Positions 1-59,608 of a DNA stretch of 59,608 nt are shown one piece after another. The notes below the pieces were generated by a model. The model worked only from the letters and a program-made list of their open reading frames with translations. It was not told the origin of the DNA and did no database searches. The stretch is taken from assembly GCA_031254105.1 (NCBI GenBank), contig JAIRVB010000008.1, positions 1 through 59,608 of the forward strand. The letters are read 5' to 3'. The DNA comes from Chitinispirillales bacterium. GTDB lineage: Bacteria > Fibrobacterota > Chitinivibrionia > Chitinivibrionales > Chitinispirillaceae. The position numbers and the translations under genes are program-made. The number at the start of each line of letters is the position of its first letter. Position 1 is the stretch's first letter.

Positions 1-56
1 CTTCGTTGGCTCATAATTAATGTAACCCAATGCCATTGTTAAAAGGGGGGTTACTT

Positions 57-263
57 ATGGGTCAAAAAGAGAAGAAATCATACCTTGAATCTATTCTTCC
101 ACGGTATAAAGCCTCAGGCAAACATGCCAAGAAATTGATACTTGATGAGTTCTGCGCGGTATGCGGATACAACCGTAAATACGCTATCAGATTGCTCAAT
201 AAGCCTTGGTGTTTGCCCCCTTTATTGTACACCGTTAAGGCTAAGCCGCTGTTCTTAAAATAA
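57..263 (+). pseudogene. Truncated transposase/integrase N-terminus
   Basis: The first ~50 residues (beginning MGQKEKKSYLESILPRYK and running to the CGYNRKYAIRLLN segment) match the N-terminal helix-turn-helix region I know from large ISNCY/integrase-type transposases, which are normally over 400 aa. After about position 205 the similarity stops and an unrelated 19-residue tail runs to the stop, so the catalytic DDE domain is gone. The ATG at 57 follows a G-rich ribosome site (45-50) and fits better than the ATG at 30. GTAACCC at 22-28 and GGGTTAC at 48-54 form a small inverted repeat just upstream. This is a dead remnant; function none. Confidence 0.75.
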
Positions 264-311
264 ATTTATCAGGCACCTTAAAATCAATAGTCGAGTGAGC
301 CCGAATAGCGG

Positions 312-970
312 CTAATAGATTCTTGATTCCAATTCACACTGAATCCTTATTAAAAAACGATACCCGTATTTTTTTGAGTTTTTAAATAACCAATTATTAA
401 TTATCTGGGCTACTTCTCGTCTTATTTCATATTCATCTTTACAACCGTTACTTTTTGCTTCTATTTCTTCGTCAGACCCAATATCTATTGTCATTTCGTA
501 AAAAAGTTCCTGCCCACGACTATTCTTTTCTCTTATAATACCAACAAAGTCACCTTAACCACGAAACCTCCATGTGCTTCGCAATTAATCAAGGTATACA
601 TATCACTATCAGGGGTAAGCGCAGATGTACCCCTTGGATGATTATGTATAAATACTCTATCTTTTAACTCTCCCTCATTAAAAGAAACACTATTTTCATC
701 GCCACTTCTTGCAAAAACAAACCGTCCGGATTTGTCTAAAACTACCCCCACCTTATAATCTTGTATATCTTTTATAGCTAAGCCAAAAGCGTAGAATATA
801 TCTTCCTGTTTTTCTTTGCTATACTCACCATCATCTTCATCAGACAATTCGTCTTTTTTGATTTCCCATCCATTGAGGTTACTACGTCCTATATGTTCCT
901 GTATAGCTTTTATCGCAGCCACTTCTCTTTGTAACATAAGATTTCCCATTAAAGTATCATTATTTACCAC
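312..970 (-). pseudogene. JAMM/MPN-like metalloprotease-type gene, frameshifted
   Basis: Two minus-strand reading frames belong to one gene. The upstream part (970-533, 145 aa) contains the segment VFIHNHPRGTSALTPDSDM, which resembles the HxHP...D metal-binding loop of JAB/MPN (RadC-like, phage-type) domains, preceded by a strand-rich stretch VGVVLDKSGRFVFARSGD. It ends in a stop at 533. Reading on in the -1 frame from about 545-553 gives DFVGIIREKNSRGQELFYE and continues without a stop into the 60-aa ORF at 494-312. A single-base indel would restore a protein of about 225 aa. The first codon is uncertain (GTG 970 or ATG 949). The JAMM Ser-x-x-Asp spacing is not perfect, so catalytic activity is doubtful even if repaired. 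Confidence 0.6.
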
Positions 971-1064
971 TTTTATTATTCATGCTTACAACGACAAAGT
1001 GTCCTTTTTAAAATAATTTTTTTTCCGGGCAATTGTAAAGTTCCCAAAAATATTCCTAATATAA

Positions 1065-2414
1065 TCAAACTTTTTCGTTCGGTTTAGCCAACCTTTTAAG
1101 AGCATTATACATTTTGTTGGCTTCTGTGTCTGATCTGTTCTTTATTTCATCATATCTTGCGTGCAACCCGTGCCTGACAAGCCATGCTAACGCAAATCGG
1201 TAGGATTCATTATTTTCTGTAAATTTGGTTGGATCTATGAAATATATAAGTTCTTTTTCACCATTAAGGATTTTTTTCAATACGTTAATAATCGCAGGAC
1301 TGTCTTCTAAACTTATTTTTCCAATGCAACCTAATGGATCATGAAAAGATACTTTTTCTTTTTTACTTATACAAGCTTCCAAATAACTTTCTAACTGTTT
1401 GACACTCTCGTCATATACTATCGTTTTTAATTCAGAATCTTCATCCATATTCTTACTTGTCCATAGTCTCAAAAGATATGCAAGTTGTTTCATCTCGTCA
1501 TCTTCTATGCGCTGCGCAGATACAAATGCCCTAAACGAGAATGGTTTCCCACCGCTATTCTTTGCAGATAAACAAGAGGCAATTCTTATCCCCTTGCCAT
1601 CACCATGTTTTAGTTCTTCTGTTGCAGATACTCTAAACGAAATTACCAACGATGTCGCAGGATTGCCTGTTATTTCCCATAAGTAACAAAAACATGTTGG
1701 GTTGCTTTGTTGCCCTGTTATTACAACGAATCCACTATACTTTGGTGCTTTATTTGCACCTTGTGGACATTCTCCTTTTATTTCCAATTTGGCTTTGCAC
1801 ATACCACTATTTATTTCAAAAGTCAATTCCCCGCTTGGGTAGGACATATTTTTAATACTGTCAACTCGAATTATTGGTAAAAATGAAAAATGATAGGTTT
1901 CAGTATTTTTTTTGTTATCTTTACTAAAAAGAAATTTCCGAAACAAATTTCCTTGTCCGTCTTCAGAGTAAAAAAGGTAGTCGCTTGCATTTTTTGTTTC
2001 GTTAAGCGCCTTCTTTGCGAAAGCAATAAAAGTCTGTTCTGTCGAAGACTCTTTATCTTTCACGGTCGTATAATCACAACCCAAATTAGCGTAAAGTTGT
2101 TTCATAAAACTGTCAAGCGATATATCAAACTCTTGACAAAATTCTGTTAGTAACCGCACAGGAATTGATGCTTGTCCAGCAATGTAGTTTCCAATTTTCT
2201 TTCCGAAACGATTTTGGAGTTTTTCAATTGTCCACTTTTCATCCCTATTTGTTATCGTTTTGTTTTTTTCATCCTTTACTTTGCGCATGATAAAACCCAC
2301 TGCGGCATCATATTCTGTTTTAGTTTTGGAAAGCACTTCTATTTTCTCCTGTAAATTAATCTTTCTTTTTTTACTTTGCCCAGATATTTTAACAGTTAAA
2401 ACAAACAGCCCCAA
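1065..2414 (-). CDS. Unknown 449-aa protein with possible N-terminal HTH
   Basis: I do not recognise a family. The N-terminal ~130 residues are helical and include KIGNYIAGQASIPVRLLTEF followed by CQEFDISLDSFM, which has the look of an Xre-like helix-turn-helix. The middle (about 170-300) is beta-rich with cysteines, and the C-terminal ~120 residues are helical and charged. There is no signal peptide or membrane segment, so it is probably cytoplasmic. The codon at 2414 is TTG with a weak GGAG about 14 bases upstream; internal GTG or ATG starts (for example the Met of MRKVKD) are possible. It is AT-rich like its accessory neighbours, lies 95 bp upstream of the broken JAMM gene on the same strand, and may have come in with it. 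Confidence 0.5.
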   Translation of the reverse strand: MGLFVLTVKISGQSKKRKINLQEKIEVLSKTKTEYDAAVGFIMRKVKDEKNKTITNRDEKWTIEKLQNRFGKKIGNYIAGQASIPVRLLTEFCQEFDISLDSFMKQLYANLGCDYTTVKDKESSTEQTFIAFAKKALNETKNASDYLFYSEDGQGNLFRKFLFSKDNKKNTETYHFSFLPIIRVDSIKNMSYPSGELTFEINSGMCKAKLEIKGECPQGANKAPKYSGFVVITGQQSNPTCFCYLWEITGNPATSLVISFRVSATEELKHGDGKGIRIASCLSAKNSGGKPFSFRAFVSAQRIEDDEMKQLAYLLRLWTSKNMDEDSELKTIVYDESVKQLESYLEACISKKEKVSFHDPLGCIGKISLEDSPAIINVLKKILNGEKELIYFIDPTKFTENNESYRFALAWLVRHGLHARYDEIKNRSDTEANKMYNALKRLAKPNEKV

Positions 2415-3257
2415 AAATACAATTCGGCTCCATTAAATTACAAAACGATCTGTTTTCCTTACAAAAAAGGATGTTAGTTTTTACAAAAATCAGATGCGTG
2501 TCTTACAAAAAAGTGACATAATATTTACCAAATAATATGGGCATTAATACATTGATTTTACGAGTGTTACATAGTTAAAAAAGTTCTTGCAATGCCACCA
2601 GGTTTTTTATATACTAATAAATACGGAAGACTTTTAGAGTGATAAATTTAGTGGATTTAATGGGAGCTTGAATATGAGGTTATTGACGCATTAGATTTGG
2701 ATAAAGTACGCGTGGCAGATATACAAACATATCGTATGACCACCTACAAATACAAAAACTGTTTATGTGAGTATGTATTAATAGGCGATGGAAAGGATAC
2801 CTACCATGGCTACACATAATAAAATTCATGACTCCTCTTACTATACCACAGGAATTCCATTTCTCTGTGGCCAGCGCCGCTGTTATCGACGCAGCGACAT
2901 TAAAAACATCTTCAATAGCATATTATCAAATCGCATCACTACAATATTAGACAATCAAAAGAACACACGTTTTGGCAAACGGTTACTAAAACCGCCGTAG
3001 CATGGTATCAGCAAAAAACAGGCTGCGGTAACAACATTCACTTTCCACGGCGATATGTTACCGCAGCCGCTTACAATACACTCACTCTTTCGCGAGCAAG
3101 GTATTTGTCTATATCGTATCATACTTTTAGACTAAAATCAACAACTCCTGCTCCGAAGCAAGTGTCTTGTAGAACGATTAATTGACGTCTCCTAACAAGG
3201 AGTACAAACTAAACAAACACTACGCTTTTATAATAACCTGTTGATTTGGAGAGAAGT
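2415..3257. other. Intergenic stretch without a supported gene
   Basis: About 840 AT-rich bases. A 70-codon plus-strand frame at 2788-3000 has no recognisable similarity and no clear ribosome site, so I do not call it. The only structure I see is the long inverted repeat at 3021-3068. The stretch may be decayed mobile DNA. Confidence 0.4.
3021..3068. repeat. Perfect 13-bp inverted repeat, 22-nt spacer
   Basis: GGCTGCGGTAACA at 3021-3033 is exactly complementary to TGTTACCGCAGCC at 3056-3068. There is no T-run after it, so it is not an obvious terminator. It could be a remnant of a mobile-element end or a structured RNA; it sits about 190 bp before the yitT-like gene. Confidence 0.6.
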
Positions 3258-3947
3258 ATGCAAAAGATATATGCATTTACAATGGATCAAAGTCTACGAT
3301 ACCGAAACGAAGTTTCTGCTGTAATCGCAGGTTCTTTCGGTATTGCAACTTCAATTAATCTATGCCTTGGGCCTCATAATTTGGCCTTCGGTGGTATTAC
3401 CGGATTATCAATACTACTTGAGCAATTCGGTTTCCCATTAAGTCTTAGTTACATCTTAATCAGCATTATTTTGTTGTTGTTGGGTGGCATTTATCAAGGC
3501 AGGTCATTTTTTGTAAAGTCTCTGTCTACAGTAATTACCATACCTTCCTTAATTATGTGTACAAACGATCTTCAGGCATTATCTCCTTATCTTCATCCGA
3601 TTGTTGCTGCTATTGTGGGAGCTGTACTGCTTGGGAGCGGGGTAGGTGTAATCTTGGCAGTAGGCGGTTCATCCGTCGGCCCCGACACTATTGCGGCAGT
3701 CTGTAGCAAGCGGATACCGGAACATATAACGATGTACACTATTGATGGCTGTATAATTTTGGCCGGATTTCTTGTTTTCGGGCCTCACAACGCCTATTCA
3801 CTGATTACGTATGCCATGGTTCCCTACATAGTAAGAATGGTTAAACAAAGCAGATGGGTCAAAAACTTAATCTATCACCCTGTCAGCAGAGAACGTATCT
3901 GTTTTGCTATTAGCTACGGAAAAAACAAGTGGGAATTTTTTGTGTAA
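3258..3947 (+). CDS. YitT/DUF161-family membrane protein
   Basis: A 229-aa integral membrane protein with about five to six hydrophobic segments (roughly 20-45, 50-75, 80-98, 108-135, 145-165 and 175-190). The glycine-rich segment AFGGITGLSILLEQ and the GVGVILAVGGSSVGPDTIA loop are typical of the YitT family of uncharacterised inner-membrane proteins. Most YitT proteins are ~280 aa and end in a cytoplasmic DUF2179 domain; that domain is missing here and the protein stops soon after the last membrane helix. The start is ATG 3258, with GGAG at 3248-3251 six bases upstream; a TTG at 3246 is less likely. Transport substrate unknown. A terminator follows at 3971. Confidence 0.8.
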   Translation: MQKIYAFTMDQSLRYRNEVSAVIAGSFGIATSINLCLGPHNLAFGGITGLSILLEQFGFPLSLSYILISIILLLLGGIYQGRSFFVKSLSTVITIPSLIMCTNDLQALSPYLHPIVAAIVGAVLLGSGVGVILAVGGSSVGPDTIAAVCSKRIPEHITMYTIDGCIILAGFLVFGPHNAYSLITYAMVPYIVRMVKQSRWVKNLIYHPVSRERICFAISYGKNKWEFFV

Positions 3948-3970
3948 TGATTATTAAGAAAGTATCGTTG

Positions 3971-4000
3971 GGAGGGGGCAACTACAAAGTTGCCTCTCTT
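3971..4000 (+). terminator. Rho-independent terminator after the YitT-type gene
   Basis: GGCAACT (3977-3983) pairs with AGTTGCC (3988-3994) around an ACAA loop. The stem extends through purine/pyrimidine partners, and TTCTTTCT follows on the plus strand 25-50 bases after the stop codon of the YitT-type gene. Confidence 0.65.
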
Positions 4001-4296
4001 CTTTCTGAACCTACGCACTGCTACCAAAAATGACCGCGAACGGAGAACATTTTCATAATTCTTCGTCCAGTTAAGCGTAGTTTTCAGTGGTTTTTAATGT
4101 CCCACGGATCTTCTAAATAGCTTTCAGAAAACTGTTGTAAAAAATGGCGCTAATTTTGGTTTTTTCCATAAATTACGCAATTATTACAACAATATTTACG
4201 CATATAAATCAATACAGAATTAAAAATTATCTTATATAATGTGTTCAATAATATTTTAGTACAACAATACTGCGTTGTAAAAAAAATTTTTTGTAC

Positions 4297-4325
4297 TTGA
4301 TTTTCTTTCAAAATTAGGATATACT
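4297..4325 (+). promoter_or_regulatory. Sigma70-type promoter of the Xre module
   Basis: TTGATT (4297-4302), a 17-bp spacer and TATACT (4320-4325). It lies about 50 bp upstream of the first mini-ORF and about 185 bp upstream of the Xre gene. The 290 bases before it (4001-4296) hold no gene that I can see. Confidence 0.65.
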
Positions 4326-4378
4326 AATAATATCGGGATACTCATATTTTCAAACATCTCTTTTTAAGGAGGATTCGT

Positions 4379-4414
4379 ATGAGAAAAGAAGCTGTAAAAA
4401 TAAGAAGTGGATAG
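4379..4414 (+). CDS. Candidate 11-aa leader ORF
   Basis: ATG at 4379 is preceded by the near-perfect ribosome site AAGGAGG (4366-4372) at good spacing and reads MRKEAVKIRSG, then stop. It is the first start codon after the promoter at 4297. An attenuator-like or decoy leader is possible, but nothing in it (such as a run of one amino acid) names a signal. Expression is inferred from the ribosome site alone. Confidence 0.35.
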   Translation: MRKEAVKIRSG

Positions 4415-4508
4415 CAATTAAATGCACACGGAATTATGACAAAACATGGAGTTCAAAGACAAAAAATCCAACTATAACGTAAAGGAGTGAAAGAATAAGG
4501 AGACATTC

Positions 4509-4829
4509 ATGAAAACAGAAAAATATGAAATTTTTGGCAGCTTTGTCAAAGAAGCCCGTTTAAAAACGGGGATTTCTCTCAGACGATTTTGCGAGGAATA
4601 TAATTATGATCCAGGAAATCATTCTCGGCTGGAGCGTGGTTTATTGGCTCCATCGGATTCCGAAAAAAAACAAAGGAAACTCGCAAAAGAGATCGGACTT
4701 TTGAAAGGAAGCGAGGAATGGAATGAATTTTTTGACCTTGCGGCTGTTTGTAGGAAGAAATTGCCACCATCCATTATATCTGATGATAAAAAGTTTATGG
4801 AGCTTATGCGAATCATCAAACCAAAATAA
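4509..4829 (+). CDS. Xre-family helix-turn-helix regulator
   Basis: A 106-aa protein. Residues ~10-65 form an Xre-type helix-turn-helix: FGSFVKEARLKTGISLRRFC, then a recognition helix in YDPGNHSRLERG. The short C-terminal tail ends MRIIKPK. Such proteins bind DNA as dimers and often repress their own operon. Here it stands in the first major position of a module whose last gene is ImmA/IrrE-like, the arrangement seen for Xre repressors and their COG2856 partners. AAGGAG (4497-4502) precedes the ATG. I infer autoregulation through the promoter at 4297; no clear operator palindrome is visible. Confidence 0.75.
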   Translation: MKTEKYEIFGSFVKEARLKTGISLRRFCEEYNYDPGNHSRLERGLLAPSDSEKKQRKLAKEIGLLKGSEEWNEFFDLAAVCRKKLPPSIISDDKKFMELMRIIKPK

Positions 4830-4917
4830 CCCAGAAAGGAACATGTTCAATGTCATTTTGTTGCCGTATGTAAGTAGGATTTTTCACTTTATCACATTTC
4901 TCGAAAGGAAGTCCCTA

Positions 4918-5022
4918 ATGTTAAAACAATCACAACTAATTATTCCACTAAAAAGAAAGGTGTGTAGAATAATACTAAATGATTCCCTTTTTAAGGTTTT
5001 TATTAAATGCATCTCCCCCTAA
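4918..5022 (+). CDS. Candidate 34-aa ORF in the Xre/ImmA-like module
   Basis: ATG 4918 is preceded by GAAAGGAAG (4903-4911). It encodes a basic, partly hydrophobic peptide (beginning MLKQSQLIIPLKRK, ending FKVFIKCISP). A second, 7-codon ORF with its own ribosome site lies just upstream at 4850-4873 (MSFCCRM). No family is recognisable. It may be a real small protein, a translation-coupling device or chance. Confidence 0.35.
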   Translation: MLKQSQLIIPLKRKVCRIILNDSLFKVFIKCISP

Positions 5023-5049
5023 TCTCTAACTTCCGGAAGGAGTGCTACG

Positions 5050-5673
5050 ATGTTAACAAAAGTAATAAAAACAACCAAAAAAAGTAAAGTAAATGGTCGT
5101 GCTTTAGTTGTAAATGGTGTTTTATATGAGAATAGTGGTTTATTTTCTCATGATATTGAGATAATGGTCGAACGCATAATGCACATAGTACCAGAGAAGG
5201 GATTGCGTTCTAAGTTCGGCTATGATGCTCTTTTGTCAATGGATTTGAAAACGCTCCGAATTGACCAAAAGGTATTCTATGGGCCTATCAGTTATTACCG
5301 TTGGATACTGGCCTTATACCTGTGTTACCACACAATTCTTACTAAGAAAGGAATACTATTCCATTCTGTTAAAGAATGGGCTGCTTTTACGAAGGGCGAT
5401 ATTAGAGAATATAAAGAAATTAAAAACAAAGCACTGGTTCTTGCGCGTAACCTTATGATTCCAAAGAAGGAACTTATCAATATTTTGCAAGAACACAAAA
5501 ATGCGTTACAAACGTTTGTTAGCGATAACAAAGGTAAGGTAGAACCTGATGATATATTGGATTCTGCTGAAAGATACATGGGAAAAATTATAGCTTTACG
5601 ATTTAACATTCCGGTGAATGTTGGGGAACAGAGGATTAGAGAGTTCACTGAGTTCAGAGAGATAATTAAGTGA
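5050..5673 (+). CDS. ImmA/IrrE-like protein lacking the HExxH site
   Basis: A 207-aa protein. Residues 84-94 (RWILALYLCYH) align with the segment RFTxAHExxH of ImmA/IrrE (COG2856) metallopeptidases, but the zinc-binding HExxH is replaced by LYLCY. The following EIKNKALVLARNLMIPKKEL matches the conserved E-x-x-A-N-x-F-A-x-x-L-L-M-P helix, and ~168-190 (MGKIIALRFNIPVNVGEQRI) matches the usual family tail. In active members this protein cleaves or regulates a partner Xre repressor. Here the fold seems kept and the active site lost, so a non-proteolytic partner or sensor of the upstream Xre protein is more likely. GGAAGGAG (5036-5043) sets the ATG. The family call is by eye and moderate. Confidence 0.5.
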   Translation: MLTKVIKTTKKSKVNGRALVVNGVLYENSGLFSHDIEIMVERIMHIVPEKGLRSKFGYDALLSMDLKTLRIDQKVFYGPISYYRWILALYLCYHTILTKKGILFHSVKEWAAFTKGDIREYKEIKNKALVLARNLMIPKKELINILQEHKNALQTFVSDNKGKVEPDDILDSAERYMGKIIALRFNIPVNVGEQRIREFTEFREIIK

Positions 5674-5713
5674 CAGTACAATATCATTAAGCGCGAGCGG
5701 GACTTTAACAATT

Positions 5714-5752
5714 TTAACAGCCGGACAGGAGGGGTGCCTGTCCGGCTGTTAA
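5714..5752. terminator. Perfect 16-bp hairpin after the ImmA-like gene
   Basis: TTAACAGCCGGACAGG (5714-5729), a 7-nt loop, then its exact complement at 5737-5752, 40 bases after the stop codon. There is only a weak A/T tail (AATAAATTC), so it may be a factor-assisted terminator or a dispersed hairpin rather than a textbook terminator. Confidence 0.5.
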
Positions 5753-5936
5753 TAAATTCAACGCAGACCATCCAAATTCAAAAACATGCAAACAAAATAT
5801 GGAAGCAACCTATGTCTCATCAGGTAAACCAGCATCAGATTTTGAAATCTGGCTTGAAGAATAATTAACCAAAGAAGCAGCTCCAGTATAACGTAAACAA
5901 CAAACTTGGTATGCTTTTAGCGCTCCAAAAGTGCTT

Positions 5937-6392
5937 ATGGAAGAAACGCTCACCTACAGCCGTGAAAAATTCCTGCTCTCATTCATGCGCCGGTTAGAGT
6001 TATCAGGAGACTACATCCCTGACGATTTGCAGCAGCTCGTTTTCCTCTACCTGTACCCGTACCCGTACCCGCTAAAAAATCCACCCGTTCCTGCTCCCGC
6101 TCACTACAGCTTTATGCCTTACAAATCCGGCCCTCACTCATTCCAACTTGTTGAGGACACCGAAGTTTTTGAGAAAAAAGGGTTTATAACAACAAATCCG
6201 TTTAAAATAAAAAAACTTCCCGCTGACCTGCCGGAGATAGAAAACGCCGCGTCAATTGAACATCCGCGCGGCAAACCGTTAGTCCGAAAAATCTATCTGC
6301 TCTACCCATATTTTGCGGTAATCAGGAATCTGCCGGAACGCTGTTATAATAAAGTTCATCCGGACATATATAATAATTCGACTTCAAAATAG
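5937..6392 (+). pseudogene. Truncated N-terminal part of a DUF488-associated protein
   Basis: The sequence EKFLLSFMRRLELSGDY...HYSFMPYKSGPHSFQLVED...FEKKGFI matches the domain often found in front of or beside DUF488, related to the SocA/Panacea type. The segment VRKIYLLYPYFAVIRN is its usual end. Normal proteins then continue into a second domain; here the frame runs into an unrelated 20-residue tail and stops. A proline/tyrosine run made of three TACCCG hexamers (6055-6070) interrupts the domain and looks like a replication-slippage expansion. There is no good ribosome site. I judge it a degenerate remnant. Confidence 0.55.
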
Positions 6393-6398
6393 ATGTCC

Positions 6399-6454
6399 GA
6401 ATGCAGAAATAAAAGATCAGATCACCTCATTTCTGCATTCTGCATTATTATTTA
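6399..6454. repeat. Stem-loop copy of the dispersed AATGCAGAAAT repeat
   Basis: GAATGCAGAAAT (6399-6410) is the exact complement of ATTTCTGCATTC (6429-6440), followed by TGCATTATTATT. The same string (AATAATAATGCAGAATGCA in reverse) recurs at 12126-12229, 33309-33325 and 57491-57520. The IS5-like element inserted at its edge. Confidence 0.6.
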
Positions 6455-7932
6455 GTCATCCCTTAAAAAAATGTTTTTATTAATAATGTGAACAAGAAAG
6501 TGAAATAATTGTTAAAAGAATCTGCTGGTAAAGAGTTATTTTATCTAAAAAACTTGCATATAATTTCTTTAACAGGTGGGTAAAAATGATTGGTAATAAC
6601 GTAGATAAAACCCAGCATAAACTTTTCTCGACCCTTGATGAGCTTCTCAATCCCAAGCATCCTTTGTTTGCGTTGGGTAATCGTATTGACTGGTCAGAGT
6701 TTGATTCATGCTTTAAGGATTATTATTCGACTAAAGGCAGGCCTGCTAAACCGATTCGTCTGATGGTATCTCTTCTTCTTTTGAAACAGATGTACGATCT
6801 TAGCGATGAGGGTGTAGTTGAACAATGGGTTCAAAATCCCTATTTTCAGTATTTCAGCGGCGAGAATGTTTTTCAATGGGTTTTTCCCTGCGCCCCCTCC
6901 GATCTTGTTCATTTTCGCAAGCGTATAGGAGAGTCCGGGGTACAGAAGATATTAAAAGTTAGTATTGATATTCACGGTAATGCAGCGCATGAGCAAACAG
7001 TTATCGCCGATACAACAGTTCAGGAAAAGAACATAACTTTTCCAACGGATATAAAGCTTCACAGCAAGATTATTAACAAGTGTAATGAAATGGCAGAAAA
7101 AGAACATATTATTTTGCGTCAGAGTTACAAAAGAACTACCAAAGCGCTGCTTCTTGCACAGCGATTTAAAACCCACCCTAAGACTGGCCAGAAAGCGCTG
7201 CGGGCTCAGAAGAAGCTTCGCACAATTGCTGGGCGGCTATGCAGAGAACTTCGCCGTAAGTTGTCACAAGATAGTTTGCTGCGTTACAAGAATGCTCTTG
7301 AATTGTATGAAGAAGTATTAAAGCAGAAAAAGACAGACAACAATAAGATTTATAGTTTGCATGAGCCTGATGTTTATTGTATCAGTAAAGGTAAAGATCA
7401 TAAAAAATATGAGTTTGGAAGTAAGGTTTCGATTTTAGTAACAAAGGACAGCGGTATTATTGTTGGTGCACTTTCACTTGATACAAACCTCTACGATGGC
7501 CATACGCTCCCTCAAGCTCTCCAACAATACGAAACGTTAATGAATAAAAGACCTGGTGAAGTGATAGCTGATCGTGGATATAAGGGCAGAAAGTTTATAG
7601 AGCAGACCATTATTTCTACTCCGACAAATGGCTGCAAATCATTAAGCGCAAATGAAAAACGAAAGATAAGAGATAAGTTTAGACGTCGTGCGTCAATAGA
7701 ACCTGTTATCGGACATTTAAAATCTGACACAAAGCTTAAAAGAAACTATCTCAAGGGATTGCAGGGTGATAAGATTAATGCAATGCTTGCAGCGGCTGCG
7801 TTTAATTTTCGCAAGTGGATGCGGAAGTTTTTTGCCCCTTTAAAAAATTTATTTCAATATCTAAAAAGAAGCGTTTACATAAGAGTTTATTTCAAATACG
7901 GGTGTCTAAATAACACTTTTTAAGGGACGACT
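6454..7932 (+). mobile_element. Complete IS5-like insertion sequence
   Basis: The element is 1479 bp and starts AGTCATCCCTTAAAAA; the other end reads, in reverse, AGTCGTCCCTTAAAAA. These give terminal inverted repeats of about 16 bp with one mismatch. Both sides are flanked by ATTT (6450-6453 and 7933-7936), a 4-bp target duplication, so the ends are intact and the insertion is fairly recent. It carries one transposase gene. The right end lies 76 bp from the 3' end of rseP. Confidence 0.8.
6586..7923 (+). CDS. IS5-family DDE transposase
   Basis: A 445-aa transposase. The N-terminal region GRPAKPIRLMVSLLLLKQMY and the PCAPSDLVHFRKRIG block are typical of IS5-like transposases. Catalytic acids are seen as VIADTTVQ (first D, ~residue 140), VIADRGYKG (second D, ~326) and RRASIEPVIGHLK (E, ~372). 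The length is complete and the frame is unbroken, so it is probably active. AGGTGGG just upstream sets the ATG. It catalyses cut-and-paste movement of the surrounding element. Confidence 0.9.
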   Translation: MIGNNVDKTQHKLFSTLDELLNPKHPLFALGNRIDWSEFDSCFKDYYSTKGRPAKPIRLMVSLLLLKQMYDLSDEGVVEQWVQNPYFQYFSGENVFQWVFPCAPSDLVHFRKRIGESGVQKILKVSIDIHGNAAHEQTVIADTTVQEKNITFPTDIKLHSKIINKCNEMAEKEHIILRQSYKRTTKALLLAQRFKTHPKTGQKALRAQKKLRTIAGRLCRELRRKLSQDSLLRYKNALELYEEVLKQKKTDNNKIYSLHEPDVYCISKGKDHKKYEFGSKVSILVTKDSGIIVGALSLDTNLYDGHTLPQALQQYETLMNKRPGEVIADRGYKGRKFIEQTIISTPTNGCKSLSANEKRKIRDKFRRRASIEPVIGHLKSDTKLKRNYLKGLQGDKINAMLAAAAFNFRKWMRKFFAPLKNLFQYLKRSVYIRVYFKYGCLNNTF

Positions 7933-8008
7933 ATTTATTATTTCGGCATGCTGTCTGTCTATTTGTAAATATAAATCAGTATTCCGTGCCCTTTGCCGCC
8001 TTCTGCCG

Positions 8009-9310
8009 CTATCTGAATATCCGTAAAATATCGTTAAAAGTAAGAAAAACAAACAGTGAAATAAAGAAGATAACGGCGATCATATTTATGAGTCCCTGAG
8101 TTTTGGGCGTTAGCGGCTTTCCCCGTACAGCTTCTATGAGCAGAAAAAGAAGCTGCCCGCCGTCTGTTATGACAAGAGGGAGCAAGTTTATAAGCGCCAG
8201 ATTTACCCCGAGCATGGCCATGAAGATAAGAATTGTAGAGACGCCGTGCTGCGCGACCTGACCGGATATTTGTATAATCCCCACAGGCCCTGCCATATCG
8301 CTTGCGGCCGCGCCTCCGGTGGTTAGTCCATGTAACACTCTGAAAATTAATGTTGTGAACTCCCACATCTGCGTTCCGGATCTATAAACCGCGTTTAGAG
8401 GAGAGTATCTGATTTTCTGAGTTGCGGGAGCCGCAAACGCGATACCCAGAAGATGCCTGTTAGCTGTGCTGTCAAACTTTGGGGTAACAGTTGTAGAAAA
8501 ATCACCTTCGGAGCGTTTAACTTTAATTTCAATCGGGCCGTTTTGCGGCGTCCAGTTTTCTGTAAGAATATTGAGCTGTATCGCGGAACGCAGAGTATCG
8601 CCATACGCAAAAACAATGGTGTCTCCGGCCATGAGACCTGCTTCCTGAGCCGCGCTGTTTTTCGTCACATTCCCAATGACCGCGGGAACTTCAGGAGCTA
8701 ATCCCGCCATCCCGGCGTAGCGCTCTCCTTTGACGCGCTTCATTTGTAAATGTAAATCAAGAATTTCCCCTTGCCGGGAAACCTGTACCGTGTAGCTGGT
8801 TTTACCGCGTAAAAAGAAATTTTGAACCTCATCCCAGGAGTTTACCGTTTTACCGTTTATTGCGGTAATGCTGTCGCCGGGGAGAAATCCTGCCGCTTGC
8901 GCCGCTGAGGCGGGGACAATGGCTCCGACGGTCATATTGCGCATAAACCGCGGTTCATCTATTCCGTAAACATTTGCGATAAAGAGAAATAAGAACGCGA
9001 AAAACACATTAAAAAAAGGCCCCGCGGCGGCTACAACAGCTCTTTGCCATACCGGACGGGATAAATACTCATCTTCGCCGCCCCTGATATCATCAACGTT
9101 CTCCCCGGCCATCTTTACATATCCGCCAAAGGGGATGGCGCTTATGCGGTACTCTGTTTCCCCGATTTTTTTATTAAGCAGCGGCTGCCCAAACCCAAGT
9201 GAAAAAGTAAGTACGCGGATGCCGCACGCTTTGGCCGCTAAAAAATGCCCCAGCTCATGTACGAAAATCAGGATTCCAAGAATTATGAGCCCAAAGATTA
9301 TCGTTAACAT
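8009..9310 (-). CDS. rseP: RIP metalloprotease RseP (site-2 protease)
   Basis: A 433-aa inner-membrane zinc protease that cuts membrane-embedded regulators such as anti-sigma factors. HELGH sits at residues 18-22 in the first membrane helix. Two PDZ domains follow (about 110-190 and 200-285), and the second metal-binding motif is in NLLPLVITDGGQL (usually NxxPxPxLDGG) near residue 375, with a final membrane helix at the C-terminus. In many genomes rseP follows dxr, but here it follows an MglA-like GTPase and a roadblock gene with 36 bp spacing, so it is probably the last gene of that operon. The replacement of the usual PxPxLDGG by PLVITDGG is a mild oddity; the catalytic Asp is kept. Confidence 0.92.
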   Translation of the reverse strand: MLTIIFGLIILGILIFVHELGHFLAAKACGIRVLTFSLGFGQPLLNKKIGETEYRISAIPFGGYVKMAGENVDDIRGGEDEYLSRPVWQRAVVAAAGPFFNVFFAFLFLFIANVYGIDEPRFMRNMTVGAIVPASAAQAAGFLPGDSITAINGKTVNSWDEVQNFFLRGKTSYTVQVSRQGEILDLHLQMKRVKGERYAGMAGLAPEVPAVIGNVTKNSAAQEAGLMAGDTIVFAYGDTLRSAIQLNILTENWTPQNGPIEIKVKRSEGDFSTTVTPKFDSTANRHLLGIAFAAPATQKIRYSPLNAVYRSGTQMWEFTTLIFRVLHGLTTGGAAASDMAGPVGIIQISGQVAQHGVSTILIFMAMLGVNLALINLLPLVITDGGQLLFLLIEAVRGKPLTPKTQGLINMIAVIFFISLFVFLTFNDILRIFR

Positions 9311-9346
9311 AGAGCCGCTCCATCCGATTGAAATTTAAGCAGGTAA

Positions 9347-9877
9347 CTACTTTTTTCCCATATCAATATAAAACACCTCATCGCTGCTGGCAGCCTGTGG
9401 TTTCTGCGCTGCCGGAGCCGCGGTTTGCGGTCTGGGAAGGTTAAAGTCAAAATCAAGGTCTACCTGGTCTTCAGACTTGTTATATACTTGCGTAAGAGCT
9501 TCTTTGAGCTGGCGCTCGAATTGGCGGACAAATACTTTTACCCGGTCGATATTTGTGCGGCTGTCAAAAACTATGGATAGAAAAGTTTCGTCATCAACGT
9601 TTGCGATGTAGATATGCTTATCTTTCCCCTGATGATACATGGAGTTGAATTCTGTTTCTCCCACAAGAGTCGCTATAGCTTGCGTGGAGGCGCTGTTACC
9701 GGCAATAAGCGCTGCCAGCGAGACAATATCAACAGATTCAAGTGTCCCCTGACTTGTCAGCATTCTGCCGTCTTTATTTATGAGTACGGCAAGCAGCAGG
9801 TTTGCTTTTTGGATCAGAGGAAGAAGAACACCGTTAAGGCGTTCTATATCCTCAGGAAAGATAATCATATCTTTCAT
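9347..9877 (-). CDS. Roadblock/LC7 domain protein (MglB-like)
   Basis: A 176-aa protein. Residues ~10-125 are a roadblock/LC7 fold: VLLPLIQKANLLLAVLINKD, then DIVSLAALIAGNSASTQAIA. This is the family of MglB, the GTPase-activating partner of MglA. After ~140 a proline/alanine/glutamine-rich linker leads to the C-terminal motif SDEVFYIDMGKK. The same D-E-V-F...D-M-x-K pattern ends the adjacent GTPase (NDEVFFTSVDMNKQKK), so both proteins may dock on a common partner or on each other. The ATG overlaps the stop of the GTPase gene by 4 bp (ATGA), implying coupled translation. Role inferred: polarity, surface motility or envelope positioning. Confidence 0.85.
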   Translation of the reverse strand: MKDMIIFPEDIERLNGVLLPLIQKANLLLAVLINKDGRMLTSQGTLESVDIVSLAALIAGNSASTQAIATLVGETEFNSMYHQGKDKHIYIANVDDETFLSIVFDSRTNIDRVKVFVRQFERQLKEALTQVYNKSEDQVDLDFDFNLPRPQTAAPAAQKPQAASSDEVFYIDMGKK

Positions 9878-11556
9878 TGCGTATTGTCCTTATTAAAGAG
9901 TTTTTTAATAAAACCCTTCTGCTGTTCTTTCATAATTGCGGGATTTACAGGCCGTTTTATCGGTTTTTTCTGCTTGTTCATGTCAACAGAGGTAAAGAAT
10001 ACCTCATCATTGCCGACGCCGTCAACGTTCATGTTGTACATGCCGCTGTCTGTACCGGCTTCCTCTGTGCGGTTCTGAGGAGATTGATGAAAATTCTGTT
10101 CAGAGGGGCCGGGGTAGGACTGCATTTCAGTCGACTCAGGCCAAGTCTGCGGAGCCTGACCGGGGCTGCCGGAGGCACGCATTTTTTTTTGTTTCTCCTC
10201 AATTTCCCGCTGATATTTTTCAATCTCCATATCAAGCTCTGAACGGCTGCCGCCCTGAGCTGCCTGCGCCGGCGGGTTAAAGGGCTGAAAGTCCACTTGC
10301 GGACCAGGTGCGCCCTGGGGGGGCATCTGCCCAAAAGGGGAGACTGTAGAACCATTGTTTAATGGCGCTGCCGGCTGCGCCCCGAATTCAAAAGGATCGA
10401 ATGACGTATTTGCCGCCGGAGGGGGAATATTGGCCGCGGGTGTCTGCGCGGCAGGTCCGGCGGGCTCCAGAATAAAAGCGTTGTTATAGTTTTGAACAGG
10501 CTGCTGTGCCGACTGCGGCGGCGCCTGAAACTGCTGCTGAGACATAGGCGGCGCATTTGTAAAAGCTTGCTGCTGAGGCGGAGCAGTCGGCTCTATAGTG
10601 AAAACATCATCATAGTTCTGTACCGGAGCAGCGGGCTGTACAGGCGGCGCCGCGTACTGCTGCTGAAACTGCTGTGAAGGCGTTACGAAAAAAGGATCGT
10701 CAGCTGCCGCGGGAGCCGGCGCCGCAGGCGGAGGCGCGGCGTATTGCTGTTGCGGCGCCGCGGGCTGTACATATTGAGGTGCTGCCTGCGGCTGCTGCTG
10801 AAACGCTTGCGGCTGCACAGGAGGAGGCGGCGCAAAGTTTTGCTGAGGCGGCTGGTACTGCGGCGCTGCGGGCGGCACATATTGAGGCGCTGCCTGCGGC
10901 TGCTGTACGGTAGCCTGCGCTGGTGCAGGCGCTGCGGCAGCCGGAGCGTCTCCTCCGCGGCTTGGTTTTGAATACTTTTTGTTAAGATGATCTATAACGA
11001 TTTTACCAATTTGCTTCAATGTGTCAAAAACACCTACACCCTTGTAGGCTATACCTTCGCCGTAAGGCAGATTGTATTTGTTAATATGCTTCTGAAGCTC
11101 TTCTATAGTAAGAGCGTTTGGGAGATCGCGCTTGTTGTACTGCAAGATAATGGGAATAGATTCTCTCTGATAACCGTATTCGGCCAAGTTGTCCTCAAGG
11201 TTCTGAAAACTCTCAAGGTTCTCCTGGATCTTATCAGCGCCGCTGTCAGCTACAAAAACAACACCGTCAACTCCTCTGAGCACAAGCTTGCGCGTGGCGT
11301 TGTAATAGACCTGCCCGGGCACCGTATAAAGCTGGAATTTGGTGGAGAATCCCTTGATCTTTCCTAAGTCAAGAGGAAGAAAATCAAAGAAGAGCGTACG
11401 GTCAGTCTCTGTAGCAAGAGAAACCATATCGCTTCTATGCTCCTGAGGCGTTTTTTTATGAATTACTTGAAGATTAGTTGTTTTGCCGCTTAATCCAGGA
11501 CCGTAGTAAACGACCTTTACGCTTATTTCTCTGGCCGCATAGTTAATTGACGCCAT
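9874..11556 (-). CDS. MglA-like small GTPase with long disordered P/Q-rich tail
   Basis: A 560-aa protein. Residues 1-195 are an MglA/Arf-like GTPase: P-loop GPGLSGKT (19-26), the MglA-type G3 TVPGQ (78-82), NKRD (141-144). MglA itself is only ~195 aa. Here ~350 extra residues follow: a low-complexity Pro/Gln/Ala region (200-435), a short charged coiled stretch (437-460) and a basic C-terminus. A short motif recurs in the tail: DDPFFV (286), DDVFTI (316), NNAFIL (358), FDPFEF (386), NDEVFF (516). Such GTPases switch polarity of motility machinery or envelope complexes; the tail suggests a scaffold. First gene of the GTPase - roadblock - rseP run. Confidence 0.88.
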   Translation of the reverse strand: MASINYAAREISVKVVYYGPGLSGKTTNLQVIHKKTPQEHRSDMVSLATETDRTLFFDFLPLDLGKIKGFSTKFQLYTVPGQVYYNATRKLVLRGVDGVVFVADSGADKIQENLESFQNLEDNLAEYGYQRESIPIILQYNKRDLPNALTIEELQKHINKYNLPYGEGIAYKGVGVFDTLKQIGKIVIDHLNKKYSKPSRGGDAPAAAAPAPAQATVQQPQAAPQYVPPAAPQYQPPQQNFAPPPPVQPQAFQQQPQAAPQYVQPAAPQQQYAAPPPAAPAPAAADDPFFVTPSQQFQQQYAAPPVQPAAPVQNYDDVFTIEPTAPPQQQAFTNAPPMSQQQFQAPPQSAQQPVQNYNNAFILEPAGPAAQTPAANIPPPAANTSFDPFEFGAQPAAPLNNGSTVSPFGQMPPQGAPGPQVDFQPFNPPAQAAQGGSRSELDMEIEKYQREIEEKQKKMRASGSPGQAPQTWPESTEMQSYPGPSEQNFHQSPQNRTEEAGTDSGMYNMNVDGVGNDEVFFTSVDMNKQKKPIKRPVNPAIMKEQQKGFIKKLFNKDNTQ

Positions 11557-11797
11557 GTAGTCATCCTTTGGTTAAAACTGATGACGGGATTTTTCAGTTA
11601 GGTTAATAATTACGTTACTATATATTTCAGAAAATAATAAACAAGAGTCCTTAGGCGCAAAACAAATTGCCTCAAGATTCTCCACCATAATTTTAATATA
11701 CTATAAATGTACTTTCAAGTACATATTTTTTTAGCAGTGATTTATTGAACGCGAATGCGGAACAGAATGAAATCAAAATATAAGGGAAGGTCTCACC

Positions 11798-11899
11798 ATG
11801 GCTGCCGCTTTTAATAAATTGAACAATAAGACGTTCAGTTTATTAAAAGTTTCCGTTATCCCCGATGGGCTGAAACCCTGCAGCGCCCCGCCGCAATAA
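11798..11899 (+). CDS. Candidate 33-aa small ORF
   Basis: Within the 720-bp gap 11557-12280, ATG 11798 follows GGGAAGG (11784-11790) and reads MAAAFNKLNNKTFSLLKVSV, then IPDGLKPCSAPPQ and stop. I see no family match. The downstream stretch contains another ribosome-site-like GGAGGAG. This is a weak candidate only. Confidence 0.2.
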   Translation: MAAAFNKLNNKTFSLLKVSVIPDGLKPCSAPPQ

Positions 11900-11960
11900 C
11901 CCCCCAAACCCACAATGGGCTAAAGGAGGAGCGGGATGAAAGCAGGGGCAAGATGCTTCC

Positions 11961-11991
11961 GTGTGCGGGCGGCAGGCTGCCGCCCGCACAC
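11961..11991. repeat. 31-nt perfect GC palindrome
   Basis: GTGTGCGGGCGGCAG (11961-11975) and its exact complement (11977-11991) around a single base. There is no T-run, so it is not a classical terminator; it is probably a dispersed palindrome (REP-like) or a strong RNA hairpin. Confidence 0.6.
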
Positions 11992-12125
11992 TTACGCGCA
12001 TATATTATGCACTTGCATCACATACCGCTTGCGCCTCAATCTCAGTATACGGCAACCCCTTTTTTTCTTCATTGGAGAGTGTAAAATTTCTCTATAAATC
12101 CATCTTTCAGTCAATCCCAAAACAG

Positions 12126-12229
12126 ATGCGGAAATAATAATGCGGAATGCAGGAATAGAGAATATTTAATTATATAGCAAAAACTCTGTCATACCTTTAT
12201 TTTTGCGTTCTGCGTTATTATTTCCGCAT
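12126..12229. repeat. MITE-like element with 15-bp perfect terminal inverted repeats
   Basis: ATGCGGAAATAATAA (12126-12140) is exactly repeated in inverse at 12215-12229. The arms stay similar further in (TGCGGAATGCAGGAAT against the complement of TTTTTGCGTTCTGCG), leaving a ~40-bp AT-rich centre. Related half-copies lie at 6429-6454, 33309-33325 and 57491-57520. It is non-coding. Confidence 0.6.
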
Positions 12230-12280
12230 TGATCAGCAAATCATCTACACACCCTCTCATTTCTATGACTCATCCACGTC

Positions 12281-13315
12281 CTAAAAATCGCGGGGTGTGA
12301 GTAATCCAGCTTTTTGCAAATTCCTTGCCGATGTCGCTTCTTCGCCGTTTAAAGCCCGATGAAGCAGGGTTGCTGCCTGCACGATATTCCTGTTTTGTGA
12401 CCGCCGCGCCGCGTTTTGTTCCTCAAGCGCGCTCTGCTGAGGCGCTGAAAGCATAGAAAATCTGCAGAACAAAAATATCGCGAAAATGGCTGCTGCCGTA
12501 CCTAATGACGCGCAGGCGCTTAAAAAAGCTTTGCTTGCGGCTGCCGCCTTTTCCGAATCTTTACGGCTGAGCGCAGCCTGTATGGATTGGCTGTACTTTG
12601 ACGAAATGGCGATAATGCGCTTTTCCTGAAGAAGTATATTGATCGACTCATATACTTTAAACTCACAAAGACAGCATGATTTGACTATACTGAAAACAGT
12701 ACGGCTGCCGTCAAGAAGATTTAGAACATAGGCTTCAGGCGCCGTAAAAATATCAATATCAACGGCTTGCGGTTCAGCTCTGTTCGCTTTTACAAATACC
12801 GCGTCGCTTACGATATACTCTTGCATACGCACCCACTCGTCAGCTCTGCGCATACCCTCCATGATGATGCTTTCAGTTGTAATATTTACAGCTCCGCACA
12901 CCATGGAAGCTATGCCCTGAAGCGAATTAAAGCGATATGTTCCGCTCTTCCATGTCAAAAGATTGCAAGCGATATCCTCCACACAGCCTTCCGCGAAGCT
13001 TCTGAATTCCTTTGTGCTCATTAAGCTGCGCTCTAGAATGCTTGAACAGAGACCGCTCAGGCTGCCGGAATGGGCGTTAAAAAGCTGGCTGAGATGTTCT
13101 GATGATTTCTTTTTTATGTCAATCAAATAATTAAAAAGCTTGTTCCTCAGACTCTCATCACCGCTTTGCGCGCCTGCAATAACCCCATCCTTAAAAATAA
13201 TGATCCCCTCACGCTGGTCACTCGAAAGCGACAGCTTGCCCGTAATCTTCTGCTGGGTAAGCAGATTGAAAACATCCGCAAGTATAAATTCCGTAAGATT
13301 ACCGCTCAAAACCAT
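12281..13315 (-). CDS. DUF4388 (PATAN) domain protein with membrane segment
   Basis: A 344-aa protein. The N-terminus MVLSGNLTEFILADVFNLLT and then GKLSLSSDQREGIIIFKDGV is typical of the DUF4388/PATAN domain (residues ~1-160), which in deltaproteobacteria and cyanobacteria couples to response regulators and signalling modules. Residues ~175-240 form a second folded region ending QEKRIIAISS. A single hydrophobic segment at about 270-288 (CASLGTAAAIFAIFLFCRF) anchors it, with a short outer tail. The neighbour upstream on the same strand is a TPR membrane protein; the gap is 106 bp. A signalling or motility role is an inference from the family. Confidence 0.75.
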   Translation of the reverse strand: MVLSGNLTEFILADVFNLLTQQKITGKLSLSSDQREGIIIFKDGVIAGAQSGDESLRNKLFNYLIDIKKKSSEHLSQLFNAHSGSLSGLCSSILERSLMSTKEFRSFAEGCVEDIACNLLTWKSGTYRFNSLQGIASMVCGAVNITTESIIMEGMRRADEWVRMQEYIVSDAVFVKANRAEPQAVDIDIFTAPEAYVLNLLDGSRTVFSIVKSCCLCEFKVYESINILLQEKRIIAISSKYSQSIQAALSRKDSEKAAAASKAFLSACASLGTAAAIFAIFLFCRFSMLSAPQQSALEEQNAARRSQNRNIVQAATLLHRALNGEEATSARNLQKAGLLTPRDF

Positions 13316-13400
13316 TTTTTGTAGTGATCCTTCTTGTGCATGGTGTATCGCGTCTTTTTATATCGCGGGGTTCTGCCCCTGCGTAATATTTTTGTTGTAC

Positions 13401-13420
13401 GGGCAGATCTTGCGGCTGCC
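13401..13420. terminator. Hairpin after the TPR/zinc-ribbon gene
   Basis: GGGCAG (13401-13406) and CTGCCC (13416-13421) flank a 9-nt loop, directly against the stop codon of the minus-strand gene. A T-rich run follows only on the plus strand (TTATTTCTTTTTT), so it would terminate plus-strand transcripts best. Confidence 0.4.
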
Positions 13421-13421
13421 C

Positions 13422-15542
13422 TTATTTCTTTTTTATAATATCACCCACAAATTCCGCAAAACTTTTAACATTCCTGATAATCGCAAAAACGTTATAAATC
13501 AAAAGTATGGATACCGGATACACCGGGTTTAAAACCGTACGGCTTGGGTAACTTGACTGAAAGGTAACCGCCCAGTAACACGCGCCCCAGATAACGCTTG
13601 AAAGAAACAGAAGCAGAGCGGGTTTTAAAACCGGTTCCGTGTCAAAAAATTTATCCGTCCCGGGCAAAATGCAGCCAACCGCGCATTTAAAGAAATTTGT
13701 ACGCAGCTGCGTCCAGTCTTTATATTTTTTATGTAAATTGTTTATCGCCGATGCGCTGTTGTGCAAATTATCAATCTCCTTATAGCAGCTGGAACACATC
13801 ATCCCTTTTCTGCATCTTCTACAGATAAGCTGACCGCAGATTCTGCAGGTAAAATATTTCTTTACCCTGGAACCGTTGCTCCAGTAAACTTTATCGAGTA
13901 TCAGCAATACAATCAGCAAACTTATAAAAATGGCAAAAGACGCCGCTGAATTAAATCCCAAAAACGCCGCGCCCCAGGTTTTTGAGTTCAGGAAAAAATT
14001 TTTCGCGTCAGCGAAAAACAGTTTACTCCAGAAAAAAGCGGGGGAGATATGGGGCTGCATGAGCCTGCGCAGCGGCGGGTTATCGCCGGAAAAGTAAAGA
14101 TCGTTGAGTCTTATGAAGCTGTTTACTTTCGAAGGTTCGAGTTTTGCGGCTCTGTCGATCAGGTTTGCGGCCTCAAATCCCTCTTGTATCTGAGCGAGAT
14201 TGAACAGAGCCGCCGATTTTTTTGGCTCTTTTTTAATAAGATCATTATAATACTTTTCGGATAATTTTATGTTACCGAGAAGATACGAGATGTTGCCCGC
14301 GCAGAGAAGGGCTGTCGGATCTTGCGGAGCAAGCCGCAAAGCGTTATCCAGAGCGCCGGCCGCTTCCCGGTGATCGCCGCCCTTAATCGAACTGATGGCC
14401 AGAGAGAGGTGGCTGAGGTAGTTTTCAGGTTTTTTTTGAACGTTTTCCTTAGCTAACTGGTGCAGACTGTTTGAAAATCCCTCATTGTTGACTCTCTCAA
14501 AAACAACCGCGGTTGAGTCGGGGCGCGTATTATTTAGAAACAGATTTGTAATCCAATTGTCAACTGGAGCAAGAACAAGGATTACGCACGCAAGCGTAAG
14601 CAGTTTTTTCTCGGCGCCGCTTAGAAACTTCCATATCATAAAAGCTATAACCCACAGCGTTGTGTAAACGCCAAAAACCAGTGTGGCTGAAATAACAAAA
14701 ATGCTCGATATCGTACGGAACTTAGGCGGCGCGATTTTGCCGAAAATAATGTCTCCTAAAAAATGGACTCCATTTGAGAGGTATTTTAAGGAGAATATTA
14801 GAAAAACCGCGCAGACAAAAGTAAAAAGCGTTGTGCGTAAAAAGCGGTATTTCTGATAGACAAACGCAAGCTGCGTACGGAAGGATTCTGATGTAACGGC
14901 CGTTGCCTCTACAATAATGTTTGAGACAGATGAAAGTATGGCGGCCGGAAAATTATGCCGTCCCTTTTGAAACGCGCTCCAGTACTGATCCGGATCAAAG
15001 CGTTTGGCCCATGTGTAGCAAAAATCAGCCTGTTCAGCCGATAATTTTTCAAAAGTGCGGCCGGCTAGAAGAAGCTGCCGGCTGAGCAGGGGAGCCGCCG
15101 CGCCTCCAAGGTTGAACATGGTCTTTTCAAGAGCAGTCATGCAGCTTGCTGCCCGCGAAAGCTCATTGTGACGGATAAACTCAAGTGAGAGAAGCCACAG
15201 CGTTCCTGGATCGGAAGCTGCCGCGGTAACCGCGTAACCGTAAAATTCCCCGCTGTTCTCCTCGTCAACAGTACCGCTCAAATAGTAATACCAGGGGTTG
15301 TTGGATCCGCGCTGCTGGCGGAGGTTCTGCGCAAAAAGTTGTTTTTCCGATACTGTTTTGGAGCGCACTGCCAAAAACTCTTTATCGGTCAGATCAATAC
15401 GCTCCAAAAACTCCGTTCTGGCCGTAAGAGCGTATTCAATCTCTTCAAACCAGAACTGTGAGGCGGCTCCATTTTGCGGCCACGCGCAAACAGCAATCAA
15501 CGCGGTAACTGCAGACCACAGAATCTTATTTTTCTTTATCAT
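13422..15542 (-). CDS. Membrane protein with TPR repeats and a zinc ribbon
   Basis: A 706-aa protein. A signal-like N-terminus (hydrophobic residues ~9-22) is followed by a periplasm-type helical region. Membrane helices lie at about 230-250, 282-305 and 312-330. A tetratricopeptide region (~370-470, with EAAGALDNALRLAPQDPTAL and KLSEKYYNDLIKKEPKKSAA) comes next, then further helices around 530-550. A four-cysteine-pair zinc ribbon (CRICGQLICRRCRKGMMCSSC, ~577-597) precedes terminal helices. I know of no named family; the mixture suggests an assembly or secretion-associated membrane scaffold. The start ATG 15542 follows the AT-rich region. It is co-directional with the DUF4388 gene. Confidence 0.75.
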   Translation of the reverse strand: MIKKNKILWSAVTALIAVCAWPQNGAASQFWFEEIEYALTARTEFLERIDLTDKEFLAVRSKTVSEKQLFAQNLRQQRGSNNPWYYYLSGTVDEENSGEFYGYAVTAAASDPGTLWLLSLEFIRHNELSRAASCMTALEKTMFNLGGAAAPLLSRQLLLAGRTFEKLSAEQADFCYTWAKRFDPDQYWSAFQKGRHNFPAAILSSVSNIIVEATAVTSESFRTQLAFVYQKYRFLRTTLFTFVCAVFLIFSLKYLSNGVHFLGDIIFGKIAPPKFRTISSIFVISATLVFGVYTTLWVIAFMIWKFLSGAEKKLLTLACVILVLAPVDNWITNLFLNNTRPDSTAVVFERVNNEGFSNSLHQLAKENVQKKPENYLSHLSLAISSIKGGDHREAAGALDNALRLAPQDPTALLCAGNISYLLGNIKLSEKYYNDLIKKEPKKSAALFNLAQIQEGFEAANLIDRAAKLEPSKVNSFIRLNDLYFSGDNPPLRRLMQPHISPAFFWSKLFFADAKNFFLNSKTWGAAFLGFNSAASFAIFISLLIVLLILDKVYWSNGSRVKKYFTCRICGQLICRRCRKGMMCSSCYKEIDNLHNSASAINNLHKKYKDWTQLRTNFFKCAVGCILPGTDKFFDTEPVLKPALLLFLSSVIWGACYWAVTFQSSYPSRTVLNPVYPVSILLIYNVFAIIRNVKSFAEFVGDIIKKK

Positions 15543-15579
15543 TTTTAGTTAGATCCGGTAGGGAACGATTTTGCGATAG

Positions 15580-15740
15580 TTCCGCTATTTAAGACATGTA
15601 CAATTATATGTGTATAATATAATTATTGGGAGGTGTAAAATTGTATATGAAAAAACTGCTGAAATAGAGCAAATCCGGAAATTAATGACGCTAAATAGCG
15701 GAAATACAAAGAGCCAGGTTATCTTTTGTCTGAGATAGGC
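15580..15740 (+). other. Small module: inverted repeat, -10 box, ribosome site, decayed ORF
   Basis: TTCCGCTATTTA (15580-15591) is exactly inverted at 15692-15703. Between them are TATAAT (15613-15618) and the strong ribosome site GGGAGGTG (15628-15635). A plus-strand frame at 15640-15738 reads IVYEKTAEIEQIRKLMTL, then NSGNTKSQVIFCLR and stop, but begins at ATT rather than a normal start codon. It looks like a small coding unit (antitoxin-sized) that lost its start, or one using a rare start. No family was recognised. Confidence 0.3.
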
Positions 15741-15794
15741 ATGCGGAAATATAGAATTCACAGAGAGAGAAATAATTTAGTTTTACAGTATAGA

Positions 15795-15847
15795 GGCGTA
15801 TTGTTAATACGCCGCTTCTATCCTGCCGCGCCTTTAAAGCGCGGCAG
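15795..15847 (-). terminator. Two hairpins downstream of rpsT
   Basis: CTGCCGCGC/GCGCGGCAG (15823-15831 with 15839-15847) and GGCGTATT/AATACGCC (15795-15802 with 15806-15813) lie in tandem just after the rpsT stop. The first is the likely rpsT terminator; T-runs are weak. Confidence 0.55.
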
Positions 15848-15863
15848 ATATTGCGCTGTGCTC

Positions 15864-16121
15864 TTATTTTTCAATCTTATTTACAATTTTGCTCAGGCGG
15901 GATTTCTGGTTAGCAGCCTTGTTCTGATGAATCAGACCGGTCTTAACACTCTTATCCAATACCGAAACCGCTGCCTTCAGGGCGCTTGCCGCGCTTTCCT
16001 TGTCCCTGGCTTCAAGTACGCCCCGAATTGCTGTCTTTATGCGGGAACGGTTCATGCGGTTAACCAGATTAGCTTTTTTACTCGTGCGATCACGCTTTTC
16101 TACAGATTTATGCCTCTGCAT
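15864..16121 (-). CDS. rpsT: 30S ribosomal protein S20
   Basis: An 85-aa, very basic protein with the S20 pattern: RHKSVEKRDRTSKKANLVNR at the N-terminus, then RIKTAIRGVLEA, and a C-terminal helix SVKTGLIHQNKAANQKSRLS. S20 binds the 5' domain of 16S rRNA in the small subunit. Two adjacent ATGs exist; the second (16121) is chosen because AAGGAG stands five bases before it but only two before the first. Monocistronic, with hairpins at 15795-15847. rpsT usually has its own promoter. Confidence 0.93.
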   Translation of the reverse strand: MQRHKSVEKRDRTSKKANLVNRMNRSRIKTAIRGVLEARDKESAASALKAAVSVLDKSVKTGLIHQNKAANQKSRLSKIVNKIEK

Positions 16122-16238
16122 CATTACTCCTTAAAGTATAAAAAACAGTCGATAAATGTCATAATTATGGCAACTGCTAAAAATAATATAATGCGGGAGT
16201 TTAAGCAAACAATTAATGTAAACCCGTGAAAAAAGTTA

Positions 16239-16505
16239 TTAACCCCAAAGTCCATTAGGCAGCGCTGCGGGGAATTTTATGACTGGTTCACCATTGTAAA
16301 CAATTCCGGGAACAGCTTTCGCCAAAATTTCCGTCTTGCCGTCAGCATACTCTTTTACTACATTTCCGCTCTTTACGTAAACAATAGGGATACCCAGCCT
16401 CTTGTTTTCCGCGGCCGCTAACATCCAGGCTTCGGAAAAAAATCTTTGATACTCAGCTTCTCTTGGAGTGCCGATAATCAGATCATCATCGTTGTATATG
16501 AACAT
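16239..16505 (-). CDS. Small conserved-looking hypothetical protein, 88 aa
   Basis: A soluble 88-aa protein: MFIYNDDDLIIGTPREAEYQ, then a helix FFSEAWMLAAAENKRLG and a beta-rich half with VYVKSGNVVKEYADGKTE. AGGGGA precedes the ATG. There is no signal peptide, membrane helix or known motif. It sits between rpsT and recN on the same strand with its own 214-bp upstream gap. Base composition and codon use look like those of the core genes around it, so I take it as real. Confidence 0.6.
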   Translation of the reverse strand: MFIYNDDDLIIGTPREAEYQRFFSEAWMLAAAENKRLGIPIVYVKSGNVVKEYADGKTEILAKAVPGIVYNGEPVIKFPAALPNGLWG

Positions 16506-16718
16506 GTTTCCCCTGTCTTATTGTTTTTGGAACATTTCTTATAATAACATAGTAAAAAATCCTTGTTTACCCAAGTTTTCGCGTCTCCTGTATTACGTTT
16601 ATCCAATGAGATTAGTTGAGTTTTAAGAGCGGTGAAAAACGGGCGGCGCGTGCAGGCGGTGATTATTTGTGATACAGATACGCGGAGAGGAAGCATGCCT
16701 TACCGTACCGCGCCATTG

Positions 16719-18395
16719 TCAGCCGCGCCGGTTTTCTTTTAATAGTTCTCTGGCGTGCTGAATACTAATCTGTGATTCCCCCCCAAGCATTCGCGCAATC
16801 TCCGCGGTTCTTTGTTCATCATCAAGTTCACACACCTCAGTTACTGTACGGTTGTCTATAGACTTTTTTGCCACTAAATAATGATGATCCGCGGCTGAGG
16901 CTATCTGGTGAAGGTGAGAGATACAAAGCACCTGATGAGTGGAAGAGAGGCTGTAAAGCGCCTTTGAAACTTCACCTGCCAACATACCGCCTATTCCAGT
17001 GTCAATCTCATCAAATATGAGCACCGGTATCTCATCTTGCCGCGCGAGAATTGATTTAACCGCAAGCATAAGCCGCGATACCTCTCCGCCGGATGCTGAT
17101 TTGACAAGCGGCAGGAATGGTTCACCCTTGTTTGTTCTTACAAGAAAACGGATATTTTCGAGTCCATGCGGCCCGGGTTCGGAAAGAGGCTGCAAATCGG
17201 TTTTCCACTCACCGCCGTTGAATCCAAGCTGCTCCATGCGCCGTGTTATCTCTTTATCAAAAGAAAGGAACGTCTGCTCTCTGGTTTTTGTGAGGGTTTG
17301 ACCAAATTTTAAGCATTCACCGCATATTTTAGACACCTTTTTTTCAAGCTGTTTGATGTCGGAATCGGAATTTTCTAATTGAGAAAGACTCTCTTTAGTA
17401 TGCTGTTTCTTAGCGATAAGATCGTCCAGAGCGCATGAATATTTTTTTTTGAGGCGTTGAATTTTCGCAAGCCTTCCATTTATCTCCTCAATTCTGCTTT
17501 GACTGTTGTCACTTCCTGAACGCTGCAGGTAATCGCTGCAAAAGAGATCAAGTTCCGAGCAGGTTGAGAGAACGCTTTCCATATCGTTAATCCACGGCTG
17601 AACCGCCGGGTCATATTTGACGAAACTTTCAAGTTTACGTTTGATCTGCGAAAGTTTTTTCTGCAAAGATTCATCTACAGATGAATTAAGGAGCGTAAGT
17701 ATCTCTTTTGCGCATGCCAAGCGCTGCGCTGACGTTGATAAGAGAGAGAGTTCCTGTTCGAGTGATTCCTCTTCTCCCGCCTTTGGATCAAGAGCGGAGA
17801 GCTCCCTGTACTGAAATTCCAGCACATCCCTTTTCTCAGCGAGTTCCCGTGCGCGCTTTTGCGCGTCATGAAGTTCCTGACGGGCGGCAGTGTATGAGTT
17901 GTATGAATTTACATAGTCAGCTTTTGCCCTGGCCGCTTCAGGCAGCGCGTCAACCATATCCGCGTGAGTGCTTTCGTTGAGCAGAGACTGATGCTGGTGC
18001 TGTCCGTGCAGATCAACTAACAGATCGCCAAGTTTTTTCAGTGTTGACAACGGCAGCGGAACCTGATTTACGTGGATTCTGTTTTTGTCGCTGCGGGAAA
18101 TTTTTCTGCGGATAATAAGGTTTCCTCCATCAGCTTCTATCCCGCTTTCTTTCAAAAAATCAAGCAGCTTAGGGCGCATATTCTCAATCTCAAGACATCC
18201 GCTCACCTCAGCCTCATCGCTTCCGCTGCGGATCATCTCCGCGCTGGCTCTTTCGCCGAGAAGCAGGCCGATTGCTCCGATGAGAATCGATTTACCAGCT
18301 CCGGTCTCACCTGTAAATACAGTAAAACCGCTTCTGAACTCCAGCGTCATGTTTTCAATAAGAGCGAGATTTTTTATATGAAGCTCTCTGATCAT
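16719..18395 (-). CDS. recN: DNA repair protein RecN
   Basis: A 558-aa SMC-like ATPase for double-strand break repair. The Walker A motif GETGAGKS is at residues 29-36; long coiled-coil arms lie at ~160-380; the ABC signature (SGGEVSRLMLAVKS, ~435) and the Walker B/D-loop (PVLIFDEIDTGIGG) are near the C-terminus, with the HQVLCISHLHQIAS His-switch region. The length matches the family. Its start overlaps the nadK stop by 4 bp, so it is translationally coupled as the last gene of the aromatic/NAD operon. Confidence 0.95.
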   Translation of the reverse strand: MIRELHIKNLALIENMTLEFRSGFTVFTGETGAGKSILIGAIGLLLGERASAEMIRSGSDEAEVSGCLEIENMRPKLLDFLKESGIEADGGNLIIRRKISRSDKNRIHVNQVPLPLSTLKKLGDLLVDLHGQHQHQSLLNESTHADMVDALPEAARAKADYVNSYNSYTAARQELHDAQKRARELAEKRDVLEFQYRELSALDPKAGEEESLEQELSLLSTSAQRLACAKEILTLLNSSVDESLQKKLSQIKRKLESFVKYDPAVQPWINDMESVLSTCSELDLFCSDYLQRSGSDNSQSRIEEINGRLAKIQRLKKKYSCALDDLIAKKQHTKESLSQLENSDSDIKQLEKKVSKICGECLKFGQTLTKTREQTFLSFDKEITRRMEQLGFNGGEWKTDLQPLSEPGPHGLENIRFLVRTNKGEPFLPLVKSASGGEVSRLMLAVKSILARQDEIPVLIFDEIDTGIGGMLAGEVSKALYSLSSTHQVLCISHLHQIASAADHHYLVAKKSIDNRTVTEVCELDDEQRTAEIARMLGGESQISIQHARELLKENRRG

Positions 18396-19291
18396 AAATT
18401 ACCGCTCATCCTCATTGTTTTGTACCCCTGACCCCACCCAAGTTTTTTGCGCAGGAGAGAAAAATATGATCTTTCCGCAAGCTGAATCAAATTTGAGCGT
18501 ACTCCGCTGTATGAAACTATGATCTCATCGCCGGACTGAAGCCGCGCAGCTTCCTGACCATCCGCGCTTAAGAGAAGATCGGGGTTTTTCTCATTTATCG
18601 CCAAGCGAACACTACGGTCTGATGGAAGTATAAGCGGCCGTTCGGTTAGGGAATGAGGGCAGATAGGCGTAAGCAAAAACGCCTGCACCGTAGGTTCCAC
18701 TATGGGGCCTCCGGCGCTGAGGGAGTAGGCGGTAGAACCGTTTGGGGTAGCTATTATTATTCCATCCGCAAAAAAATCTGTTATAAAATCAGGGCCGCAC
18801 CATGCGGAAATAGAGGTAAGCTTTGGGGTGTTAATTCTGTTTATGTAAATATCATTGAGCGCGTTAAATTTACAAATAGTATTGCCCGCGCGCTCAAGCT
18901 TCGCTTCCAGAACCATTCTGCTTATGGTGTGATACTCTCCGGATTTGATCCTGGTCAGATTTATCTCAATTTCCTCCGGTCCTATGTCTGTCAAAAAACC
19001 AAGTCCGCCAAGATTGACTCCTATAATCGGTTTTTCATAAAAAAAGCTCATGTGCGCGGCGCTCAGGAATGTGCCGTCGCCGCCTACGGAAACAATCGCT
19101 TCACTCTTTTCAAGAAAACGCGCTTCACATTTTTCCGCGTGTTCAACACTTTCGAGCTGCTCGGCGAGGTTAGGATGAAAATATACCGGAACGCCGCTGT
19201 CAAAAGCCCATCTCTGAATACGAGCCAGCACTTCGGCGGTTTGCGCCGATTTTTTAAATGCTACAACACCAAACGAAGAAACTGGCTTCAC
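18392..19291 (-). CDS. nadK: NAD kinase
   Basis: A 299-aa protein that phosphorylates NAD to NADP in the cytoplasm. GGDGTFLSAA (70-79) is the catalytic GGDGT motif; NALNDIYI and IIATPNGSTAYSLSAGGPIV are the conserved substrate-binding segments, followed by the usual PLILPSDR block. The length is normal. It is coupled to recN by a 4-bp overlap, a frequent nadK-recN pairing in bacteria, and lies 130 bp downstream of the AroA-like gene. Confidence 0.95.
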   Translation of the reverse strand: MKPVSSFGVVAFKKSAQTAEVLARIQRWAFDSGVPVYFHPNLAEQLESVEHAEKCEARFLEKSEAIVSVGGDGTFLSAAHMSFFYEKPIIGVNLGGLGFLTDIGPEEIEINLTRIKSGEYHTISRMVLEAKLERAGNTICKFNALNDIYINRINTPKLTSISAWCGPDFITDFFADGIIIATPNGSTAYSLSAGGPIVEPTVQAFLLTPICPHSLTERPLILPSDRSVRLAINEKNPDLLLSADGQEAARLQSGDEIIVSYSGVRSNLIQLAERSYFSLLRKKLGWGQGYKTMRMSGNL

Positions 19292-19421
19292 TTACTTTCC
19301 CTTTTTGATTATGATTATCAATACGCGTGGATTATCGGTAAATCGGGCGTTTTTATCCGATGCGGGGGTGACCCTGTGCGGCCGCCTCTACAAGCGTGTT
19401 CGTACATATCGTGCCAATAAT

Positions 19422-20798
19422 TCACGCATTCTTATGATCATTATTAAAAAATTCACATATTTCATTAATCATTTCCCTAAAATCCGGCCATCGGGCCAGA
19501 ATAGAATCATCCGGTACGGCTGTTTCACCAAGGCAGCGAAAGCCCGCCATACAAAACGCGACGGCGATATGCGCCGGAAGCGGATCTGTCAACTCAAAGC
19601 CGTCAAACTCTCTTGCGCCTTCCACAACTATGCCGTCCGGCATTTCGCCGTGACGCACGCCAAGGGGGCGTAAACACTTTTCTAATTGGTCAATGCCATC
19701 AGGTTCAAAAGCCCGCAAGCCATCGAGGTTTCTGAAAACAGATTTTTCCTTCTCTTTTGCGAAAGCAGCAGCTATAGTCATGGAAGGCAGCTGCCCTATA
19801 AATTGATAGAGCGGAGAGCAGCGTATTTTTTTGCCGGAATTTTCGCTTTTTTGCAACTCAACTGTTCCGCGGACACCAAACGCGCTTTTGCCGTTTTCCT
19901 GTATGGAAAATTTACCGCCCATTTTTCGTATAAATGAGATCGCCTGAGAAGCCCATAATTCAAGCGCTACATTGGATAATATAAGGTTTCCCTTTGGCAC
20001 AAGGCATTTTGCGCTTATTAGCGCGGCGGCGAGAATCTCATCTCCCGGAATATTTATATCAAGAACATCATCGGCCTTGGTGGAATTCACAAAATCAACC
20101 TGAACCGTAGAGATCTGGTTTTGAGCGGAGCCAGCTCTCTTTTTGTTTTGCAAAAACTTAATACGCTGAGCGACAGGATCATCATTTTTTTCTGACTTTA
20201 CGTTGATTGCAAAACCAAAGGCCTGGGCTAACTGGCGAAGCGGTGTGGAGAGGTGAAAATTAATTGTAAAAGAGCGCCGCTCTCTTTTACCTAAAAGAAA
20301 AGAAAGTAAAGCGGCGCAGTCTTCCTCTTCAACCATCCCTTTTTTAAAGGAGTCATCGCTCCACTCCTTTACTTTTAATCCTGTCAGCTCATCGAGGCTG
20401 ACCATTTCCAGCTTTATACCAAGCCGTTTAGCCTGTACGGTAAAATCATTGAGTTGTTTTTGAGAAGCCCCGGCCATCGTTACGGTTTTTCCCATCCCCA
20501 AACCAGTAAAAAGATAGATCATCCTGTAAGGAAGAAGCCTGCTGGGGAGTGTTAAAAGCAATGCGGGATCGCTGTCTGACTCAGGGGATATGCACAATAT
20601 ATCTTCTGTCAATTCAAAAGAAGCGTGACCCTGAATACTGCGGCGAATATCATTGATAACTTCAGATTCCTTTACACCGAAAATTCTGATTTTACGTTTT
20701 GCCGCGCAGGCGCTCAAAGCTGCCATAAACAGCAGGTCTGGTGAGACAGGAAGTGAAAAATTACCCTGTATTGATTTAGCCGGACGAAGCTTAAGCAT
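19422..20798 (-). CDS. AroA-fold protein lacking EPSP-synthase active-site residues
   Basis: A 458-aa protein that can be aligned by eye with 3-phosphoshikimate 1-carboxyvinyltransferase over its length. The starting LPVSPDLLFMAALSAC aligns with PGSKSxSxRxLLLAAL, but the Lys-Ser...Arg triad is absent. EEEDCAALLSFLLG replaces the SSQFxSALL motif; PGDEILAAALISA replaces GDxSSAxxFLAAA; LRAFEPDGIDQLEKCL replaces LRxKESDRI; PLPAHIAVAFCMAG replaces DHRxAMAxxxAG. Thus nearly all substrate contacts are gone. It sits 3 bp after tyrA in an aromatic-amino-acid operon, so a functional link to that pathway is likely, but not EPSP synthesis. Alternative: a very divergent enzyme acting on another substrate. 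Confidence 0.65.
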   Translation of the reverse strand: MLKLRPAKSIQGNFSLPVSPDLLFMAALSACAAKRKIRIFGVKESEVINDIRRSIQGHASFELTEDILCISPESDSDPALLLTLPSRLLPYRMIYLFTGLGMGKTVTMAGASQKQLNDFTVQAKRLGIKLEMVSLDELTGLKVKEWSDDSFKKGMVEEEDCAALLSFLLGKRERRSFTINFHLSTPLRQLAQAFGFAINVKSEKNDDPVAQRIKFLQNKKRAGSAQNQISTVQVDFVNSTKADDVLDINIPGDEILAAALISAKCLVPKGNLILSNVALELWASQAISFIRKMGGKFSIQENGKSAFGVRGTVELQKSENSGKKIRCSPLYQFIGQLPSMTIAAAFAKEKEKSVFRNLDGLRAFEPDGIDQLEKCLRPLGVRHGEMPDGIVVEGAREFDGFELTDPLPAHIAVAFCMAGFRCLGETAVPDDSILARWPDFREMINEICEFFNNDHKNA

Positions 20799-20801
20799 CG
20801 G

Positions 20802-21911
20802 TCAATTCCTTTCGCGGGCTTGAAAGCCGTTGCTGTTGAGAAGTGAGACAACGCCGCGGGCTACTTCTTCAGATTCGAATGAGAGCCGGATAGTACCGCC
20901 TTCCCCTTCTCTGACCTTCAGAACCTCAATATCTTTTATGTTAATTGATTTTTGAGCCAGTAATGTTGATATGGATGAAATGAATCCGGGTTTGTCTTCG
21001 GCCATTACCAAAATATCGTTAAGTTGACTAATAAAACCTTTGTTTGAAGAGGGGATGGTCATCTTGACTGCGGCCGCTTCCTCAAAGCTTTCTTTTAACG
21101 AATCACTTTGAAGAGCGGCTTTCATCTTAGCGAGTATCTCAATAAATGAATCGATCTGTTTGGTGACTGCCGTTTTGTTTGTCGCAAAAATATCATGCCA
21201 CATCTCATAATTGCTTGATGCGATACGGGTCATATCTCTGAATCCGCCTGCCGCAAGTGAAAGAGTTCCCTCAATCCGTTTTTCTTGCTTGCAGGCGTTT
21301 AGAACTAGGGCGCTTGCAAGAATGTGGGGTAGATGGCTGACTGCCGCCGCAATTGCGTCATGTTTTTGCGGATCCATTAACACTGTACGGCATCCCAAAA
21401 ATTTACTTAAGAATCCGGCAAGCTCCAATGCTTTTTCTTTTTGTTTTTCGTTAACAGGTGTGAGAACGTAAATTGCGTTTTGAAAAAGATACGGATCGCT
21501 TGCGCCGGGGCCGCTCTTTTCAGAGCCTGCCATCGGATGGCCGCCGATAAAATGTACCTGTTCAGGCAAGTGTTTTTGAGCCGCTTCGGTAATAAGCTTT
21601 TTTGTGCTGCCTATGTCTGTTATTACGAGATCCCGGGGCAGTTTCATCTTCCCCAGAGTTTCAATAGTTTTTATTATTGGTAAAATAGGGGAGCACAGTA
21701 TCAAAAAGTCAGTTTGCGGTATAACCTGCGCTAATTGCGAATATGAGTATCCCTCATCAATAAGTTTGAGTTCTTTTGCGGTTTTTAAACCTGACTGACC
21801 GGATAAACCGATAATCTTTCCATCAAACCCCGCTCTTTTGAGAGCCGCCGCAATGGAACCTCCAAGCAGGCCAATACTGTAAATGGTAACGGTTTTGGGA
21901 GTAAAACTCAT
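20802..21911 (-). CDS. tyrA: Prephenate dehydrogenase with C-terminal ACT domain
   Basis: A 369-aa protein of tyrosine synthesis (prephenate to 4-hydroxyphenylpyruvate, NAD-dependent). The N-terminal Rossmann motif is YSIGLLGGSIAAAL, with Ser where the first Gly of GxGxxG usually stands. HPMAGSEKSGPGAS (~124) is the substrate loop, and AAAVSHLPHILASAL (~189) carries the catalytic-region His residues. Residues ~300-369 (VMAEDKPGFISSISTLLAQK) are an ACT domain, as expected for tyrosine feedback control. Its ATG overlaps the chorismate mutase stop by one base, so the product of the mutase passes to this enzyme from a co-translated unit. Confidence 0.93.
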   Translation of the reverse strand: MSFTPKTVTIYSIGLLGGSIAAALKRAGFDGKIIGLSGQSGLKTAKELKLIDEGYSYSQLAQVIPQTDFLILCSPILPIIKTIETLGKMKLPRDLVITDIGSTKKLITEAAQKHLPEQVHFIGGHPMAGSEKSGPGASDPYLFQNAIYVLTPVNEKQKEKALELAGFLSKFLGCRTVLMDPQKHDAIAAAVSHLPHILASALVLNACKQEKRIEGTLSLAAGGFRDMTRIASSNYEMWHDIFATNKTAVTKQIDSFIEILAKMKAALQSDSLKESFEEAAAVKMTIPSSNKGFISQLNDILVMAEDKPGFISSISTLLAQKSINIKDIEVLKVREGEGGTIRLSFESEEVARGVVSLLNSNGFQARERN

Positions 21912-22666
21912 TATGCCTTGCGCTTTCCGTCCCGCACGCGGTTTAAAAGGTATAGTATTTCACCTTGCTTTGTGAGAGGGATGATGTAATCCATATAGTA
22001 TTCCGTGAGTACCTGCGGATCAATAACGTTTCTCACAAACCGGTTTGTCTTTGCCTGCGCGCTTGCGGTCTTTTCTTTTACACGCTCCAAAATTTTATTT
22101 TCCACCTCTTTACGTGTAAGTTTTTTCATTAATTCTTTTTTGTCATTATCATCTATAAGCTTACTGAAACCATCCCTGTCGCTTTGAAATTTACTTTCAG
22201 CTACATACAGCGCCCCGTAATGAATCCGCCGCGCTATAGCATGCACAGCGTACACATCGTTTTCTACGCTTGAACCGTACTGACCATCGTCACCCTGCGG
22301 ACAGATTCGGGGCAGCAGTTTTTTATAGCTTTCTAAAATTTCATGCGACAAATTAACCTGGTTAAACCCTTTTATATGCAACCCGGAATCCGGCATAACT
22401 ACATTACGCTGAGGACTTGGCAGTCCGCTGTTGAAAGGCCTCTCTTCCGGTGTATAAAAACGGCCGAATTTCGCGTCCATATCTTCATGAAAATAGAGGC
22501 GCAGCTCAAAAAGAGAGCGGGTTTTCTCATCTCCAAAACCGCTTTTTCCAGGGATGTACGCAATACTGTTAACGCACCACTGAGCGCGGTCAATAAGCTT
22601 AAAGATAATAGTCTCCTCAAGCCCCTCGAGCCGTGATGCGATATAGTTAAGGTCTAATTGTGTCAT
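21911..22666 (-). CDS. Eukaryotic-type (AroQ-beta) chorismate mutase
   Basis: A 251-aa protein resembling the yeast ARO7 type of chorismate mutase rather than the ~90-aa bacterial AroQ domain. The diagnostic C-terminal block is AIARRIHYGALYVAESKFQ, with the R-x-H/x-Y-G...V-A-E-x-K-F pattern of the active site; LESYKKLLPRICPQGDDGQYG matches the allosteric/effector-side loop region. It converts chorismate to prephenate. I choose ATG 22666, preceded by GAGGTG, over ATG 22684, which lacks a ribosome site. It lies 37 bp after trpA and is coupled to tyrA. Confidence 0.82.
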   Translation of the reverse strand: MTQLDLNYIASRLEGLEETIIFKLIDRAQWCVNSIAYIPGKSGFGDEKTRSLFELRLYFHEDMDAKFGRFYTPEERPFNSGLPSPQRNVVMPDSGLHIKGFNQVNLSHEILESYKKLLPRICPQGDDGQYGSSVENDVYAVHAIARRIHYGALYVAESKFQSDRDGFSKLIDDNDKKELMKKLTRKEVENKILERVKEKTASAQAKTNRFVRNVIDPQVLTEYYMDYIIPLTKQGEILYLLNRVRDGKRKA

Positions 22667-22703
22667 ATTCACCTCACTTTTCATGGGCGCTCATAGGGGG
22701 CCC

Positions 22704-23528
22704 TTACTTGTCCTTACCGCAAAGACAGAAAGCTGTGGCTGCTTTAAACAATGAGACTTTCTTTTCCAGGATTACAGATGGGTTTGCGCCTGAGAGGACC
22801 GCTTTTTCTATCTCTATTACAAGAGCGCTTCCCACAATCACCCCATGCGCTCCCGCTTTACTTACCTCATGTACATGCTCAGGGGTTGAGATACCAAAAC
22901 CCACCGCCAGCGGTTTATCTGTTATTTTTTTAAGCCTGTTGATGGTTGTCTTGACTGATGCGCTAAGCGTAGTGTCAATACCTGTAATTCCTGGACGGCT
23001 TACAACATATACAAAGGAATCCACATGTTTACATATATAACACATCCGCTCATCCGACGCAAGCTCACTTGCGATAAACACCCGTCCTATGCCATGTTTT
23101 CGCATAGACAACCCAAGTTCGTGTGACTCTTCAGGAGGCATATCAGCGACAAGCAGACTGTCAACTCCGGCGTTCGCCGCGCGTTTGCAAAATTCATCAG
23201 CCCCAAGATGTATGATTGTATTGGCGTAAAGCATAACTCCGATCGGAATATCGGTTTTTGAGCGTATTTTTTTAATAAGAGAAAAGAACAAAGAGTGATT
23301 CAGGCCGCTTTTTATGGCTCTCTGTGAAGCTCTTTGATTTACGGGGCCATCCGCTACCGGATCGGAAAACGGAAAGCCGATCTCAAGCACATCCGCGCCC
23401 CCCTTTATATAAGCATCGATAATATCAATAAAGATGTCTTTGTTTGGATCTCCGGCTACGGCAAATGGAATAAAAGCGGTTTCCCCGCGTGCACTGACCT
23501 TGCTGAAAGCAGCTTCATACCTGTTCAT
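22704..23528 (-). CDS. trpA: Tryptophan synthase alpha chain
   Basis: A 274-aa TIM barrel that splits indole-glycerol phosphate into indole and glyceraldehyde phosphate, normally bound to TrpB. The catalytic residues are in place: E49 in VLEIGFPFSDP and D60 in PVADGP. The phosphate loops GFGISTPEHV and GVIVGSALV are also seen. No trpB or other trp gene is in the window, so the trp genes appear split. It is the first gene of the operon trpA - mutase - tyrA - AroA-like - nadK - recN. Confidence 0.95.
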   Translation of the reverse strand: MNRYEAAFSKVSARGETAFIPFAVAGDPNKDIFIDIIDAYIKGGADVLEIGFPFSDPVADGPVNQRASQRAIKSGLNHSLFFSLIKKIRSKTDIPIGVMLYANTIIHLGADEFCKRAANAGVDSLLVADMPPEESHELGLSMRKHGIGRVFIASELASDERMCYICKHVDSFVYVVSRPGITGIDTTLSASVKTTINRLKKITDKPLAVGFGISTPEHVHEVSKAGAHGVIVGSALVIEIEKAVLSGANPSVILEKKVSLFKAATAFCLCGKDK

Positions 23529-23704
23529 ATTCAGATTTTAATCCTTAGAATGGTGTGTAAGTAAAAATTAAGTAAAATTATGGTAAACCGGACTTTTCGC
23601 TTTATTATATTCAATAATACAATAATATACGTATAGAGCAGTTTAGGCTTTTCAGTTTAATCAATTTAAAATACCAAAATTAGAAAATAATATATTTTGC
23701 CGCT

Positions 23705-23729
23705 TTGTGAAACTGATTTCACAATTTTT
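23705..23729 (+). terminator. Hairpin with T-run upstream of cotH1
   Basis: TTGTGAAA (23705-23712) pairs perfectly with TTTCACAA (23717-23724) around CTGA, followed by TTTTTC. No plus-strand gene ends here, so it may be a leader attenuator in front of the CotH gene or a divergent-region operator; GTGAAA/TTTCAC also forms a DNA palindrome. Confidence 0.4.
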
Positions 23730-23764
23730 CCTCTTATACAACAGCTTAATACGGGGGCAAGCTT

Positions 23765-26299
23765 ATGATGTCTAAATCCGGAAAAGACCTGAGCCTTATT
23801 GTAAGTTTAGTTTTGATTTGCGCGTTTTTTACGCTTGCGCATGAGTATAGCGGGACGGTAGTTGACCAGGCAACCGGAAATCCAGTGGAAGGGGTTTTTG
23901 TTTCTGTGGGGCACACAGAGCGCCATACCCGTACCGACGCGAACGGCAGATTCGTTTTATCAAAAAGTACTTCTATCGGGTTTAAGTCCCCTGCGCAAAA
24001 GGGCATGCAGATGAACGCGCGGTGGAATTTTCACAGGCGCACGCTTGATCTGGGCGGCGCTCCCGGAGTAACCTCGGCGGCTGTTTACAGTCTCAACGGC
24101 AAACGGCTTCTTAACAGTCAGGTTCCGTATTCAAGGCTTGTCTCTATGCCCTCATTGCCGGTGGGTATCTATATTCTTGAGCTTAAGGGAGACGGGGGGC
24201 TGCGCAGCAGCAGCCGGGTAGTTTTATCAAATAAATCTTCTTCATTTACCTTTAACTCAACGCGCGCTTCCGGTCAATTGCGTATCTCAGATAAATCCGC
24301 TCAAACTTTATCATCTTCGGAACGGCTCATTTTTCATCATGACAACTATTTACCTCTCAATCGTGATATGAGCGGCGCTGAGGCAAATATGCGCGTTTCC
24401 CTCAGACCTGATGAAAGAAGTTTTGTGTTTGACCAGACAAAGGTGCGCGAGTACCGTTTTACGATAAGTTCCGCTGATTCGATTTTTTTGGAAAATCAGG
24501 GGTGGCGTGAGGAGTATGTGCCGACTATTGATATGAGATTCAGGGACGCGTCCGCGTCTTTAGACTCATCTTTTGGAAAAGTAGGGCTTCGCTATAAAGG
24601 GTCAGATTATTCTCTGCCAAGATGTTTTGGCGATGGGAGCGGCATAAGACCGCCAAACGGTCCCAAGATATGCCCAAAGGTCTCCTTTAAGGTGAAATTC
24701 ACCCAGTACGACGAGAATAAACGGTTTTACGGGATGAAAAGAGTTAATCTGCATTCTATGAACGCCGATAACCCAAAGATGCGCGATATGCTTGCTTATG
24801 AGCTTTACAGGGAGATGGGGATACACGCTCCCCGCACAGCCTACGCAAATGTATATGTCAACAATGTGCACATCGGCCTTTTCATAGCTGTGGAAGAGAT
24901 TGACGGACGGTTTACCAAGTCAAGATGGCCGGCTTACGGGGACGGCAACCTTTACAAGGAGGTATGGCCGACCTCCTCTTCGCAAGGTCATTACCTTAAC
25001 GGCCTTGAGACGAATAATGACCCGGGCGACAATCCCAACGTACAGAGGATGGTTGATTTTTACAACGCGATCAATTCTTCAAATGAAGGCAGCTTTGCAC
25101 AGAATCTCTCTTCATATATGGATTTTGACCATTTTCTGCGTTACATGGTTGTAGATGTAGCCATTAACAATTGGGATGGCATCAGAGGATGGTATTCCGA
25201 CAGGACTGCGCTGATGTGGGCGGGCAACCATAATTTTTTTATTTACGAAGAAGAGAATCCGGGAGGCAAAATCTGGCTTGTTCCCTGGGATCTGGATAAT
25301 ACTTTTTATGATATTTGTCCCTATTTTGAAGCTGCGGGAGTACCGCAGTGGAACGAAACTCCGGCGCATTGCGCGGGATACCAGGTTGGGGTTGATAGTT
25401 ATATCAGAGCCCCGAATTGCGATAAACTGACCCAAATGATGGCAGCTGTTTTCTGGGATCGCTACGTGCAGTTTGGAACGCAGTTTCTTAATGATCAATT
25501 CAGAAGCCAGCGTGTGATTGATAAGATAAACAGGCACGCACAGCTGATTTCGCCGCATGTTACCGCTGATCCTGTACTCAGTCACTTATCATGGGCATCT
25601 GAGGTTGAAAGGCTTAAAGGATATATTCCAAACCTGGCGGTAAAGTTTTCAAATCATCTGCATTCCATAAAATCGGAGATAGATTCAAGCGGTTATGGTG
25701 ATCCTTATACAGGAGGCAGCAGGTTTCTGAGTCCTGTTCTGCTCAATAATTTTGAGTTTGCTCCTGTAGTAGGCGCTGTTGACTGGGTGCAGATGTATTA
25801 TTCCCAGAACAGCGAAACTTCTGTTGCGCATAATACACAAAATCCTCTTTCCGGCACGGCTGATCTGCGCTTTGATTTTACTTTCAGGTCAACGAATAGT
25901 CCAGGCGCATGGGATGTATGGAACAATTTTCAGCCGGGATTTCAAACGGCCGTGGATTTTTCTGATCTAAGAGAGATTCAAATTACTCTTCGCGCAGACA
26001 GGGCAAGAACAGTGAGAATCGCTCTTGGCAACTATTCTGTTTACAGCGCTGCCGGCGCGTCCAGTGAATACGGTTGGGAAATTACAGCTCATGCTGAGAA
26101 ACAAACATTGATTCTCAGCATGCTTGATCTTAAATATCCTGATTGGGCGGATAGAAAACCTGACATAAAAGCAGAGGTACTCAAATCTGTCAGAACACTT
26201 ATCTTTTCACCCAGCGCGCAGATGAACAGTAGCGGATTTCTGACTGCTGATCCTGATGTTGGTTTTTTGCGGGTGGACAATATCAGATTTGTTTATTAA
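23765..26299 (+). CDS. Secreted CotH kinase-family protein, multidomain
   Basis: An 844-aa protein. Signal peptide 1-25 (LSLIVSLVLICAFFTLA); carboxypeptidase-regulatory-like beta domain ~27-68 (SGTVVDQATGNPVEGVFVSV); a sorting-tail-like beta domain placed inside the protein at ~103-155 (AAVYSLNGKRLL...LPVGIYILEL); CotH kinase domain ~225-620 with KVSFKVKF, RVNLHSMNADNPKMRDMLAY, NVYVNNVHIGLFIAVEEID and the metal-binding PWDLDN (507-512). The C-terminal ~650-844 is a beta-sandwich resembling a carbohydrate-binding module. CotH proteins are secreted kinases of spore coats or surface proteins. First gene of the surface cluster. Confidence 0.85.
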   Translation: MMSKSGKDLSLIVSLVLICAFFTLAHEYSGTVVDQATGNPVEGVFVSVGHTERHTRTDANGRFVLSKSTSIGFKSPAQKGMQMNARWNFHRRTLDLGGAPGVTSAAVYSLNGKRLLNSQVPYSRLVSMPSLPVGIYILELKGDGGLRSSSRVVLSNKSSSFTFNSTRASGQLRISDKSAQTLSSSERLIFHHDNYLPLNRDMSGAEANMRVSLRPDERSFVFDQTKVREYRFTISSADSIFLENQGWREEYVPTIDMRFRDASASLDSSFGKVGLRYKGSDYSLPRCFGDGSGIRPPNGPKICPKVSFKVKFTQYDENKRFYGMKRVNLHSMNADNPKMRDMLAYELYREMGIHAPRTAYANVYVNNVHIGLFIAVEEIDGRFTKSRWPAYGDGNLYKEVWPTSSSQGHYLNGLETNNDPGDNPNVQRMVDFYNAINSSNEGSFAQNLSSYMDFDHFLRYMVVDVAINNWDGIRGWYSDRTALMWAGNHNFFIYEEENPGGKIWLVPWDLDNTFYDICPYFEAAGVPQWNETPAHCAGYQVGVDSYIRAPNCDKLTQMMAAVFWDRYVQFGTQFLNDQFRSQRVIDKINRHAQLISPHVTADPVLSHLSWASEVERLKGYIPNLAVKFSNHLHSIKSEIDSSGYGDPYTGGSRFLSPVLLNNFEFAPVVGAVDWVQMYYSQNSETSVAHNTQNPLSGTADLRFDFTFRSTNSPGAWDVWNNFQPGFQTAVDFSDLREIQITLRADRARTVRIALGNYSVYSAAGASSEYGWEITAHAEKQTLILSMLDLKYPDWADRKPDIKAEVLKSVRTLIFSPSAQMNSSGFLTADPDVGFLRVDNIRFVY

Positions 26300-26430
26300 A
26301 TGAAGCATATATAAAGATCAGAGAAAAGATGTCTTATCATGGCAGGTTTGAAACAGTAAAAACTTTAACCTAAAGCAATATAAATTCTCGAAAGAGCTAT
26401 GCTTAGATATCCATTAAACCGCAATATGAA

Positions 26431-26700
26431 ATGGTTGAAATGGTTAAATATGTTAAGGGCGCAATATGTTGGGGAGAGAGTAAAAATTTTTCCCTCATCA
26501 GAGCTTTCGCGCTAACAGTTATCTCCATAAGTTCATTCGCCCAAACGTTTTCTGAGTTCAAATTTACTGCCGCTGAAGTTGGAGTGAAGACTTTACCGGC
26601 GTAATTGACAATCAAAATCCAACTGTTACGCTTACAACTCAAAGATGAATTGAAAACATCGTGCGGATGCGGGCGGCGTTTATTGGTGCGGCAAGGAAAA
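26431..26700 (+). pseudogene. Frameshifted remnant of a secreted protein
   Basis: The frame from ATG 26431 or 26440 encodes a signal peptide (NFSLIRAFALTVISISSFAQ) followed by TFSEFKFTAAEVGV, then hits a stop at 26602. In the next frame the sequence continues as EDFTGVIDNQNPTVTLTTQR and, past an in-frame TGA, IENIVRMRAAFIGAA. These pieces look like the N-terminus of one exported surface protein cut by a frameshift and a stop. It lies in the 545-bp gap between cotH1 and the beta-helix gene. Confidence 0.5.
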
Positions 26701-26732
26701 GGTATCGCTCATTATAGGGGTAAAGTAATTTC

Positions 26733-26761
26733 TTGACATGTTGTTCACATTGTATTATTTA
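26733..26761 (+). promoter_or_regulatory. Sigma70-type promoter of the beta-helix/VTC run
   Basis: TTGACA (26733-26738), a 17-bp spacer and TATTTA (26756-26761). It lies about 85 bp upstream of the beta-helix gene and gives a leader of about 75 nt. Confidence 0.6.
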
Positions 26762-26845
26762 TAGATAATAGCCGGCAGCGTGCGTATATATGTCAGTTTT
26801 GGAAAATCCCGCAAAATAATTAAAGACAGTGGAGATTAAGGTATT

Positions 26846-28225
26846 ATGAAGCATCGCAGAACATCACTTTATTCGCCGTTTATTTTGGCGGCTGCGCTCA
26901 TTCAAACGCTTCTGTTGTTTTGTGTGGATAATCCTATAAATAGAGAGGATCTCGACGAGTCGGAGTGGCAGCCTGAGCTTCCGGTTTACGTAGAGCCGTC
27001 TGTTCCGGATGGTTTGAACAGGGACAGAATTGATTTGGGGATTGAGAATGCCATAGTTATCAATTGGGGTTCGGAAAAAGTAGTTGATATTCCCGAAAAT
27101 TTATCTGTTGAGTTCGATCTTAACGGCGGGCATGTTATTATGCGGAGCACTTCTCCTATCGTCAATGGCATAGATGTTGTGTTGAACGGCGTGACTAAAA
27201 ACGGATCGCTCAAGATTTATGGCAATCAGAGAATCAGAGGGGTCAGGCTTTATCTTAATGGTGCGGATATTACTAATCCCGTCGGTCCGGCAATAAGTTT
27301 TCCTGTAAACGACAATATAAGCAACAATATAGACTCCGTATCGGTCAATTTAGTAGGCGGGGGAGGCCGGAGGAATATTTTGGCTGATGGCGCCAATTAC
27401 GCTGCGCTTCCCGACAAGGAGTCGGCCAAGGGTACATTTTTCAGCGAAACCCAAGTCGGATTTCGGGGCGAGGGGTCTTTGGAAATACGCTCAAAGTACA
27501 GGCACGCGATAGTCGTCGATAACAATTTTAAGATGACAAGCGGGAATATTATAATATATGAATCGGTTGGCGATGGAATACACGTCAACAGAGAGATACT
27601 TGTGCAGGGTGGGACATTGCAAATTAAGAGCTCTGGAGACGCGATCCAGAGCGAAGGGAGAACAGTCAGGAATGATATTAATATCAGCGGCGGCAAATTG
27701 ACATTATGGACTACAGGCATAAAATCTCACGGTATAGCGTCCGATTCAGGTGATGTGATAATAGGCGGCAGTACTGATATTAAGATGACGGTTTTGGGTG
27801 ACGCGTCAAAGGGGATAAGGTCAAGAAGAAGCGTGAACATCACAGGCGGCAAACTTGATATTACCACATACGGGGATATAGATATAACTCCCGCTCACCT
27901 CAGCGAAGATGACGACGCCACAAGTTCGGCTGCCGGAGTAAGGGCTCATGTCAATTTTTTCATGTCCGGCGGCGAACTGAGAGTAAAGAGCTTTGGCGAG
28001 AACTCCAAAGGTATAAATGTTGACAAAAACGCTGAAATACTCGGCGGTGCTGTAGATATTAAATCGCACGGAGACGGCATTAAGGTAGACGGAGATCTTA
28101 TTATTACCGGGGGTAAAGTTACTACACAATCAAGTGATAAAAAAGGTATTGACTGCAAGGGCTGTAATGGCGAAAGTTATAAGCAGGGCGGTACAGTAAC
28201 AAGTACTGACAGGACTAAGTGGTAA
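26846..28225 (+). CDS. Secreted beta-helix protein, carbohydrate-binding type (Cthe_2159-like)
   Basis: A 459-aa exported protein. The N-terminal hydrophobic segment (ILAAALIQTLLLFC) is signal-like; a Cys follows LLLF, not a standard lipobox. The body repeats short beta strands with the pattern GDGIHVNREILVQGGTLQIK, SGDAIQSEG, GDASKGIRSRRSVNITGGKL, NSKGINVDKNAEILGGAVDI and GDGIKVDGDLIITGGKV, the parallel beta-helix rungs of the polygalacturonate-binding Cthe_2159 family. In many bacteria this family stands beside CotH, VTC and DUF4956 genes, as here. It probably sits on the cell surface and binds a polymer. The VTC gene starts within a few bases of its stop. Confidence 0.8.
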   Translation: MKHRRTSLYSPFILAAALIQTLLLFCVDNPINREDLDESEWQPELPVYVEPSVPDGLNRDRIDLGIENAIVINWGSEKVVDIPENLSVEFDLNGGHVIMRSTSPIVNGIDVVLNGVTKNGSLKIYGNQRIRGVRLYLNGADITNPVGPAISFPVNDNISNNIDSVSVNLVGGGGRRNILADGANYAALPDKESAKGTFFSETQVGFRGEGSLEIRSKYRHAIVVDNNFKMTSGNIIIYESVGDGIHVNREILVQGGTLQIKSSGDAIQSEGRTVRNDINISGGKLTLWTTGIKSHGIASDSGDVIIGGSTDIKMTVLGDASKGIRSRRSVNITGGKLDITTYGDIDITPAHLSEDDDATSSAAGVRAHVNFFMSGGELRVKSFGENSKGINVDKNAEILGGAVDIKSHGDGIKVDGDLIITGGKVTTQSSDKKGIDCKGCNGESYKQGGTVTSTDRTKW

Positions 28226-28233
28226 TATATCAG

Positions 28234-29094
28234 ATGAAAGATCAGGTTTTAGACAATCTATCCGCTTTTTCGCGCTCCTCACTTAAGGAAGCCAAAACAA
28301 TGGCGTTTTTAAACAGATTTGATACCAAATTTGTGTTGAAGAACAATATGGTTTTTCATTTTTTAGAAAAAATTCAAAAAGACTATTCTGTACTTGATAT
28401 AAGCGGCACAGTAATTCAGAGCTATAATACGGTTTATTTTGATACTCCGGATCTGCTTTGCTTTAACATGCATCACAATAAAAGAATGAACCGTTTTAAG
28501 TTTCGCACCCGTAAATACCTGAGCAACGGTAAAACGTTTAATGAAATAAAGCGCAAACTCAACACAGGCAAAACTGTAAAATTCCGTCAACGCAGGGATG
28601 GACTTGAGGGTATAGTTTCAAAAGCCGGTGTGGAGGCGCTTCCTCCGCTGCGGGATTTGAGTGATTATGATGAACACTTTGAATCTTTAGTGCGCCAAAA
28701 CGGTTACGGCTTTGTCGGAGAGCTTATACCGTCACTGCATGTTTATTTTAACCGTGTAACTTTTCTCAACAAGCATTTTCCGGAGAGGATGACGCTTGAT
28801 TTTGGTTTGGGTTATGGGTATAACGGTATGGATTTGATGCTTCCCAACACGGCTATAGTTGAACTGAAGAGAGAAAAGGGGCCGCAAAGAACTCTTTCGC
28901 AAAATTTTTTCCGCGGTATCTGCAAGGAGCCCAGCGGTTTTTCTAAATATACGATAGGAATTTCATTGACTCACGCGGAAGCGAAGAAAAACCGTTTCCT
29001 GCCCAGGATAAGACATTTGGAAGTTGGCAGAATAAAAGAATCGGAATTTGAAAGGAATGTTGCATGTCCGCAAGAAGCAGTAACAGCAGGATAA
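28234..29094 (+). CDS. VTC-domain polyphosphate polymerase-type protein
   Basis: A 286-aa cytoplasmic protein. FLNRFDTKFVLKNN, YNTVYFDTPDLLCFNMHHNK, RFKFRTRKY, EIKRKLNTGKT and TAIVELKREKG form the tunnel of basic residues and acidic metal ligands expected of VTC4-like polymerases, which make polyphosphate from ATP. The upstream GTG 28219 is possible, but ATG 28234 begins the conserved part better; neither has a strong ribosome site, so coupling to the beta-helix gene is likely. The 3' end overlaps the DUF4956 gene by 31 bp. A VTC-plus-DUF4956 pair recurs across bacteria next to CotH genes, which suggests polymer export or use at the surface. Confidence 0.82.
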   Translation: MKDQVLDNLSAFSRSSLKEAKTMAFLNRFDTKFVLKNNMVFHFLEKIQKDYSVLDISGTVIQSYNTVYFDTPDLLCFNMHHNKRMNRFKFRTRKYLSNGKTFNEIKRKLNTGKTVKFRQRRDGLEGIVSKAGVEALPPLRDLSDYDEHFESLVRQNGYGFVGELIPSLHVYFNRVTFLNKHFPERMTLDFGLGYGYNGMDLMLPNTAIVELKREKGPQRTLSQNFFRGICKEPSGFSKYTIGISLTHAEAKKNRFLPRIRHLEVGRIKESEFERNVACPQEAVTAG

Positions 29095-29924
29095 TTGTCC
29101 TGACTGTTCTTTTAAGTGTGTTAGCCGCTTTACATTTCACATCGGGAGCTTTCCCGATCCCCATGGAGATGATGGGCGCCGAGGCTCCGGCAGGTATCGA
29201 TACCGATGGCGCGCCTGAAGAACCTAAAGTCAAAATTGTGAAATCTCAAAGTGAAAGCGGCACACCAGGGCCTCAGGCGGGTACTGGCTCACCTGCCGGA
29301 AAAAAACGCTTCCTTGACATGAATACCCTGTCTCTGTATTTCGGTGAGAACGACTGGAATTTTATAGGTTTGATGACATTGCGTTTTGTCATTAACATAC
29401 TCTTCGCTTATATCATCATCTCTTTGATCTATGCCCGTGAGCATCGTATAAAAGAGTTATCGTTTAGTTTCTTTGTATCAAATATTCTTATTTTTATGGT
29501 AACATCGCTTTTAGCTTCCGTAAGGGTGAGAACAGGTTTTGCCTTTGGCTTGTTCGCCATTCTGTCGATTTTGCGCTACCGCACAGAACAGATCCAGATA
29601 CGTGAGATGACATTTCTTTTTGTGTCCATAGTCCTTGGCGTAATAAACTCGCTTGCGACAGCTGAACTTACTATTTTTGCGGTTTTATGGGCTAACGTTA
29701 TCCTGTGTATCTGCGTTTATCTCTGTGACCATATCTTTATGGGTCACACCGACCAGATTATTTTAATTTATGATAATACCAGGCTGCTGGGAAAAGGGAT
29801 GAAACAGGAGCTGCACGAGGATATAAAAAAGCGTTTCGGGTATGAAGTAGTAAAGGTAGTTATAATGAAAATGAATTACCTGACCGACAGCGCTGAGGTC
29901 AAATTGGTATACAGACGTCAGTAA
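29064..29924 (+). CDS. DUF4956 membrane protein
   Basis: A 286-aa inner-membrane protein. A signal-like helix (~10-28) is followed by a Gly/Pro/Glu-rich periplasmic linker (~30-85). Membrane helices occur at about 103-125, 133-152, 157-172 and 185-225, with GFAFGLFAILSILRYRTEQIQIREMTF as the best-conserved part; the cytoplasmic C-terminal domain (~235-286, HTDQIILIYDN) is an alpha/beta fold. DUF4956 proteins accompany VTC polymerases and are suspected partners for polyphosphate handling; this is inference. AAGGA precedes the ATG, inside the VTC gene. Its last codons form the first unit of the tandem repeat at 29904. Confidence 0.82.
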   Translation: MSARSSNSRIIVLTVLLSVLAALHFTSGAFPIPMEMMGAEAPAGIDTDGAPEEPKVKIVKSQSESGTPGPQAGTGSPAGKKRFLDMNTLSLYFGENDWNFIGLMTLRFVINILFAYIIISLIYAREHRIKELSFSFFVSNILIFMVTSLLASVRVRTGFAFGLFAILSILRYRTEQIQIREMTFLFVSIVLGVINSLATAELTIFAVLWANVILCICVYLCDHIFMGHTDQIILIYDNTRLLGKGMKQELHEDIKKRFGYEVVKVVIMKMNYLTDSAEVKLVYRRQ

Positions 29925-30078
29925 CGGCATACCCACATTATAAATATATAGAAACGACCTGTTGGTATACAGACGTCAGTAACGGCATACCCACATTGTA
30001 AATGTATAGAAACGACCTGTTGGTATACAAACGTCAATAACGGCATATCCAACGTTGTAAATGTATAGAAACGGCTTG
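29904..30078. repeat. 58-bp tandem repeat, three units, starting inside the DUF4956 gene
   Basis: Units start at 29904, 29962 and 30020 with TTGGTATACAGACGTCAGTA (the third diverges: ACAAACGTCAATA) and run through a conserved CGGCATA...TGTATAGAAACG. The first unit contains the last codons and stop of the DUF4956 gene, so the array was copied from its 3' end outward. Units 1 and 2 are nearly identical, unit 3 is older. Confidence 0.85.
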
Positions 30079-30081
30079 TAG

Positions 30082-30102
30082 GGAACGACCAGCGGTCGTT
30101 CC
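30082..30102. repeat. Dispersed palindrome, GGAACG type, copy 1
   Basis: GGAACGACC-AGC-GGTCGTTCC, preceded by GTA-G. A second copy with compensating changes (GGAACGGCC-GGC-GGCCGTTCC) is at 55306-55326. The pairs A/T and G/C change together, which shows conserved pairing. Confidence 0.65.
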
Positions 30103-30201
30103 GCACACCACGCGTCCATGTTACGTTTGGGTATACAAAAATAATGAATAACAACATATTAACGTTAACGTTATATTAATGTTTCAGCGAGGATATCAAT
30201 A

Positions 30202-31566
30202 ATGACAGCCCCAAAAACAAAAATCACCGCCATCCTCATCAGTGCGTTGTTTACCGCTAATATGGTTTTTGCCGAAACCGCAGATGAACCGGTATCACCC
30301 GACACCGAAAATGCCGTTGAAATAACCGGTGAATCAGTAGATTCCGAGGCCCAAACCATCGCAGAGAATACTGATGAACCTGTACAACCTGAAAAAGAAG
30401 CCGCAGCCGGGGCTGTTACCGAATCCGCTGAGTCCTCAATCGAAGCTGCTGAGGATGCCGTCGAGTCGTTTGCGCCGTCCAAAACCAAAGTCCAAAACAA
30501 AATCGTTGATAAACCTTCCGGTGAGTCCGCCAAACCTAAAGCCAAGACCAAAAAATCCTCAAACGAATCCGCGGCAAGTGAGAAAAACGTTCCTGTGAAG
30601 GAGGAAACGAGATTCAAAATGAGCGGTATTCTGGAATCCGGCGTTGACGTTATCACCAGGGTAAGAACGAACAGAAAAGATGAAACAGAGGTGAGAACTG
30701 TGGCCCGCGGGGAGATCGATATTTCCGCGCGTCCGGCAAGAGGAATAAGGGCGGAGATCGGAATTGAGTATGATCAAAGAGATACGTTCATCACGATAGA
30801 CAAATTTTACGGCCAGTACAGCATCCCTGACGCGGGCGTGCTGCGCGCGGGTATCATGAAAAAAGCGTTTGGCCTTGAGGAGCGGGCGGGATTGGATGAA
30901 CGCTATTTTCGCCGCCGCTCAATAATAAACTCAGGTCTGGAGGATGATGGTTTTTTAGACCATGACCTTACACTCCAGTACCGTCACAATGTGGGCGTTA
31001 ACTGGCGCTTCATCGGAGGATTTTCGATGTCTGCGGCGCTTTTAAGCACTAACGATGAGTTAACGGATACCATGCGTTACTTCCAAAACTACTCAGCTCA
31101 CTATCAAACCGGAAATATGGATGTGATCGCCGCCGCGGTGATCCAGCATTTTGTCCCCAAAGAGTGGTACACGACTACCTTTGCCGCTTCTCTTTCCTGT
31201 AAATACGCAGTGAAAGAATGGTGGATAAGCGAATCTGAGCTGACTTTCGGCACTAACACAGCCGCAAAAATTCGTCAAGATGAGGAGCAGTTTATTTTCG
31301 GCATAAGACAGCAGGAACTGTTCCCTATAAACACTGGTTTAAAAACATTAAGCCGGATTATCCCTGTAGCGGAAATCGCTCTTTACTGGGATGATCTTGA
31401 AAACGGTTATTATGAGACGCAGATAAGGGGCGGCTTAACTTTTGGTTTAGGTAATAATAACGCGTTTCAGTTCAGGAACGCTTTCGAAACGCGCCTTAGA
31501 ACTCAGAATGGGGAGACTAGTGTCAGAAGGTACCGTTACGACAGTGAGATTGTTGTGATTTTTTAA
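30202..31566 (+). CDS. Outer-membrane porin-like protein with acidic linker
   Basis: A 454-aa protein with a signal peptide (KITAILISALFTANMVFA, cleaved near 25). Residues ~26-135 are a low-complexity Glu/Ala/Pro/Lys linker; from ~140 onward a barrel of alternating strands resembles phosphate-selective porin (OprP-like) proteins: GYGQ-type pieces FYGQYSIPDAGVLRAGIMKK, then AFGLEERAGLDERYFRRR. The C-terminus ends RYDSEIVVIF with terminal Phe, as in barrel-assembly signals. GAGGA precedes the ATG. It lies between the VTC/DUF4956 pair and a second CotH gene, so it could pass an anion or polymer across the outer membrane. The substrate is not shown by sequence. Confidence 0.65.
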   Translation: MTAPKTKITAILISALFTANMVFAETADEPVSPDTENAVEITGESVDSEAQTIAENTDEPVQPEKEAAAGAVTESAESSIEAAEDAVESFAPSKTKVQNKIVDKPSGESAKPKAKTKKSSNESAASEKNVPVKEETRFKMSGILESGVDVITRVRTNRKDETEVRTVARGEIDISARPARGIRAEIGIEYDQRDTFITIDKFYGQYSIPDAGVLRAGIMKKAFGLEERAGLDERYFRRRSIINSGLEDDGFLDHDLTLQYRHNVGVNWRFIGGFSMSAALLSTNDELTDTMRYFQNYSAHYQTGNMDVIAAAVIQHFVPKEWYTTTFAASLSCKYAVKEWWISESELTFGTNTAAKIRQDEEQFIFGIRQQELFPINTGLKTLSRIIPVAEIALYWDDLENGYYETQIRGGLTFGLGNNNAFQFRNAFETRLRTQNGETSVRRYRYDSEIVVIF

Positions 31567-31646
31567 GCAGGGCATAAACGGTTAGCTGGGATTTACTATT
31601 AATCGATCAATCCATGATGTCAATAAACTTATAAAAGGAGGCAGTT

Positions 31647-33314
31647 ATGGGACGTATAACTCTATGGTCAACGTTCATCGTAATGACAGCATGCGCCGCC
31701 GTATCTGCTGCTGTTCCGACTATAAGGATCACCGCTCATAACAATCAGATGCCAACAGCTGCTCAAGTCAACGCCAACCACTGCGTTGCGTCTAACGGTA
31801 CAAGCGGTATGAATATTTTTCTGACACCTTACGTTGCTGTTACGCAAGTTGAGGTGAGCGGCGCAAGCAATCCGGCGCATAACTTTACAAGAACGACGTC
31901 GGCAAACACGGGCGCGTCGATGGATTCTTTAAGGCGTCGCGGAAACTCTACCGCTACCGCGGGCAAGATACCATTCAGGATAAAGTTCGATAAAAAGGTA
32001 TCTATGTTTGGCCGTCCATCGGCAAAGAGCTGGACGCTTTTGGCCAACTATTACGATCCCACATTCATGCTGAACGCTATTGCGTTTGAACTTGGCAAAC
32101 GCATGGAACTTGAATATACGCCGAACTTGTTCTTTGTAAATTTGTACGTCAACGGCAATTATCAGGGACTCTACCAGTTTACCGATCAGATCCAGGTCGG
32201 CGAAGCCAGCGTGAACATAGATAAGGATTTTGACTGGCTGGCGGAGTTTGACTACCACTGCCCCAACAGCGCTGCGGACAGACTGAGATATTTCCATACC
32301 GGAAACGATGGATATAACATAAATGTAAAAATAAGGTCGCCGGAGTTGGATGAATTACCATTAGTAAATGGTTTGCCGGATACGTCATTAGTGACATACC
32401 GTGCTGTAAAAAATGATATCAATACATTAATCAACAGGATGAGCGCAAGCGGATTTCCTGAGAATGGCTACCGCGACCACATTAATCTTGAAAGTTTCGC
32501 CAAATACGTATTGATTCAGCTTCTTATGGATAATTATGATTTTAACGTAAAAGCTGAGCCAGGCAGATTATTAGGTTCAAATTACACATACAAAGAGTAC
32601 GGAAAGAAAATAAAGGCAGGCCCGCTTTGGGATTTTGACCTGGCCGCGGGCGTGGGCAATGATATGACATTCTCACATTTCAATAATTACACTGATATGA
32701 TAAGGCCCACCCACGCCTTTTACCTGAGGCTTTGGGAAGACCCCGTATTCCTGGCAAAATACAAAAAAGCATGGGACGCCAGTCAAAATCACTTCAGCGC
32801 CATGCACTCTTTTATAGACTCGCTGTCTAACCTTTTGTCAAGCAGCGTTGAGGGTTTTGGGGGTAATGTGTCAAACTCCGGTCCCTGCTCCGGCTTTGAA
32901 ATGATGGGAATGTGTATGGGTACCAAAGGCCCTCTTACCCAAGCAATATTTAATTCGGAGGTTGCGAAACTTAAAACCTGGTGGACTAACCGCGTGACCT
33001 ATTTTGGTCAGCAAATAAACAATATGAACATAGATACCAGTGTAGATATCCCTGATGACCCTGTATCTGCAGTTACAGGAGCGAATTTTAAAAGCTTCAA
33101 AAAGATGACTGCTGTCAGAAACGGTATAAATCTGAGAGTTGCCCAAAACGCGTTTATCAAAGTTTTTAATTTGAGCGGCCGTGAGGTACGCAGTATGCGA
33201 TTTAAGAGCGGAAATCATTCTGTAAATCTGGGCGGTCTGCCTAAGGGTGTGTACATGGTGAAGGCCGCGGTTGACGGGGAGAAGCAGGTTTTGAGGGTTT
33301 CTTTTTCAAAATAA
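31647..33314 (+). CDS. Secreted CotH kinase-family protein with T9SS-like tail
   Basis: A 555-aa protein: signal peptide 1-22 (LWSTFIVMTACAAVSA), then the CotH domain ~70-430 with RRRGNSTATAGKIPFRIKF, SWTLLANYYDPTFMLNAIAF, NLYVNGNYQGLYQFTDQI and the metal site GPLWDFDLAAGV (~330). C-terminal ~475-555 ends in FIKVFNLSGREVRSMRFKSG, then NLGGLPKGVYMVKA, close to the type-A sorting tail of type IX secretion substrates; such tails are abundant in Fibrobacterota. AAGGAGG gives a strong ribosome site at the ATG. It shares the CotH fold with the 23765 gene but lacks the extra N- and C-terminal domains, so the two probably act on different partners. Confidence 0.85.
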   Translation: MGRITLWSTFIVMTACAAVSAAVPTIRITAHNNQMPTAAQVNANHCVASNGTSGMNIFLTPYVAVTQVEVSGASNPAHNFTRTTSANTGASMDSLRRRGNSTATAGKIPFRIKFDKKVSMFGRPSAKSWTLLANYYDPTFMLNAIAFELGKRMELEYTPNLFFVNLYVNGNYQGLYQFTDQIQVGEASVNIDKDFDWLAEFDYHCPNSAADRLRYFHTGNDGYNINVKIRSPELDELPLVNGLPDTSLVTYRAVKNDINTLINRMSASGFPENGYRDHINLESFAKYVLIQLLMDNYDFNVKAEPGRLLGSNYTYKEYGKKIKAGPLWDFDLAAGVGNDMTFSHFNNYTDMIRPTHAFYLRLWEDPVFLAKYKKAWDASQNHFSAMHSFIDSLSNLLSSSVEGFGGNVSNSGPCSGFEMMGMCMGTKGPLTQAIFNSEVAKLKTWWTNRVTYFGQQINNMNIDTSVDIPDDPVSAVTGANFKSFKKMTAVRNGINLRVAQNAFIKVFNLSGREVRSMRFKSGNHSVNLGGLPKGVYMVKAAVDGEKQVLRVSFSK

Positions 33315-33375
33315 TAATGCAGAATATTGTGCTTTTTCTATTCAAAGTCCGCTTTTCAAAGGAATAGTTTCATAA

Positions 33376-34206
33376 ATGAGAAGGCTTTTTTTCATGTTTA
33401 TTATTTGTTATGTATGCCGTGCTGCTGCTGACGGGATTTTTGAGCCTTTGGACGGTGAAGGTACAACCAAATCCTATTTGACTGCCGGCGGAGTTCCATG
33501 GGGGTTCGCGCAGCTTAGTTTGCAGCTTGGATCACGCGCGTTTCAGAGTGACGACAGGCCTTTTAAATTAGGACTTATTCACGATGGCGGTTTGGATACA
33601 AGTTGGATAAGCGGTAAACATTTTCTCAAAAACGGAAAGTTAAACTGGGGGGTTGGGTTTAATCTTGAAAGTAGTATCTATCTGCCTCTGCACTATAGTT
33701 TTGGTTTTGATTTCAAGTTCGGCGCATTCAACAGAATGGGTTCTGGTTTTGGAGCAGGCCTCAATCTGCCGGTAATAAAAGATCTTATGTGGCTGCAGAT
33801 TAAATCAGATATTATGTTTGCTATGGGCAGCGCCGCGTTGGGATCTTTTTCTGACGATTATGTTCTGATCGACGGAAAGACGATTAAAACCTGTGAGGCA
33901 GCCACATCAATGGCTTATTTGTTTGCCCGCCCTGAGTTAAACGGCTATTACCGCATAGGTAAGCAGATGCTGTTAATGGCAGGCACCGGGTTTCAACTGC
34001 CTTTTTGGTCAGGCTTTGATTTTAATTTTAAATCAAAGTCCGGTTTTTTGGACTTTATTTTTGGTATTGAGAAAGAAGAGGTAACTCTCGAAACTAATTC
34101 ATCAAGTGTAATTTTTGAGCTTGATGGAAAAAAAGTGAGCAGTATCAATGTTTCTGCAAAAGGGTTTATCTTCAATGCCGCTGTTGTTTTTGAGTCTAAC
34201 TGGTAA
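33376..34206 (+). CDS. Probable outer-membrane beta-barrel protein
   Basis: A 276-aa exported protein (signal-like MRRLFFMFIICYVCRAAA) made of amphipathic strands rich in Gly and aromatics (VGFNLESSIYLPLHYSFGF, FGAFNRMGSGFGAGLNLP) and ending in FESNW, a terminal aromatic residue typical of barrels folded by BamA. I cannot name the family. It lies 61 bp after cotH2 and 18 bp before the lipoprotein gene, in what looks like one operon. Confidence 0.6.
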   Translation: MRRLFFMFIICYVCRAAADGIFEPLDGEGTTKSYLTAGGVPWGFAQLSLQLGSRAFQSDDRPFKLGLIHDGGLDTSWISGKHFLKNGKLNWGVGFNLESSIYLPLHYSFGFDFKFGAFNRMGSGFGAGLNLPVIKDLMWLQIKSDIMFAMGSAALGSFSDDYVLIDGKTIKTCEAATSMAYLFARPELNGYYRIGKQMLLMAGTGFQLPFWSGFDFNFKSKSGFLDFIFGIEKEEVTLETNSSSVIFELDGKKVSSINVSAKGFIFNAAVVFESNW

Positions 34207-34224
34207 ACAAATAGCAGTCTGAAT

Positions 34225-35217
34225 ATGAAAAAACTGTTTTTGATATCAGTTTGTGTATGCGCGCTTGCGTTCGCAAGCGGGTGTGTTGTTTTTTCTCATG
34301 TTCTTGGCGGTCCGAGTACAAATATTGATCTGAGTTATGTCAAATATCCGGATAAGAAGTTCTGCCACTTTGACAGTATTATGAATATCGCTGTTTTATC
34401 TTTTAAAAGTTTCCGGGAAGTAACTTCTGATTCCGTATCTAACTGGGATTATATCGGACCGGAGCGCAGCGACCTTCCTCTGGCGCAAATTACAAATGAT
34501 TTAAAAGCAAAACTTAAGCGGCGTAAAGAGTTTAATGTTTTCGGGCACGGTATAACACCTGAGAAGCGGCCATCTGTTCATATGGTGATTTTTGGCGTAA
34601 TAACTTACTTTAATATCAGTTCCGATGCATATTTCTCAACATTCAACATCGACAATGGGAAGGTGTGGCGTGAATATGAAGCCAAACAGCGCGGTCTGCT
34701 TTCTATCAATTATTATTTTGTCAATTCTGAAAACTGGGAAATACTGCATATTGAAGAACTTAACAAGGGCCTTATAAGAACAACCGAAGGACACAAAAGC
34801 AAGGAAGAAGCCTTATCGAGCGTGAAAGGTAAAGATAAAATGCGTGATGCGCTAATCAGTCAGATTAACAGTGATTTAATAACCGCGTTCTTGCCGGTTG
34901 ATGTAAAAGCCAGTTATGCCTTAGCGACAATCAGGGACAACAGGTTATTTAAAAAATCAGTCACCGCGGCAAAGAAAGGCGACTGGAAAACCGCTGTAGA
35001 AATCTGGGAACGTTTTGAGGATGAAAATCCGGAAGAAGCTTATTATAACAAAATGCTTTATAAAAGGTACATCCGGCAGGATCTTGACGGCGCTATTGAG
35101 TATCTGTCAACGGCCTATAATAAAACAGGCAATACGGTTTTTTTGAAATGGTCCACAAAGTTTAAAACAGAAAAAGAACTTGAGGATAAATACAGGAACT
35201 CCCTGCCGGAGCGGTAA
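34225..35217 (+). CDS. Lipoprotein with CsgG/GNA1162-like and TPR-like regions
   Basis: A 330-aa lipoprotein: the signal ends in the lipobox FASGC (Cys 20). Residues ~45-210 include NIAVLSFKSFREV and a long alpha/beta region resembling CsgG- or GNA1162-type periplasmic lipoproteins that assemble at the outer membrane. Residues ~230-320 contain two TPR-like helix pairs (KSVTAAKKGDWKTAVEIWER, AIEYLSTAYNKTG). The lipoprotein at 37342 shares its general plan (lipobox, then AVMPFES). It is the last gene of the surface cluster. Confidence 0.6.
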   Translation: MKKLFLISVCVCALAFASGCVVFSHVLGGPSTNIDLSYVKYPDKKFCHFDSIMNIAVLSFKSFREVTSDSVSNWDYIGPERSDLPLAQITNDLKAKLKRRKEFNVFGHGITPEKRPSVHMVIFGVITYFNISSDAYFSTFNIDNGKVWREYEAKQRGLLSINYYFVNSENWEILHIEELNKGLIRTTEGHKSKEEALSSVKGKDKMRDALISQINSDLITAFLPVDVKASYALATIRDNRLFKKSVTAAKKGDWKTAVEIWERFEDENPEEAYYNKMLYKRYIRQDLDGAIEYLSTAYNKTGNTVFLKWSTKFKTEKELEDKYRNSLPER

Positions 35218-35345
35218 TTTTCGTACAGGCGCCGCAGAGAGGCAGCGCCGGCGCGTGCATCCGGATACTTGCGCCGCAACTGATTCACGCTTGTATTTGA
35301 CAACTTGTGAAATGCAGACAGAGCGCGCATATTGATAATCACTAC

Positions 35346-36584
35346 CTAAAGTTTCATTCGTGAAATGACCAGTTCGCGAAACTCCTGCGCCAGCGCTGAT
35401 TCCGGTTCTACCATCAGTGTTTTTTCGCAGTATTCGAGCGCTCCGGGGTAGTCTCCGATTTCAAAATAGAGTCTTCCGAGAGCGAAGAGGGCTTCTACAT
35501 GAAAAGGGTTTATCTCAACGCAGGTTTGGAGCGCTTTCAGGGCTTCGGCGTTGTTGTTAAGGACACGGTTCACAATTCCCAGGTAATAGAGGGCTCTGCT
35601 GTTTTTGGGTTCACAGATGACCGCTTCCTGAAAATTGGTCAGGGCCTCGTTGAAGTTTGACTGTGAGAAGTTTGCTACCCCTTTGTGAATAAGTACGATA
35701 GTTTTGATGTTGGGAGCGACATCCTGTTCGAGAATTTTTGAGTAAATATTTACAGCTTCAGGAAAATCCTTTTCGTTATGCGCGCAAAGCGCCTCAAGGA
35801 GCATTTCGTCCATGTTGTCGGCGCTGACCCCCATGCCGCGCTGACTTGATATACGGATATATTTTTTCCCTTTGGCTGCCGTGACTGTCAGCCCCGGCTT
35901 ATGTTCCTCAAGCAGATTTACGAAGGAGTGACGGCGCTTATCAAGCTCGCCGTGAAGCTGACGCTGGTATTCACGGATCTCCTGAAAAATAATATCGGAT
36001 AGACTCAGATTGGCGTTGAGAGCGGCGAGCTTTCTTCTAAGCGGTTCATCAAGCGGGGTTATCTGGTTATTGTTTTTGTAAATCAGCTCATGTTCCACTT
36101 CCGCCCAGGCGTCCTGCAAAAATGTTCTTATCTGCACCTCCGCGAACTTTAATTTAAGCCGCGGACAGCTTTGGAGGATCTCCCGCGGGATTTCGACCAC
36201 CAGGTGAGTAGAGCTGTAGCCAAACTCTCTGAATGTATGCTGCGCTCCCTTATATTCTACCTCATGAACATTGAACGCTTTCCTCAGGCAGCTTTCTACA
36301 TGATTGACATCTTCTAAAAACGGACAGACAACTCTTGTACCCAGGATATCGTGAATCGGGAGCTGCTCCCCGGTCTTTTTCTCATCAGTCACTCGTTTGA
36401 GAAGTTTTCCGTAATATGACGGAAACTCTTTTACCCTGTACTTAACGCCAAAGTGCACGGTAAGTACGCTGAGCGCCTCTTTAAGCTTTGCCTGAAACGC
36501 CTCAAGAGTTACATTGTAGTGGGGAAGCTGCTCTGTATATTGCTGCTGAAGTTTAAGACGGTCCGGGTATAAAGAATTGCTCAT
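35346..36584 (-). CDS. RelA/SpoT-domain (p)ppGpp synthetase fused to TPR repeats
   Basis: A 412-aa protein. The N-terminal ~30-230 is a RelA/SpoT nucleotidyltransferase: VKYRVKEFPSYYGKLLKR, PIHDILGTRVVCP, FGYSSTHLVVEIP and EVQIRTFLQDAWAEVEHEL are its conserved blocks. No HD hydrolase or ACT domain is present, so it is a small alarmone synthetase type. From ~265 to the end it carries tetratricopeptide repeats (LTNFQEAVICEPKNSRALYY, ALKALQTCVEINPFHVEALF, GALEYCEKTLMVEPESALAQ), which would bind a regulating partner. Convergent with the lipoprotein gene at 34225. Confidence 0.85.
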   Translation of the reverse strand: MSNSLYPDRLKLQQQYTEQLPHYNVTLEAFQAKLKEALSVLTVHFGVKYRVKEFPSYYGKLLKRVTDEKKTGEQLPIHDILGTRVVCPFLEDVNHVESCLRKAFNVHEVEYKGAQHTFREFGYSSTHLVVEIPREILQSCPRLKLKFAEVQIRTFLQDAWAEVEHELIYKNNNQITPLDEPLRRKLAALNANLSLSDIIFQEIREYQRQLHGELDKRRHSFVNLLEEHKPGLTVTAAKGKKYIRISSQRGMGVSADNMDEMLLEALCAHNEKDFPEAVNIYSKILEQDVAPNIKTIVLIHKGVANFSQSNFNEALTNFQEAVICEPKNSRALYYLGIVNRVLNNNAEALKALQTCVEINPFHVEALFALGRLYFEIGDYPGALEYCEKTLMVEPESALAQEFRELVISRMKL

Positions 36585-36882
36585 AATGGCTTACAGCTGT
36601 ATAGTGAATGGTGAATAACTTTTTTAGAACCCAAAAGCAGAGCTTAGAGCTCAGAAAAACAGAAAAACCGCAGTGAGGGTATAGAATATAAAGTATAGTA
36701 TATAGCTATGGGGAAGTCAAATTTTTGGTGATGATTATTACAATTTGAATTACCTGATAAGAAAATAAACAGCGGGGAATATTAACCGGTAAGACGGCGC
36801 GTTATACGTTTTGATGATCGTTTTTCGTATTTTATTGGTAGTTGTTTCGTAGTACCGACAGACAGAACACCCTGTAGCCACA
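36585..36882. other. Intergenic region between the alarmone and FliN-like genes
   Basis: About 300 AT-rich bases upstream of the minus-strand alarmone synthetase. It contains TTAGAGCTCAGAAAAACAG (36638-36657), similar to TAGGGCTCAGAACTCAGAA at 58806. I see no gene. Confidence 0.4.
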
Positions 36883-37143
36883 TCATAAATATTTGAATTT
36901 TTCGCGGGCACTGTAGAGTTGGGCGATTCGTACTGAAAGTTTGTCGTCAATAACGGTGATTTCACCTTTGGCGAGCATCTTTTTGCTGATGAACACATCT
37001 ACCGGTTCACCAGCCATGCGGTTGAGTTTTACGACCTGTCCCTTTTTCATTTTAAGAAGATCGCGTATGCTCATCTTGGTCTGCCCAAGCTGAACCGCTA
37101 TCGGGATATTTACATCAAGAAGCATGTTTATTGAATTTGGCAT
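36883..37143 (-). CDS. Orphan FliN-like SpoA-domain protein
   Basis: An 86-aa protein that is essentially one SpoA domain: LLDVNIPIAVQLGQTKMSIR, DLLKMKKGQVVKLNRMAGEP, then VDVFISKKMLAKGEITVIDD. This is the C-terminal core of FliN, the C-ring component of the flagellar switch (also SctQ-type proteins of type III secretion). Its length is close to the shortest FliN proteins. AAGGAG six bases before the ATG sets the start. No other flagellar gene is nearby, and its neighbours are an alarmone synthetase and a lipoprotein, so it may be a stand-alone switch protein or an adapted subunit of another machine. Confidence 0.8.
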   Translation of the reverse strand: MPNSINMLLDVNIPIAVQLGQTKMSIRDLLKMKKGQVVKLNRMAGEPVDVFISKKMLAKGEITVIDDKLSVRIAQLYSAREKFKYL

Positions 37144-37225
37144 TTTCTACTCCTTACTTAATTATACATTATTAATTGATGCGCAATCAAGTATTTCTCT
37201 GTCCCATAACAAAAAATGAAGGCTA

Positions 37226-37254
37226 TTGACACTATGTGACAATTATACTATTAT
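37226..37254 (+). promoter_or_regulatory. Sigma70 promoter of the second lipoprotein gene
   Basis: TTGACA (37226-37231), a 17-bp spacer and TATTAT (37249-37254), a near-consensus pair about 85 bp before the lipoprotein start. Confidence 0.7.
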
Positions 37255-37341
37255 TCATACATAGCAGGGGATTGTATGGAACAAGTTCACTAACACCCTG
37301 TCGGAAGTTTACGCCAAATTTGAGACTGATCCCCTATGATA

Positions 37342-38670
37342 ATGAAAAAATTTTGGAAAACCGCCGCGCTTGCCATGCTGACATCTTTAACTCTTGCAAG
37401 CTGCGCAACCATAATAACCTTAAGCGTTCCCCGCACGCCCACTCTCGATACAAGCGGCATCAAACGCCTGGCCGTAATGCCCTTTGAGTCCCCTAACCGA
37501 ACCTCTCTTTTTAAGAGTGCGGCTCAGTACGCCACTACCGTTGCCACAAGCAGTATTCGGGCGACGAATAACTTTATATTAGTAAGTCCAATAGTGATTG
37601 GACCCCGCCGCCGCGCGGGTCAAAACTTTGATGACTTGGCGGACGCTTTATTTATCGGCCGTATAATACAAATCAACGAAAAAACTGATGCACACGAGGG
37701 AGAGAGAAAAGATAAAGAGACCGGCGAAAAAGTGAAATATACATATTATGTCCGTGAGGTAGAGGTTGAATTTACATATTCATTTGTACGCTCGCTGGAT
37801 GGAACGATTCTTGGCCCGGTTACAAGAAAGGGGCATGCTAATGATACAAATGAATTTATTGACAAAATAACGTCTGTAGAGGTATTGGTAAAAAAAGTTA
37901 TTGACACTCAGATGAAATATATGCACATGGATATTGCTCCCTATACCACTACAGTCTTTCGTTCGTTGGCAAAGGAGCCCGGCAAGAGTATACGGCCGGA
38001 AATGAATTCCGCGCTCATGTATGTAAAATCCGGCAATTACATGGCTGCCCGCAACGCCTACGCCGCTATTTACGAAAGCTATAAAAGTATGGCAGCGGCA
38101 GAAAATGCTTCTATCCTTTTTGAAGCTCTCGGTCAGACTGAAGCCGGAGCGGATTTTATGCAGCGGGTTTTTAATGAAACCGGAAATCCCAGGGCACAAT
38201 TTGTACTTGCCCGTTTGAATAAAGAGCTGCAGGAGATAGCGGGAACAAGCGGGTTTAGGGATAAAACAGCCAGAAGTCCGATAGAGAGGGTTTCGGTGAC
38301 CGCAAGCGATGAAATACAGAGGCATCTTGCCGGTAACGCGAAGGTATGGATTATTAATAAATCGGCGGCGGAAGATGAGTTGATGAACAGCATTGTTGAT
38401 AATGTGGTCTCCGCGCTTTTGCGCAACGGTGTAACCATAGTTGACAGGCAGAACACTGATTTGATACAGACGGAACAGATATTCCAAAGATCCGGTCACG
38501 TAAGCGACGATGATATCGTAAGAATCGGCAGTACGGCAGGGGCGAACAGAATCATTATCATGTCCGTATCGGGTACCGGGGCAGCGCGCCGCCTGCAGGT
38601 TCGGCTGCTTGATGTAGAAAGGGGAACTTTGCTTATGCAGAGCGATATAGGGGAAAGGTGGAACTTTTAG
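37342..38670 (+). CDS. Lipoprotein with CsgG/LpoB-like domains
   Basis: A 442-aa protein with the lipobox LASCA (Cys ~21). DTSGIKRLAVMPFESPNRTS starts a domain (~40-200) of the type in CsgG and related lipoproteins. A helical middle has TPR character (~215-290: MNSALMYVKSGNYMAARNAY). The last ~130 residues (VWIINKSAAEDELMNSIVDN, GVTIVDRQNTDLIQTEQIF, RIGSTAGANRIIIMSVSG) form a second CsgG/LpoB-like fold. I choose ATG 37342 over 37336 because it begins the charged signal start MKKFWKTA; ribosome sites are weak for both. Probable outer-membrane-anchored scaffold or secretion helper. Convergent with the unknown module downstream. Confidence 0.6.
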   Translation: MKKFWKTAALAMLTSLTLASCATIITLSVPRTPTLDTSGIKRLAVMPFESPNRTSLFKSAAQYATTVATSSIRATNNFILVSPIVIGPRRRAGQNFDDLADALFIGRIIQINEKTDAHEGERKDKETGEKVKYTYYVREVEVEFTYSFVRSLDGTILGPVTRKGHANDTNEFIDKITSVEVLVKKVIDTQMKYMHMDIAPYTTTVFRSLAKEPGKSIRPEMNSALMYVKSGNYMAARNAYAAIYESYKSMAAAENASILFEALGQTEAGADFMQRVFNETGNPRAQFVLARLNKELQEIAGTSGFRDKTARSPIERVSVTASDEIQRHLAGNAKVWIINKSAAEDELMNSIVDNVVSALLRNGVTIVDRQNTDLIQTEQIFQRSGHVSDDDIVRIGSTAGANRIIIMSVSGTGAARRLQVRLLDVERGTLLMQSDIGERWNF

Positions 38671-38701
38671 CCCATTTCATGTCTGACGTTGAATTGTCCT
38701 A

Positions 38702-39148
38702 CTACAAACAATTCGGTCTGATTCTTTTACAAGTCGGAACACAACCACCCGGGTTTTTATTTGTACGATATTTTTTACTTTCCGTTATAGTATTTTCTAA
38801 GTATGTAGCTATTTTGTCTGTATCAATCACTATGGGATTGTTGTTATTAAACGCTCCACCTCTTGGGAATAAATTTAATATTTTAAAATAATTATCACTT
38901 AAGAATTTATATCTATATAATATTTTTATCCCATTGGCTGTTAATCTATTATCCTTGGTTAAATGTTCTATTTCAATATCACTATTTTCCAGTTTTGGCT
39001 TTAATACAAAAAACATTGCATCAACGTGGTGTGTTGCTACATTTTTCGCATTTATCAAATACATACTTGGGGGTTGCAGGCTACTTTGAGTACACCAATC
39101 TTTTTGATTTGATTCAATTGATTTTAGATGTTTGTCACAAGTTGACAC
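38702..39148 (-). CDS. Unknown second gene of an accessory two-gene module
   Basis: A 148-aa soluble protein without a recognised domain: N-terminal Cys-containing segment, then VATHHVDAMFFVLKPKLENS, TANGIKILYRYKFLSDNYFK and a Cys-rich end CVPTCKRIRPNCL. The start is GTG 39148, preceded by AGGAG inside the upstream gene, which it overlaps by 25 bp; the two genes are therefore translated as a pair. AT-rich like the surrounding island and unlike the dcw genes. Confidence 0.5.
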   Translation of the reverse strand: MSTCDKHLKSIESNQKDWCTQSSLQPPSMYLINAKNVATHHVDAMFFVLKPKLENSDIEIEHLTKDNRLTANGIKILYRYKFLSDNYFKILNLFPRGGAFNNNNPIVIDTDKIATYLENTITESKKYRTNKNPGGCVPTCKRIRPNCL

Positions 39149-40443
39149 AGTTCTTTCTCCTGTAACTGATTCTGTGTGTTTTCGGATATTTCTTCGATGA
39201 GGTCTTTGAGGTCATCAATATAATTTCTGTTAATCTGATCTTTTTCACTGCCAATACCTCCAAGAGCAACATCTGCACTGGTAATGTTTTCAATGTCTCT
39301 TTTAGGTGCTAGAAGTGTTAGCGGAACAACATCTGGGAACTCTTTGTTAATTAATTTTTGATTAAGTGTAACATCGATTATAATCCAAAATTGACAAATC
39401 ATGTCTTTTTCATTACATATACGTGCCGATATATCACACGCGATCTCATGCATTTTGTCAATTGCTTCTTTTCGCTTTTCAGGCACAATTACGAGAATGG
39501 TTGGAATATTGGATTCACGATCATATCCAAGTCTGAACTGTAACTTATCTTCTCTTTTAATATTGATACTTTTTTCTGAGAGAAGTGTATTGTAAAATTC
39601 TTTAGCAAGAGGAGTTAGTGTTTCTCTAAGGTTAGGCTTTTCACTAGCCCATCCAAAGAATAATAACAAACTACCCCAAAAAGATTTCTTATTTCTTTCT
39701 TGTTTTAAAGGTGTATCACAATGTTTTTCAACACGAGAAGGTAGGTTTTCTTTAGAATTAAGTTTCTCAATGGGATATTTTGTGACAACAATACCTCTTT
39801 TATTATCTTCACCATTATCGTCTGTAGTAATATTAAACGACTCCTCTTTTAAAGAACTACTTTGTTCTTCTATAAATTTTTCATTGTCATTGTTGTCGTT
39901 TTCATCCTCATATTCAAAAACTATCGAATCAAGACACTTATTTATTAGCATATCTATAAGCGTATCATTTTCTTTCTTCTTTTCCTCTAACACCTTTATC
40001 TCTTCTTCCAGTATTCGGATTCTTGCATTAGATTCCAAATCAAGATCAACAGAGATGCCTTTTTTTGCTCGGTCGATGGTCAACTCATTAAATTTATCCC
40101 ACAGCCTTCTTCCATTTTTGGAATTGAATCGGCTAAGAATAGCACTCCAGCTGTCATCAATGTTTTTGGTGTTCAATTCGTTTTTTAGGTAAGTCCATAC
40201 TTTGCTTATCATGTCATTTTTTGCTTCCTGAAGACCACTCCCTTGGCCATCTATTAGCAAGTTTATGCAGGTAGCAGTATATATACGGTTTTTTTGAGTT
40301 GCAATAAAACACATTATGGGTATAGTATGATCAAATATAGTAGGCACTCTTGGTATTTTTATTTTTCCTAAGCTAACTATATCGTCACACGGGTTTTGCT
40401 CTACTGACTGCTCCTCGCCTACTGCAAATATTGAGCTACTCAT
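39124..40443 (-). CDS. Unknown first gene of the module: HicB-like start, coiled coil, hydrophobic patch
   Basis: A 439-aa protein. Residues ~45-90 (CFIATQKNRIYTATCINLLI, then DGQGSGLQEAKNDMISKVWT) resemble a HicB-like fold. A coiled coil spans ~136-170, an acidic stretch 178-215, and a short hydrophobic segment at 255-266 (FWGSLLLFFGWA) could insert in a membrane. The C-terminal ~150 residues are alpha/beta (FRLGYDRESNIPTILVIVPE, FWIIIDVTLNQKLINKEFPD). I cannot name the family. ATG 40443 follows AAAGAGG; the GTG at 40449 is less likely. It is in an AT-rich island beside IS remnants, as defence or toxin modules often are; function inferred only from context. Confidence 0.5.
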   Translation of the reverse strand: MSSSIFAVGEEQSVEQNPCDDIVSLGKIKIPRVPTIFDHTIPIMCFIATQKNRIYTATCINLLIDGQGSGLQEAKNDMISKVWTYLKNELNTKNIDDSWSAILSRFNSKNGRRLWDKFNELTIDRAKKGISVDLDLESNARIRILEEEIKVLEEKKKENDTLIDMLINKCLDSIVFEYEDENDNNDNEKFIEEQSSSLKEESFNITTDDNGEDNKRGIVVTKYPIEKLNSKENLPSRVEKHCDTPLKQERNKKSFWGSLLLFFGWASEKPNLRETLTPLAKEFYNTLLSEKSINIKREDKLQFRLGYDRESNIPTILVIVPEKRKEAIDKMHEIACDISARICNEKDMICQFWIIIDVTLNQKLINKEFPDVVPLTLLAPKRDIENITSADVALGGIGSEKDQINRNYIDDLKDLIEEISENTQNQLQEKELCQLVTNI

Positions 40444-40528
40444 TGACACCTCTTTGAATATGGTTTATAATGCTATGCTTGTTTTCACTTGAACTTGACT
40501 TAGGGGAATTAAGTTTTTTGTGATATGA

Positions 40529-40560
40529 ATCGATACATGCAAAAATCGATCCATACAAAA
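40529..40560. repeat. Two 16-bp direct repeats upstream of the unknown module
   Basis: ATCGATACATGCAAAA (40529-40544) and ATCGATCCATACAAAA (40545-40560) are adjacent with two mismatches, about 85 bp before the 39124-40443 gene. They could be operator half-sites for a module-encoded or host regulator. Confidence 0.5.
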
Positions 40561-41059
40561 ATGTAGGAGGGGGGTGGGCGAGAGTCAAAGTTCTTTGCAG
40601 TTGCGTAGGTCATCATAATTATTAGTGTATATGTGAATGTGCATCGTGATTATTGTTATACTATCTACAACGACATATTCTTTGTAAAAGCAAAATAGTT
40701 TATGTATAAAACAATAGCAAGCTTTTTCTTATATTGACGGGCTGCCATTTTATTTGGGCCAATGTGGGGCTACTGTATGCAAGTTTACATCTTTTACTAT
40801 TTGCTATGTCAAAATTCTTAAAAACATTTTCACTCTTCCTAAAACGCGAATCGGCTAAAACGGTTTTTCAGACTAATATGTTTAATGATTTTTTTGTTGT
40901 TTTGATAGGACGGGAGAGGGAGGGAAGTCTCCCCAGACAGTGTCAAAACCTCTAAAATCTTCTGTCACAATTTTTTTTGTACCATTTTGTGATAGAAGGT
41001 ATAATATTTCAAAAACTAAACTACTGTAACACACAAAGAAAATGCTTAAATCGCAAGCG
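40561..41059. other. AT-rich intergenic stretch, nothing supported
   Basis: About 500 bases between the module and the IS remnants. A plus-strand frame at 40734-40955 has no similarity or ribosome site that I trust. It is probably decayed sequence. Confidence 0.35.
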
Positions 41060-41376
41060 TTACGCTGCTATGCACTCAAGTAACTTCTTTGCCCCTAAGA
41101 TGTTAATCACACGCTTGAAATTGTAAGCAAGAAAAGTCAGAGAAAACTCCCCGCTTACGTTTTTCAACCCTCTTGTCAAACAATATCCGGCATCCATGTT
41201 TCGCTTGATAGTTCCAAAAGCATGCTCAATAATCGATTTTCGCTGACGGGTCAATTCTTTGTTCGGCGCAATTCGAATTTGTTTTACATAAAGATTTTTG
41301 TCATCGTAAATCTTAGTAAAATCAGATTCGGCAATAAGAACGCGATACCGCTGCCCCTTGAAGCAATGGTAGTGTT
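41060..41376 (-). pseudogene. 3' fragment of an IS1182/IS5-like transposase
   Basis: The minus frame reads CFKGQRYRVLIAESDF...IRIAPNKELTRQRKSIIEH, AFGTIKRNMDAGYCLTRGLK, then FLAYNFKRVINILG, the characteristic C-terminus of IS1182-type transposases around the last catalytic Glu (IIEHAFG). The N-terminal two thirds are absent; similarity breaks at about 41376, where an IS630 fragment on the other strand begins. Confidence 0.7.
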
Positions 41377-41381
41377 CAAAG

Positions 41382-41596
41382 TAGGCACAACTTTAATAAA
41401 AAGATGGTTGTCGTCTTATAGAGCGTCAGGGTCAACTGGGGGCGGTTACACATCCGGTAATCGAAGCGTGAGAAAAATAGATCCCCCAAAACTTGAATCT
41501 TATCTTGAAAAGCACCCTGATGCGTTTCTCAAAGAGATTGCCCAAGAGTTTTCCTGCTGTATTGAAGCAGCATGGAAAAAACATGGGGTGACTTGA
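41382..41596 (+). pseudogene. 5' fragment of an IS630-type transposase
   Basis: FKVGTTLIKRWLSSYRASGS, then GNRSVRKIDPPKLESYLEKH and PDAFLKEIAQEFSCC match the N-terminal double helix-turn-helix of IS630 ORFA (two HTH units with the K-L-D/E-P...HPDA linker). Its start and the whole DDE part are missing. It abuts the IS1182 fragment. Confidence 0.65.
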
Positions 41597-41659
41597 AATC
41601 ATTTTTGCGCAATTATGTTCTCTGTTTTGACAATATACAAGAGGCTATACAAGGCTTTT

Positions 41660-42049
41660 TTAAAGTTGAATGGCTATAAACGGCATATCTATGCGATATA
41701 AACGTTTTATTAGCTCCGCAATATTCTTACGTGTCCATATACAACCTCTTAGTTTCAACTGTTCAGGGTTCCTGTCCAAAATCAAGTTTCGAATCTCTTT
41801 CTCCTGATCAGGACATAGTCTGCGCCCAAAACCAGATTTGCGCCCACGCCTCTTGAGGTTGATACCTGCTATACCATTTATGCGGTAATTTACACGAGTT
41901 GCCTTGACATGCCTTTCATTCACATCAAGTATTTCTGCAATCTCTTTGACCTTTTTACCCTGCTTGCTCAACCTGATGATGCTTTTGCGGATCTGATACT
42001 GTTCCTCTGGACTCAAATGTTTGGCATTGGTTTTAAGTTCGTTTTCCAT
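41660..42049 (-). pseudogene. Second IS630-like ORFA, truncated
   Basis: 129 aa: an HTH unit (LSKQGKKVKEIAEILDVNER, then HVKATRVNYRINGIAGI), the GRKSGFGRRLCPDQEKEIRN linker and the winged-helix end WTRKNIAELIKRLYRIDMP. A normal gene continues L-S-T/R-V-x-Y-x-L-K-R-W-G into the catalytic part; here it ends FIAIQL. A different copy from the plus-strand fragment. Confidence 0.65.
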
Positions 42050-42240
42050 GCCTTAATTATATGATAACTTAAAACAAAGTCCAATATTTATTTGGTATCT
42101 CAATATATATGCCTGTCCTCAAACAACCGGATTTTGTAGTTGTCCATTTTCTTATACCCTAATCAATTTTGAGTAGCATTTCGCTTTAGCGATTAAATTC
42201 CGATCCAAACTGCGTCGCCGATTTTTTTTATACAAAACAC

Positions 42241-42269
42241 TTGACTCAGTTTTATAAATAAAGTATTAT
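42241..42269 (+). promoter_or_regulatory. Sigma70 promoter of the dcw operon
   Basis: TTGACT (42241-42246), a 17-bp spacer and TATTAT (42264-42269), a near-consensus promoter 65 bp before the mraZ start. The leader contains the 10-bp-phased boxes described separately. Confidence 0.75.
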
Positions 42270-42302
42270 TTAGGGTGAAAGTGGTACGATTGAACATGAA
42301 AA

Positions 42303-42337
42303 TGTGTAAAAATGTGTAGTTTTTGGGGGATTTGTGG
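42303..42337 (+). promoter_or_regulatory. Candidate MraZ operator: 10-bp-phased TGTGT/TTGGG boxes
   Basis: TGTGT (42303), TGTGT (42313), TTGGG (42323) and TGTGG (42333) stand exactly 10 bp apart; AAAATGTGTA itself is repeated twice. MraZ proteins bind three to four G-rich 5-mers at 10-bp spacing upstream of mraZ to repress the dcw operon. Here the array is downstream of the promoter and runs over the GTG start, so binding could block elongation or initiation. Confidence 0.5.
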
Positions 42338-42795
42338 CAAGTTTTTTCGGCAATTACGATTATTCCGTTGATGCTAAGGGCAGGGTGAATATCCCGTCCA
42401 AGTTCCGGAAATCGCTTTCTGCCGAGGATGAGGAGAGGTTTTTTGTCGTTCGCGGGCCAAAAAACAATCTTCGCGCCTACCCAAAGGCGGCTTGGGATAA
42501 GCGTGCGGATAAGCTTAGCGCGCTGCCTGAAACTCCCAGAAATCTCTCACTGAAGCAGATGATATTCGGTAATCTGAGCGACTCTACGCTTGACGTGCAG
42601 GGGCGCATTATGCTTACGCCTGATCTGATGGATTATGCGCAAATTACTAAAGAGGTAACATTGGTAGGTATGTCCGAATACATCGAATTGTGGGAGACCG
42701 GCAAGTATAAGGAGCACATTGGCGGATCACCGAAGGATTTTGATGAGGCTTTTTACGCCGTTGAGGCTGAGCTTGGTGAGAGCGGTGATGAGTGA
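42334..42795 (+). CDS. mraZ: Transcriptional regulator MraZ
   Basis: A 153-aa DNA-binding regulator of the dcw operon with two SpoVT/AbrB-like halves: YDYSVDAKGRVNIPSKFRKS (~9-28) and DVQGRIMLTPDLMDYAQITK (~87-106), each with the D-x-(K/Q)-G-R pattern. It forms ring oligomers on phased repeats. The start is GTG 42334, with GGGGGA three bases upstream; the protein reads MASFFGNYDY. The stop overlaps the rsmH start by 8 bp. Confidence 0.93.
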   Translation: MASFFGNYDYSVDAKGRVNIPSKFRKSLSAEDEERFFVVRGPKNNLRAYPKAAWDKRADKLSALPETPRNLSLKQMIFGNLSDSTLDVQGRIMLTPDLMDYAQITKEVTLVGMSEYIELWETGKYKEHIGGSPKDFDEAFYAVEAELGESGDE

Positions 42796-43741
42796 AACCG
42801 GATACCATATTCCGGTGCTTCTCAACGAAGTGCTTGAGTTGTTGGTGACCGACGTCAATGGCGTATATGTAGACGGGACACTCGGCGGCGGCGGACACTT
42901 TAGAGCGATTGGACAGAGTGTTTCTGAAAAAGCAACGGTCATAGGGATTGACCGTGATCAGCAAGCGCTTGAAAACTTCAATAAAACAGGTCTTTCCGGT
43001 ATCAGTGCAAAAGTAATTATAGAGAGGTCAAGGTTCTCGCAGTTTGATTCCGTTTTGCAAAACAATGGTATAGATAAGGTTCAGGGGCTTTTTGTTGATC
43101 TTGGTGTTTCTTCCCGCCAAATTGACGAGCCTGAGCGCGGGTTTATGTACATGAAGGAATCCGCTCTCGACATGCGGATGGACAGCAGCGCCGGCTTGAC
43201 GGCAGCGGAGCTTCTTGAGGAAAGCAGAGAGAATGATCTTGCTGAGATTCTTGAAAAATATGGTGAGATTAGAAACGCGAAAAGAATGGCGTCGGTAATA
43301 AAAAGTTATATGAAGCATAATAAAATCTTAACCTCCGCAGATCTTAAAGCGTGCATAGTTAAAGAATACGGCGCAAATGTAAAGATACAGGTTTTCGCTA
43401 AACTGTTTCAGGCGCTGCGGATAGCCGTCAACGGTGAACTCGAGGAGTTGGCCGTTTTTCTTGAAAAATCAGTAAAGTACTTAGCTGCGGGCGGCAGACT
43501 TGCGGTGATCTCCTATCATTCGCTTGAAGACCGCATGGTAAAGGAGTTTATCCGCAAAGCGGAGGAAGCTTGCGAGTGCGCCCCTGATATACCGGTATGC
43601 AAATGTAAAAAGCAAGTTTTATTTAAGCGGGTAAATAGAAAAGCGGTTATTGCGTCGGATGAGGAGATCAAAGTTAATTCACGTTCCAGAAGCGCCCGTT
43701 TGAGAGTTGCGCGGCGCACGGAAGCGTTGGGAGTGCTTTAA
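42788..43741 (+). CDS. rsmH: 16S rRNA m4C1402 methyltransferase RsmH
   Basis: A 317-aa SAM-dependent enzyme that N4-methylates C1402 of 16S rRNA. YHIPVLLNEVLELL opens the family; VDGTLGGGGH is the SAM motif I; FVDLGVSSRQIDEPERGF and AVISYHSLEDRMVKEFI are further conserved blocks. ATG 42788 (MSETGYHIPV) is chosen over the upstream frame start at 42719 because it begins the family and lies beside a ribosome-like GGTGAGAG. Confidence 0.95.
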   Translation: MSETGYHIPVLLNEVLELLVTDVNGVYVDGTLGGGGHFRAIGQSVSEKATVIGIDRDQQALENFNKTGLSGISAKVIIERSRFSQFDSVLQNNGIDKVQGLFVDLGVSSRQIDEPERGFMYMKESALDMRMDSSAGLTAAELLEESRENDLAEILEKYGEIRNAKRMASVIKSYMKHNKILTSADLKACIVKEYGANVKIQVFAKLFQALRIAVNGELEELAVFLEKSVKYLAAGGRLAVISYHSLEDRMVKEFIRKAEEACECAPDIPVCKCKKQVLFKRVNRKAVIASDEEIKVNSRSRSARLRVARRTEALGVL

Positions 43742-43743
43742 AG

Positions 43744-44133
43744 ATGAATAGCGCAAGGCAGGTAAAAGCAGCGGAACCGGTAATGCGTTTAAGCAGGATG
43801 TTTATCGCGGTGTGCGCTGTTATTGCCGCGATGCTGGGGCCGCTTACGCTTGTGTGGAAGCAGTCATATATAAACCAAACGTCAATAAGGCTTGAGAGCA
43901 AAGCTGATACTTTGGGTGCGCTTAACAGGGAGATCGCGTCATTAAGGCTTCAGCACAGTCATTTTTCGTCAACTGCCCGAATTGAACGTATGGCAAAGTC
44001 GCGCGGTTTTGAATATCCATCTTCCTCTCAGATAGAGGTTATTGAGGTAAACGCGGTGCGCATTTACAAAGAAAGAAAAAACAGCAGACTCTTGGAATGG
44101 GTTAAGGACACTCTGCTGGGGGAAAGAGGTTAG
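43744..44133 (+). CDS. ftsL: Cell-division protein FtsL-like
   Basis: A 129-aa bitopic membrane protein: short cytoplasmic N-terminus, one hydrophobic helix (~19-38, MFIAVCAVIAAMLGPLTLVW), a periplasmic coiled coil (~50-80, with LNREIASLRLQHSHFSS) and the ARIERMAKSRGFEYPSSSQI motif common in FtsL. The divisome protein pairs with FtsB and FtsW-FtsI. Position between rsmH and ftsI is standard. It overlaps ftsI by one base (TAGTG). Confidence 0.85.
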   Translation: MNSARQVKAAEPVMRLSRMFIAVCAVIAAMLGPLTLVWKQSYINQTSIRLESKADTLGALNREIASLRLQHSHFSSTARIERMAKSRGFEYPSSSQIEVIEVNAVRIYKERKNSRLLEWVKDTLLGERG

Positions 44134-46103
44134 TGAAGCGGTTCCGGATGAGGCTTGTGTTCGTGTCCGCGTTATTATTGCTTTTCTGCTTAGCGGTAGT
44201 AGGGAGGCTTTTTACAATACAGATTGTTGACGGCGAGAAGTATGCTTTACGGGGTAAAAACCAGGCGCAGCAGCGCAGAATTATAAACGCGAAACGGGGA
44301 GATATATACGATACTAAGGGAAGACTGCTTGCGTCAAGTGTTCCGGGGCAGCTTTCAATGAATGTGGAGATGCTTGGGGCGCGGGAGGGACACGCGTCCG
44401 GTAAAGCGGTTCTTCAGCGTATATATCCCAATGGAGATGTCGGCGGTCCGGTGCTTGGTTATGTTGGCAGAGACGGTTACGGACTGGGCGGGGTTGAGTT
44501 TTCTTTTGATCATTATCTGCGCGGTGAAGACGGCTGGGAGATGATTCAGAAAGACGGAAAGCACAGGTCATACAGAAAGATAGGTCTGCCGGGCAAAGAA
44601 CCCCAGGACGGGGCTGATCTTTATCTGACTATTGATATGAATATACAAAGAATAGTCCAGTCGGTTCTTAAGCAGACAGTTGATGCGCTGGGCGCTAAGG
44701 GCGCGATGTGCATTGTTATGGATCCCCGCACAGGAAAAATTCTTGCGATGGCAAATGAACCTTCGTTTAACCCGAACCTTCCAGCGTCGTTTACGCTTAG
44801 TCAGAGGCAGAATAAATGTGTGAGCCAGATATATGAACCGGGGTCAACCTTTAAGACTGTAACGGCGGCTATTGCGTTACAGGAAAAATTACTTAATGAG
44901 AGTGATTTGATAGATGGCAATAACGGAAGATTTGAAATATATGGTGAAGTGATAAGGGATGATGCGCCTCAGAAGCATATCACTTTTACAAACGCGTTAG
45001 CCGTGTCAAGTAATGTATGCTTCGCGCAGGTCGCAAACGGTTTTGGCAATGATCTTTTCTACCGTTACAGCCGGGATTTTGGATTTGGAGCTAAAACCGG
45101 CGTCTCGCTTCCCGGCGAGGAGGAGGGTATTTTACATCCGGTACGCTCGTGGTCGGGACGCACGAGAGTGACTATGGCTATGGGCTACGAAGTATCAACA
45201 ACTTTTTTACAAATGATGCTCCCTTACGCAAGCATCGCAAACGGCGGAGTTTTGGTATCTCCGCTTATTTACGAAAGAGTTGAGCGCAAGAACGGAACTG
45301 TTATAATCAGCTCAGCGGCAAAGCCCGTGCGCAGAGTTGTTTCGGAAGATGTGGCTGTAAAGCTTCGCGGGATGCTTACTGAGGTGGTTGAAAGCGGAAC
45401 GGGAAAACAGGCCGCTGTATCCGGAGTTTCCGTAGCCGGTAAAACCGGAACAAGCAGAAAACCTGATGTGGGCGGTTATTCAAGAACTAAGCACTGGTCA
45501 TCGTTTATAGGATTCCTTCCGGCTGATGATCCTGTACTTTTATGCGGAGTCGTGATTGACGAACCAGGCGGCGGCGTTACAGGCGGAGGAGCGGTAGCGG
45601 CGCCTGCTTTCCGCAAAATAATGAGCCAGGTACTGGCGCACCCCGAACTTGATTTCAGTGAAAAAGTGTTAAAAAAGCCCGCTGCCGCGAAAGTTGAAAA
45701 CTCAGAAATCAACCTAACCAGGATACCTGATTTTTTTGGGGGAGGGAGAGGGAGTGTGTCGCGGCAGCTTGATTCTTTGAATATCGCTTTTCGGTTTGAG
45801 GGGCGGGGAGATATTGTCAGGCATCAGACTCCGGCTGCCGGAAGTTTATTGAGGAGTAAAGCGGGCGAGGTTGTTTTGTTTACAGAGGAACAGAGGACGA
45901 TCGCTGACAGTACCATTAGAGTTGTGCCTGACGCGGTTGGAAAAGATCTCAGGGATGCTTTTAACATTTTTAACAGCAACGGAATTCCGGTGCATGTTGT
46001 TGGGAGCGGGTTTGTGAGAAGACAGAGCATTACGCCGGGTAAGATTGTAAGCGCGTCTCAGGTATGTACCCTTTTTTCGGCGCGCGCGGGAGCGCAAAAA
46101 TAG
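44133..46103 (+). CDS. ftsI: Division transpeptidase FtsI (PBP3) with PASTA domain and short pedestal
   Basis: A 656-aa class-B penicillin-binding protein. Membrane anchor ~8-28; transpeptidase motifs STFK (238-241), SSN (292-294) and KTG (437-439). C-terminal ~525-655 has one or two PASTA-like units (ARIPDFFGG-type start, then VVPDAVGKDLRDAFNIFNSN). The N-terminal pedestal is unusual: from SSVPGQLSMNVEM (69-81) the sequence jumps within ~15 residues to VLQRIYPNGDVGGPVLGY, while E. coli FtsI has roughly 80 residues between those conserved points. GTG start 44133 with GGGGGAAAGAGG. It crosslinks septal peptidoglycan with FtsW. Confidence 0.93.
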   Translation: MKRFRMRLVFVSALLLLFCLAVVGRLFTIQIVDGEKYALRGKNQAQQRRIINAKRGDIYDTKGRLLASSVPGQLSMNVEMLGAREGHASGKAVLQRIYPNGDVGGPVLGYVGRDGYGLGGVEFSFDHYLRGEDGWEMIQKDGKHRSYRKIGLPGKEPQDGADLYLTIDMNIQRIVQSVLKQTVDALGAKGAMCIVMDPRTGKILAMANEPSFNPNLPASFTLSQRQNKCVSQIYEPGSTFKTVTAAIALQEKLLNESDLIDGNNGRFEIYGEVIRDDAPQKHITFTNALAVSSNVCFAQVANGFGNDLFYRYSRDFGFGAKTGVSLPGEEEGILHPVRSWSGRTRVTMAMGYEVSTTFLQMMLPYASIANGGVLVSPLIYERVERKNGTVIISSAAKPVRRVVSEDVAVKLRGMLTEVVESGTGKQAAVSGVSVAGKTGTSRKPDVGGYSRTKHWSSFIGFLPADDPVLLCGVVIDEPGGGVTGGGAVAAPAFRKIMSQVLAHPELDFSEKVLKKPAAAKVENSEINLTRIPDFFGGGRGSVSRQLDSLNIAFRFEGRGDIVRHQTPAAGSLLRSKAGEVVLFTEEQRTIADSTIRVVPDAVGKDLRDAFNIFNSNGIPVHVVGSGFVRRQSITPGKIVSASQVCTLFSARAGAQK

Positions 46104-46120
46104 GGCGCGATAAATCGCAC
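46101..46120. repeat. Dispersed palindrome GGGCGCGA..TCGC, copy 1
   Basis: GGGCGCGA-TAAA-TCGCACCC, one mismatch in the stem, right after ftsI in the 146-bp gap before murE. A perfect copy GGGCGCGA-TTTA-TCGCGCCC stands at 55353-55372. It may serve as a REP-like processing or attenuation hairpin inside the operon. Confidence 0.6.
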
Positions 46121-46249
46121 CCGTACGCATGAGTTAAAATACAGGGACGCGATTTACAGCGCTTTGCGCAGGAGTCCAAAAAATAAAAATAGTACCGGCG
46201 CGAATATGAAACGAATGTGCCGTTTTGTTTATCAGGAGTATAGCCGTTT

Positions 46250-47740
46250 ATGAAGTTCAGTGAGCTTTTGAGTATTTCGGGAGTAAAAATCATTCATAGA
46301 GGCGGTTCAGAAATCGATCCTGTTGTGAGCGATATCGTATATGATTCCCGCCTGGTTAAACCGGGTTCTGTGTTTGTAGCTGTCCCAGGACTCAAAGTCG
46401 ATGGTGATACTTTTATTATATCGGCAATAAGAGCCGGAGCTGTAGCTGTAATTTCACAAAACTGCCAGAAAACATTAACGGAAGCGCCATGGGCAGTTGT
46501 CTCTGATGCAAGAGAGGCTGCGGGTGTTTTGGGACGTACGCTGTGGAATGTTGATATATCAACATTTACCTCTGTTGGGATCACCGGTACAAATGGCAAG
46601 ACGACAACGGCTCATCTTTTTAAGACGCTCTTTGACAAAGTTGTCGGCAAAGAGTATTCGTGGATGTTTGGGACAATTGAGAATAGTCTTGGAGTGAACA
46701 AAATCAGCGCGTCTCATACCACTCCGGAATCCTTAGATCTGTTCAGATATATTGATCAGGCTGAACTCAACCCCAAAAGCTTGTGTATGGAAGTTTCATC
46801 CCATTCACTCGCGCTTAAACGTGTGGCGGGGATGAAGTATGATCTGGCCGTATGGAGTAATTTGACACAGGATCATCTTGATTTACATGGGTCGATGGAA
46901 GAGTATTATGGAGCGAAAAAACTTCTCTTCACTCAATATCTTAAACAGGGCGGGAGAGGGGTAATCAACATCGATGATAGTTATGGAAGAAGGCTGTGGC
47001 AGGAACTCCGGTCTCAAATATCTTTAATGACATACGGCGGAAGTGAAGACGCACAGGTAAGAATAACCGATTATAAATGTGATTGGGATGGATGCCGTGT
47101 TACCATTACATTTGATGGTCAGGAGCTGAAGTTTGAGAGTGCGCTGAGAGGTTTTTTCAACGTGTATAACATGACAGCTCTTATAAGCGGTGCGCTTGCC
47201 TTGGGTATTGATCATAATGTTATAAGTGATGCGTTCAGGCAAGTATCAACCGTATCAGGAAGAATGGACAAAGTAGATATTGACGCGCCGTTTACTGTTG
47301 TTGTTGATTACGCGCATACGCCTGATGCTCTTGTCAACGTTTTAAAGACATCCCGTGATCTTACACAGGGGCGTTTGATTTGTGTGTTTGGATGCGGCGG
47401 AGACCGTGACAAAACTAAGCGTCCTGTTATGGCGGGGGCTGTGGCTGAGAATTGTGATCAGACAGTTATTACATCCGATAACCCGCGCTCTGAGAAGCCG
47501 AGAGCGATAATCAATGACATTGTTAAAGGTATGCCGCTTGACTTTCCGCATATAGTTATCGAAGACCGTCGTGAGGCTATCAGGTGCGCGTTGCGTAGCG
47601 CGCGCAGCGGTGATTGCGTAGTAATAGCAGGCAAGGGGCACGAGGCGTATCAGGAAATAAACGGAGTGCGCCATCACTTTGACGACAGGGAAACTGTTTT
47701 GGAAATTTACAAAGAAATGGTAAACAGCAATGCCGCATAA
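46250..47740 (+). CDS. murE: UDP-MurNAc-tripeptide synthetase (meso-DAP adding) MurE
   Basis: A 496-aa Mur ligase. GITGTNGKTTTAHLF is the ATP loop; MEVSSHSLALKRVAG, LTQDHLDLHGSMEEYYGAKK and VDYAHTPDALVNVL are central motifs. TSDNPRSEKP carries the DNPR motif that recognises meso-diaminopimelate, so the wall is of the DAP type. It uses ATP to add the third residue to UDP-MurNAc-Ala-Glu in the cytoplasm. It follows a 146-bp gap with a palindrome, then overlaps murF by 11 bp. Confidence 0.95.
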   Translation: MKFSELLSISGVKIIHRGGSEIDPVVSDIVYDSRLVKPGSVFVAVPGLKVDGDTFIISAIRAGAVAVISQNCQKTLTEAPWAVVSDAREAAGVLGRTLWNVDISTFTSVGITGTNGKTTTAHLFKTLFDKVVGKEYSWMFGTIENSLGVNKISASHTTPESLDLFRYIDQAELNPKSLCMEVSSHSLALKRVAGMKYDLAVWSNLTQDHLDLHGSMEEYYGAKKLLFTQYLKQGGRGVINIDDSYGRRLWQELRSQISLMTYGGSEDAQVRITDYKCDWDGCRVTITFDGQELKFESALRGFFNVYNMTALISGALALGIDHNVISDAFRQVSTVSGRMDKVDIDAPFTVVVDYAHTPDALVNVLKTSRDLTQGRLICVFGCGGDRDKTKRPVMAGAVAENCDQTVITSDNPRSEKPRAIINDIVKGMPLDFPHIVIEDRREAIRCALRSARSGDCVVIAGKGHEAYQEINGVRHHFDDRETVLEIYKEMVNSNAA

Positions 47741-49124
47741 TCATAACCAAAAAACACCGCTTACGCTCGGGTCTCTGATTGATTGGGGAAGCGCCGCTTC
47801 AGACCTCCCTCAGTCTGCCCGTAACCGTAAGGTAAAGACCGTGTGGAACGATTCCCGCAAAGTAACCGCCGGAGATGTTTTTGCCGCTTTGCGCAGCGAT
47901 AAAGATGATGGTCACCGTTATGTGCGGTCGGCGTTTGAAAATGGGGCGGTGGCTGCCATAGTTGACAAAAAAGGTATAAAAACGGTTCCGGAAAAATATC
48001 GCCGCAAATGTATAGTAGTTTCAGACACGCTGAAATCATTGCAAAAAATGGCCGCGAAATATCGTAAGGAGATGGGATTGCTGGTTGTTGGAGTCACCGG
48101 ATCAAACGGAAAAACAACCACTCGCAGTTTTATTTCCGAAGTATTGAAAAAAGTTGTGAAAGTTGGTGAAACGTATACAAACTGGAATAATCATATCGGA
48201 GTTCCGTTAAGCATTTTAAAATTTGACGGCGATGAGTGGGTTGGGGTTCTTGAAATGGGAGCTAATCATGCCGGAGAGATTCGGCCGCTCTCAAAAATCT
48301 GCGCTCCTGATATTGCGGTCATCACAAACATCGGCTATGCGCATATAGGGCTGTTTGGGTCTCTTGACATAACTACTCAGGCTAAGTTTGAAATTTCTGA
48401 AGGACTTAGCAAGAACGGCTTCATGCTTCTTAACGGCGATGACAAAAGGCTTGTACAAGGCGCGAAGGAGCGCGGGTTTAAATCAGTTTTCTATGGAACT
48501 TCCCCAAAGTGTGATGTGAGAGCCGCGAATATACGTGTTATGGAAGCTTGCGTCCGGTTTTCTTTGGATGGAAATGAGTACTCTTTGTCTATGCCGGGAA
48601 GACACTTTATATACAGCGCGCTTCCCGCTATTTACATAGCAAAAAGGTGCCGGGTTCCTGATGATATTATCCATGAAGCTCTTGCTTCATTAAAACCTGT
48701 TTCACTTAGAGGAATGCTTGAGGAGAAGAAGGGGATAAGGTTTATTGTTGACTGCTACAACGCTAACCCCTCATCAATGAGCAGCGCCATACGGTACCTC
48801 AGCGATGTGACTTCTGACAAAAGCAAAAGGGTTGCGGTTGTTGGGGATATGTACGAGCTTGAACGTTATTCAATCAAGCTTCATCTGAAACTTGGTGAGG
48901 AGCTTTTTAAGTCGGATGTACAGAAGGTAATTGCGGTTGGTAAGTTTTCAGAATACATAGCGCAAGGAGCTGTGAAAGCTGGTTTTCCGTCAAAGAAAAT
49001 TTTCTGTGCCGCCGATTCGGCTGAAGCGCTTAAAATTTGCCGTTCCGTACTTAAAGAGGGAGATACCGCGCTTCTTAAGGGATCGCGCGGCGTAGGTCTT
49101 GAAAAGGTTTTTGAAGGTTTTTAA
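47730..49124 (+). CDS. murF: UDP-MurNAc-pentapeptide synthetase MurF
   Basis: A 464-aa Mur ligase adding D-Ala-D-Ala. SNGKTTTRSFISEVL is the P-loop; GEGTNWNNHIGVPLS-type TNWNNHIGVPLSILKFD, VLEMGANHAGEIRPLSKICA and VDCYNANPSSMSSAIRYL are typical of MurF. The ATG lies within the end of murE. mraY, which usually follows murF, is absent here: murD begins 2 bp later. Confidence 0.95.
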   Translation: MPHNHNQKTPLTLGSLIDWGSAASDLPQSARNRKVKTVWNDSRKVTAGDVFAALRSDKDDGHRYVRSAFENGAVAAIVDKKGIKTVPEKYRRKCIVVSDTLKSLQKMAAKYRKEMGLLVVGVTGSNGKTTTRSFISEVLKKVVKVGETYTNWNNHIGVPLSILKFDGDEWVGVLEMGANHAGEIRPLSKICAPDIAVITNIGYAHIGLFGSLDITTQAKFEISEGLSKNGFMLLNGDDKRLVQGAKERGFKSVFYGTSPKCDVRAANIRVMEACVRFSLDGNEYSLSMPGRHFIYSALPAIYIAKRCRVPDDIIHEALASLKPVSLRGMLEEKKGIRFIVDCYNANPSSMSSAIRYLSDVTSDKSKRVAVVGDMYELERYSIKLHLKLGEELFKSDVQKVIAVGKFSEYIAQGAVKAGFPSKKIFCAADSAEALKICRSVLKEGDTALLKGSRGVGLEKVFEGF

Positions 49125-49126
49125 TA

Positions 49127-50530
49127 ATGATAAATACTAATCTTGACAATATTAAGAATGTCGCGCCGGCCAGGGTTGCTGTCATCGGGGCAGCCAAAAG
49201 CGGAATCGCGGCCGCAAAGTACTTTCATTCAAGAGGTGCAGGCGTTTTGCTGAGCGATAGCTGCAGCCGTGAACGTCTTGATGAGGTGATGCGCGATAAT
49301 GGTTTGGGTGATATTGAAAGTGAAGCCGGCGCACACAGTGAAAAGGTGCTTGAAAGTGATCTGATAATTCTTTCACCGGGAGTTTGCAGTGATATTGACA
49401 TACTCAAAAGTGCTGCGGTGAGAGGGATACCCGTGTGGTCTGAGATGGAACTTGGATTTCGGGTGTCAAGCGCGCCGTTTCTTGCGGTAACAGGCTCTTC
49501 AGGCAAAAGCACAACTGTTTCACTTTTGGGATCAGCGATGAGATTTGCCGGTTTTGATGCTGTTGTGGCTGGAAATATCGGTTTGCCGGTTATCAGCGTC
49601 ACTCCTGATCTTGTTGGTGAAAAAGCGGTGGTTATTGCGGAAGTGTCAAGTTTTCAACTTGAAACGGTTGAGCGTTTCAAACCAAAGGCTGCCGCGGTGA
49701 TCAACTTGATGAAAAATCATCTTGACCGTTACAAGAACGAACTGGAGTATTACAACGCGAAAAAACGGATCGTTGAGAACTTGACTTTTCAGGAATTTTT
49801 GGTTTTAAATATGGATGATTCCATCCTTAACGGATGGGCGAAGGAGTTTTCGTCAAAAACAAAAATTGTTATGTTTGGCCATCAAGATAATGGTAGCGAT
49901 TGCGTATTTCTTTCAGATCAAAGTATCCGGTACAGATTCAATGGAAAAACAGGCGTTATACTTGATGATGTTGGAAAAATGAAACTTGGCGGAAAGCATA
50001 ACTATATAAATGCGTGCGCAGCCGGCGCTATGGCGCTTTGCGGCGGAGCAGATCCCGACCGCATCGCTTTGGGGTTGTGTGATTTTAGCGGATTGCCTCA
50101 CAGGCTTGAGTATGTGGCTGATATTGACGGAGTTGCGTTTTATAATGACAGCAAGTCAACAACAGCCGAATCAATTGAATGCGCTGTGACCGCTTTCAAT
50201 TCAAAAGTGCATCTTATCGCGGGCGGTAAAGATAAGGGTTGTGATTTTTCTGTGATAAAAGACGCGGTACGCGCTAATGTAAAGAGTATAGCGTTGATTG
50301 GAGAAGCTGCTGACAGAATGTTTTCGCAGCTTGACGGACTTGTTCCTGTTTCTAAGGCTGCTGATCTTCAAGAAGCAATTGGTAAAGCGTTTAGAAGCGC
50401 GGTTAAAGGCGAGAAGGTGATTTTCTCTCCCGGATGTTCAAGTTTTGATATGTTTCGCAACTTTGAGCACCGCGGTGAGGTGTTCAGAGATACTGTGAAA
50501 AATTTCGCGTCACGAAAGGCGGCTGTTTAG
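49127..50530 (+). CDS. murD: UDP-MurNAc-L-alanine:D-glutamate ligase MurD
   Basis: A 467-aa Mur ligase. VAVIGAAKSGIAAAKYFHSR is the N-terminal Rossmann motif; VTGSSGKSTTVSLLGSAM is the ATP loop, here GSSGKST rather than the usual G-T-N-G-K-(S/T)-T; LEYVADIDGVAFYNDSKSTT and LIAGGKDKGCDFS are diagnostic for MurD. It adds D-Glu to UDP-MurNAc-L-Ala. It overlaps ftsW by one base (TAGTG). Confidence 0.95.
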   Translation: MINTNLDNIKNVAPARVAVIGAAKSGIAAAKYFHSRGAGVLLSDSCSRERLDEVMRDNGLGDIESEAGAHSEKVLESDLIILSPGVCSDIDILKSAAVRGIPVWSEMELGFRVSSAPFLAVTGSSGKSTTVSLLGSAMRFAGFDAVVAGNIGLPVISVTPDLVGEKAVVIAEVSSFQLETVERFKPKAAAVINLMKNHLDRYKNELEYYNAKKRIVENLTFQEFLVLNMDDSILNGWAKEFSSKTKIVMFGHQDNGSDCVFLSDQSIRYRFNGKTGVILDDVGKMKLGGKHNYINACAAGAMALCGGADPDRIALGLCDFSGLPHRLEYVADIDGVAFYNDSKSTTAESIECAVTAFNSKVHLIAGGKDKGCDFSVIKDAVRANVKSIALIGEAADRMFSQLDGLVPVSKAADLQEAIGKAFRSAVKGEKVIFSPGCSSFDMFRNFEHRGEVFRDTVKNFASRKAAV

Positions 50531-51666
50531 TGACAGGCAGGTACGGCAAAATGGATATGTGGCTGTTAATAGCCTCCCTTTCTCTGCTTGGGTTAGGGAT
50601 TGTACTTGTGTACAGCTCCTCGTTTGCCATGGCGCAGAAGAACTTTGGCGGAGCCGACTTTTTTCTGTTTCGTCAAATGACACGCGCGTTTCTGGCTATT
50701 ATTTGTCTTATGATTTTTATAAATGTCGATTATCACTTTTGGGGTAAGTATAGCGGGATTCTGTTTATTATTGCTGTGTGTCTGCTTCTGTATGTGCTTT
50801 TTCTTCCTGATAGTTATGCGATTAAGGGGGCGAAGCGCTGGATTACAATCGCGGGGATAAGGTTTCAGGTTTCCGATTTTGCGCGTATGGCTCTTGTTCT
50901 TCTTTTGGCCAAAAAGTGCAGTGAGGCAAGCGCTGATTTCAGCAACTGGAAATCTCTGATTCCTCATTATATACGTATCGGAATTATTTGCGGACTTGTA
51001 GTTATGGAGCCTGATTTTTCAACATGTATCATTATTGCCGCGACCGCGTTTGGGATGCTTTTTATGTCCGGCGCCAAAGTGGTTCATATTATGGGAACAG
51101 CTGCCATGATGATTCCTGTTGCGATACTTTTAGTGTTGAGAACCCCCTATAGAATGCTGCGTGTTGTCAGCTTTCTTAACTTTTCGGAGCGGCGTGAGGA
51201 TATAGGGTATCAGGTTTATCAATCTTTAGTGGGGCTTGGGCGCGGAGGCATGTTTGGCGTCGGTCTTGGCAAAGGGGAGCAAAAATATTTTTATTTGCCA
51301 GAGCCGCATACTGATTTTATTCTCTCTGTTTTAGGTGAGGAGTTTGGATTTGTGGGTATAATGGCTGTCTTTGCTGTTTTTGCGTTTATTATTTACAGAG
51401 GAATGCGCATAGCTCTTAATGCTCCCGACCGTATGGGGCAGCTCATTGCGTTTGGATTTACGTTTGTAATCGCGCTTTATGTTCTGATTCATTCCTCTGT
51501 TGTTACCGGACTTGTTCCTCCGACCGGAATACCGATGCCTTTTCTGAGTTACGGCGGAATGAGTCTCATTTTTACAATGTGCAGTATGGGCATTTTACTT
51601 AATATATCAAGTCAGTCTAAGCAGGGTTCCCATTTACGCGGAATTGATGGGCGGGTGCGTATGTAG
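50530..51666 (+). CDS. ftsW: SEDS glycosyltransferase FtsW
   Basis: A 378-aa polytopic membrane protein with about ten hydrophobic segments. The SEDS signatures GAKRWITIAGIRFQVSDFAR, the extracytoplasmic loop YQVYQSLVGLGRGGMFGVGL, then PEPHTDFILSVLGEEFGFVG and PPTGIPMPFLSYGGMSLI are all present. It polymerises lipid II into septal glycan with FtsI. Start GTG 50530. murG, which normally follows, is absent: the next 60 bases are AT-rich non-coding and murC comes next. Confidence 0.94.
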   Translation: MTGRYGKMDMWLLIASLSLLGLGIVLVYSSSFAMAQKNFGGADFFLFRQMTRAFLAIICLMIFINVDYHFWGKYSGILFIIAVCLLLYVLFLPDSYAIKGAKRWITIAGIRFQVSDFARMALVLLLAKKCSEASADFSNWKSLIPHYIRIGIICGLVVMEPDFSTCIIIAATAFGMLFMSGAKVVHIMGTAAMMIPVAILLVLRTPYRMLRVVSFLNFSERREDIGYQVYQSLVGLGRGGMFGVGLGKGEQKYFYLPEPHTDFILSVLGEEFGFVGIMAVFAVFAFIIYRGMRIALNAPDRMGQLIAFGFTFVIALYVLIHSSVVTGLVPPTGIPMPFLSYGGMSLIFTMCSMGILLNISSQSKQGSHLRGIDGRVRM

Positions 51667-51788
51667 GCGGGAAAAATTACAAACTATAATATAAAATGTA
51701 CAAATGAGATCAATAAAAATTACAAATGCAATATGAAAGTAGTTTAATGGGTAATTTTGCTGGGATAACGAATGGGACATGCACAGGT

Positions 51789-53162
51789 ATGATCACTATC
51801 AAAAAAATTCATATGGTGGGAATTGGCGGGGCTGGGATGAGTCCGTTGGCTGAGGCGCTTTTGTCGCGCGGTCACAGTATAACTGGCAGTGACCGCATAC
51901 CATCAGTCTCAACACATCACCTTGAGGAGCTTGGCGTAAAGATTCAGTATACCCATGAACCGTTTTTTGTGAGGGACGCAGATCTGCTTGTGTATTCTAG
52001 CGCTGTTAAGGAGGATAATCCTGAGCGTGTCTATGCCGCTGAGAATGGAATTCCTGAGTTAAGAAGGGCGGAGGTTCTGGGCGATCTCATGAAATCTAAT
52101 TTTACTATATGTATATCAGGAACTCATGGAAAAACGACTACGACTTCACTTGTCGGAACTGTGCTGACCGATGCGAACGTTTCTCCTACGGTTCTTGTCG
52201 GGGGGATGTTTAAAAATAGCGGTTCTCACGCGATCATAGGGAGAGGCGGAGTTATTGTCGCTGAGGCCGATGAATATGACAGATCTTTTCTGGCTATGTA
52301 TCCGTCAATTGTCGTCATAACCAATATTGAGGCCGATCATCTTGACTGTTATAAAGATATTGATGACATTAAGGATACATTTATACAGTTTACGGAGAGA
52401 GTGCCTTTTGACGGCGCTGTTATCGCCTGTATTGATGATAATGGCGTTAAGGATGTTTTGCCGAAGATCCGCAGAACTGTTGTGACATATGGTGTAGATT
52501 CAAAAGCTGATTATATGGCAAGCGCTGTCAGATTTGAAAAAGGGGTTACTGTATTTGATGTTTCATATAAGGGGAAGAATCTCGGAAGCGTTAAAATATC
52601 GCTTCCCGGAATGCATAATGTTAAAAATGTTCTGGCTGCCCTGGTCGTTGCATGCGAAACCGGAATTGAGTTTACGGAAGCCGCTCAGAGTGTTTCCCGC
52701 TTTCAGGGCGTTAAAAGAAGATTTGAGATTATTGGCAGTGTAAATGGGATTACAATTGTTGATGATTACGCTCATCATCCGGGTGAAATAAGCGCAACTC
52801 TTGATGCTGCGCGTAAATGCGGCTACAAGCGTATCTGTGCGGTGTTTCAGCCGCATCTGTATTCCCGTACCCGTGATTTTTTAAACCAATTTGCTGAAAC
52901 GTTAAGCGGAGCTGATTTAGTTATTGTAACAGACATTTACAAATCGCGGGAACAGCCAATACCCGGTATAAACGCAAAGAGTATTGTCGACATAATAAAT
53001 AATAATGGTGAGTCAACGGCATTGTATGTACATGACAAGAAAGATATCGCCGGTAGTTTATCAGAAAAGCTTACTGAAGGGGATTTGGTGATTTTTATGG
53101 GAGCTGGGGATATTTGGGAAACGGCTCACGATTTTGCTAAAGGGAACAGAGCGAATGGCTAA
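51789..53162 (+). CDS. murC: UDP-MurNAc:L-alanine ligase MurC
   Basis: A 457-aa Mur ligase. IKKIHMVGIGGAGMSPLAEA is the start of the family; CISGTHGKTTTTSLVG is the ATP loop; VAEADEYDRSFLAMYPSI, NIEADHLDCYKDIDDI and VDDYAHHPGEISATLDAAR follow. It adds L-Ala to UDP-MurNAc. An upstream ATG at 51726 would add 21 residues not seen in the family; ATG 51789 begins the conserved part, though its ribosome site is poor, and ATG 51747 remains possible. Confidence 0.92.
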   Translation: MITIKKIHMVGIGGAGMSPLAEALLSRGHSITGSDRIPSVSTHHLEELGVKIQYTHEPFFVRDADLLVYSSAVKEDNPERVYAAENGIPELRRAEVLGDLMKSNFTICISGTHGKTTTTSLVGTVLTDANVSPTVLVGGMFKNSGSHAIIGRGGVIVAEADEYDRSFLAMYPSIVVITNIEADHLDCYKDIDDIKDTFIQFTERVPFDGAVIACIDDNGVKDVLPKIRRTVVTYGVDSKADYMASAVRFEKGVTVFDVSYKGKNLGSVKISLPGMHNVKNVLAALVVACETGIEFTEAAQSVSRFQGVKRRFEIIGSVNGITIVDDYAHHPGEISATLDAARKCGYKRICAVFQPHLYSRTRDFLNQFAETLSGADLVIVTDIYKSREQPIPGINAKSIVDIINNNGESTALYVHDKKDIAGSLSEKLTEGDLVIFMGAGDIWETAHDFAKGNRANG

Positions 53163-53967
53163 ACGTATTGGAGCTAACCGCAGGAAAGCAATGGCGGAGC
53201 AGCGTAAGTACAAACCGCGCCGCGCAAGGAAATTTGCGGGAGTTTTTGCTGTGACGCTGCTCATCGCGGCTGCCGGGTTTGCGGCATACACGTATGGCTC
53301 CGCGGTTTCCACACATATTACTGAAGCGGTTAAATCGAATTTTAAGTATAATAAGGAGCTGTATACAGAGTATCAGATAGTAAACTGCGGCAAGAATAAC
53401 GAAAGCCTGCTTAAGGCTGCCATTGACTCTTTATTAAAGTTTGATTCACTTTCTCTTAAGCGGGATGATGTTTTTAAGGCCGCTCTTGTGATTCCTGAAA
53501 TAGAGAGAGTGAACATCAGGAAAACGCGGGACAAAAGAACATTGATAAAAGTTATAGAACGCACACCTGTCGCCCTTGTTCAGGATGGAAGTATCTGGCT
53601 TGTTGATAAGAACGGAGTGCGTTTCGCGGTAATGCCCGGCCAGTATTATGATTTGCCCCTTTTAAGTTTTGGCGGTGCAAATCTGAGCGATACCGTAGGG
53701 CTTGAAATGTTTAACGCAATCAAAAAAACGGCAAGAAATCTCGGAAATACTTTCTTTAAACAGATCTCTCAGATCGGTTTCAGTGACAGCGGGAGTATCA
53801 GTCTGATTTTTAAATCAGGGCATACAGAGTACACTATAGGTTCTGAAAATATAGAGGAGAGATTGGCGCGTGTAAAAAAAGTCAAGGAGCGGCTGCAGGA
53901 GGAGAATAGAGATCCCGCGCGGATAGATTTGAGATACCGCAGTCTGGCGGTTGTCTCCATGTTGTGA
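53155..53967 (+). CDS. ftsQ: Cell-division protein FtsQ
   Basis: A 270-aa bitopic protein: basic cytoplasmic N-terminus (MAKRIGANRRKAMAEQRKYK), a membrane helix (~30-48, FAGVFAVTLLIAAAGFAAY), a POTRA domain (~65-135, IVNCGKNNESLLKAAIDSLL, IRKTRDKRTLIKVIERTPVA) and the FtsQ beta domain (~140-270). It links FtsL/FtsB to the ring. ATG 53155 overlaps the murC stop and begins the basic stretch; the upstream TTG frame start at 53134 is less likely. Confidence 0.9.
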   Translation: MAKRIGANRRKAMAEQRKYKPRRARKFAGVFAVTLLIAAAGFAAYTYGSAVSTHITEAVKSNFKYNKELYTEYQIVNCGKNNESLLKAAIDSLLKFDSLSLKRDDVFKAALVIPEIERVNIRKTRDKRTLIKVIERTPVALVQDGSIWLVDKNGVRFAVMPGQYYDLPLLSFGGANLSDTVGLEMFNAIKKTARNLGNTFFKQISQIGFSDSGSISLIFKSGHTEYTIGSENIEERLARVKKVKERLQEENRDPARIDLRYRSLAVVSML

Positions 53968-54025
53968 TAGTCAGTGCGTAAAGAGTGCGAATAGTTTTTG
54001 GATAGTAAATAAAAGGGGGTAGGGT

Positions 54026-55258
54026 GTGGAAAGCAGAATGTTTGTAGGCCTTGACATCGGAACGACAAAGGTAGCCTGTATCATTACTGAACTTGTAGAG
54101 AACGGTGAACTTAAGGTCATAGGCGTTGGCATAAGTCCATCGGATGGACTGCGAAAGGGCGCTGTTGTTGACATTGGTAAAACTGTAAGTTCTATAAAAA
54201 AAGCTGTTGAAGAAGCTGAACTTATGGCAGGGGTGGATGTTGACGCGGTTTGGGTAGGCATTGCCGGAAACCATATAAAAGATATAAACAGCAGCGCCGT
54301 CGTTACTATAAACAAAGAGGTCACGCAGGAAGATATCGACAGAGTAATTAACACGGCAAAAGCGGTGAATACCTCTACAGACCGAGAAATTCTTCATGTC
54401 ATTCCTCAGGAGTTTATTGTTGACACTCAGAGAGGGATCAAAAATCCGCTTGGAATGTGCGGTGTAAGACTTGAAACCAAAATCCACATCATTACAGGCG
54501 CGATCGCAAGCGCTCAGAACATAATGAAATGTGTGGAAGACGCTGGACTAAAGGTGATCGATCTGGTACTTGAACCTCTTGCTTCAGGCTATGCGGTGCT
54601 TGAGAAGGATGAGAAGGAGCTTGGGGTGGCATTGATTGACATCGGCGGCGGAACAACTGATATTGCTATTTACTTTGATGATTGCATACGTCATTCCGCG
54701 GTTGTAGGGTTTGGCGGAAGAAACGTAACAAAAGATATCGCGATGGGCCTTCACACTCCGGTTGAAAAAGCGGAAGAGATAAAGAAGGTGCATGGTTGCG
54801 CTTATCTGCCTCTCTTAAGAGGAAATGAGTACCTCACGGTGCCCGGGGGGCTTGGCGGTCAGACCGACCGTGAGGTCTCCCGCGAGGTTCTTGTAAGTAT
54901 TATTGAACCGCGCGTAGAAGAGATTCTGTCACACGCGTTAAAAGAGATCAAAAGAACTGAGTATGCCGAGATGCTGGGAGCGGGTGTTGTGCTTACCGGC
55001 GGGGGCTCTTTAATGGAAGGGGTAAAAGATAAAGCGGAAAGCATCTTTCAGATGCCTGTCAAGCTTGGAGTCCCGACTCGCATAGGAGGTCTTACCGATG
55101 TAGCCAGATCACCTGTTCACGCTACGGGAATAGGCTTGTGCATGTACGCCGCGGACTCATACTCCGGTGACAAAAAGGGGAAAAAAACCAGCGGCGCAGA
55201 CGGAGGATACCGCCGCGCAATAGACAAAATGATCTCATGGGCAAAGGAATTTTTTTAG
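54026..55258 (+). CDS. ftsA: Cell-division actin-like protein FtsA
   Basis: A 410-aa actin-fold ATPase that tethers FtsZ to the membrane. MFVGLDIGTTKVACIITE is the phosphate-1 loop; GVALIDIGGGTTDIAIYFDD the phosphate-2 loop; the 1C domain (~82-160) holds HVIPQEFIVDTQRGIKNPLG; GAGVVLTGGGSLMEGV is the adenosine site. The C-terminal RAIDKMISWAKEFF is an amphipathic membrane helix. GTG start with GGGGGTAGGG just before. Confidence 0.95.
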   Translation: MESRMFVGLDIGTTKVACIITELVENGELKVIGVGISPSDGLRKGAVVDIGKTVSSIKKAVEEAELMAGVDVDAVWVGIAGNHIKDINSSAVVTINKEVTQEDIDRVINTAKAVNTSTDREILHVIPQEFIVDTQRGIKNPLGMCGVRLETKIHIITGAIASAQNIMKCVEDAGLKVIDLVLEPLASGYAVLEKDEKELGVALIDIGGGTTDIAIYFDDCIRHSAVVGFGGRNVTKDIAMGLHTPVEKAEEIKKVHGCAYLPLLRGNEYLTVPGGLGGQTDREVSREVLVSIIEPRVEEILSHALKEIKRTEYAEMLGAGVVLTGGGSLMEGVKDKAESIFQMPVKLGVPTRIGGLTDVARSPVHATGIGLCMYAADSYSGDKKGKKTSGADGGYRRAIDKMISWAKEFF

Positions 55259-55305
55259 TAATGATCATAGGGGCGCGGGGAGTATGCCGCGTCCCGTTCC
55301 CGTAG

Positions 55306-55326
55306 GGAACGGCCGGCGGCCGTTCC
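55306..55326. repeat. Dispersed palindrome, GGAACG type, copy 2
   Basis: GGAACGGCC-GGC-GGCCGTTCC after GTAG, in the 168-bp gap between ftsA and ftsZ; it matches the copy at 30082 with compensatory base-pair changes. Confidence 0.65.
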
Positions 55327-55352
55327 GTTGGCTGCATCAATAATTGTTGTAA

Positions 55353-55372
55353 GGGCGCGATTTATCGCGCCC
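55353..55372. repeat. Dispersed palindrome GGGCGCGA..TCGCGCCC, copy 2
   Basis: A perfect 8-bp stem with TTTA loop, 27 bases after the previous palindrome and about 55 bp before the ftsZ start. A related copy is at 46101. Two dispersed palindromes in tandem here could form RNA hairpins that shape ftsA/ftsZ mRNA ratio. Confidence 0.65.
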
Positions 55373-55426
55373 TGTTGAAAGAGAAAAGTTAACATCATAT
55401 TATAACTATCAAACAATGGAGGGGCT

Positions 55427-56812
55427 ATGAAGATTGAGATGGATGAGACTTTCAACGCTGTTGCGAAAATGAAGGTTATCGGTGTTGGGGGAGCGGGTGG
55501 TAACGCTGTCAACCGTATGGTTGACGCCGGCCTTACGGGCGTTGAGTTCATAGCTGTCAATACCGATGCGATGGCGCTTGACAATAACCGCGCTCCTACG
55601 CGTATTCAGGCTGGTGAGAAGTTGACAAAAGGCCTTGGAGCGGGCGCTAATCCTGAAGTTGGCCGTCAGGCGATGGAAGAGAGCAGAGATAAAATAAAAG
55701 AGGTTCTGGTCGGCGCGGATATGGTGTTTATCACAGCTGGTATGGGCGGCGGCACTGGGACAGGCGGAGCCGCTGTTGTAGCTGAAATCGCCAGGGAACT
55801 TGACATACTCACTGTCGCCATAGTAACCCGTCCATTTCTGTTTGAAGGCCGCGTACGCGATAAGAACGCCAGAAAGGGAATTGACGATCTGAGAAGAAGT
55901 GTGGATACCATAATCGTTATTCCCAATCAGAAACTGCTTTCGATCGCAAATAAAAACACATCGTTGATTGATGCTTTTAAAACCGCCGATGATGTGCTTT
56001 ATCATGGAACAAAAGGTATCTCGGATCTTATCTCTGTACATGGCACCGTTAACCTTGACTTCGCTGATGTTAAAACAATCATGAAAGGCATGGGAGACGC
56101 GCTGATGGGTACCGGTGAGGCTGAGGGCGATAACCGCGCTGTAATGGCTGCTGAAACCGCGATTCACAGCCCGCTGCTTGACGATATATCCATAGCCGGA
56201 GCGCGCGGTATTCTCATCAATATCACAGGCGATGAAGAGATGGGTATGTACGATGTGGCTGCCGCTACTGAGGTTATTAATAAGGCGGTTGGGGAGAACA
56301 CAGAAACCAATATCATATTCGGCGCTGTCAATGATCCCTCCATGAAAGGCAAAATACGCATTACTGTAGTTGCCACAGGCTTTAACACCGAACATATCGA
56401 AAGATTAAAAGAAGAACGCAATTCCGGCGGTATGAAATTAACGATTCCCTCACGTGAAAAACAGGTGGTGCAGGAAGCTCTTAATTTACAAACAGCAGAG
56501 CCTCAGGCCCCCAGGTCTTCCGCTGAAGCTGTAATTATCGCGCAGACCCCGCACCAGTCAGCCGCAAGTGAACACAGCGCAGCGGCGCGCCATGCTCCTC
56601 AAAGCCAGCTTGCCGCTGAGCCGGGCGCCGCTCCCGTCAAAAAAACGGAAGCATTTAAAGGCCCGGGCTTTGACGGCAAATATAATCCGGCATGGGTTTC
56701 GCGCGGGAATCATTACGATGTAGGCGCATATTCTCCAAAATTTTCAGGCCTGCCATACGGCAGTGACGATCTGGACGATGTGCCCACATTCCTCAGAAAA
56801 CAGCAGCAGTAG
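55427..56812 (+). CDS. ftsZ: Cell-division GTPase FtsZ
   Basis: A 461-aa tubulin homologue that forms the division ring. [20 protein letters not shown] is the N-terminal nucleotide site; GGGTGTG (107-113) the tubulin signature; [17 protein letters not shown] and the T7 loop [11 protein letters not shown] follow. After ~340 comes a long variable linker rich in Ala/Pro/Gln, then the conserved tail [15 protein letters not shown], which binds FtsA. GGAGGGG before the ATG is a strong ribosome site. Last gene of the operon. Confidence 0.97.
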
Positions 56813-56880
56813 TTTTTAGTAGTGATAGTAGGGGTGCGGGAGGTATGTGATGTCCTTGCAGTATAGGGTGCGTGTGAGGC

Positions 56881-56911
56881 GGGCGGTTCTGTTACCGCCC
56901 TTATTTTACTT
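56881..56911 (+). terminator. Terminator of the dcw operon
   Basis: GGGCGGT (56881-56887) pairs with ACCGCCC (56894-56900) around TCTGTT, then TTATTTTACTT, about 70 bases after the ftsZ stop. Confidence 0.8.
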
Positions 56912-57048
56912 ATGATCATTGCGGCGCAAAAATCCATTATCCCAGCGAAAGCGGGGGGATTTTAGTGTCTTATGTATGACAACCTTGCGCAGCTGTAACC
57001 TGACATTTCAATATGAACCTTTTGCATCGAGCATCACTGCCAAAAAAA

Positions 57049-57396
57049 TCAGCCTGGAGGCCATTGCATATCACGGCCGCCAAGGATGTGGATGTGCAGG
57101 TGGAATACTGTCTGTCCGGCGCTTGCGCCTGAGTTAACGACTAAACGGTATCCGTTACTGTTAAGGCCTGTGGCGTTTAATGTCTGATGCAGCGCATTCA
57201 TAAGGCCGCAAAGGAGTGTCGGCGCATCATGTTCCGGAATTTCATGTAAGGCGCTGTAGTGTTTTTTGGGGATAACGAGAAAGTGCCATGGAGCCTGAGG
57301 GTTGATGTCGCGTATGACAATAGCTTTTTCATCCTCATAAAGCTTTTCAGCGGGGATCTCTCCCGCGATGATCTTACAAAACAGGCAGCCGCTCAT
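57049..57396 (-). CDS. HIT-family nucleotide hydrolase (HinT-like)
   Basis: A 115-aa protein. CLFCKIIAGEIPAEKLYEDE opens the family with its zinc-type Cys pair; the histidine triad is QTVFHLHIHILGG with His 99, 101 and 103, followed by the C-terminal W-P-P-G. HinT proteins cleave nucleoside phosphoramidates. AAAGGAAT sets the ATG at 57396. Convergent with ftsZ. Confidence 0.93.
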   Translation of the reverse strand: MSGCLFCKIIAGEIPAEKLYEDEKAIVIRDINPQAPWHFLVIPKKHYSALHEIPEHDAPTLLCGLMNALHQTLNATGLNSNGYRLVVNSGASAGQTVFHLHIHILGGRDMQWPPG

Positions 57397-57748
57397 CTTT
57401 ATTCCTTTGAAATGGTGTGGGAATTATGATTTATTATAAGTTATCTTTAAAATAATATTAAGAAAGCCGCTGTATACTAGTTGAAGTTTAAAATAATAAT
57501 GCATAATGCAAAAATAAAAAATGTCAGAACTCAATTACTTCTACATTAGTAAAGTTGAATGACTGTACGGCGGGGGAAATTGTCAACTCTTAAAAGGCAC
57601 GGGAATAGTTTTTGATTAGTAGCGTATGTAGTAGGGGATAAAAACATTTTTGACCTTAGCCGGGCATAGTTGTTATATTTAATAATTTGGGAGCGGCCAT
57701 ATCTTTTGTAATATGTTAAAACCGGCGCAGCTCCTTCTATCATAAATA
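57397..57748. other. Intergenic region with a dispersed-repeat copy
   Basis: About 350 AT-rich bases. AATAATAATGCATAATGCAA (57492-57511) is another copy of the repeat at 12126 and 6429. I see no gene or tRNA. Confidence 0.45.
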
Positions 57749-58801
57749 ATGAGGCGATTTGATATATTTATGAAATTCACCGTTATTTATAAAATTCTGG
57801 TAATAGTTGTTTTTAGTCTGAGCGCAGCGTCGGCTTCTGTGGCTGATATAGATTTTGCGCAGGCTTTCGATCACGATTATCTAAACAACATCGAAGACAG
57901 TACTGACGAAGCTCAGCTTCTTGAGGAAGAGGCGCAGGATTTCAGCTCTCTTTTTGATGATCTGAGTGATGATGATTTCATGGGAATCGACACCACCTAC
58001 GCGTGGAGCAATCACAGAATAAATTCCGGCCGTTTCGATTACCGCACTCTCGGCCCTCAGGATACAATAAAAATCGCGCTTGTCGATTCCGCGCAAAAAA
58101 GGGTTTACACTCACCCCTTTAGCAACTATGTTACGTCAAGGTTCGGTCAGCGCAGGTATCTTTGGCATCACGGTACAGATGTTAAACTCAATACCGGCGA
58201 TACAGTGCGCTGCGCTATGGATGGCATAGTGAGGGTGATTCAGTTTGACAGACGGGGATACGGCAACGTAGTAGTGGTGCGTCACCATAATGGTCTTGAA
58301 ACACTTTACGGTCATCTTTACAGAGTAAAAGTCGAGGTCAACCAGGCTATTAAATCAGGCGATATGGTCGGTCTTGGAGGCAACACCGGGCGTTCCACCG
58401 GAGCTCATCTGCACTTTGAGTTCCGCTATTTTGGGGAACCGTTTAATCCTGAATATATTATTAATTTTCAGAGTTATACGCTCAAAAGCGATACGCTTGT
58501 GTTGACAAGAAATAATTTTGAGTACCTCACCGCTATAAGGCAAACCGTTTATCATACCGTACGCAGGGGGGATACTCTTGGAGCTATCGCCCGGCGCTAC
58601 GGAACTACAGTGAACGCTCTTTGCAGAATGAACGGTATAAGGCCCCGCACTACCCTGAGCTTAGGCAGAAGGCTTGTTGTCCGCACCGGCAAACATATTG
58701 AGCGGGAGCTGACTTTGCAGGTTACGGATCAGGTTATGGACGCAGGGCAGTCAACAGGCGGCGGAGGGGATAGTGAGCAGTTGATATTGAATAGTGAGTG
58801 A
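57749..58801 (+). CDS. Secreted M23 peptidase with LysM domain
   Basis: A 350-aa protein: signal peptide (FTVIYKILVIVVFSLSAASA), an acidic Asp/Glu-rich stretch (~33-80), an M23/LytM domain (~130-245) and a LysM motif (~268-313, VYHTVRRGDTLGAIARRYGT). The zinc ligands are seen: H and D in LWHHGTDVKL, HxH in TGAHLHFEFR, with GNVVVVRHHNGLETLYGHL between. It should cut peptidoglycan cross-bridges in the periplasm, suiting its place near the dcw operon. The first ATG is used; ATG 57770 gives a neater signal peptide and is possible. Confidence 0.88.
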   Translation: MRRFDIFMKFTVIYKILVIVVFSLSAASASVADIDFAQAFDHDYLNNIEDSTDEAQLLEEEAQDFSSLFDDLSDDDFMGIDTTYAWSNHRINSGRFDYRTLGPQDTIKIALVDSAQKRVYTHPFSNYVTSRFGQRRYLWHHGTDVKLNTGDTVRCAMDGIVRVIQFDRRGYGNVVVVRHHNGLETLYGHLYRVKVEVNQAIKSGDMVGLGGNTGRSTGAHLHFEFRYFGEPFNPEYIINFQSYTLKSDTLVLTRNNFEYLTAIRQTVYHTVRRGDTLGAIARRYGTTVNALCRMNGIRPRTTLSLGRRLVVRTGKHIERELTLQVTDQVMDAGQSTGGGGDSEQLILNSE

Positions 58802-58931
58802 TTTTTAGGGCTCAGAACTCAGAAAAAACTTCTGATTAATGATTTGGATTAACGCTGCGGTTATCATTATCAAAGACCCCCTGACTCAGGTCTTTCCTTT
58901 ACCAAGTATTTTCCCTTAAATAATATCCTGA

Positions 58932-59108
58932 TTCATCGCTTTTGTTGCGGGGATATTTCTTATTCATCCGAATATTACCGCAAGCGCCGCGATTGTGTTT
59001 TTTGTTACTGTGATTCACCGGCAGGTACTCAGGGAAGAAAAGTTCCTGCGCAAGCATTACGGTGAAGAGTATGAAAACTACTGCCGCAGGGTGCGAAGAT
59101 ATTTGTAA
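58932..59108 (+). pseudogene. C-terminal remnant of an isoprenylcysteine-type methyltransferase
   Basis: After a stop at 58929 the plus frame reads FIAFVAGIFLIHPNITASAA, then a conserved end REEKFLRKHYGEEYENYCRR, VRRYL, matching the E-E-x-x-L...F/Y-G-x-x-Y-x-x-Y-x-x-x-V-x-R-x-(L/F) tail of integral-membrane isoprenylcysteine/phospholipid methyltransferases (ICMT/PEMT). About 58 residues remain with no start. AAAGACC/GGTCTTT at 58872-58895 forms a hairpin just upstream. Confidence 0.55.
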
Positions 59109-59140
59109 TGGGGGAGTAGTTACAAACAAAAACCCATATT

Positions 59141-59202
59141 ATTTAACTTCATTATTTGCTTTTAACTTCATGCGAGATATAATTTATAAATAAAGTTAAA
59201 TG
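59141..59202 (+). promoter_or_regulatory. Promoter with repeated TTTAACTTCAT sites
   Basis: ATTTAACTTCAT (59141-59152) and TTTTAACTTCAT (59160-59171) are direct repeats; AAAGTTAAATG (59192-59202) is the inverse. They surround a -10 box TATAAT (59178-59183) with TTTGCT 17 bp upstream. The arrangement looks like an operator of the regulator that follows. Confidence 0.5.
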
Positions 59203-59213
59203 CAAGGTGAAAC

Positions 59214-59608
59214 ATGGTATTTATTACAAATACACTCGGATTTAATGTAACTACCAAATCGTGGAACGGCAAGGCGAAATTACCCTTTTATCTCAGCGAT
59301 GCTTACGCAGTACAGAAAGTAACGCTTGATTCTGTGAAATGTTTGTTTATAAAACCAAAAGATAAACTTCATACTCTTCCGGCCATCAAAAAGCACATTG
59401 TAAAGATCAGAGAAATAGAACCGCTGCCTACCGTACTTGAACTTGATACCATAAGTTCCAAACAGAGAAAAGCGCTTATCAGAGCGCAAATACCATTTGT
59501 AGTGAACGGCAGCCAAATCTATCTGCCTTTTATGGGCATATATCTGCAAGAAAAATACGCCCAGCAAAAGCGGCCAAACCAAACGCTTATGCCGTCCGCG
59601 CAAATGCT
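59214..59608 (+). CDS. MarR-type regulator, cut by window end
   Basis: The ORF begins at ATG 59214 (ribosome site AAGGTG) and is open to the end of the window (131 codons). FYLSDAYAVQKVTLDSVKCL, then FIKPKDKLHTLPAIKKHIVK, PLPTVLELDTISSKQRKALI and NGSQIYLPFMGIYLQEKYAQ match the N-terminal part of a MarR-annotated winged-helix family found in many gut bacteria; the DNA-binding helix should lie further on, outside the window. Autoregulation through the repeats at 59141-59202 is an inference. Confidence 0.6.
   Translation, partial: MVFITNTLGFNVTTKSWNGKAKLPFYLSDAYAVQKVTLDSVKCLFIKPKDKLHTLPAIKKHIVKIREIEPLPTVLELDTISSKQRKALIRAQIPFVVNGSQIYLPFMGIYLQEKYAQQKRPNQTLMPSAQM

Follow-up and report, generated by a model that had tools for sequence, protein, structure and literature searches.

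The content and order of a gene cassette in a termite-gut member of the Fibrobacterota suggest machinery for the synthesis of a phosphate polymer and its delivery to the cell surface. In the window, by which we mean the whole 59,608-nucleotide stretch of DNA analysed, the core unit occupies positions 26846-33314 and is composed, in order, of Cthe_2159, VTC, DUF4956, porin and one to four CotH genes, with a genus-specific CotH gene added upstream. An ORF check of the window confirmed all eight ORFs that an earlier note, made from the letters, had placed here on one strand:

23765..26299, + strand: CotH1, an N-terminal carboxypeptidase-regulatory-like domain followed by a predicted CotH kinase domain (Pfam CotH 4.4e-47)
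26846..28225, + strand: Cthe_2159-type secreted beta-helix of a carbohydrate-binding family (Pfam PF14262 3.7e-42)
28219..29094, + strand: VTC-domain cytosolic enzyme of polyphosphate-polymerase type (TTM), GTG start, 291 aa (Pfam VTC 2.7e-23)
29064..29924, + strand: DUF4956 inner-membrane partner (Pfam 1.4e-41)
30202..31566, + strand: 16-strand porin-fold outer-membrane barrel related to Porin_O_P (Pfam 25.0 bits; AlphaFold2 model; PDB fold matches; linkage)
31647..33314, + strand: CotH2, predicted secreted CotH kinase with a C-terminal T9SS type A sorting domain (Pfam CotH 3.3e-35; TIGR04183 28.4 bits)
33376..34206, + strand: secreted barrel-like protein without a Pfam family match, outside the cassette
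34225..35217, + strand: lipoprotein without a Pfam family match, outside the cassette

The overlap between VTC (end 29094) and DUF4956 (start 29064) is exactly 31 bp, as the note had it, and Cthe_2159 and VTC overlap by 7 bp. Its description of short gaps holds for three junctions, of 80, 61 and 18 bp, but not for the spacers between CotH1 and Cthe_2159 (546 bp, containing a decayed ORF) and between DUF4956 and the porin gene (277 bp). A promoter and terminator scan did not find clear operon boundaries.

We refer to the Cthe_2159-VTC-DUF4956-porin-CotH arrangement as type A and to DUF4956-HlyD-OEP-VTC as type B; at some loci, where antisense ORFs would otherwise mask genes, ORFs were called without an overlap filter. 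The core, its gene order unchanged, was found in 14 additional genomes of Fibrobacterota and, minus the helix, in Spirochaetales, and its recurrence in many genomes places this order far beyond chance. In most type A loci Cthe_2159 stands where it does in the window. Among 151 genomes, 118 carry both VTC and DUF4956, three VTC alone, one DUF4956 alone and 29 neither, so that of the 122 genomes with either gene 118 have the two together; the scattering of genes among relatives that would have spoken against a shared system did not appear in the gene-neighbourhood comparison. CotH is present in 119/121 VTC genomes versus 6/30 VTC-less genomes. The porin-fold barrel likewise belongs to the unit: strong porin matches were found in 21 of the 151 genomes and adjoin VTC/DUF4956 in 20 of them, and in the 21st the contig with DUF4956 ends. 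Conservation of order and linkage in Fibrobacterota and Spirochaetales bears out the proposal of a surface or envelope unit whose genes are inherited together, and the cassette is very probably a single functional unit. The VTC protein shares 62-66% identity with its counterpart in a distant group of Fibrobacterota, whereas for MurE of the same group the figure is only 39-41%, from which we conclude that the cassette probably moved laterally; discordant ancestry is common to the cassette genes, porin included.

The last barrel and the lipoprotein, which had been counted in the same system, are a separate two-gene unit. Their homologues are paired elsewhere in genomes G036 and G026, the latter without VTC, DUF4956 or CotH, and both proteins are missing from the genus-mate G072. 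On these grounds we excluded them from the cassette.

The yeast polymerase VTC4 (PDB 3g3q) was found by the VTC profile at 3.5e-12, a match that required an alignment profile, as single window proteins searched against the PDB by phmmer gave chance matches only. In the profile alignment to 3g3q, VTC4 residues K200, R264, R266, K281, K294, R361, R373, E426 and K458 fall on conserved VTC positions, and counterparts of the tunnel residues are also kept in A1. R264, R266 and E426 are the residues mutated to inactivate VTC (PMC9911596). The earlier note had named a tunnel missing its basic residues as evidence against its proposal; the VTC4 tunnel residues are intact, and it is likely that the enzyme makes polyphosphate. 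PPK1 was not found in this genome. It occurs in 29/121 VTC genomes versus 21/30 VTC-less genomes (raw counts, not phylogeny-corrected), and is also present in many type A genomes.

The AlphaFold2 model of DUF4956 (pLDDT 77) has five predicted transmembrane helices and a C-terminal beta-alpha-beta-beta domain. A fold search against the PDB returned no significant structural relative, the C-terminal domain weakly resembling ACT-like domains; the membrane core may resemble MgtC. Of about 16 loci from other phyla, 8 have a barrel or barrel-like protein after DUF4956. In Bacteroides thetaiotaomicron, BT3498 (DUF4956) and BT3499 (the DUF2490 barrel) appear in a published listing as a single unit (PMC10434189).

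The barrel of the cassette matches Porin_O_P at 25.0 bits (Pfam cut-off 20.9), and its AlphaFold2 model shows 16 strands, a long folded third loop and a disordered, charged N-terminal stretch at about residues 21-134. OprP and OprO were among its matches in the PDB fold search (TMq 0.54, 12-13% identity) but were not favoured over PorB or Omp32. Alignment with OprO extends only up to loop 3 and is weak (E 0.31), and the conserved KK with which loop 3 begins faces no basic OprO residues; an arginine/lysine ladder of OprP type did not emerge from this comparison. The fold is that of a general 16-strand porin, which weakens the phosphate-porin label given to this protein before.

CotH1 and CotH2 are CotH-domain proteins with catalytic-type aspartates, and kinase activity is predicted for both. 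D471 and D509 (CotH1 numbering) are invariant across 16 sequences, and the pair is present in CotH2. A CotH1 gene at this position is confined to the genus (the window and G072); a CotH1 orthologue adjoins the cassette at L026. The suggested T9SS-type sorting stands for CotH2, in which residues 496-550 form a type A sorting domain (TIGR04183, 28.4 bits, cut-off 23), and SprA is encoded in the genome, but it does not extend to CotH1, where the TIGR04183 match is internal and sub-threshold. For spore-coat CotH the source of ATP is stated as an unanswered question (PMC7821199), and in the CotH assays that we found in the literature ATP was the only donor used.

In the commoner Fibrobacterota form, type B, VTC and DUF4956 share an operon with genes of HlyD and TolC type, in which there is no further pump, and the order DUF4956-HlyD-OEP-VTC was seen in 15/15 type B loci examined. 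That the VTC/DUF4956 pair is accompanied by one or the other of two outer-membrane conduits with no relation to each other favours outward transport of the VTC product over uptake. We propose that the cytosolic VTC enzyme, given its intact tunnel residues, would polymerise phosphate from ATP, and that DUF4956, translated in overlap with VTC, would carry the growing chain across the inner membrane in the manner of the membrane domain of yeast VTC, where polyphosphate synthesis is coupled to translocation (PMC9911596). The porin-fold barrel may provide the outer-membrane passage for the chain, a role that the exchange of genes would assign to HlyD and TolC in the sister form. At the surface, the Cthe_2159 helix may bind the polymer or plant polysaccharide or act as its scaffold, and CotH kinases exported by the T9SS may phosphorylate surface proteins, possibly, and speculatively, with the exported polymer as phosphoryl donor. 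We lean slightly towards export of the VTC product across both membranes, and we hold the whole explanation, in which the core and CotH1 form an envelope-spanning, synthase-dependent secretion cassette, to be about evenly balanced. That the exported polymer serves as the CotH phosphoryl donor is doubtful, and we are as hesitant about a two-membrane polyphosphate secretion machine with interchangeable outer-membrane conduits that feeds phosphoryl groups to CotH kinases secreted into surroundings lacking ATP.

The earlier note had read transport in the opposite direction, towards uptake, with the barrel importing phosphate or polyphosphate, VTC storing it and CotH using it. The Porin_O_P match over cut-off and the occurrence of OprP/OprO among the fold matches agree with this, but the fold match does not single out phosphate porins, a recurrent uptake gene was not seen in the core among the loci compared, and the sister arrangement carries HlyD and TolC, an export-type pair; uptake is weakened accordingly and seems to us quite improbable. 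We also consider it improbable that the genes form a loose neighbourhood in which VTC-DUF4956 works independently as a unit of the inner membrane, the genes for porin, Cthe_2159 and CotH being no more than co-regulated surface genes. Some genomes do have VTC-DUF4956 without porin, Cthe_2159 or barrel, and diderm VTC-DUF4956 loci with no adjacent outer-membrane conduit occur in G079, G083 C35 and several Bacteroidota. Such independence is at odds with the near-zero gaps at loci such as L037 (Cthe_2159/VTC 0 bp, VTC/DUF4956 4 bp overlap, DUF4956/porin 3 bp), with an order kept in distantly related Fibrobacterota as well as in another phylum, and with the discordant ancestry that the genes, porin included, share.

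A further reading, which we regard as unlikely though worth serious attention, is an exopolysaccharide or adhesion accessory module: VTC-DUF4956-CotH would act on a surface polysaccharide or on a glycan-binding protein, modifying or regulating it, carbohydrate would be bound or passed by the barrel and Cthe_2159, and the VTC substrate may be non-phosphate. Streptococcal and clostridial Pel loci come with CotH-PPP-DUF4956-DUF4832, and bifidobacterial ones with CotH-PPP-DUF4956 (PMC7112168); NELoc-2 of Clostridium perfringens has VTC genes and a glycosyltransferase in the vicinity of CotH (PMC2879425); and Cthe_2159 is itself a carbohydrate-binding family. However, PelG was not found in this genome, neither pel genes nor DUF4832 were recognised in the neighbourhood by Pfam, the conserved core is without a glycosyltransferase, and VTC retains its phosphate-tunnel residues.

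The link between polymerase, inner-membrane protein and outer-membrane conduit makes the proposed secretion cassette a concrete candidate for the phosphoryl source of extracytosolic CotH kinases, and it proposes an exit route for VTC products from the diderm cell. The cassette also offers a clue to DUF4956, from context and from structure, and points to B. thetaiotaomicron BT3498-99 as a model operon.

Synthase-dependent polysaccharide secretion, as of alginate and cellulose, combines a cytosolic polymerase, an inner-membrane partner and an outer-membrane conduit. The cassette resembles such systems, and the HlyD/TolC tripartite exporters, in these three predicted parts; it differs in that the polymerase is of VTC type rather than a glycosyltransferase, and in that DUF4956 replaces the usual ABC or RND pump in type B. 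With the phosphate and pyrophosphate porins OprP and OprO the barrel shares a 16-strand fold, a long folded third loop and a weak Porin_O_P match, but general porins match it equally well. The eukaryotic VTC complex (Vtc1/Vtc3/Vtc4; PMC9911596) and the cassette have in common a TTM polymerase, in which the tunnel residues agree, and a membrane protein encoded alongside it; in the window proteins, however, Pfam recognised VTC and DUF4956 domains but no SPX or VTC1-type membrane domain, and DUF4956 has five helices and, at its C-terminus, a globular domain. The sfz stalk cluster of Zetaproteobacteria has a CotH protein, VTC not being mentioned (PMC8250860), and was set aside as a different system. 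Also close in content is the Gram-positive Pel accessory module cotH-PPP(VTC)-DUF4956-DUF4832 (PMC7112168), in which CotH, a VTC-type polymerase and DUF4956 are also adjacent and co-inherited, whereas the window cassette adds an outer-membrane barrel (or HlyD and TolC) and Cthe_2159 in a diderm host. CotH-VTC-DUF4956 has already been published in Gram-positive form, and the envelope-spanning versions look new.

Analysis of open reading frames (ORFs) and domains in the window recovered all eight ORFs, on a single strand, at the coordinates and with the domains that an earlier note had assigned to one surface system:

23765–26299 (+), CotH1, secreted kinase
26846–28225 (+), Cthe_2159, secreted beta-helix family
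28219–29094 (+), VTC, polyphosphate-polymerase-type enzyme
29064–29924 (+), DUF4956, inner-membrane partner of VTC
30202–31566 (+), porin
31647–33314 (+), CotH2, secreted kinase
33376–34206 (+), second barrel
34225–35217 (+), lipoprotein

The reported 31-bp overlap is exact (VTC ends at 29094, DUF4956 starts at 29064), and Cthe_2159 overlaps VTC by 7 bp. The gaps are short as described except for two intervals, 546 bp 3′ of CotH1 and 277 bp 5′ of the porin. Within the former, before Cthe_2159, lies a decayed reading frame (26430–26700) with an exported-protein-like start (RAFALTVISISSFAQTFSEFKFTAAEVG), interrupted by stops. On the opposite strand, 35346–36584 (−) encodes a single 412-aa protein that joins a RelA/SpoT domain to a TPR array.

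The window lies in a Fibrobacterota genome, and the sample codes suggest termite-gut metagenomes. Among 151 Fibrobacterota genomes, VTC is present in 121 and DUF4956 in 119, with both in 118; VTC occurs without DUF4956 in three genomes (one of them cut by a contig end) and DUF4956 without VTC in one. CotH is found in 119 of the 121 genomes with VTC versus 6 of the 30 without. We found two main arrangements of these loci. Type A, the order in the window, is Cthe_2159-VTC-DUF4956-porin-CotH(1–4); it occurs in the window’s genus, a sister genus and a distant Fibrobacterota group (genus g34), and its complete order was read in 14 genomes besides the window’s. Spacing is tight: successive gaps are 0, −4 and 3 bp at one type A locus (L037). 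Two more families retain VTC-DUF4956 with porin and CotH, without Cthe_2159. Strong porin matches were found in 21 genomes, 20 of which place the porin within about 2.5 kb of VTC/DUF4956; in the remaining one the DUF4956 contig ends. The second barrel and the lipoprotein, counted earlier as cassette members, do not belong: both are missing from the genus-mate G072, and elsewhere in the family just three further genomes have the barrel and two the lipoprotein. They are adjacent again in G036 and G026, on contigs that do not carry VTC, and G026 lacks VTC, DUF4956 and CotH altogether; neither protein has a Pfam family. The two are a separate two-gene unit, downstream of the cassette by happenstance.

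The window’s VTC shares 62–66% identity with the distant group versus 19–24% with type B VTC (the sister arrangement) of its own family, whereas MurE, a housekeeping control, shows 39–41% and 55–62% for the same comparisons. DUF4956 (60–70%) and porin (40–52%) identities to the distant group follow the VTC pattern. On these pairwise identities, lateral transfer of the cassette as one piece between the lineages concerned is probable.

Modelling supports a 16-strand porin with a disordered N-terminal stretch. That stretch (30202–30600, about residues 21–134) is long and charged, and its length varies strongly among relatives. The phosphate-porin-like barrel proposed earlier stands as a porin fold, but phosphate selectivity is unsupported: the fold matches are general trimeric porins (PorB, Omp32), with OprP and OprO further down the E-value list, and sequence similarity to OprO is weak (E 0.31) and ends at loop 3. 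Both CotH1 and CotH2 retain aspartates invariant across 16 relatives. CotH2 has a C-terminal T9SS sorting domain, in a genome encoding SprA; the CotH1 match is internal and sub-threshold.

Type B carries a different conduit, in the order (CotH)-DUF4956-HlyD-OEP(TolC)-VTC, usually with an LTD protein next (HlyD, OEP and LTD assigned by Pfam), kept in 15/15 loci of that arrangement examined. Neither an ABC nor an RND pump was recognised in the type B operons examined, leaving DUF4956 in the position expected of the inner-membrane component. At one such locus, in G033, an NhaA-type Na+/H+ antiporter gene (L044:10674–12182, −) lies immediately upstream of the operon. A third arrangement, VTC-DUF4956-CotH (G079, G083 C35), has no conduit. 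Outside Fibrobacterota, Spirochaetales loci read VTC-DUF4956-Porin_O_P-like-CotH (L093, L094, L097) or CotH-VTC-DUF4956-barrel-like (L095, L096, L102). The order is VTC-DUF4956-barrel-Cthe_2159 in a deltaproteobacterium (L104) and VTC-DUF4956-DUF2490 in a Chitinophagaceae locus (L101); several others have no barrel adjoining the pair. In Bacteroides thetaiotaomicron, BT3498-99 is tabulated as one DUF4956-DUF2490 unit (PMC10434189). Outward transport is favoured mainly because VTC/DUF4956 repeatedly pairs with unrelated outer-membrane conduits, one of them export-type.

A profile of 31 VTC proteins recovered yeast VTC4 at 3.5e-12, and VTC4 residues K200, R264, R266, K281, K294, R361, R373, E426 and K458 (with the chain numbering verified from residues that PMC9911596 names) all fall at conserved alignment positions. 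The tunnel residues are kept, making a polyphosphate polymerase plausible. PPK1 tends to be missing from VTC-bearing genomes (present in 29/121 versus 21/30 without VTC; Fisher 5e-6, counting genomes regardless of relatedness); it was not found in the window’s genome and is present in G072. In yeast VTC, synthesis is coupled to passage via a basic membrane channel. The membrane partner here is DUF4956, which may serve as a channel; its model has five membrane helices, with a beta-alpha-beta-beta domain at the C terminus, and searches found no solved structural relative.

We found no published description of outer-membrane forms of this cassette in a search without most subscription journals and all preprints, which is hence no proof of novelty. 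A C. perfringens locus holds VTC genes together with CotH (PMC2879425). In Gram-positives, CotH-PPP-DUF4956(-DUF4832) has been described as an accessory set accompanying Pel loci, its task unsettled (PMC7112168), and it shares CotH, VTC (PPP) and DUF4956 with the window’s cassette.
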